Origin: a virus
Length of the DNA stretch: 27,166 nt
Virus record (IMG/VR): IMGVR_UViG_3300048836_001236
Location: 1-27,166 of that record
Reading direction: 5' to 3' (one strand)
The notes under the pieces: generated by a model
The model's input: only the letters and a program-made list of their open reading frames with translations
What the model was told of the DNA's origin: nothing
Databases searched by the model: none
Shown here: in pieces, positions 1-27,166 of the stretch
Numbering within the stretch: position 1 is the first letter of the stretch
Layout of the letters: each line of letters opens with the position of its first letter
Made by a program: the position numbers and the translations under genes

Positions 1-591
1 TCAGTGAGGCAATGTATGTAAAAAACTCCCTCGTAGTGTGCCCGCCATAAGCTGATCTTCTTTTGCCTGTCTTTCGCCAGTGAGTTGTGCGATGGCAACA
101 GTGTAGGCGTCTGCTTTTTCTATGATCTTGCTGATCAAATAGGCTCTATCTACACCTCTTGCAGTTGCAATGCCGTCAATGAGCGGCGTAAGTGCCGTAT
201 TGTCTGCCGCATAAGCTCTAGCTTCGGCTTCCTGCTTACTCCATGTGCTCTTTTCGCTTTCAGGTGTTCCTGCTGTCAATTGGGCAATTGCCAGTTCATA
301 ATCCCTGTTGATATTTTTTCGTTTGGTTGCATATATCTCTTCAGCGGGCTTATCCAGCACCTTTCTTGATCGGGTGGCTGTCATTGTAGTCTCATCAATA
401 GATATAATTTCCTCTCCAAGCTTTTGAAATTCTGTGATGATCGGAGTGTTTTGCATCAATTTGTAAAGCCCGCTATCAAAGTACTCCTGATCGGTAGCAT
501 TTTTACCGAACGAGATGTTCTTGTAGCTTCCGCCTGGCTTAATTATCTTTGTGATTTTTCCGTTTATTATCTCTGCGTACAGTTTTATCAT
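1..591 (-). CDS. Tail fibre assembly-type protein (DUF4376-like C-terminus)
   Basis: A 196-aa protein, complete: its TGA stop is the first three bases of the window. The N-terminal half (residues 1-80) is beta-rich and unrecognised. From about residue 85 a charged helical region leads into a segment (about 120-165) with the pattern ADNTALTPLIDGIATARG and then a helix KADAYTVAIAQ. This pattern is typical of C-terminal domains of phage tail-fibre assembly or DUF4376-like proteins. The ATG follows a GAGGAG Shine-Dalgarno (SD) with an 8-base spacer. It is the last gene seen of the late minus-strand operon, directly downstream of a fibre-like protein, which suits a fibre chaperone. Inference only; it could also be a structural fibre tip protein. 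Confidence 0.55.
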   Translation of the reverse strand: MIKLYAEIINGKITKIIKPGGSYKNISFGKNATDQEYFDSGLYKLMQNTPIITEFQKLGEEIISIDETTMTATRSRKVLDKPAEEIYATKRKNINRDYELAIAQLTAGTPESEKSTWSKQEAEARAYAADNTALTPLIDGIATARGVDRAYLISKIIEKADAYTVAIAQLTGERQAKEDQLMAGTLRGSFLHTLPH

Positions 592-594
592 TTG

Positions 595-1305
595 TTATGC
601 TCCTCTTATGATTAAGTACATTGCAACACCTTGTTGGTAAGCATCTGTTACGTTGAATGTGAGCGAAGGCGTCGCATTATCATCAACGTCGATTGTAAAT
701 ATTTTAAACCTCGGGTATGTTTCCATAGTGTCTGCGAACAACAGCTCTACATTATGGGTTGACGAAGAAACATTGAGCGTGTCCACGTTTGAACCATGCC
801 TTACGTTCATAATTGCAACAATAATATCTCCTTTTTGTGCTTCAATAGGCGAGGCGTTGTAAGGATAGTTTGTCCCTATAAACTGTCCTTGATTTACTAC
901 ATACATACCGGATTTGCCGAGAACCCTACAGTACGAAAGACGAAAATCATCTGCTATATATTGATCTGGTTCAAGATTTCTAGGATCAGAGTATAGCGTT
1001 TGTGTGTAGTCCCCGTCTGTGATGCTCTTCACCCCGACAAACAGCCCCACATGCTCGCCATCTGAGTTGTCTACGGCACTATAAAGCGGGGAAGGTGTCA
1101 CGCCGTCGATCGTGAAAATACCAAGATCATTCGAGTGTGCGTCATAAGTGCTCGCTATCCCGATCAGAAGCATTTCCTCGTTCGCCACTGCGCTGCCTGC
1201 GGTTGTATCCATCGTTATGGTTGCAGCGCCGTCTGCTCTGTGGTTCGCGCCGAACTCGATAGAGAGTTTTTTCTTTCTCCCGGACATCATCAGTGTTCGT
1301 ATCAT
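595..1305 (-). CDS. Hypothetical tail-tip or fibre-associated protein
   Basis: A 236-aa protein with no family I recognise. It is rich in beta-strand-forming segments and in Asp, Ser, Thr and Tyr, lacks transmembrane stretches or Cys clusters, and looks like an extracellular structural protein (jelly-roll or fibre-like). Its ATG overlaps the stop of the upstream fibre gene by four bases (ATGA), so the two are probably translationally coupled. Position between a fibre gene and a fibre-assembly-type gene suggests a receptor-binding or fibre component, but this rests on context alone. Confidence 0.5.
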   Translation of the reverse strand: MIRTLMMSGRKKKLSIEFGANHRADGAATITMDTTAGSAVANEEMLLIGIASTYDAHSNDLGIFTIDGVTPSPLYSAVDNSDGEHVGLFVGVKSITDGDYTQTLYSDPRNLEPDQYIADDFRLSYCRVLGKSGMYVVNQGQFIGTNYPYNASPIEAQKGDIIVAIMNVRHGSNVDTLNVSSSTHNVELLFADTMETYPRFKIFTIDVDDNATPSLTFNVTDAYQQGVAMYLIIRGA

Positions 1306-2102
1306 ACCGCTACCGTCCCGATATTCTCGGCGATAACGGAAAGCGTATATGTACCGTTCTTATCCACCTCTATCCCGATCAGGTCAGTGCCGGCGGCGGA
1401 CAATGCAGGAAGCGCGCCGTCATCCGCTTTGAGGCTTGCCGGGAAGGTGATCGTATAGGCACCCCAGTTAACTGCCTCTATGACAAAAACATTTTGATTC
1501 GCGGATATTCCGCCGAAAGCAAGCGTGAAGCTGCCGCCGGCAGTGATCTTCTGTCTATTGCCCTGCTGGAAGTAGATCGTATGTGTCCCTGAAGATACCG
1601 TTACATCAGCAAGCTGCTTATACCAGACGTCCACCATTGCATTGCCGGCGCCGTCAAGCTGTCCGCCAAGCTGCGGCGTTTCATCTTCGAAAAGGCTCCC
1701 AATCTTTTGGCCTAGCGCTTCTAAAAGGTCCTGCTGGTCTGCTATGTCTCCTGTGACGCTGCCCCAAGAAACTGACGTCCTTGCCCAGTTTTCACCTGGC
1801 GGTGGCGTGGTATTTGCGTCTATTTTGGATATGTATATGATATCCCCTGCCGATACACTATGTCCTTTGCCATATGTACCGCCCTGGACGTACTCCCCGT
1901 CGTATTTGCTTGTATCGATCAACCCGTCCGCCAGCCCTACCGCCAAACAGATATTTTGGTATGCGTTTTGCAGCCAAGGGACGAAGGTTGTTAAAAACCA
2001 TCCCCTGTATCCATTGCATGCCGCTATTTCCTGCACTGTCGACAGCCCTGGCGTGCCGGGTATCGTCCCCTCGTATGGGGGTAAATTTTCACAGTCTGCC
2101 AT
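1302..2102 (-). CDS. Tail fibre / collar-type structural protein
   Basis: A 266-aa protein. Around residues 110-125 it has WGSVTGDIADQQDLLEALG, the short WGS-x-TG-x3-xQxDLL motif common near the N-terminus or shaft of phage fibre and collar proteins. The N-terminal 60 residues include two Cys and aromatic residues that may attach to the tail tip. The C-terminal 120 residues are repetitive beta-rich sequence (TVSSGTHTIYF, GGSFTLAFGG, GAYTITFPASL) ending in GTYTLSVIAENIGTVAV, as in trimeric fibre shafts. It lies downstream of the tape measure and a distal tail gene, as expected for a siphophage fibre. Confidence 0.6.
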   Translation of the reverse strand: MADCENLPPYEGTIPGTPGLSTVQEIAACNGYRGWFLTTFVPWLQNAYQNICLAVGLADGLIDTSKYDGEYVQGGTYGKGHSVSAGDIIYISKIDANTTPPPGENWARTSVSWGSVTGDIADQQDLLEALGQKIGSLFEDETPQLGGQLDGAGNAMVDVWYKQLADVTVSSGTHTIYFQQGNRQKITAGGSFTLAFGGISANQNVFVIEAVNWGAYTITFPASLKADDGALPALSAAGTDLIGIEVDKNGTYTLSVIAENIGTVAV

Positions 2103-2113
2103 TTATTTCTCCT

Positions 2114-3067
2114 TTAGTTTTGTATTCCGAACGCCTCGATAGGGATCAAGGCATAGTCGCTGCTGTTGATGGGCACCATAAACCTATGGCACCTCCCCAA
2201 TAAAAACCCGCTTTTGACCGCATCTTTTTCGTCAAAAACGTAAAAATTCAAAAAAGACCCGTGCCTATGGATCAACTCTTGGATGTCGTCAACCTTGCTA
2301 TATTTGATGCGTACATTCGCAGATATTGTTTTTTCGATATTGGCAGGATACACGCCTGTTTGCCTGATATCCTCAAACTCTCTGATGTTTTTGGGAATGA
2401 CGGTTTCTATGCTCGCTCCGTACTGGATGCATCCCAGATCATAGGCATGCCCCACAGCAAGAGAGCCTATGGCCATATAAGTGGAAGTTTCCGCCTTTGT
2501 AAAGTGCACCCTGACCAATGAATTTTCAATGCACCCCGCAGCATCTATCTGATAGTGGAACATCCGTTTTTGCACCGGCTCTGGGTTGCAGCATGTATCG
2601 CAGCTGTATGATTCTAGAAACATCAGGTCTATTGTCGCGATCTCATCCCCCGTTGAGTTGTCCGGGTTGATTTTGCTGATCGTGACTTTTGTGGCATGTT
2701 CTATATTCTGCCCGAACAGGTCCGTCATAAAGGTGACATCAAAATCGATAATCGCGTCTTGCGTGTATATAGCCTGAGACGTAAACAGATTGTCTGATAT
2801 TTTGTATGCGTTGATGCCCTCGGCAAACCATCCGGACGAAAGCGAAGGATGCCCCACGGGGTTATCGACCGTTGCGGTATATTTCGTGTGCAGAGACGAC
2901 ACGACCACTTCGTCCAGGTATTGATAGTCCGTCTTCAACGGGTCCCATTCAACGATCTCTTCAGTGACCGCATTGTTTGCCACGACATTTCCGAAATACA
3001 CCTCTTTGACGATTTTTCCGTTATGTGTGTCAGAGAACTCTTGTCTTGGTATCACCACCAGCTTCAT
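2114..3067 (-). CDS. Putative distal tail protein downstream of tape measure
   Basis: A 317-aa protein that begins three bases after the tape measure stop codon. Not recognised by sequence, but this slot in siphoviral genomes normally encodes a distal tail or tail-tip hub protein. It is beta-rich. A cysteine cluster SYSCDTCC (C156, C159, C160) with C179 downstream is unusual for a structural protein and could be a metal or disulfide site. Near residue 255 the segment KVDDIQELIHRHGSFLNFYVFDEKD, followed by FLLGRCHRFMV, looks like a compact alpha/beta C-terminal domain. Function is inferred from position. Confidence 0.5.
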   Translation of the reverse strand: MKLVVIPRQEFSDTHNGKIVKEVYFGNVVANNAVTEEIVEWDPLKTDYQYLDEVVVSSLHTKYTATVDNPVGHPSLSSGWFAEGINAYKISDNLFTSQAIYTQDAIIDFDVTFMTDLFGQNIEHATKVTISKINPDNSTGDEIATIDLMFLESYSCDTCCNPEPVQKRMFHYQIDAAGCIENSLVRVHFTKAETSTYMAIGSLAVGHAYDLGCIQYGASIETVIPKNIREFEDIRQTGVYPANIEKTISANVRIKYSKVDDIQELIHRHGSFLNFYVFDEKDAVKSGFLLGRCHRFMVPINSSDYALIPIEAFGIQN

Positions 3068-3069
3068 TT

Positions 3070-6000
3070 TCAGACCACCTTTCTTGTGTCTTGGATTGTA
3101 TTTCGGGAAGTGTTGAGCGTATTGGTTTCGATCGCCCTCAACCTTGCTTCAAAAACCTCGTTTGACATCTTTTGCTCGTCCCTGAGCGCCCTGATCTCTG
3201 CTTCCATACCGGCATTTGGGTTGATCGGTTCTGCACGCTGGATTACCTGGTTCGCATCTGCGATCATAAATACTCTCTCTTTTTGCGTCATGTTCCCGCT
3301 TTTTGCCATATCTACGATCGTGTTGTACGCGTCCCCCGCTCCTGTCCAGTCTTGATTGTTGATGTAGGTATCAAGGCCGTACATAGCTTTTTGTACGGTT
3401 GTCGTGTTAAAATCAAGCAATATCTTCATTGAAGACTCTTTAAGGCTATTGAGCTCGGCGTTAAGGCTCTCCATCGCATCGCTGAGCTGGCTAAACCCGT
3501 CCGCCAGTAAAAGCACCTGCCCGAACAGATACGCGCCCTCTTCTGTGCTTGTGTCGATCCCGTAGAGCATGTCCCTGAAAGACTGTTTGGCGCTCTCTGC
3601 GCCCTGGGTGACATCAGGCATGGCGAGTCCAAGCGTTGCGAATGATATCTCCATGGATTTTGTCAAGAACTCCATTTGCTCCGCTTCGGTGAAGAAGCCT
3701 GACATGAAAGCAGACATGGCGTCATTGAGCGACGTGAGCCCTCCTGCGGAGTCTACGATATCCAACACCTGCATTTGTGCCGTATACGCTTCCCGGTACG
3801 TTTCGGTAAAAACTTCCGTGATCTCCTCTGTTGCGGGTTTGAGCCATCGCGTAAAAGAAAAAGCCATGCCCCCGAACATATCAGCGACAGAAGCGTCGAT
3901 CGTACGCCCGAAAATGTCTGTATATTCTCCCGTCGCGCGGGTATACGTTTCCGTCCAGACTCTTGTGACGTCCATAATGCCGTCTTTAAAGCTCTTCCCG
4001 ATCAAGTCAAACATAAATGATGCCTGATCGTACTCTGTGGAGATTCTGATCAGTGTTTCAAGGGAGTATTCGGTATTTTTTGCATATCTTTCCGTGAGCG
4101 CTGAAAATTCAGCGATACCGTCTACTACGCCGCTTAGCGCCGTGCTGAAGATTTGGCTCATGCGCTCGGAGACTTCGTCCGGGCTTAGCCCCGTAAAGTC
4201 TACCTTCCCTATATCCAATTCAGCGGCAAGCAAAGCTTCTTCCAGGCTGGTTTTTTCCAGCCCAAGCGTCGTACCCGCCAAAAGAATCGCCTCAAACCCC
4301 TCGGCAAATGCATTTGAAATTTCATCCAGCACGTCATCGGGCAGGTCTTTATATGAATTTCTTATTTTTGAGCTTTTTTTGAGCCCGAAAAAAGACGATT
4401 TTTGCACCAGTGTCGTCGTGTAGGCGCGCACGTCTATTGAGGCTGTCTGCATCAGTTCGCTGAGCGTCTGAAGTTCAAATTTTAACCCTGTCCCGATCAG
4501 GGATACGGACTTTGAGCTAAATCCTAAAAAGCCTGACTTATAGGTATCTACAAAATTGACCCCCGTCAGGTCAACGCCTCCCATCGATGCCTCCGCATTT
4601 AGAGACCTGGCTACTGAGTAAAAGTTTGCATCCATATTTCTTATGTGCTTAAACATTTTATGGGTCACGTCAAGCATCGGGTATTGAGCTTCCGCGAAGA
4701 TTTCGCCCAAGTTTGCGAGAGAGTTGTCGTCAAACTCGACCCTGCCTTTTGCCGCGTCGATTTCGGCTTGTGTCACTTCGCTGCTAAACAGCGCCCCGAT
4801 CGCCTCGATGGCCGTCCCCAACCCCGGCAGCATGGCGTTTGCGCCATTGATGATCATGTCGCCGATCTGCTCTCCAAGGGCTTCCATCCCGCCGCTTTTG
4901 TACGCCCCGACAAGGCTTGCAAAAGAATCTTGCAGTGTTTCTCCCAGCGTTTTTGCTTTTTCTACCGCTTCATCTGCCCCCTCGTTGTATTTTTCCCACA
5001 TTCCGTCATACGCCCTGCCGACCTCTTCTGCTGTATATTCTCCGCTTCGCATGAATTCTTTGAGTGTTTTATCGGCGTCCATCTGGAAAAGTTTGTCTTC
5101 CTGTCCTGTTAGTTTATAAAACTCTCTTCTCAACTCATCCGATGCTTTTGCCGTATCTGAAAGAGCTTTTGCGTGGTCTTTTGCGGCCTTGCTTGATTCT
5201 TTTGTCGATTTTGTATTTTTGTCTGTGGCATTTGCAAGGGCCCCCGTCTTGTTGCGAAGCTGATCCGCGGGCGCATCGGCTTCGATGATGGGATCTGCGA
5301 TACTCCCGCCTTTGATCTTGATCTTTTCTATGTTGGCTGCAAGGCCTTGGACCTTCGCGTCAAACTCTGCTATGTCTTCAAGATCTTTGTCGGCATTGCT
5401 CCAAAGCTTTTCACCGGCCAAAGAGTCTTTCATATCTTGCTTAAGCTGACGGATGTCCGCATTGATGAGCGTAAGACCTCTTCCCTCGCCGGTTTCTTTC
5501 CTGAGTTTTTTCTCTTCCTCTAGGGCTTTGAGTTGCAGCCGGTTGTCCTCTTGCGTGCCGTTCCAGTATACGCGGGCTGCTCCTGCAAGTTTCTGATACC
5601 CCGCTATCGCGATCCTAAATCCTGCTATAAGCTTGGATACCCATGATATCAGTGTGCCTATCGCCTGTATGCCGCCGTTGACCATATCCACAAGCGCGTC
5701 CGAGAATACCTGCATCGCTTGCGGCGATGCGTCGCTCATCTGTGTGGTGATGAATTTGATCTGCTCTTTGATCCCGTCAAAGATCGGCGCGCCGATCTTG
5801 CCTGCCATCGTATCCCAGGCAACCCCGAAGTTTGAGGTTGCGGTTGCCCACGTATCCTGCGCCGCCCCCGTTTCTTTCATTTTCTCTTTGAGATACGCCA
5901 CCTTGTCCCCCGTTGCGGCAAACTCTTCTTTGGTAACGCCAAGCTGTTTCATCATCTTGCCGAAACCCGAGCTCACATCCCACGTCCCGTCGGCTAGGTC

Positions 6001-6591
6001 GTCGATGCCCGTGCTGAGCTCTTCTGCGCTTATGCCGAAATTTGATGCGGTATTTGTTGTCAGTTTGAGGATTTCTATCTGGTCTTTGAGCGCCCAGTTG
6101 TGCCGCTCCATCCCAGGCTTTGCAAGCGCGTACACATCGACGAGTTCGCTCATCCCCATGGCCGTTTCGGCATTCACGGATTTTAGTATTTCCATCGTTC
6201 TTGCCACTTCTTCGCCGATCATTTTTTGGCGTTCTTGCGCAGAAACATGTTTGCCTGAGATGGTGACATACCCTTTGGTTGCCGATACCATGGCGGTGAG
6301 TTTTGCCGTGGAGGCGTCCATAGACTTATAGTATTCAAACGAGCTCGCCGCGGCAAAATCAAATGCTTTTTTGATGCCGTAGAAAGCAGTTGCAACCCCT
6401 CCCAATGCGAGGAGTTTGCCTGCCATGGACGCGCCGCTTTTCCCTGCGTCATCCAGTCTTTTCGGGAGGCCAGAGAGGTTTTGGTTTGTGCCTGTTACGG
6501 CGCGGTCAAGTGATTCAAAGCTGTTTTTCACCGCAGTGACTTCACCGGTCTTTGCGTCAACCTTAAGCGTGATTTTAAGATTTTTCTCCAT
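3070..6591 (-). CDS. Tail tape measure protein
   Basis: A 1173-aa protein, the largest gene here. It opens with a typical tape-measure N-terminus (KITLKVDAKTGEVTAVKNSFESLDRAV), followed by a hydrophobic Gly/Ala segment near residues 58-80 (MAGKLLALGGVATAFYGIKKAFDFAAAS). A long helical region rich in Lys/Glu/Ala repeats (about 340-560) and further hydrophobic stretches around 565-600 follow. It sits immediately downstream of the frameshifting tail chaperone genes, and its ATG lies within the end of the second one (17-base overlap). By the usual rule of roughly 1.5 angstrom per residue, the tail would be near 175 nm. No lysozyme or peptidase motif is evident in the C-terminal part. Confidence 0.88.
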   Translation of the reverse strand: MEKNLKITLKVDAKTGEVTAVKNSFESLDRAVTGTNQNLSGLPKRLDDAGKSGASMAGKLLALGGVATAFYGIKKAFDFAAASSFEYYKSMDASTAKLTAMVSATKGYVTISGKHVSAQERQKMIGEEVARTMEILKSVNAETAMGMSELVDVYALAKPGMERHNWALKDQIEILKLTTNTASNFGISAEELSTGIDDLADGTWDVSSGFGKMMKQLGVTKEEFAATGDKVAYLKEKMKETGAAQDTWATATSNFGVAWDTMAGKIGAPIFDGIKEQIKFITTQMSDASPQAMQVFSDALVDMVNGGIQAIGTLISWVSKLIAGFRIAIAGYQKLAGAARVYWNGTQEDNRLQLKALEEEKKLRKETGEGRGLTLINADIRQLKQDMKDSLAGEKLWSNADKDLEDIAEFDAKVQGLAANIEKIKIKGGSIADPIIEADAPADQLRNKTGALANATDKNTKSTKESSKAAKDHAKALSDTAKASDELRREFYKLTGQEDKLFQMDADKTLKEFMRSGEYTAEEVGRAYDGMWEKYNEGADEAVEKAKTLGETLQDSFASLVGAYKSGGMEALGEQIGDMIINGANAMLPGLGTAIEAIGALFSSEVTQAEIDAAKGRVEFDDNSLANLGEIFAEAQYPMLDVTHKMFKHIRNMDANFYSVARSLNAEASMGGVDLTGVNFVDTYKSGFLGFSSKSVSLIGTGLKFELQTLSELMQTASIDVRAYTTTLVQKSSFFGLKKSSKIRNSYKDLPDDVLDEISNAFAEGFEAILLAGTTLGLEKTSLEEALLAAELDIGKVDFTGLSPDEVSERMSQIFSTALSGVVDGIAEFSALTERYAKNTEYSLETLIRISTEYDQASFMFDLIGKSFKDGIMDVTRVWTETYTRATGEYTDIFGRTIDASVADMFGGMAFSFTRWLKPATEEITEVFTETYREAYTAQMQVLDIVDSAGGLTSLNDAMSAFMSGFFTEAEQMEFLTKSMEISFATLGLAMPDVTQGAESAKQSFRDMLYGIDTSTEEGAYLFGQVLLLADGFSQLSDAMESLNAELNSLKESSMKILLDFNTTTVQKAMYGLDTYINNQDWTGAGDAYNTIVDMAKSGNMTQKERVFMIADANQVIQRAEPINPNAGMEAEIRALRDEQKMSNEVFEARLRAIETNTLNTSRNTIQDTRKVV

Positions 6592-6885
6592 TGCCTGCCT
6601 CTCTCTCTATCAGCTTGATCATCTCAAGCGTTTCGATATCGTCCATGCCCCACTTGTCTGCATATCTCCATATCGTTTCTCTGTCTATCGTCACGCCGCC
6701 AAAAGACGGCTCCCTTGCGTTTAGCCATACGCGGATATGCCAAAGGCTCCATTCGTCATCCAAAAACACAAGCCCGTATTTTCTCTCATAAAAAGATTTC
6801 TGCTTCTCTATGCTTTTGTGCGGGTCTATGTCCGGCACCTCGCGGTTGACAAGCTGCCTGGCGTAACGGATGACGTCGTCTACTT
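6575..6885 (-). CDS. Tail assembly chaperone, frameshift extension (lambda GT-like)
   Basis: This frame, -1 relative to the upstream chaperone gene, is open from the slippery A-tract to the TGA at 6575. If the ribosome slips at 6883-6889 it adds 102 residues beginning VDDVIRYARQLVNREVPDIDP, giving a 285-aa fusion. A GTG at 6838 could give an 87-aa protein, but I see no convincing need for independent initiation. The sequence (SFYERKYGLVFLDDEWSLWHIRVWLNAREPSF) is Trp-rich and resembles the T parts of tail chaperones only by position and size. A gene pair of this kind, between tail tube and tape measure, is a conserved arrangement in long-tailed phages. Confidence 0.7.
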
Positions 6886-7431
6886 TTTTTTCTTTGCCTT
6901 GGTGATGAGAGTTGAAATCTCATGCATGACGGCCGTATACCCAAACCCTAGCTGCTCAAGCCGGTTTTGCAGATTCGTTTTTTCTTCGGTATCAATCACG
7001 CGCATATCAAAGACATAGCGTGAGACAGACTCTTTGAGCGTGTTGGCAGCTTTGATGGAGATGTCGGCTGGATAGCGCTTTGTGATCTCATCGCGTTGAT
7101 CTTCAAGCCCCCTGACCTGTTTTCTGATCTTTCTTTTTTCTGCCATGAGTTCTTTTTTTACAAGCGTGTCGTCGTCTTCGACCATAGAAAGGTCCTCTTC
7201 TATGTCGTCCATGTCTTCTGCGAGCCTTTGGATCTTTTTTGAGATCTGCGTGGACTCTTCGTTGGCCGCAAGCATTTCTTCATACTCTTTTTCTTTTTCT
7301 TTTTGAAAAAAGTCAAACGCCGCTTCATCCTCTCCTGTCAGTGTCAGCTTCACCCGTAGGGGGAAACTCTCGATGTTTGTTCCATTGTCTATATCAAATG
7401 TGATTTTTGCATCATGCGCGATTGCCATCAT
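6880..7431 (-). CDS. Tail assembly chaperone (lambda G-like)
   Basis: A 183-aa protein. The first 40 residues (IAHDAKITFDIDNGTNIESFPLRVKLTLTGEDEAAFDFFQKE) are a small alpha/beta region. The middle, about residues 40-125, is a highly charged coiled coil (Glu/Lys-rich). The end, about 130-183, is helical and finishes in KAKKKK. It lies between the tail tube gene and the tape measure and ends at a slippery A-tract, which together point to a tail assembly chaperone that binds the tape measure. Two ATGs occur in tandem; the second (7428) has the better spacing from the AAGGAG ribosome site. The charged coiled coil is longer than in most such chaperones. Confidence 0.7.
   Translation of the reverse strand: MMAIAHDAKITFDIDNGTNIESFPLRVKLTLTGEDEAAFDFFQKEKEKEYEEMLAANEESTQISKKIQRLAEDMDDIEEDLSMVEDDDTLVKKELMAEKRKIRKQVRGLEDQRDEITKRYPADISIKAANTLKESVSRYVFDMRVIDTEEKTNLQNRLEQLGFGYTAVMHEISTLITKAKKKK
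6883..6889 (-). promoter_or_regulatory. Probable programmed -1 frameshift site, A AAA AAG
   Basis: On the minus strand the upstream chaperone gene ends with codons AAG AAA AAA AAG TAG. The last A of a Lys codon plus AAA AAG forms the heptamer A AAA AAG, the same slippery sequence as E. coli dnaX. The stop codon follows directly. Slipping back one base re-pairs both Lys tRNAs on AAA AAA and continues at GTA into an open frame of 102 codons. The run is eight A followed by G. I did not identify a clear stimulatory stem-loop by eye. Confidence 0.72.
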
Positions 7432-7440
7432 TTCTCCTTA

Positions 7441-8376
7441 TTATGCTGTATAGCATCTCAGCTCAAAGTTGTCATCGCCTGAAACTTTTCTGCATTCAAA
7501 CGTACGATCCACATCCAGGCGTCCTTCATTATCCGGTGTTTTTTGTTCGATCACTACGCATTTGGGCACGACGAGTTCCCATTTTTTTACGCCGTTGGCA
7601 TCAAAAAGCGGGATCATGAAGTTAAACTGGGTCCCGCCTTTAAGGTCGTCAAATGCGTCTTCATTGTCTTCCGTAACAGACATCAGCACTTGCAGTTCCG
7701 GCTTGATATCTTGCGTATAGCATGCACCTGCGCAGGTATCCTTTGGGATTTTTATATCAGCTCCTAAGTTAAATACCACTTTTTTGAAGTGTGCGCTGTT
7801 GCCGTTGACCAGGTATGCGGTACAGTTTTTGGTCATATACACTTTGTCAAAAGTGGGTGTGCCAGGAACGGCATTGTCCGTATCGAAGGCGGAAAGTTGT
7901 GTCACAGCCGAGAGGAGCGATTTAAAGTCAAACGACACTTCCGCGGATTTTCCCACTTCCATCGTGAGAGAGAAGTCCCCTCGCGCGCCGTAGGCAGCCG
8001 TAGTTTTCCTCTCTGATACCTGCATCAGAGAAAGCGTTTTTTTGTTCGCAGAATCGTAAGCATACGTAACAGCATAGCCTTCTTCGGTGAAAGGCGTCAA
8101 GCCGCAAGCCTGAAGCGCTGCATCGATAAGTGTATGCTCTGAAGGCAGCTTCATCGTCGAAGAGACCGGCACATCTGCAAATGCCGTGATGATCGTCGTT
8201 TCTTTGCTTCCGTGATGAGAGGATACCGGGTCACTCTCGTCTTTGTCGTAGTTCGGCATCCAGATACCTGACCCTTTCTCTAGCGGCAGCACCGCATCGG
8301 GCACAATATAAACTCCAGGCGTTGTTTCCAGTTTGACTTTTATGACACTTCTGTCTGATACGTATTTGGTACCCAT
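7441..8376 (-). CDS. Major tail tube protein (phage tail tube family)
   Basis: A 311-aa protein with the tail-tube style N-terminus KYVSDRSVIKVKLETTPGVYIVPDAV and then alternating beta-strands throughout (ETTIITAFADVPVSSTMKLPSEHTLIDAALQACGLTPF, EVSFDFKSLLSAV). The internal segment around TLIDAALQACGLTPF matches the usual 'lhplLlaaGl' element of siphoviral tube proteins as I know them. The C-terminal half carries five Cys (NCTAYLV, DTCAGACYT, KCVVIEQ, FECRK, LRCYTA). Its ATG overlaps the stop of the upstream small gene (TAATG). No sheath gene is present, so the tail is probably non-contractile. Confidence 0.72.
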   Translation of the reverse strand: MGTKYVSDRSVIKVKLETTPGVYIVPDAVLPLEKGSGIWMPNYDKDESDPVSSHHGSKETTIITAFADVPVSSTMKLPSEHTLIDAALQACGLTPFTEEGYAVTYAYDSANKKTLSLMQVSERKTTAAYGARGDFSLTMEVGKSAEVSFDFKSLLSAVTQLSAFDTDNAVPGTPTFDKVYMTKNCTAYLVNGNSAHFKKVVFNLGADIKIPKDTCAGACYTQDIKPELQVLMSVTEDNEDAFDDLKGGTQFNFMIPLFDANGVKKWELVVPKCVVIEQKTPDNEGRLDVDRTFECRKVSGDDNFELRCYTA

Positions 8377-8516
8377 TATTTATTCTCCTCTTTCGTTTTT
8401 GGTGCGGCGGCCGTATAGCCTTTGCCGACAAATGCATCTTTGAGATGCGCAGCGATTTTAAGCGCGTTCCCGTTTTTATCGTAAATCTCTATTTTTTTTG
8501 CATCTTTTTGTTCCAC
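8376..8516 (-). CDS. Small hypothetical protein between tail tube and lysis genes
   Basis: A 46-aa gene that starts with GTG, preceded by an AAGGAG ribosome site five bases upstream, and ends in TAA that overlaps the ATG of the tail tube gene (TAATG). The product, read from the sequence as (M)EQKDAKKIEIYDKNGNALK followed by IAAHLKDAFVGKGYTAAAPKTKEENK, is Lys-rich. A short beta/helix region (IEIYDKNGNALKIAAHLKDAFVGKGY) comes first and a disordered tail last. Similar short proteins of this shape often sit next to structural genes in Mu-like phages. Role unknown; the tight coupling to the tube gene suggests a tail or head-tail accessory protein. Confidence 0.6.
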   Translation of the reverse strand: MEQKDAKKIEIYDKNGNALKIAAHLKDAFVGKGYTAAAPKTKEENK

Positions 8517-8534
8517 TTGTTCTCCTTTTTAGTG

Positions 8535-8756
8535 CTATAGCCCTACAATTTTTTTTATGAACCCGACCACGCCGACTTCCTGCACCATATAAAAAGTGCC
8601 TATGCCTACCAGCCACCACTTGATGTTGACCAGGACGGCTTTCAGGTCGCCCAGGTCTTTGTGCAGCATGTTGATGCGCTGCTCCACATAGGAGATGCGT
8701 TTTTCATGGTCTTTCACGTCATATCGGAGTTTTACTACCACTTCTTCAGTCTCCAC
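8535..8756 (-). CDS. Small membrane protein, haemolysin XhlA-like lysis accessory
   Basis: A 73-aa protein starting at a GTG that overlaps the end of the holin gene. Residues 1-45 form an amphipathic coiled coil (VVVKLRYDVKDHEKRISYVEQRINMLHKDLGDL). Residues 48-66 are a hydrophobic membrane segment (IKWWLVGIGTFYMVQEVGVVGF). Coiled coil followed by a single C-terminal membrane helix is the architecture of XhlA-type lysis accessory proteins, and it lies directly after the holin. Function in lysis is inferred from architecture and neighbour. Confidence 0.6.
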   Translation of the reverse strand: METEEVVVKLRYDVKDHEKRISYVEQRINMLHKDLGDLKAVLVNIKWWLVGIGTFYMVQEVGVVGFIKKIVGL

Positions 8757-9162
8757 CCGGTTTTCCTTTAATCTTTTCTATCGTTCGATACCCGCCAAAC
8801 CCAAGCATCCCCCCTACAAGGACCATGAGGTTGATGATGTCCAGATTAGGTGCTTGAACCTCTATCTTGTTTGCATGCAGCACCAGCACCAAAAACGGCT
8901 GGATGATATACACATACGCCAATGCCACCCCGCCGATCCATCCGATAAAAGGACGCCATCCGGCCACAAAGATGCTTGGGTGCTGCGCCTCTTTTTCGTT
9001 GATCAACATCTGCGCTTTTCGCAAGTCTGATTCGATCATCTCCAGCTTAAGTGTCAGCTCCGCCTGCTTATGCGGGTCTTCGATCTTTTTGCCGGTGATC
9101 GCTTCCCTAAGGTCTGTAAATAGACTCCCGACCTCCCCTAAATTAAAATCCATCATCCCCAT
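8746..9162 (-). CDS. Holin, 3TM GTA-type family
   Basis: A 138-aa protein. Residues 1-65 are soluble and helical. From about residue 67, the stretch VAGWRPFIGWIGGVALAYVYIIQPFLVLVLHA supplies two membrane segments. After a short loop (NKIEVQAPNLDI), the segment INLMVLVGGMLGFGGYRTIEKIKGK supplies the third. The GWRPFIGW and LGFGGYRTIEK motifs are characteristic of the three-transmembrane holin family first named from gene transfer agents. The ATG overlaps the stop of the gene before it (TAATG). It forms a probable lysis pair with the downstream XhlA-like protein, while the candidate endolysin lies far away at 21454-21891. Confidence 0.85.
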   Translation of the reverse strand: MGMMDFNLGEVGSLFTDLREAITGKKIEDPHKQAELTLKLEMIESDLRKAQMLINEKEAQHPSIFVAGWRPFIGWIGGVALAYVYIIQPFLVLVLHANKIEVQAPNLDIINLMVLVGGMLGFGGYRTIEKIKGKPGGD

Positions 9163-9467
9163 TAACTTACCTCCACTTCAATATCCAATAAAAACAGGTC
9201 TACTAGCTTCTCATCTTTAAAGTTGATGTTTGATGAGACCACCTTGATACAGTTGCCTGTGTTTGACTCTAGCTTTTTGAGTTCTTCAAACATCGAAGTA
9301 TTTTTGTCCACATCAGGCTTCACTACCACACCCAGTCTTATCTTGTATGTTATATCTGCAAGTGCCTCGCGGCTTATTGCAAATATTTTGTAGTCGTCCG
9401 GGTAAAATGCTTCTACCACCGACTCAATCCTCTGTTTTGTCTGGGCAAATCCTACACAGCACGACAT
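9162..9467 (-). CDS. Hypothetical head-tail joining or tail terminator-like protein
   Basis: A 101-aa alpha/beta protein, start overlapping the preceding gene by 16 bases and stop overlapping the holin start. A helix (TKQRIESVVEAFY) is followed by strands with TYKIRLGVVVKPD and KLVDLFLLDIEVEVS. Size and position, between a connector-type gene and the tail tube, fit a tail terminator or neck protein. I do not recognise the family with confidence. Confidence 0.45.
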   Translation of the reverse strand: MSCCVGFAQTKQRIESVVEAFYPDDYKIFAISREALADITYKIRLGVVVKPDVDKNTSMFEELKKLESNTGNCIKVVSSNINFKDEKLVDLFLLDIEVEVS

Positions 9468-9808
9468 TTGATACCTCCAGTGTCGACTTCTCCGGTATCC
9501 ATGTCCGCAACGGGGATAGAGTCGCTTCGATCAAGCCAATACTGCCTAAACACCTCGAGGTCTCCGAACGTCTGAAGCGTCTCTTCGTACTCGTTCGCGC
9601 GGTTTTGAATTTTTTGCCAAAGCAGCGGGGCAAGATAGTAGATCGCTTTGCATGAAACCGCCTCTATTTCGTCGAAATGCTCGTCGTCTTCCTCAAAGGC
9701 CTTTCCTTTAAAGTCTCGGTTTGCCCGCTTCAGATGCGACGCGATGGCCTCATCTGAAAGTTCCTTGAGAGGAAGGCGTTCACGTACGTCTGCTACCTGC
9801 GTGATCAT
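9452..9808 (-). CDS. Head completion / connector-type protein
   Basis: A 118-aa mostly helical protein. The order of elements (ITQVADVRERLPLKELSDEAIASHLKRANRDF, then a helix containing CKAIYYLAPLLWQKIQNRANEYEETLQTFG, then VFRQYWLDRSDSI) resembles short head-tail connector proteins of the HK97 gp6 class, which begin with a statement of the type 't.edv...Lp.lseeei..yi..A'. It lies immediately downstream of the major capsid gene, the normal connector slot. Family assignment is by pattern only. Confidence 0.55.
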   Translation of the reverse strand: MITQVADVRERLPLKELSDEAIASHLKRANRDFKGKAFEEDDEHFDEIEAVSCKAIYYLAPLLWQKIQNRANEYEETLQTFGDLEVFRQYWLDRSDSIPVADMDTGEVDTGGIKCRAV

Positions 9809-9818
9809 CCGTCATCCC

Positions 9819-10766
9819 TTACGGCACAACTACTTCTTGCGTCGCGACGGTGACATACTTTTTGATGTCAAACTCATAGTCAGGGCGCACTACAAACTTG
9901 TAGCACAAAGAGGAGATCTCATTGCTGTACCATCTTTTGCGGTCGATTGCTTTACTCATCCCGATAACCATGTTCTTTCTCGGCGTAGAGAGATAGATTC
10001 CCTGTGGGATCCCTTTTTGAGGCATGAGCTTTCTTCCTTCAAATTCTAAAAATTCGCCGTCTTTTAGGACATTGATCGCTTTGTAGTCTTTTGCGATCAT
10101 CCTGACATAAGCGGAGTAGTCCACTTTGCTCAAAAAGATATCCATGTCATCCGTGATGTCTTCGTTGGCATTATCGCAGAGCGCCTGTAGTGCGTTTTCT
10201 ACGGTTTGGCCTGCCGTTTCGCCTGCCGCATAAGTAATTTTTACCGTGTCTCCAGATTCGGCAGCTACAGTAAGCCACCCTTTTGCCAACTCATTGAACG
10301 GCGCGGAGGACTCTTCGTTGTCGGCGATCCCCACCCACCCGAGATAGACAAGGTCGTTGGAAAACACCGTTGTGGCGCCGTTAAACTGTTCTTGTTCAAA
10401 GCCTGGGTTGTCCTGATTGTCATCAAGGGTTTCATCTGTGATATTCATCTGCAGCGTTACGCCGTTGATCATATTGAGGCGCGCACCGACAACGCCCAGT
10501 TTTTTAAGCTGCTCTTCGCTTAGGGCCTTGCCCGCGATATGGCGAACCAGCAGCCCACTTCCGGAAGAGAGCGCGCTTCTGTCTTTGGTTAATTTTCCCG
10601 CGATATCTACGGTGACCTCTTTGAGCAGCCCGGAGTTATCTACGATGGCATTGAGGAAAGCTCTTCCCTGCTTTGGTGTCAGCGTACCGTTGAGAACCAC
10701 GTCCGTTGCCCGCACGCTTCCGCCTGTTTTTATGATCTCATTTAAACTCAATACTTCTTCTTCCAT
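9819..10766 (-). CDS. Major capsid protein, P2 gpN-like
   Basis: A 315-aa protein. The N-terminal region (GRAFLNAIVDNSGLLKEVTVDIAGKLTKDRSALSSGSGLLVR) matches the phage P2-type capsid pattern: conserved F...I.D...LL, then strand and loop with G.LTK. The remainder has the HK97-like alternation of beta strands and a spine helix (FNELAKGWLTVAAE), and ends with a beta-rich stretch (YKFVVRPDYEFDIKKYVTVATQEVVVP). Upstream is a protease/scaffold gene, separated by one base from its stop. Length is a little below the usual 330-360 aa of the family. Confidence 0.72.
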   Translation of the reverse strand: MEEEVLSLNEIIKTGGSVRATDVVLNGTLTPKQGRAFLNAIVDNSGLLKEVTVDIAGKLTKDRSALSSGSGLLVRHIAGKALSEEQLKKLGVVGARLNMINGVTLQMNITDETLDDNQDNPGFEQEQFNGATTVFSNDLVYLGWVGIADNEESSAPFNELAKGWLTVAAESGDTVKITYAAGETAGQTVENALQALCDNANEDITDDMDIFLSKVDYSAYVRMIAKDYKAINVLKDGEFLEFEGRKLMPQKGIPQGIYLSTPRKNMVIGMSKAIDRKRWYSNEISSLCYKFVVRPDYEFDIKKYVTVATQEVVVP

Positions 10767-10767
10767 C

Positions 10768-11703
10768 TTACATTACTCCTTTTTCATCTTTTTTTTGCTC
10801 TTCTTTTTGGAGCGTGTCTCTCTGTTTTGATTTTTTAAGCGTTTCTTGCGTTTCGGCGGCAACCTTTTTGATCTGATCGATCTCTTTGCCTTGCTCTTCC
10901 ATTTTCAAAAAAAGCTCTTTATTGTTTGCCGAAAGCGCTTCGTTTGTTTTTGTGAGCTCTTCTATCTGCAAAATCGCCTCTTCATGCTTTTTCTGAAGCG
11001 ATGCGATGTGCTCGTCCTGCTCCTGTTTTTCTTTCTCAAGCTGTGCGCTTATGCCTGACGTCGCTTCCTGTATCTTCTTCTTGATCGCCTCGCCGTAATT
11101 ATTCTTCATCTCTTCTTTTTCTCCTTTTTCTACATAAGTGTCCATATGGATCCAAAAACCGCTTATCGCGTCTCCTATCGCGCCGATAAGGCTCTTAAAC
11201 GCGCTTGGGCCCTCTTGCTTTTCTACGCTCTCTCTCATCGCTTTGCCGGCCATGGAAAGCCCACTGAGTTCTCCGGCTTTTGCCGCCTTTTTAAGTTCTT
11301 CGCTTTCGAGTTTGATCGCTACCGCCCAAGAGCCTTCAGGCTCCTGTGGAAAGATAGGATCGCCCGCCTTGACGATCCAGCTCTCCGCGACATACGCGTC
11401 TTCGTTTTGAAAACTGTGGTCTTTGTCTACATTGTTGGTATTGCGGGCCTTCATAAATCCGTACGCCGCCTTTTCGATTGCTGCGGCATCGGCAAAATCG
11501 CCTTGCGAATCTACTTCATCCGGCGCATACACGATCCCGTACACGACCCCTTTTTCCGCATCGCTTTTTCGGATTTGTATCGTATGTTCGTAGCCGCCGT
11601 CGCTCGTTGACGATTTATAGATAAACGTTTTTTGGTTCGCGCCCTCTTTGACTAAAGAGATGTGCGTGATATCGATATCTGTTAGCTTGTTGACCTTGGG
11701 CAT
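10768..11703 (-). CDS. Prohead protease-scaffold, XkdF-like (S78-type)
   Basis: A 311-aa protein with two parts. Residues 1-190 look like an XkdF-type prohead serine protease: the N-terminus ITHISLVKEGANQKTF, the motif VVYGIVYAPDEVDSQGDFA, a candidate catalytic His at DKDHSF (H96) and a candidate Ser at GLSMAG (S150). Residues 200-311 are a long Lys/Glu-rich coiled coil, the scaffold part that would be cleaved during head maturation. It directly precedes the capsid gene. It is the first gene of a minus-strand block and faces the plus-strand portal gene across a 178-base intergenic region. Confidence 0.75.
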   Translation of the reverse strand: MPKVNKLTDIDITHISLVKEGANQKTFIYKSSTSDGGYEHTIQIRKSDAEKGVVYGIVYAPDEVDSQGDFADAAAIEKAAYGFMKARNTNNVDKDHSFQNEDAYVAESWIVKAGDPIFPQEPEGSWAVAIKLESEELKKAAKAGELSGLSMAGKAMRESVEKQEGPSAFKSLIGAIGDAISGFWIHMDTYVEKGEKEEMKNNYGEAIKKKIQEATSGISAQLEKEKQEQDEHIASLQKKHEEAILQIEELTKTNEALSANNKELFLKMEEQGKEIDQIKKVAAETQETLKKSKQRDTLQKEEQKKDEKGVM

Positions 11704-11881
11704 AAAGCTCCTTTCTTGATTTTTTTTGGCTCATCTTCATCAGATTATCGCAGTATAAATCAAATCCAACCGATACAAAATATACATATCCTTGTCTCCT
11801 CCCATCGCTGTAAATGTCGAAGCCTATGTGTCTTTGTTTGTATGGTGCAAAGGCGCTATTCTTGCATTAAAAAGAGTTTAT
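11704..11881 (+). promoter_or_regulatory. Divergent intergenic region between protease and portal
   Basis: This 178-base region separates two divergent late genes, so it should hold promoters in both directions. On the minus strand a candidate extended -10 (TGCGATAAT, 11744-11752) lies upstream of the protease gene. No -35 is convincing, as is usual for Campylobacterota. On the plus strand I see no strong promoter. The stretch AAAAAGAG just before the ATG at 11882 is a weak ribosome site. An upstream in-frame ATG at 11792 is rejected as the portal start because the extra 30 residues do not look like portal sequence. Confidence 0.35.
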
Positions 11882-12952
11882 ATGGGTAGAAAATCATTAG
11901 TTACAAAGAGCGCGAACGAAAGCAGACAGGTAGACATAAAAAGCGATATGCTGCTTGAAAACGACAAAATTGTCGAACCGTATCTCAACTATCATGCCCT
12001 CAGAGCGCTGTACGGCATGAATGTCTATCATAAAAGATCGCTCAGGCTCAAAGCGATGCTTCTGTCTCAAATCCAAAACACAAATATAAACAAATACCTT
12101 CCGGCAGGCGTCACACCAAAGCAGTTTCTTTTTAAGTTTATGCTGAATGCGGAAACATACGGCTCTGCCTTTTTTGAAAAGGCTGGCACAGACAGCAACT
12201 TCTTCCTCTATCCTCTTAGTACTGTCAGCGCGAGAGTAGATAGATCTCGCCAGATTTACCAGAAGACAGAAAACGACTATATCCCCATTGAGGGCGGGCA
12301 CTTTGCGTATGACACGATTTTGTCTGACTACTACGGCGAACCCGACTATATAGCAATCATCCAGCAAATTCTGTCCGTCCATAAGGCAGATGCCTACAAT
12401 GCCAAATTTTTTGACAATGGCGCGCGGCCGGAACTTGCCGTGATCTTTGAGGACAGCGACCCGAGCGATGAACAGATAGATGCGATTACGGAGTTCTTTG
12501 GAAGTAATTTTAGAGGGTACAAAAACGCCCACAAAAACCTTATCTTGACCACCGGGGCAGGAGACGGACAAACTAAACCCAAAATAAGGATTGAAGACCT
12601 GGGAAAGGTCGAAGATCTGAGCTTTAAGGAACTAAAAGAGGTGGGAAGGGATGAGATCATCGCCGCACACGGAGTTCCGCCCCGCCTTGTGGGTGTTGTC
12701 AACCCCAATGCGCTTGGAGGAGGCGGAGAACTCGTCTCTCAGCTGGAAATGTTCGGAAAGATGACGATCGAACCTAAAAGGACACTGGTGGAGGAGTTTT
12801 TTGCATCGCACGGTATACAGCTTGAGCTCGCCCCGTTTGACGCCACGGCGTTCAAAGACGATGCCGATGTGGTAAGCGGGCTTGTTAACGCGGGCATCAT
12901 CACGCCGGCAGAGGCGCGCACCGTGATAGGCTGGAGCGGAAATGGCCGTTAA
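11882..12952 (+). CDS. Portal protein, P2 gpQ / PBSX family
   Basis: A 356-aa protein (start at the ATG of GRKSLVTKSANE). It carries the family signature LRLKAMLLSQIQNTNINKYLPAGVTPKQFLFKFMLNAETYGSAFFEK in the N-terminal third. The C-terminal half has GRDEIIAAHGVPPRLVGVVNPNALGGGGELVSQLEMFGKMTIEPKRTLVEEF, the conserved HxVPPxLxG ... P.. element of P2-type portals. It forms the dodecameric DNA channel at the head vertex. The terminase gene overlaps its 3' end by 11 bases on the same strand. Both genes run opposite to all other head genes in the window. Confidence 0.85.
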   Translation: MGRKSLVTKSANESRQVDIKSDMLLENDKIVEPYLNYHALRALYGMNVYHKRSLRLKAMLLSQIQNTNINKYLPAGVTPKQFLFKFMLNAETYGSAFFEKAGTDSNFFLYPLSTVSARVDRSRQIYQKTENDYIPIEGGHFAYDTILSDYYGEPDYIAIIQQILSVHKADAYNAKFFDNGARPELAVIFEDSDPSDEQIDAITEFFGSNFRGYKNAHKNLILTTGAGDGQTKPKIRIEDLGKVEDLSFKELKEVGRDEIIAAHGVPPRLVGVVNPNALGGGGELVSQLEMFGKMTIEPKRTLVEEFFASHGIQLELAPFDATAFKDDADVVSGLVNAGIITPAEARTVIGWSGNGR

Positions 12953-14543
12953 AAAAGAGCTCAAGGCCCGCATCCTCGCACTGGTAGATGCTGGCATCCC
13001 TGTCGAAGAAGTAGGCAAAGAAGAAGGAGTCAACCGCGGCACGATCTATGCGTGGCTGAGGAAAAGAAAAGGAGACGGTGAGGAACACGGCGAGACGATC
13101 AAGAGCATTAAAAAGCAGCTCGCCATGCTCTCAAAGCGAAAACAGACCGAAGCGGTAAGCCGCAAGATCGCCATGCTCTCCGCATCGCTCTCAAGACTGG
13201 AACGAAGCGAAGAGAAACGCATAAAAGGCGTTGAACTTGCCCGCAGCAAACCGGTCATCGCCGATATTGCAGGCCATGAGGAGGCAGGATTGATCAGGGC
13301 ACGGGCGCTGCTGGGTGAGTACGGGAACCTTTTTGCTTACCAAAGGGAGTTTTTAGCGTGCCAAGATCAGTTTAGGCTGGTGCTTAAGTCGAGACAAATC
13401 GGCTTTTCCTACGTCGCTGCACTTGACGCACTGATCGCCGCAGTGGCAGGACGCAACCAGCTTTTCCTTTCAGCTTCCGAAGAGCAGGCGCTTATCCTGA
13501 TGCGCTACGTAGAGCACTGGGCGGGCAAGATCGGCATCGTTTTTACTACAGATAAAGACAACGAAAAGCGCCTTGCAAACGGAGCCATCATTAAAGCGAT
13601 GGCAAACAACTTCAGAACGGTTCAGGGTTTTACCGGAGATATTTGGATGGACGAGTTCGCCTGGTACCAAAACCCCAAAAAGATCTGGCATGCATTCGTG
13701 CCGTCCATCGGCGCCGTCAAGGGAAGGTTCACCATACTTTCCACTCCGTTTGAAGAAAATTCGCTCTTCCATGACCTGTTTGTGGATGAGTCCAAATACT
13801 TCATGTTCACCCGCTTCCGCGTCGATATCTACCGTGCGATGGAAGACGGGCTGGAGTTTGACCTTGAGACAATGCGCGCGCTGTTTGACGCAGACACCTG
13901 GGCAAGCGCCTATGAATGCCAGTTCATCGACGATGAGAGCGCCCTCTTCTCCATTGCGATTATCAAGAGCTGCGTCGATGTGACGCTGCACTACTATACG
14001 CCAAGCCATGGCAAGGTGCTGTTCAGCGGATACGACATCGGACGAAGTGCACACCGTTCCGCGCTGGCTGCGCTTGCGCTGTATGAAAAACGCTATGAGC
14101 TTGCTGTGATGGATATTCTGGCAAAGGCATCTTTTGACGAACAGCGGCTGCACCTGTGGTCGTTTATGGACAGCAAACCGCTTGCCCAGCTTCGCATCGA
14201 CCGTACCGGCATCGGGATGGACTTGGCAGAGGGGATGGTCAAAAAGTACCGCCAAAGGGTCATGGGCATTCACTTTACCGCCACACAAAAAGAAAGCATG
14301 GCGCTCAACCTCAAAAAGATGTTTGAAGACGGCATTATCACGATCCCCAACGACCCACTGCTCATCGCCGACATACATTCCATCAAGCGTAAAGCCGGAG
14401 CGAGAGGATTTCTCTATGACTCCAAACAGAACGAACACGGACACGCTGACAGGTTTTGGGCGCTGGCGCTTGCAGCAAGCTACGTGGAGGCAATAGAGCG
14501 AAAACAGGGCAAGAGAGGAAGGGGGATTGTGGTGAAGAGTTGA
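12942..14543 (+). CDS. Terminase large subunit, P2 gpP-like
   Basis: A 533-aa packaging ATPase/nuclease. Residues 8-42 form a helix-turn-helix (LVDAGIPVEEVGKEEGVNRGTIYAWLRKRK), as in the gpP family. Residues 50-100 are a coiled coil. The ATPase has a Walker A variant KSRQIGFS (149-156) and Walker B IWMDE (234-238). The nuclease domain has acidic residues at GYDIGRS (D365), IDRTGIG (D420) and HADRFWAL (D503). Lengths match the family. No separate small terminase gene is visible next to it. Confidence 0.88.
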   Translation: MAVKKELKARILALVDAGIPVEEVGKEEGVNRGTIYAWLRKRKGDGEEHGETIKSIKKQLAMLSKRKQTEAVSRKIAMLSASLSRLERSEEKRIKGVELARSKPVIADIAGHEEAGLIRARALLGEYGNLFAYQREFLACQDQFRLVLKSRQIGFSYVAALDALIAAVAGRNQLFLSASEEQALILMRYVEHWAGKIGIVFTTDKDNEKRLANGAIIKAMANNFRTVQGFTGDIWMDEFAWYQNPKKIWHAFVPSIGAVKGRFTILSTPFEENSLFHDLFVDESKYFMFTRFRVDIYRAMEDGLEFDLETMRALFDADTWASAYECQFIDDESALFSIAIIKSCVDVTLHYYTPSHGKVLFSGYDIGRSAHRSALAALALYEKRYELAVMDILAKASFDEQRLHLWSFMDSKPLAQLRIDRTGIGMDLAEGMVKKYRQRVMGIHFTATQKESMALNLKKMFEDGIITIPNDPLLIADIHSIKRKAGARGFLYDSKQNEHGHADRFWALALAASYVEAIERKQGKRGRGIVVKS

Positions 14544-14637
14544 GAAGAAGTAAAACAAAAGATGTTTTACATTAACACCCCATTTTCTGGGATTTGACGA
14601 GGCATAAAACAGTAAAACGCGTAAAACGCACATTTAA
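14544..14637 (+). repeat. Flanking repeat R1 with GTAAAAC motifs
   Basis: Non-coding sequence directly after the terminase stop. It contains a perfect dyad GTAAAACA-n5-TGTTTTAC (14550-14570), a GC-poor spacer, then two tandem GTAAAAC copies nine bases apart (14612-14618 and 14621-14627) and CATTTAA (14631-14637). The same elements, in the same order and orientation, recur at 16825-16928, 2.28 kb away. The two copies bracket the AT-rich fibre cassette. Could be operator/terminator-promoter units or recombination sites. Confidence 0.65.
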
Positions 14638-14648
14638 AGAAAAGGATA

Positions 14649-14927
14649 ATGATGCAAACATATGAGACACTCACCCTCTCCGGCAATGAAACAGACATTG
14701 TCGTTGCCCAGGGGCAGATTATAGAGTTTGTTGTGAACCAAGACGAGGCTGTGACGATGCAAAACCTGAGCAAGGTTCATGACATCCTGTTCCAATATAT
14801 AAACGATGTAGACAGAAGATGGTTTTTGCTTGCGCCGGGGGATTTTTTGAAGATAGACAAAACAGTCTTCCTCCGTTGTATTCCAGGCACGTATGGTGTG
14901 ATAAAACTTGCGACAGACAGGAGTTAA
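14649..14927 (+). CDS. Hypothetical protein at start of fibre cassette
   Basis: A 92-aa, mostly beta protein (IVVAQGQIIEFVVNQDEAVTMQNLSKVHDILFQYINDVDRRWFLLAPGDFLKID) of unknown family. It has the look of a small beta-sandwich or decoration protein. A tandem ATGATG preceded by AAGGA marks the start. The next gene begins two bases after its stop, following an AGGAG ribosome site that lies inside its own 3' end, so they are one transcription unit. Its role in the virion is inferred only from the fibre genes that follow. Confidence 0.45.
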   Translation: MMQTYETLTLSGNETDIVVAQGQIIEFVVNQDEAVTMQNLSKVHDILFQYINDVDRRWFLLAPGDFLKIDKTVFLRCIPGTYGVIKLATDRS

Positions 14928-14928
14928 A

Positions 14929-15144
14929 ATGGGCAGACTTATAGATTTTAGTGAGCAGGTGATTGGCGGCGGTACAGCTTCTTTCCCCGATCAAACCAAC
15001 AACAGCGGGAAAGTACTGGTAACAAATGGGACAGAGGTGTTTTGGGGTATTGCCAACAGCATTACAGTTGACGGTGGACTTTCAGATAGCACTTACGATC
15101 AAACAACCTTAATATTAGACGGAGGAAACGCAAATGGCGAGTAA
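14929..15144 (+). CDS. Small fibre-associated protein
   Basis: A 71-aa protein, starting at an ATG with AGGAG five bases upstream. Residues 18-36 (ASFPDQTNNSGKVLVTNG) and TEVFWG match the short repeat with 'P.QtgnsGk.L.TnGt...W' that occurs in many phage tail fibre shafts. Here it stands alone in a very short protein. Its 3' end overlaps the next gene by 11 bases. It may be a fibre-attachment peptide, or a piece of a once longer fibre. Confidence 0.5.
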   Translation: MGRLIDFSEQVIGGGTASFPDQTNNSGKVLVTNGTEVFWGIANSITVDGGLSDSTYDQTTLILDGGNANGE

Positions 15145-15448
15145 ATTACAATTACGAAGAGATACGGCTGCAAATTGGACGTTAAATAATCCAATCCTTG
15201 CAGATGGAGAAATGGGTATCGAGACAGATGCTAAAAAACATAAAATCGGAGATGGTTTAACTGCTTGGGACATGCTTAAATATGGAGCATACTCAAGAGA
15301 AGAGATAGATCAGATTATTCTAAATCTTGAAATGGTTCAACCTTTACCTGCTGGGGATATTGCTCCATTGCTTTATAAACCGACCATTACATACCCTTTG
15401 GAAGGTGCGACAGTGGAGGCTACGGGGGGTATGAAGGTAACATTCTAA
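15134..15448 (+). CDS. Tail fibre N-terminal part, frame broken at a G tract
   Basis: A 104-aa reading frame. It begins ASKLQLRRDTAANWTLNNPILADGEMGIETDAKKHKIGDGLTAWDML, the classic N-terminal module of phage receptor-binding fibres (the 'lqlRrdtaanWt..NPvLadGE.g.etDt.k.KiGdG...W..L' pattern). A linker with PLEGATVEATGG follows, and the frame then stops at TAA 15446. The adjoining frame continues the protein without a stop from the same G6 tract (15424-15429). One extra G would give an intact 334-aa fibre. See the neighbouring entries. Confidence 0.65.
   Translation: MASKLQLRRDTAANWTLNNPILADGEMGIETDAKKHKIGDGLTAWDMLKYGAYSREEIDQIILNLEMVQPLPAGDIAPLLYKPTITYPLEGATVEATGGMKVTF
15424..15429 (+). other. 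G6 tract at fibre frameshift point
   Basis: Six consecutive G. The upstream fibre frame reads ACG GGG GGT ATG and terminates soon after. With seven G the reading becomes ACG GGG GGG TAT GAA and joins the downstream beta-propeller frame exactly (ATGG-YEGNILKYDKN). Such G-tracts are the normal phase-variation switches in Campylobacterota, though usually longer than six. A real mutation or a sequencing error in a homopolymer are alternatives. Confidence 0.6.
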
Positions 15449-16137
15449 AGTATGATAAAAATTTAAATCTTGTTGCAAATTCAGTATTTTCTACAGGTGC
15501 GAACTTTGAATTGTTAGGGGCTATGATCGTGGATGATAACAATAATTACATTGTTATAGGAAACAAAGGTTCTACGACAAGCACTGAGCCAAGAAAACCT
15601 TGGATAGTAAAAATGGACAGCAATTTTAACATCATAGCAAGCAAAACTATTGGCGTTTACGGTACAACTAATATTTTATCAGATGTTAAAATTGATAATG
15701 ATAATAATATCGTGGCGGTAGGAAGATACTCAAGCGCAGGCATCGGAAGCAGTGAAATTTTGATTGCAAAATTTGACCCAAATTTAAACCTTATAGATAC
15801 CTTGCTTATTGGGGGAACTAATTATGATTTCTCTGAAAATTTTGATATAGATGCAGATAACAATATTATTATAGTGGGAAGTTCAAGGTCTGCCAAAACT
15901 AATACTACATACTCCGGGTTGTTTGCAGCAAACATAAAAGGAGATTTATCTGCATTAAACGGTACTGCAACTGAAACGCTTGGATACCAAATTACGAAAC
16001 CTGAATTAGTTTCCGAAAATGTTATTGTTTCCGTAACTGCAATAACAGAAAGCTCAGTATTTCAAGAAGGTGCGAGTAGCACTGCAACCATAGAAGTATA
16101 TGAGCGTACCCTTATAGAAAAAACAGCACTTTACTAG
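15430..16137 (+). CDS. Tail fibre C-terminal part, beta-propeller-like repeats
   Basis: Downstream half of the frameshifted fibre (in-frame from the G tract, reads YEGNILKYDKNLNL...). It contains about three imperfect repeats of roughly 50 residues with the pattern 'I.K.D.N.NLI.....G......D..IDNDNNI..VG', seen at GNILKYDKNLNLVANSVF, IVKMDSNFNIIASKTIG and LIAKFDPNLNLIDTLLIGG, with partner strands MIVDDNNNYIVIG, VKIDNDNNIVAVG and FDIDADNNIIIVGSS. This is the SBBP/delta-60-type beta-propeller signature. The last 70 residues are a separate beta-rich end. Taken alone the frame has only weak starts (TTG at 15511, ATG at 15523). Confidence 0.6.
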   Translation, partial: YEGNILKYDKNLNLVANSVFSTGANFELLGAMIVDDNNNYIVIGNKGSTTSTEPRKPWIVKMDSNFNIIASKTIGVYGTTNILSDVKIDNDNNIVAVGRYSSAGIGSSEILIAKFDPNLNLIDTLLIGGTNYDFSENFDIDADNNIIIVGSSRSAKTNTTYSGLFAANIKGDLSALNGTATETLGYQITKPELVSENVIVSVTAITESSVFQEGASSTATIEVYERTLIEKTALY

Positions 16138-16146
16138 GAGGTAAAA

Positions 16147-16683
16147 ATGTTATACGTTAAAAACAATAAAAGATATACAATCAACCAACTACATCGAATG
16201 GGAATTACGGACCCATTTAAGCAAGGAATGAGTGTCTTGGGCACCACAAAACCTTCTTATAATAAACATACACATAAAGCGATAGATGTGGGCACTGAAA
16301 ACAACAGCATTGTGTGGGAAATAGTTCCGTTAAGCGACTCTGAAAAAGAAACCAAACGCACAGAAGCAAAAGAAGCCCTCAAACAGCTAAGAAAACAGGC
16401 TCAAAACGAACCTATGGACATCTTCGGGTTTGTAGAAGTGTTCACACCAGATGTTATTGCTTTATTGACAGGGAAAGCGTTCAAAGCTTCGCTTGATCCT
16501 GCTATCACGTTTCAATGGAAAACACCCAGCGGTTTTGTAACGTTAAGCGGAGATCAGATCATCGCCATTGCAAAAGAGGTGGACAATAAGATACAAGCGC
16601 TCTTTGATAGAGAAGCGGAACTCTCTGTACTAATGGATAGTGCGGAAAATCCGTTTGATGTTTTAGAAATGTGGGAGGCGTAA
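16147..16683 (+). CDS. Tail fibre assembly-like protein (DUF4376-like end)
   Basis: A 178-aa protein. The N-terminus (LYVKNNKRYTINQLHRMGITDPFKQGMSVLGTTKPSY) is unrecognised. The central region (KETKRTEAKEALKQLRKQAQNEP) is helical. The C-terminal third (FQWKTPSGFVTLSGDQIIAIAKEVDNKIQALFDREAELSVLMDSA) matches the DUF4376-type pattern 'f.w...Gsfv.L...qiiala..v...iqa.F..E..l' common in fibre assembly proteins. It lies directly downstream of the split fibre, with an AGGAGG ribosome site. It is only distantly similar in design to the protein at 1-591, so the phage has two fibre/chaperone sets. Confidence 0.6.
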   Translation: MLYVKNNKRYTINQLHRMGITDPFKQGMSVLGTTKPSYNKHTHKAIDVGTENNSIVWEIVPLSDSEKETKRTEAKEALKQLRKQAQNEPMDIFGFVEVFTPDVIALLTGKAFKASLDPAITFQWKTPSGFVTLSGDQIIAIAKEVDNKIQALFDREAELSVLMDSAENPFDVLEMWEA

Positions 16684-16684
16684 A

Positions 16685-16834
16685 ATGAAAGATAAAATAC
16701 TTGAAGATAATAAAGACAAAAGAACAAAGTGTATAGTCTACACGAGAGTAATGGGTTATCACAGACCAGTTGAGAGTTTTAATATCGGTAAGAAAGGCGA
16801 GCACGCGGAGAGAAAACATTTCAAAGAGAAGTAA
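16685..16834 (+). CDS. 49-aa glycyl-radical-motif peptide, NrdD C-terminus-like
   Basis: A 49-aa gene with a GGGAGG ribosome site six bases before its ATG and a stop inside repeat R2. From residue 13 it reads RTKCIVYTRVMGYHRPVES then FNIGKKGEHAERKHFKE. This aligns with the extreme C-terminus of anaerobic (class III) ribonucleotide reductase NrdD, whose radical Gly sits in the RVxGY motif (as I recall, E. coli NrdD has RVCGYLG and FNAGKQEE). The radical-position Gly would be G24. The two Zn-binding CxxC motifs and the whole catalytic barrel are absent; only C16 remains. It could act as a spare-part domain, as YfiD does for pyruvate formate-lyase, or be a degraded acquisition. Confidence 0.65.
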   Translation: MKDKILEDNKDKRTKCIVYTRVMGYHRPVESFNIGKKGEHAERKHFKEK

Positions 16835-16928
16835 AACAAGGAAAGAAAAATATGTTTTACTACAAGCCCCGCATTTACGGGGGCTTACAGCGTATCAAAA
16901 CAGTAAAACAAGTAAAACGCGCATTTAA
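16825..16928 (+). repeat. Flanking repeat R2 with GTAAAAC motifs
   Basis: Second copy of the R1 arrangement: GTAAAACA (16831-16838) and TGTTTTAC (16853-16860) form a dyad with a 14-base loop, and two tandem GTAAAAC copies nine bases apart (16903-16909, 16912-16918) precede GCATTTAA. Blocks shared with R1 include GAAGTAAAACAA, ATGTTTTAC, AAAACAGTAAAAC, GTAAAACGC and CATTTAA. The spacer between the two halves is ten bases longer than in R1 and includes a GC-rich hairpin. Same orientation as R1. Confidence 0.65.
16864..16886. terminator. GC-rich hairpin in R2, possible bidirectional terminator
   Basis: AAGCCCC (16864-16870) and GGGGCTT (16880-16886) pair around a nine-base loop. It lies between convergent genes (the plus-strand peptide and the minus-strand membrane protein), where a bidirectional terminator would be expected. 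No U-run follows on either strand, so the hairpin may instead be a protein-binding site or part of the repeat. Confidence 0.4.
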
Positions 16929-16945
16929 GCCAAAGCCGCTTTGGC
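16929..16945. other. Perfect 7-base inverted repeat next to R2
   Basis: GCCAAAG (16929-16935), CCG, CTTTGGC (16939-16945). It is a perfect stem with a three-base loop immediately after the end of R2 in a gene-free gap. There is no U-run. It could be a weak terminator for the convergent genes or a binding site. Confidence 0.35.
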
Positions 16946-16985
16946 AGTCTCTTTGAGTAGGTTTGATTTGGTTTTGAATTATTGT

Positions 16986-17369
16986 TTATTCCTGTGCCGC
17001 CTTAAAGAATTTCTGTAGTGCAGTGGCATTACTAAAATTTTTATCAGTAAGTATACCGTTGACTCTCGAAGTACTGTTTGTGAGTTCTTCTTCTTTATTT
17101 GTCTTTGCACATGGCTTAAACCCGCTCATATAATTAGACAATGCAACCCTAAGGTGATTCTGTGTTTCTACGAGGTCACCATGCTCATACGCTTTTGTAG
17201 CTGCTTTTTCCTGCATTTTGCCCATATTAATGGCATATTCACACTCTTGTAATGGTGTTTTTATTGTCTGTCTATAAGTGCTTGCCTCTAAATCTGCATT
17301 GGGTTGCCCTCCTATTTTAGACAAGATTATTATGGTAGCTATGATTGCCGCATAAACAATATATTTCAT
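16986..17369 (-). CDS. Membrane-anchored or exported hypothetical protein
   Basis: A 127-aa protein. Residues 1-20 (MKYIVYAAIIATIIILSKIG) form a hydrophobic N-terminal helix with one Lys, so a membrane anchor or uncleaved signal. The rest is a soluble helical domain with two Cys (ECEYAINMGKMQEKAATKAYEHGDLVETQNHLRVALSNYMSGFKPC), possibly a disulfide in the periplasm. A single helical-hairpin TPR-like pattern is visible. The gene has its own AAGGAG site and AT-rich flanks and is isolated between a tail gene and the cassette. It may be a moron or a superinfection/lysis accessory. Family unknown. Confidence 0.5.
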   Translation of the reverse strand: MKYIVYAAIIATIIILSKIGGQPNADLEASTYRQTIKTPLQECEYAINMGKMQEKAATKAYEHGDLVETQNHLRVALSNYMSGFKPCAKTNKEEELTNSTSRVNGILTDKNFSNATALQKFFKAAQE

Positions 17370-17411
17370 TGCTTCTCCTTTTTTGTGATTATTTTTTTCT
17401 GATAAAACTTA

Positions 17412-17837
17412 TTATTTTACCTTTATAGTCCTGAGACCTTTAGCGATGCTCTCAAACACCTCCTCGCTCATCCTGTCGCCAAACCCTCCAAGCAGCCGCT
17501 CCAGTTTCCCCGAACGCACGAGGTTCTCCAGCGCGTTGTCAAGGTACGGATTGGCTTTCGTTCCCGGGTGCTGCACTTTGGCGTATACCCCGTAAGGGGT
17601 CTTAAGCGCCTTTTTCTTTTTGGGCCTGATCGTGTGCGGTTTGGTGCCGTAGTACACATACACCGCGTAGTCGATCAGGCTCGTATTTCCCACGCTGATC
17701 TCTGTGGGGCTTGTCTGGGGGAATACGGTGATATCCCCTCTCAGCCTGCCCGTGACGGCAGGCGCATTGTTTGTCGCCTCCGTGCGGAGCATTTCAGCAC
17801 CCTGCGCCAAAAACCGCGCTATTGTGTCGTCATACAT
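17412..17837 (-). CDS. HK97 gp10-like neck/tail protein
   Basis: A 141-aa protein starting at the ATG that overlaps the previous stop by eight bases (ATGTATGA); a GAGGGGG ribosome site lies nine bases upstream, better than the upstream in-frame ATG. The order of motifs (LRTEATNNAPAVTGRLRGDITVFP, YAVYVYYGTKPHTIRPKKKKALKTPYGVYAKVQHPGTKANPYLDNALENL) is characteristic of the HK97-gp10 family: 'aPv.TG.Lr..i', 'Y..yve.GT', 'HPG..a.PFl..al'. These act in head-tail joining or as a tail component. It is part of a late block that also carries the MuF gene. Confidence 0.8.
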   Translation of the reverse strand: MYDDTIARFLAQGAEMLRTEATNNAPAVTGRLRGDITVFPQTSPTEISVGNTSLIDYAVYVYYGTKPHTIRPKKKKALKTPYGVYAKVQHPGTKANPYLDNALENLVRSGKLERLLGGFGDRMSEEVFESIAKGLRTIKVK

Positions 17838-18195
17838 CGTACTGCGCCCCCTCATTTGCTATAACTAGTAATGCATCAAAGAGTGTGCCGTCAAACTCGA
17901 TTGCGTTTTTGCCTTTATGGTACCTTCCTTTTACGATAAAATGCGCTTCACGCTCAAATAGCGGATCGTCTTTTACTGACTCTATCAACGCTTCTGTCTT
18001 ATAATGCTCGCCGATAAAAATATAGTCCAGCTCTCCGCTGTGGCTCACGCCGGATATATCTATTCCGTCATACCTTGCATCATCCCGCGGAAGCACGCCA
18101 TACCCTTCTTGTGCTACCCCGGCGCGTGTCTTTACTTCTATTCCGTCTTTGATGATGTAGCTTGATCTTCCAAGCGAAACAGTGAACGTATCCAT
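17830..18195 (-). CDS. Small structural protein next to MuF
   Basis: A 121-aa mostly beta protein (FTVSLGRSSYIIKDGIEVKTRAG, DISGVSHSGELDYIFIGEHYKTEALIE, REAHFIVKGRYHKGKNAIEFDGTLFDALLVIANEG). It is not recognised. Its ATG lies 58 bases inside the 3' end of the MuF gene and has a near-perfect AAAGGAG ribosome site six bases upstream, so the overlap is genuine. The location between MuF and gp10 suggests a head-tail joining or decoration protein. Confidence 0.5.
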   Translation of the reverse strand: MDTFTVSLGRSSYIIKDGIEVKTRAGVAQEGYGVLPRDDARYDGIDISGVSHSGELDYIFIGEHYKTEALIESVKDDPLFEREAHFIVKGRYHKGKNAIEFDGTLFDALLVIANEGAQYDV

Positions 18196-19400
18196 GATAT
18201 CTCCTTTGTGACTTCTGTCGAAAGTTTTCTGTCTTTGTTGTAGGCTGTTGCCTTCTCTTCTGGTTTAAACACGGTATGTATCTCTCCGTCAAGAAAGACG
18301 AAAAACAGGTTAGTTTGTTTGCTGTACGCTATCACCCTGTCTTCAAATCTTGCATGCATTGAGATGCGGTCAAGCGTGCCAAGTCCGGCACGAATCTCCT
18401 TAAGCGTCAGCCCGTGTTTATCTACTTCTTCATGATCAAGACTGTCCTGGGTCAAGACCCGCTCATACCCAAACGCGTCCACATGAGAAAAAAGCACCTC
18501 TTTTCCTTTGTACTTCTCTCCGGGCAACAGCGAACCGTTCACATTCTTACCGTCAATTTTTACATTTTGTCTAAAGTATGCTACCACAATCGTCCTGCAT
18601 CTGAAATGATACGGCGGCAGCGCCACATCTGAGGGAAGTTTTCCGAAGATCGGTTGCGACTGCCACCTGGAGGCTTTTTTCTTCTCTTCGATACTTTCTG
18701 CAGAGGTGATCGCGTCTGCCTGGTCCTTTGCCGATTTTATGGGGATGATCCGCCCGTGCATACTGCGGCACACCGCGGAGGTCTTCTTGTCCATCACCGC
18801 TATGACCTTTACCTGTTCCACACCGGCCTTTTCAAACTGGTACGCCCTGGTAATAGACTGGCTCTGCCTGATCACATGGTCGCTCACCCCCTCAAAGTAC
18901 CGCGCGCTCTCGTCGATCACCCCTGTAAACTCTTCGCGAAGCGTCTCACCAAGCTCGCCTATCTTTACCTCCCCCTTCATCGCCTCACCGATGATCTCTT
19001 TAAGCCTGCCCTGTGTATTCGCCGCGCCGTCTTCCTTCATCCACACCAAAGCCCGTTGCATCGACTCGAGTACTTGCGCGTCGGTCTGGTCAAAGACAAA
19101 TGCCGCGCCCACTTCCGCGGCGGCAGCGGCAGCGGCCTTTTCGTGCAGCGCTTCGAGTGCGGCGGTGTCCAGTGTATACCCGAGGCTTTGTATCTTTGCT
19201 TCCACGATCCGAAGCAGCGTCTCTTTGTCGATATTTTCCACATTTTGCGTCACATAAACCAGCAGGTCTGCAACAAACTTCTCCGTCTCTTTTTTGTTCT
19301 GCGCTTTGACGTCCCTAAGGTAAGAGGCGATAGCCTCTTCTATCTCATCGGTTTTCGTCTTTTTGGCTTTGAGCAGGCTCACCAGCAATGTACTCTTCAT
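18138..19400 (-). CDS. MuF/SPP1 gp7 head morphogenesis protein with nuclease-like tail
   Basis: A 420-aa protein. Residues 90-280 match the phage Mu F / SPP1 gp7 head morphogenesis domain: helices with ESMQRALVWMKEDGAANTQGRLKEIIGEAM, then VIAVMDKKTSAVCRSMHGRIIP (C211, H216) and LPPYHFRCRTIVV (C268). Residues 310-395 form an extra domain (ERVLTQDSLDHEEVDKHGLTLKEIRAGLGTLDRISMHARFEDRVIAYSKQTNLFFVFLDGEIHTVFKPEE). Its pattern, two helices and then strands ending in 'v...dGeihT.F.P', resembles the barnase/EndoU/colicin/RelE-like (PBECR) nuclease domains seen at the ends of such phage proteins. The start at 19400 is near a GGAAGAG site inside the upstream gene. Confidence 0.82.
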   Translation of the reverse strand: MKSTLLVSLLKAKKTKTDEIEEAIASYLRDVKAQNKKETEKFVADLLVYVTQNVENIDKETLLRIVEAKIQSLGYTLDTAALEALHEKAAAAAAAEVGAAFVFDQTDAQVLESMQRALVWMKEDGAANTQGRLKEIIGEAMKGEVKIGELGETLREEFTGVIDESARYFEGVSDHVIRQSQSITRAYQFEKAGVEQVKVIAVMDKKTSAVCRSMHGRIIPIKSAKDQADAITSAESIEEKKKASRWQSQPIFGKLPSDVALPPYHFRCRTIVVAYFRQNVKIDGKNVNGSLLPGEKYKGKEVLFSHVDAFGYERVLTQDSLDHEEVDKHGLTLKEIRAGLGTLDRISMHARFEDRVIAYSKQTNLFFVFLDGEIHTVFKPEEKATAYNKDRKLSTEVTKEISWIRSLFRLEDQATSSKTE

Positions 19401-19563
19401 ACTCTTCCTTCTCCTCTTTCGTAAATAACGTAAAACTAGGCCGCTCCGTCGTCGTAAACGAAAACCCGCACCTGTCGCAAAAGCGCAGCCGTCTCACCAC
19501 GCCGCCGATTTTCTCTGTTTTTGGGACACAGGTCCGCGCATTCGCGCACTTTGGACACATCAT
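19345..19563 (-). CDS. Zinc-ribbon regulatory protein
   Basis: A 72-aa protein with CPKC (C4, C7 after the tandem Met start) and CDRC (in RFCDRCGFSF), each a CxxC, so one zinc ribbon. The surroundings (RRLRFCDRCGFSFTTTERP) resemble both the NrdR zinc ribbon and the Ogr/Delta late-gene activators of P2-like phages (C..C...F.T.E). It overlaps the MuF start by 56 bases and follows gemA closely. This position, between middle and late genes, would suit a late activator, but the Ogr assignment is a guess. Confidence 0.55.
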   Translation of the reverse strand: MMCPKCANARTCVPKTEKIGGVVRRLRFCDRCGFSFTTTERPSFTLFTKEEKEEYEEYIAGEPAQSQKDENR

Positions 19564-19564
19564 C

Positions 19565-19984
19565 CTATCGCTCCTTGAGTGTATTTTTAAGCGCCACGAT
19601 CACTTTGGTGGCATCGGATTTGGAGAGTTTGTCTACATGCAGGTAGGTATTCCCCGTGATACGCTTCACAAACGCCCTCAGTGCCTTATCCCCTACATCG
19701 TTGGCATACGTGCTCCACAGCCCAAATATCAGGCTGATCTGCGCCTCGGTAACCTCTTTGGAACGGTCTTTGATGATCGGCAGGTCCGGGATGTCATAGT
19801 TAAAGTACTTCACTAAAACCAGAAGTTGAGGGATGTTTAGCTCTTTTGAACTCCTCTCCCCGAAGTGCTTCTCAAGAAGCGCTCTGTACTCTTCGTCCTC
19901 CTCTTTGTAGTACCCGCGGTATCGTTCAGATACATGCAGCTGCTTGATCAGCTCTTTTTTGTAGGCTTTTTGTTTGTGTGTCAT
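19565..19984 (-). CDS. gemA: GemA/Mu gp16-like regulatory protein (DUF1018)
   Basis: A 139-aa protein typical of the Mu gp16/GemA family. The N-terminal helix pair KAYKKELIKQLHVSERYRGYYKEEDEEYRALLEKHFGERSSKELNIPQLLVLVKYF contains the conserved 'k.Y..ll....g..S..eLs..el..vl..f'. The C-terminal part (VTEAQISLIFGLWSTYANDVGDKALRAFVKRITG) matches the family's second half 't..Q...i..lW..la.....d....L..fv.r..g', ending SKSDATKVIVALKN. GemA modulates host genes during Mu development. It overlaps the end of the RepA-like gene by four bases. Confidence 0.85.
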   Translation of the reverse strand: MTHKQKAYKKELIKQLHVSERYRGYYKEEDEEYRALLEKHFGERSSKELNIPQLLVLVKYFNYDIPDLPIIKDRSKEVTEAQISLIFGLWSTYANDVGDKALRAFVKRITGNTYLHVDKLSKSDATKVIVALKNTLKER

Positions 19985-20922
19985 GCTTTCTCCTCCAAAA
20001 GATGATAGATATGATTGTTGCGGCTTTTTTCCTCGACGCGCCAGTACTTGCCCGTCAGCTCGCGCACCAGCCTTTTCCCGTTCCGGTCAGACGGCACGGC
20101 GTATCCCATGCCGAGGATCATCTTCGACGTGCTCAACCCCTCGGGCGCATTTTTCAGCGCAGCGATGCCCGCTTCTACGGCCTGCTTGTCCTCTTTGCTC
20201 ATCCCTGAACTGACGGGGTCATACTCGCTAAGACAGAGCGTTTTGGTATCAACACTCCATTTGCAGTCCTTAACTAACCCTCTTGCGTGCGTGACGGTCA
20301 GCTGGTAATTGATGATGCCGTTTAGCTCCCCTGTTTGTTTCATGCTGTAGACATTGTCAGGGGTGTTGATAAACGCCTGGCTTCCCGATATCCTTCTCTC
20401 ATTTTTGGTCGCATGGTGCAAGATGATGACCGTGCCGCCCGCATCGCGTATCCGTACACAGTGCTTCATAAACTCCGTCGCCTGCGTCTTTGAATCCGTA
20501 TCGACAAAATCCTTGGTAGTATCAAGGAAAAAAGCCACCCCCGCATACGCCTCCCGTACCGCCGCAGAGGCTATCGCGCCGAGCTGTTCAAGCGGGTCGC
20601 ACCCTATGGTCCCCCGTGTGAGATAGTGGATCTTCTGATGTACGATCAGCAGCTCGTCTACTTTTCTGTCTTTCAGCGTCGAGACAGAGTTGTCCATATC
20701 CAGATAGTAGATCTCGTCGATGTCCTCATCCGAGGCTATTTTTTTTGCCATACCGTAGGCAAGCCACGTTTTGCCTTGCTTGGGGGGCGAATAGATCAGC
20801 GTGATTGACCGTGAAAAAACAAAGTCTTCGATGTAGGCGACCTTGTCGTCGATCTCAAAATCCTTAGGCGTCAATATCTTGCCATGCGCCCAAACAAATT
20901 TTGAACCTTTTTTCTCCTCCAT
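19981..20922 (-). CDS. RepA-type hexameric ATPase (RecA fold, AAA_25-like)
   Basis: A 313-aa protein; I take the ATG of MEEKKGSKFVWAHG (20922) as start because it has an AGGGGGAT/AGGAAA ribosome site and lies five bases after the previous stop, rather than the upstream ATG that overlaps the earlier gene. Residues 10-35 carry the 'ltp.df.i....y.i.df.....it' entry strand typical of phage RepA-like ATPases, with Walker A PPKQGKTW (46-53), Walker B FFLDTTKDF (131-139) and a sensor region VIILHHATKNERR (165-177). The C-terminal 80 residues look like a winged helix. Related proteins act as replicative helicases or loaders. Mu itself does not encode one. Confidence 0.72.
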   Translation of the reverse strand: MEEKKGSKFVWAHGKILTPKDFEIDDKVAYIEDFVFSRSITLIYSPPKQGKTWLAYGMAKKIASDEDIDEIYYLDMDNSVSTLKDRKVDELLIVHQKIHYLTRGTIGCDPLEQLGAIASAAVREAYAGVAFFLDTTKDFVDTDSKTQATEFMKHCVRIRDAGGTVIILHHATKNERRISGSQAFINTPDNVYSMKQTGELNGIINYQLTVTHARGLVKDCKWSVDTKTLCLSEYDPVSSGMSKEDKQAVEAGIAALKNAPEGLSTSKMILGMGYAVPSDRNGKRLVRELTGKYWRVEEKSRNNHIYHLLEEKA

Positions 20923-20926
20923 TTTC

Positions 20927-21382
20927 CTATCCCCCTTGATTATTTGCCTTGATCTGCGCTCTGATGCGCTCAAAGCGCTTTTTGATGCCCTCGTCCGCAG
21001 CGAGGATTTCAAAATCCCCCGTTGCTCTGTCAGCGGCGCTTTCGTTTTTTTCTGTTGCCGGTGCCGGCTTTGGTTTAAATGCGGCCCGAACCCTCCTGAA
21101 CGTGATAGACTGCTTGAGGTTTTCGGCTCTATATATCTCCCTCATCTCCCCCAATATCTGCTCTTTTTGCATCCCAAATTCGCTTACGATGCCGGGATGC
21201 GTCAGATAAAGCACAAGCTCGTCTCCCATCAGCGAACCGTGGGAAAAAAACGGCTGCATCCTCTCCCCCAGCGCAGCGCTCAGTTTGCGTATCGCTTCAT
21301 GTTCCCTCAGTTTCGGGCTGCTCAGTGCCGTACCTCCGAGGCTTTGGTCATGTTCTTCGCATACCTTGTCTGCGATTGCCAT
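20927..21382 (-). CDS. DciA (DUF721)-like putative helicase loader
   Basis: A 151-aa protein. Residues 25-105 resemble the DUF721/DciA core: helices KLREHEAIRKLSAALGERMQPFF, a strand DELVLYLTHPGIVSEFGMQKEQILGEMREIY, and ITFRRVRAAFKPK. The C-terminal end (GDFEILAADEGIKKRFERIRAQIKAN) matches my memory of the C-terminal tail of DUF721 proteins of Campylobacterota ('...f...d..ik..fekIk..Ik.n'). DciA loads the DnaB helicase in bacteria lacking DnaC. It is the first gene after the terminator at 21405-21428 and directly precedes the RepA-like ATPase. Similarity is by eye and moderate; a different small replication protein is possible. Confidence 0.5.
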   Translation of the reverse strand: MAIADKVCEEHDQSLGGTALSSPKLREHEAIRKLSAALGERMQPFFSHGSLMGDELVLYLTHPGIVSEFGMQKEQILGEMREIYRAENLKQSITFRRVRAAFKPKPAPATEKNESAADRATGDFEILAADEGIKKRFERIRAQIKANNQGG

Positions 21383-21404
21383 CTCTCCTCCTTTTTTATA
21401 AACT

Positions 21405-21428
21405 TAAAAAAGCCCCCATGGGGAGGCT
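21405..21428 (-). terminator. Rho-independent terminator after the endolysin gene
   Basis: On the minus strand AGCC(T)CCCC, loop, GGGGGCT and then TTTTTT: a strong stem (one mismatch or bulged A) followed directly by a U run, 25 bases after the endolysin stop (21454) and before the next gene's ribosome site. It is the only gap of any size inside the early/middle region, and it separates the early operon from the DciA-RepA-GemA unit. Confidence 0.78.
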
Positions 21429-21453
21429 CTATAAATCTATGTTTCCGGCCAAC

Positions 21454-21891
21454 TCATGCCGTCGCCGTCCCTACGAGTCCGCGCGCATCGTAAAGCTTCC
21501 TCATGTCCGCGCCGCTGACGGGGTCGCGCGTGATCTGCCAGTGCGGCAGGTCCCAACCCCATTTGTCATACCCCCACTCGATAGGCAGGCTGTGGCGGCG
21601 GATGACGGTGCGCATCGCCTCTGCGATTTCCGTATAGTATTTCTCCTCCCAACTCGGCTTCCCGTCCACATATGCCACAAGGTCCACTGCCAACCCGTAC
21701 AGGTGATACGAATTGTTTGTTTTGCTAACCCCCCTTGCGACCAGCTTCTCCTGCTCCTTTTGCGTCCGAAGCCCGTCCAGTACCATAAAATCCTGCTTGG
21801 TGATTTTGATCGCCTCTGTTACGGCAAACGCCAGATACGGGTGTACGCCCACGAGCTCCCTCAGGGAGTTTTTTCCAAGGACAAATGCCAT
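21454..21891 (-). CDS. M15 family peptidoglycan peptidase (endolysin)
   Basis: A 145-aa protein of the M15 (L-Ala-D-Glu / D-Ala-D-Ala) peptidase family, whose members cut cell wall cross-bridges. Zinc-ligand and catalytic positions are visible: SYHLYGLAVDL (H63, D70; motif SxHxxGxAxD) and WDLPHWQI (D114, H117; the D-x2-H signature). The N-terminus LGKNSLRELVGVHPYL is the usual start for this family. It has no signal peptide or membrane anchor, so it depends on the holin (8746-9162). It sits at the end of the early operon, not with the lysis genes. Confidence 0.85.
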   Translation of the reverse strand: MAFVLGKNSLRELVGVHPYLAFAVTEAIKITKQDFMVLDGLRTQKEQEKLVARGVSKTNNSYHLYGLAVDLVAYVDGKPSWEEKYYTEIAEAMRTVIRRHSLPIEWGYDKWGWDLPHWQITRDPVSGADMRKLYDARGLVGTATA

Positions 21892-21900
21892 ATCCTCCCC

Positions 21901-22512
21901 CTACATCGACGCAAAATCAAGCGAGACATTTTCCCACTTCTCATCCACGCTTTTTCGTTTCAAAAAGCGTATGTAGCTTTTGCTTCCCACGATCTCGACC
22001 GCCTCATCGATGATCTGCATCGCCTCTTTCCATTTCGGGTGGCTTATTTTGTACCCTTTGAGGCCTAGGATCATTTTGGCGTTTACGTTGCCTTGCTTGT
22101 CCACGTCAAAGACTTTGGTGATCAGCGTCTGGATGTCTGCGCTGGCTTCAGCCGTGATCTCTTTGAGATACTCGTCTATCTTCTCTTTTGCCAGCGTAAG
22201 TTTCTCGTCAAAATCGATATGCTGTGCCACAGCGATCTGTATTTTTGCAAGTCCGTCGTAGCTCTCGATGGAGATGTTGCCCTTTGGCGAGTTGCGCATC
22301 GGGTCAAGCCCGTATTTTTCGCGCATCATGCTCATGTAGTCGCCGATCTCGTCGGTGACGTATCTCTTAAAGTGCGTCATGACATCCACGCCCTTTTCGG
22401 CGCGCCGGATGATCTTAGTCACCAGCTCCGTCTTCAGTTTTTCCTCATGCGGCACCAGGTCCGGGTGCACCGGTTCGCCGCGCTTGTTTGTCCACATTTT
22501 TACTTCACTCAT
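21901..22512 (-). CDS. DUF3164 family protein of Mu-like phages
   Basis: A 203-aa protein. The motifs WTNKRGEPVHPDLVPHEEKLKTELVTKI at the start and GNISIESYDGLAKIQIAVAQHIDFDEKLTLAKEKIDEYLKEI in the middle are the hallmark of DUF3164, a family confined to Mu-type phages and usually placed between B and gemA. The C-terminal part (GNVNAKMILGLKGYKISHPKWKEAMQIIDEAVEIVGSKSYIRFLKR) is also characteristic. Its molecular role is unknown. It overlaps the previous gene by four bases and lies upstream of the endolysin in the early operon. Confidence 0.85.
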   Translation of the reverse strand: MSEVKMWTNKRGEPVHPDLVPHEEKLKTELVTKIIRRAEKGVDVMTHFKRYVTDEIGDYMSMMREKYGLDPMRNSPKGNISIESYDGLAKIQIAVAQHIDFDEKLTLAKEKIDEYLKEITAEASADIQTLITKVFDVDKQGNVNAKMILGLKGYKISHPKWKEAMQIIDEAVEIVGSKSYIRFLKRKSVDEKWENVSLDFASM

Positions 22513-23117
22513 GCCAGCCTCCTTTCAAAACTCTCTAAACTCTCATACACTGCAAGTTTCCCGAGCCTGTACGCGATATCTACCGCTTCTTTAACCTCGT
22601 CCTTTGAAAATGCGCCGTCATCCCCGTGGATTTTTGTGTGCATCGTATCTCCGGATTGTTCAATTACTTTACTTTGAGCCGAAGCAGCGCCATTCGGCTC
22701 TTCTTCTTTGATTCCGTACGGCACAAAGTCGGTGGTATCAGCCTTTGGCGGTTCTTTACGCAGTAGCGTTTCAACGCTTTTTCGCGTCACGCCGTCTGTT
22801 GCGTCGTCCATGCACGCATAGTCAAGTTTCAGCTCATCGGTCAGCGCCTGTATCTGCGCCTCGTCCGTGCCAAGCTCTGCTGCCGCTTCTGCAAAAGATA
22901 GGCGCGCGGGTTTAGGCCCCCGCTTCTTTGCCGTCTGCCGCCCGTCATTTTTGAGCCCCGAAAGGTTATACACCGACTGTTTGGTTACCTGCGTCCTGCC
23001 GTATTCCGTCTTGCTCTCCAGCTTTTTGCCTTTGACGAGCAGCTCCACCTCTTCTACCGTGCACCCCAGCCGCTGCGCCGCGGCGATCAGCGAAATCCAT
23101 TCTTTGTTTTGGCTCAT
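22509..23117 (-). CDS. Double HTH / excisionase-like DNA-binding protein
   Basis: A 202-aa protein of unknown family. Two similar segments, WISLIAAAQRLGCTVEEVELLVKGKKLES (7-35) ending at VTKQSVYNL, and LSFAEAAAELGTDEAQIQALTDELKLDY (73-100) ending at VTRKSVETLL, each look like a small excisionase/MerR-type winged helix: 'A.A..LG....qi..L...g' then '.v...sv..Ll'. A Lys/Arg linker (KKRGPKPARL, residues 64-73) lies between them and a low-complexity charged region plus a helix (KEAVDIAYRLGKLAVYESLESFERRLA) follows. It may bind DNA at the transposition or early control region. Starts with an ATGA overlap from the gene before. Confidence 0.55.
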   Translation of the reverse strand: MSQNKEWISLIAAAQRLGCTVEEVELLVKGKKLESKTEYGRTQVTKQSVYNLSGLKNDGRQTAKKRGPKPARLSFAEAAAELGTDEAQIQALTDELKLDYACMDDATDGVTRKSVETLLRKEPPKADTTDFVPYGIKEEEPNGAASAQSKVIEQSGDTMHTKIHGDDGAFSKDEVKEAVDIAYRLGKLAVYESLESFERRLA

Positions 23118-23284
23118 TTGTGTTTCTCCTTTCTTGTGTGATGCCCTTTGCCTTGTTCCGCCGCCTCGGTATCGGCAGGCACATACTCTGTCCGGTCCAT
23201 TGCTTCGGCGAACGCCTCAAGACACGCGTTGTCGTCGGTATCCATGAGATGAAACTCCCCGTTTTTCCAGCCTTTTACTGTCAT
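23114..23284 (-). CDS. 56-aa hypothetical protein
   Basis: A small gene read directly from the sequence: MTVKGWKNGEFHLMDTDDNA then CLEAFAEAMDRTEYVPADTE and a basic tail. It begins one base after the stop of the preceding Cys-rich gene, follows an AAGGAAA ribosome site, and its TGA overlaps the ATG of the next gene (ATGA). The tight packing argues that it is real. Acidic middle and basic end; no family recognised. Confidence 0.6.
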   Translation of the reverse strand: MTVKGWKNGEFHLMDTDDNACLEAFAEAMDRTEYVPADTEAAEQGKGHHTRKEKHK

Positions 23285-23285
23285 G

Positions 23286-23483
23286 TTATTTCCTTTTTTT
23301 CTTTTTTGCCGCAGGCGGGCAGTACTGCTGCATGCTTATATGGTACGCGCCGTCTTTGAGTGTTGTGATGTGCGCCCCCGCATTGATCTCTTCTTTGGAA
23401 AGGCCGAACTTGTAGCATCCGCCATAGGACTTTGCTCTGTACTTGCATTCTTCGCACCCCATCATCTCCCATAAACTTCCCAT
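23286..23483 (-). CDS. Small Cys-rich protein (possible zinc or Fe-S binder)
   Basis: A 65-aa protein. I chose the ATG at 23483 because the AGGAG/AGGAG region directly upstream is much better than the TTG at 23501. It has MGCEECKYRAKSYGGCYKFGL (C-x2-C-x8-C) and a later C in QQYCPPAAKKKKRK, four Cys in all, so it may bind one metal ion. The end is strongly basic (KKKKRK) and could contact nucleic acid. A second Cys-rich protein lies upstream, so they may form a pair. Confidence 0.55.
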   Translation of the reverse strand: MGSLWEMMGCEECKYRAKSYGGCYKFGLSKEEINAGAHITTLKDGAYHISMQQYCPPAAKKKKRK

Positions 23484-23497
23484 TCTCCTCTCCTGCT

Positions 23498-23707
23498 TCA
23501 AAGATCACCCCTCTTCACGTAGTAGCTGCACTTTGTCGTATCTGCCCGGACTTGCCCGAGTTTGGTTTTGATCCGGCATCTGCCGTCAAGCGGCTGCCAC
23601 TCGTCCAAAAGCCGCGCCCACAGATATAAACTGCACCCGCCGCACATACCGCACTCTACCCCCATTGCCATCATCTCTTCAAACTCTGGTTTTTGGTCTT
23701 TTGTCAT
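23498..23707 (-). CDS. Small Cys-rich protein (CxxCxxC)
   Basis: A 69-aa protein with VECGMCGGCSLYLWARLLDEWQPLDGRC and TTKCSYY: a C-x2-C-x2-C cluster plus two further Cys spaced through the second half. Five Cys in 69 residues is exceptional here and indicates zinc or Fe-S binding. The acidic N-terminus (KDQKPEFEEMMAMG) differs from the basic end of its downstream neighbour. No family recognised. It is part of the unbroken early operon. Confidence 0.55.
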   Translation of the reverse strand: MTKDQKPEFEEMMAMGVECGMCGGCSLYLWARLLDEWQPLDGRCRIKTKLGQVRADTTKCSYYVKRGDL

Positions 23708-23718
23708 CTTTCCCCTCT

Positions 23719-23832
23719 CTACACTTTGTGGCCGTCATCGATGATGATATACGGCCTTCCGGCACAGTACCCGATATAAAGGTACTGAGCGCCGCTATGT
23801 CTACACAGCCTTCTTCTGATCCATTGGCGCAT
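23719..23832 (-). CDS. 37-aa basic hypothetical protein
   Basis: A short gene, MRQWIRRRLCRHSGAQYLYI then GYCAGRPYIIIDDGHKV, starting at an ATG with a strong GAGGAGG ribosome site six bases upstream; it overlaps the 3' end of the winged-helix gene by 32 bases. An in-frame ATG three bases upstream is an alternative start. The N-terminus is Arg-rich, the rest contains YIGYCAGRPYIII, which looks like a short beta hairpin. The SD quality and placement in an otherwise gap-free operon support it; function unknown. Confidence 0.45.
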   Translation of the reverse strand: MRQWIRRRLCRHSGAQYLYIGYCAGRPYIIIDDGHKV

Positions 23833-24352
23833 CATTCGCCTCCTCTTGTATTGCCGTATACGCGGTTTCAAATGCGTTTTTGCTCAGGCCGCTTCGCGCC
23901 ATGAGCTCCTCTTTGGTAATCGTCCCGGTTTGGTTTTTCAGTATCTGCCGTATCCTCCCTTTGTCATATTCCATCGGGTCAACGGGCCGTATCAGCCCCT
24001 CGGCGTTGACCGTGACGGGCAGTTCCATATACGGGTCTTTGACCTGCATCTCCCTTTCGTTCCTGTCAAACAGCCGCTTTTGTTTTTCCACCCATACCGG
24101 GCAAAGGATCCCCGTGTTTTTTACCAGTGTATAGACCCTGGATACAAACGCTCTGGGTGATTTTTTGCTTCGCACCTCCTGCCTTTGCTTCACATACCCC
24201 GCCCGTTCCAGCTGCCCGAAAAACGCCCGCAGGCTCTCTTCGCCCATAGCGCTTAAAACCAGCAGCTCATCGATCACGCATAACCGGTTGCGCCGCAGGT
24301 ACTCCCACACGAACTGCCGTTCGCTTTTTCTTCTTGTTTTACACTTTGTCAT
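23801..24352 (-). CDS. Winged-helix-like regulatory or replication protein
   Basis: A 183-aa protein. Residues 10-75 (FVWEYLRRNRLCVIDELLVLSAMGEESLRAFFGQLERAGYVKQRQEVRSKKSPRAFVSRVYTLVKNTG) look like a winged helix: helix, HTH-like turn, then a basic wing. The C-terminal part (DKGRIRQILKNQTGTITKEELMARSGLSKNAFETAYTAIQEE) looks like a second HTH (KEELMARSGLSKNAFETAY). The ATG overlaps the end of the MuB-like gene by 14 bases. In related phages genes between B and the DUF3164 gene are often early regulators. No family named. Confidence 0.5.
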   Translation of the reverse strand: MTKCKTRRKSERQFVWEYLRRNRLCVIDELLVLSAMGEESLRAFFGQLERAGYVKQRQEVRSKKSPRAFVSRVYTLVKNTGILCPVWVEKQKRLFDRNEREMQVKDPYMELPVTVNAEGLIRPVDPMEYDKGRIRQILKNQTGTITKEELMARSGLSKNAFETAYTAIQEEANDAPMDQKKAV

Positions 24353-25079
24353 GCCGTTTTGCCTCTATCTTTGCTTGTCTGTACAGCGCAAGGTCGATCT
24401 CATGCACGTCGTTGGCATCGCACCAAAGCTCAGTGAGTTTCAGGATGTTTTTCACCGCCCGCACGCTTCTGTATTTGCCGACCAGGTACGCCCTGAGGTC
24501 TTGCTTGATTTTGATGGGGCGAAACCCGTCTTTATCCTCGATCCCGCACAAGTCGATGAACTTCTCCAGGTCATCCCCGCGCGTCGCGCCGAAGCTCTTC
24601 TTGACCACGATGCGGTCATAAAGATACTTGTACCGTTGAAGCTTCGCCTCGACCTGGTCCATCCCCACAAACAGCACGGGGATGTGCGCAAGGTCGTGGA
24701 TGTCGCGGATATTCTCCAGTATCCCGATCCGATCAGCCCGTATGGCACGGTCTATCTCATCCACGATCAGCGGGCGCGGCTCATAGATCAGCGTTGCGAT
24801 GATGCGCTTGACCACATCCTGCTGTTTGCCGTCTTTGCTGACCCCGCACGCTTCGGCGATGTCTTTGATGATCGTCGAAGGCGTCGAAGACTCCATGATC
24901 GTCACAAACAGCGCGTCAAATTCTTTAGCCAGCCGCTCCAGCGCGGTGGTCTTCCCGAGCCCAGGGTTGCCGTATCCCAGTCCGATGCGCTCCGGGTTGC
25001 CTTCCATATCGATCAGAGTTGACAGCAGTTCGTACATTTTTGTATAATTCTCCGTCTTCACAAATTCTCGTTTACTCAA
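24339..25079 (-). CDS. B: MuB/TniB-like AAA+ transposition ATPase
   Basis: A 246-aa AAA+ ATPase. Walker A GNPGLGKTT (37-45) and Walker B PLIVDEID (103-110) are intact; GVSKDGKQQ and the 'R' at DRIGILENIRDIHDLAHIPVLFVGMDQ follow as sensor elements. In Mu, MuB binds target DNA and activates the MuA transposase. This protein is shorter than Mu B (312 aa) and lacks its N-terminal HTH, closer to TniB-type. The start is TTG (25079), with AAAGGAT six bases upstream. It follows MuA with a 74-base gap. Confidence 0.85.
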   Translation of the reverse strand: MSKREFVKTENYTKMYELLSTLIDMEGNPERIGLGYGNPGLGKTTALERLAKEFDALFVTIMESSTPSTIIKDIAEACGVSKDGKQQDVVKRIIATLIYEPRPLIVDEIDRAIRADRIGILENIRDIHDLAHIPVLFVGMDQVEAKLQRYKYLYDRIVVKKSFGATRGDDLEKFIDLCGIEDKDGFRPIKIKQDLRAYLVGKYRSVRAVKNILKLTELWCDANDVHEIDLALYRQAKIEAKRHDKV

Positions 25080-25153
25080 GGTGTATCCTTTGTATTGTTT
25101 TAAGTCTCAGCCAAGACTTGATCGGGAGATGAAGACATCCCCCTGTCAAACCT

Positions 25154-27166
25154 TTACCCCGCTTTGGTTTTTTCCCACTCTTCCAGCGCCATCGCCCACA
25201 ATCCAGGGTTCTTGTCCGCAAGCCGTTGGGTATTCTCATCCACCATCCCGTTTTCCATGTCGAAAGTGAAACGCTCCGACACGGAGCCAAATATCGGACG
25301 CCCGTTAAGCAGCACTGTCTCTTTTGTAGGGTCTTGCAGTGTTTCCTGCTCCGCATCGCCATAGCCGCTCTCTTCTGCCAAAGAAGCCCGCACCCCCGAT
25401 ACCGCTTCGCTCTTGAACTCCAGCGCCGCTTCTATCATATCGTTTTGGCGTATCCCCGCCTCGTCGATAAGTGCGAGGTACCTTTCGGGCTTTTCACGCC
25501 TGATTTCACTCAGCTGCGCGATCAGCCGTTTGGCCTTCGCATCAAAGAAGCGCGATGCCATGTACTCCGCACGGCTCTTTCCGACAAGCTCCGCATTCTC
25601 CGCCTTGCAGATAAACTTCATCTCAAGGTCATACACATACAGATACCCCAGGTCATCATCGCTCAGCGCCCACACGCTCTCGCCGACCCGCAAAGAAAGC
25701 GCATCGTGCCAGTAGGAGAGTTTCTTCCATACGATCCCTTTTTTTGAGACCTTTTTCTTCTCGCTCAGCCCCGTCAGCACGTCCAGCACCCGCTCATCGC
25801 TGATGCGCCGCACCGGTATCGCGCACTCGTTCCACCGGAAAAGTGGCGTTTGGTTGATGCCGCGGTGCTGCCGGTTTTCGTAGCGGTTCATCCATTTATC
25901 GATCCGCGCCTCAAGCTGCTCTCGGCTCAGCGTCGTGGGGATGTACGCATCCATCGCCTTTTGCGCCGCGGCAAGTTTCTTGGCCGCCGCGTGCCCGTGG
26001 CGTATCAGCTCATTTGCCCGCTCTTTGGCCCGTATCTTCGCCTCATACGTCTCCCTGTTTTGCAGCCCCTCTCTCTCGGCGACGCTGTGCCCGATGTAGC
26101 CGGGAAGCTCCTCGAACAGGTCCCGTGTGAGCGTCCCGAAAAACCGTTCGATGTGCGGCTTTTGCCACCCGCTGTAGGGCATCGTAAACTGCTGCTCTAT
26201 CTTCAGCCTCGAACAGGTGTACTCAAACGCACGGCTCCTGTACTCCTTCCCGTTGTCCAGCTTCACCGCCTCAGGCACCCCAAGCTTCGTGATCCCTTTT
26301 TTGAACACCCTCCCGAGCGCGGAAGCGTTTGCCGTAGGGGTCACCACCACTACCGCGCGGCGGCTGTACACGTCGATCGCCGCGGAGAGCTGGTAGCGTA
26401 TCCCGTCCTCGCACATCACGTCCACCGGCGTGCCGTCCATTTCCCACAGCGCATTGTTGTACGCCGCGGCTTCTGAAGCGTTCCCCGGCGCGGGGCGCAG
26501 TTTGTTGTTCGCCTCCGCGGGGTTGTCCGCAAACGTCGCGATGAGGACATTCTCGGCTTTGTACCGGGCGATCATCCGGCTGATCGTCGCGTAGCTGGGC
26601 GTATTGCCCCCGAACGCCTCTTGCATGTACGTATGCAGTTTCGTCCTGCGGATGGAAGGGTTTTCCAAAAAGAGCCGCTCCACAAACGTGTACATCTCTT
26701 CGCTGTAGCTTCGGTTGTTGCTGCTTTTGCCGCGCGTATCCAGCAGATGATCCAGCGCCGTCACCCCCTCCTCCTCGCACCGCTTCACCGTCTCAAGCCA
26801 CCGAAACAGCTTCGATTTGGTGGGTGCTATCTTGCGGTACTTGTACGCCACCCTGGCAAGAAACCTCTTCCACCCCTCTTTCTCGGGGCGGTTGCGGTAG
26901 TCCCGCACCAGCTTCTCTTTTAGCAGCGCCTCTTCCTGCTTCGTCTCGCTGGCAAGCCGCCACGCCGCTGCAAGGTCGCTGTCGCTTGTGTCGATCACCT
27001 CCGCAAACACCTCCTCATAAACATAATGCCCCCGCACCGTCTCGAACCTGAAATGCCTCTCGTTGATCTTGATGTGGGTGGTGCCTGCTTCGACAGCTTT
27101 CTCAACTCTTCTTGTGATTGTCGTCGGATGTATACCAAGTATCGTCCCCAGCTCGCTGCTGTTCAT
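25154..27166 (-). CDS. A: MuA-family transposase (DDE), 5' end at window edge
   Basis: A 670-aa transposase. Residues 1-50 are a HTH (MNSSELGTILGIHPTTITRRVEKA) followed by a short winged element; residues 60-220 contain the DNA-binding region with KLHTYMQEAFGGNTPSYATISRMIARYK. The catalytic DDE triad is D244 (EMDGTPVD), D304 (LDNGKEY) and E340 (PHIERFFGT). The beta-barrel domain lies around 400-520, with FRWNECAIPVRRI and VWKKLSYWHDALSLRVGESVWAL. The extreme C-terminus (NPGLWAMALEEWEKTK) would be the MuB-interacting region. Length matches MuA (663 aa). The ATG is the last codon in the window, so an upstream start cannot be ruled out. Confidence 0.93.
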   Translation of the reverse strand: MNSSELGTILGIHPTTITRRVEKAVEAGTTHIKINERHFRFETVRGHYVYEEVFAEVIDTSDSDLAAAWRLASETKQEEALLKEKLVRDYRNRPEKEGWKRFLARVAYKYRKIAPTKSKLFRWLETVKRCEEEGVTALDHLLDTRGKSSNNRSYSEEMYTFVERLFLENPSIRRTKLHTYMQEAFGGNTPSYATISRMIARYKAENVLIATFADNPAEANNKLRPAPGNASEAAAYNNALWEMDGTPVDVMCEDGIRYQLSAAIDVYSRRAVVVVTPTANASALGRVFKKGITKLGVPEAVKLDNGKEYRSRAFEYTCSRLKIEQQFTMPYSGWQKPHIERFFGTLTRDLFEELPGYIGHSVAEREGLQNRETYEAKIRAKERANELIRHGHAAAKKLAAAQKAMDAYIPTTLSREQLEARIDKWMNRYENRQHRGINQTPLFRWNECAIPVRRISDERVLDVLTGLSEKKKVSKKGIVWKKLSYWHDALSLRVGESVWALSDDDLGYLYVYDLEMKFICKAENAELVGKSRAEYMASRFFDAKAKRLIAQLSEIRREKPERYLALIDEAGIRQNDMIEAALEFKSEAVSGVRASLAEESGYGDAEQETLQDPTKETVLLNGRPIFGSVSERFTFDMENGMVDENTQRLADKNPGLWAMALEEWEKTKAG

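Follow-up and report, generated by a model that had tools for sequence, protein, structure and literature searches.

The 151-aa protein encoded upstream of an ATPase gene and gemA in a Mu-like phage belongs to the DciA family yet is not an orthologue of the host protein. This phage-encoded DciA probably binds the DnaB protein of the host and loads this helicase at transposition forks.

The window, meaning the whole stretch of DNA that was analysed, is a Mu-like virus record of 27,166 nt from Sulfurovum-type bacteria. The genes for the DciA-like protein, the ATPase and GemA are all on the minus strand (Table 1). The sequence-only reading had described a Mu-like phage with a DciA-like gene directly before an ATPase gene. 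Both genes were found where it had placed them, on the minus strand, and the surrounding genes for MuA, MuB, DUF3164 and GemA agree with the Mu-like setting. Only 4 nt separate the stop codon of the DciA-like gene from the ATG of the ATPase gene (20922), and the stop of the ATPase gene overlaps the GemA gene by 4 nt, so that the layout speaks for a single operon. In Mu-like relatives the DciA-like gene is surrounded by MuB, Gam or DUF3164, and GemA, and GemA is nearly always next to it.

Table 1. Features of the replication region and adjacent genes in the window.
Feature	Position	Strand	Evidence or location
MuA	25154-27166		precedes DciA-like gene
MuB	24339-25079		precedes DciA-like gene
DUF3164	21901-22512		precedes DciA-like gene
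M15-type endolysin	21454-21891		precedes DciA-like gene
Terminator-like hairpin with T tail	21409-21430	minus	between endolysin and DciA-like genes; covarying in relatives
DciA (DUF721) homologue, 151 aa, phage-borne branch	20927-21382	minus	Pfam, profile, structure, tree
KH-like DUF721 core, residues 23-102 of DciA-like protein	21077-21316	minus	AlphaFold2 model, PDB matches
C-terminal tail, residues 116-149 of DciA-like protein	20936-21037	minus	hhalign and alignment with host DciA
RecA-fold ATPase (AAA_25, PHROG 6357), 313 aa	19981-20922	minus	Pfam, PHROG, fold search
GemA (PF06252)	19565-19984	minus	Pfam match
Zinc-ribbon gene	19345-19563		after GemA
Mu F-like head gene	18138-19400		after GemA

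A terminator followed by a separate transcription start region had also been proposed for the two genes. The hairpin with its T-rich tail lies just upstream of the DciA-like gene. All nine of its base pairs were kept in five relatives (45 cells pair), three pairs were changed on both sides, and the covariation score was equalled by just 1 of 500 shuffles. The terminator is therefore credible. The start region did not find the same support, as a sigma-70 scan of the minus strand from 20800 to 21700 revealed no promoter-like site.

The Pfam DciA profile (PF05258) matched the 151-aa protein over profile positions 14-85 of 89 with an E-value of 2.7e-4. The score of 21.5 bits for this protein alone is below the gathering cut-off of 24 bits, which is a search threshold and not a biological feature. 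A close relative, G002, scored above the cut-off (24.7 bits), and five of the nine relatives were matched by the Pfam profile. These relatives come from Helicobacter prophages, where they are annotated as hypothetical, and from Sulfurovum and Sulfurimonas prophages. One further candidate relative, L002, was rejected as an antisense chance match. Neither PHROGs nor NCBIfam supplied an informative name for the 151-aa protein.

We built a profile from the nine phage proteins, with no host sequence included. This profile had matches in 368 of 397 genomes of Campylobacterota, mostly a single one per genome, and in all 30 host loci that were read, the matching gene was located between nadB and uvrC. 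The dciA gene of epsilonproteobacteria is known to adjoin uvrC (Brezellec 2016, PMC5109545). The use of DciA by Campylobacterota, which the sequence-only reading had stated, is thus supported by the literature and by the gene placement. When the phage profile was aligned by hhalign to a profile of four host DciA proteins, the probability was 99.1% with an E-value of 8.5e-19 over 128 columns, the tail included. As a comparison of sequence profiles, we consider this value to outweigh the sub-threshold Pfam score. Sequence searches of the PDB were weak. No DciA was matched with the phage profile, and after addition of host sequences 8a3v_C reached an E-value of 0.21 only; the point for the DciA proteins in the PDB is therefore carried by structure comparison.

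The AlphaFold2 model of the 151-aa protein had a mean pLDDT of 79 and the architecture of DciA. The core consists of a helix, two strands, two helices and a strand, and its pLDDT is roughly 90 or higher along most of its length. A linker of low confidence joins it to a C-terminal helix (residues 131-149). The best three PDB matches of the model were 8a3v_C and 8a3v_D, which are Vibrio cholerae DciA in the complex with DnaB, and 7ykm, the DUF721 domain of Deinococcus radiodurans DciA. The E-values of these structure matches were modest (4e-3 to 1e-2), identity to these proteins was only about 15-16%, and aligning the profile to 8a3v did not bring out the tail motif of the Campylobacterota type. 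A DUF721/KH-like domain is nevertheless indicated by the near full-domain Pfam match, sub-threshold here, together with the DciA proteins as top PDB matches. We regard the homology of the 151-aa protein to DciA, which had been suggested by eye, as settled.

Phage and host DciA are alike in the KH-like core, the linker and the C-terminal motif. Their tails share the motif [DE]RATG[DE]FEI..D..[IL]...FE.IR..IK, as seen by hhalign (consensus ERATGeFeI..D..L...FE.Ir..IK) and by alignment, and the C-terminal extension of DciA proteins is thus recognizable by sequence in the phage protein. Identity in the tail was 34% between phage and host, 36% among phage and 42% among host proteins. The corresponding values for the core were 19%, 31% and 46%. 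The DciA proteins studied so far bind DnaB by their C-terminal extension and single-stranded DNA by DUF721 (PMC12547741, PMC9912922). Helix 131-149 is therefore a candidate DnaB-binding helix, and the retention of the tail between phage and host suggests that both have the same target, DnaB of the host. The strong divergence of the core could also indicate a DciA descendant of KH fold that binds single-stranded nucleic acid and has a non-loading role, such as end protection or regulation together with GemA. GemA as an almost constant neighbour and the presence of copies on conjugative-type elements would fit such a role. We regard it as very unlikely, since the tail, the DnaB-binding part of other DciA proteins, is conserved at nearly the host level.

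The host already encodes its own DciA (G001, L022). The phage copy differs from it in its location on a mobile element, in the Mu-like early region beside GemA and not at the nadB-uvrC site, and in its phylogenetic position. In the tree, 40 copies from mobile elements formed one branch apart from 30 host copies with a support of 100/99, and this split was present in 100% of 200 bootstrap trees. The tree is unrooted, comprises Campylobacterota copies only, and several long branches meet in it. In this tree, the single branch argues against repeated recent captures from hosts, and recent capture from the host lineage found no support in the tree. Members of the branch are usually annotated just as hypothetical. 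The dN/dS values of the DciA-like gene were 0.08-0.16, indicating purifying selection.

DciA-like genes of this type were also seen beyond the Mu-like phages (L161 5771-6190, L162 9977-10390, L163 8995-9402 and L164 3947-4468). A ParA-like ORF lies near the gene in L161, and a VirB2-like and a primase-like ORF, both recognized by eye, accompany it in L162. L164, a Campylobacter jejuni plasmid (NZ_CP038863), carries a gene for type IV secretion. These copies look like parts of conjugative elements, and DciA of mobile elements is thus not specific to transposition. In one prophage (L109 6476-6948) the DciA-like gene is split over two frames and is likely a broken copy.

Homology, fold, tail conservation, purifying selection, the single mobile lineage and the recurrent early-operon site beside GemA were all obtained by computation, and from these we infer DnaB binding, helicase loading and action at transposition forks. 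The C-terminal helix, which keeps the tail sequence of host DciA, would bind host DnaB, while the KH-like DUF721 domain, joined to the tail by a flexible linker, would contact single-stranded DNA. In this way the phage DciA would help to place DnaB on the forks that result from strand transfer by MuA. In Escherichia coli, Mu forks receive DnaB from the DnaB-DnaC complex via PriA (PMC3334882). Since the phage DciA is encoded in an early operon beside GemA and the hosts use DciA, bringing DnaB to transposition forks is the simplest reading. The DciA of the host weighs against it, as the need for a second DciA is left unexplained.

The main rival is a decoy or takeover factor, which would use the DciA tail to fill the site for loaders on host DnaB and so stop replication of the host, or the action of its DciA, instead of loading helicase for the phage. 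The conserved tail next to a diverged core would fit such a factor, loaders described in the literature use a common site on DnaB and replace one another in evolution (PMC9912922), and Mu-like relatives without the DciA-like gene exist. However, the KH-like core, which would be superfluous for a pure decoy, is kept and folds as DciA, the gene is part of an early replication operon beside GemA, and a toxic gene would demand tight repression in prophage carriers. We therefore consider a decoy function rather unlikely.

The ATPase has 313 aa when translated from the ATG; a version of 343 aa starting at a TTG is mechanically possible. It scored above the cut-off of AAA_25 (PF13481), the family of the RSF1010 RepA-like ATPases, and matched PHROG 6357 with an E-value of 1.5e-52. 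It has a RecA-family core with the Walker A motif SPPKQGKT, as expected of a RepA-type protein, and its C-terminal segment is winged-helix-like. The dN/dS values of 0.04-0.06 indicate purifying selection. By fold, KaiC, RecA and the motor domain of DnaB were matched at similar scores, whereas RepA itself was missing from the best 50 fold matches. The label RepA-type, given to the ATPase by the sequence-only reading, is fair at the level of the superfamily; a helicase or loader role is putative. With its AAA_25 domain and RecA/KaiC/DnaB fold, the protein is not an AAA+ loader of the DnaC/DnaI type, and an ATPase domain is absent from the DciA-like protein.

We also surveyed Campylobacterota for joint occurrence of the two genes, which had been described as a helicase-delivery module. 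GemA was found at 73 places in 61 of 397 genomes. The count covered the 57 Mu-like loci in which the upstream sequence was long enough and a Mu-type marker besides GemA was present. Both genes were present in 6 loci, the DciA-like gene only in 18, the ATPase gene only in 16 and neither in 17 (odds ratio 0.35, two-sided Fisher p = 0.10). The count of 6 includes one locus with a DciA fragment of 52 aa and one with the ATPase gene beyond GemA. L116 was scored as ATPase only, though both genes are present, the DciA-like gene being upstream of a MuA-sized ORF. After removal of near-copies, the counts were 3, 9, 12 and 13 (p = 0.29). A sub-threshold search of the loci with neither gene and of a sample of the ATPase-only loci detected no hidden DciA-like gene. 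Co-occurrence over the 57 loci was thus not above chance; if anything, the two genes avoid each other. A conserved module is not compatible with these numbers, and the assignment as a loader is unaffected. Given the 17 loci with neither gene and the 16 with the ATPase gene only, the DciA-like gene is dispensable for the Mu-like lifestyle.

The pair is stable in the close relatives of the window (L003, L004, L012, L013 and L014), and the genes are also adjacent in L005 and L072. Together with the short spacing in the window and the resemblance of the ATPase fold to DnaB, among other RecA-family proteins, this would be consistent with a dedicated pair, in which the ATPase is a RepA-like hexameric helicase or a loading motor that is delivered by the DciA-like protein. 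The lack of a positive association over the 57 loci and the variable order make such a pair quite unlikely: in L020 the DciA-like gene follows the ATPase gene, and in L160 (7684-11614) GemA lies between an upstream DciA-like gene and a downstream, diverged ATPase gene, so that the position of the ATPase gene is not fixed. We conclude that the ATPase gene is an optional, independent gene of the replication region and not an obligate partner.

In L118 an intact ATPase gene is located beside a DciA-like remnant of 52 aa. In Mu-like loci of the Aliarcobacter/Sulfurimonas type that lack the DciA-like gene (L016 4715-5020, L017 4618-4998, L018 4672-5001 and L126 5410-5730), the ATPase gene is immediately preceded by a gene for a conserved protein of 100 aa (VNTGxxKLDEAY...). 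This protein may be a functional stand-in for the DciA-like protein.

The job proposed here for the phage DciA, bringing host DnaB to phage forks, is the same as that of DnaC/DnaI and lambda P, and the site on DnaB is probably also the same (PMC9912922), although the folds of these loaders differ from that of phage DciA. In the published view, DciA is the ancestral chromosomal loader, which was displaced by the phage-derived genes for DnaC/DnaI (PMC5109545); here, the phage itself carries the DciA type. A search of the open-access full-text literature yielded no report of a phage-encoded DciA. We lean towards the view that mobile elements of Campylobacterota keep an old, separate DciA lineage that captures host DnaB at transposition forks and perhaps at conjugative forks. 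On phages, this lineage would correspond to the loader of the chromosome, and it would be a mirror image of DnaC/DnaI, phage loaders that moved to chromosomes. A DciA branch on mobile elements means that the traffic of loaders is not limited to the DnaC type. It also offers natural cases in which a host and a phage DciA would work on the same DnaB within a single cell, and it opens a way to study how replication of transposable phages begins in bacteria without DnaC.

Two further genes of the region were conspicuous. The gene for the M15-type endolysin lies within the early replication region, with DUF3164 on one side and the DciA-like gene on the other, and the same placement was seen in L004, L012 and L013. 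The gene directly after GemA encodes an NrdR-like zinc-ribbon protein of 72 aa (Pfam E-value 4e-7), which is possibly a late-gene activator.
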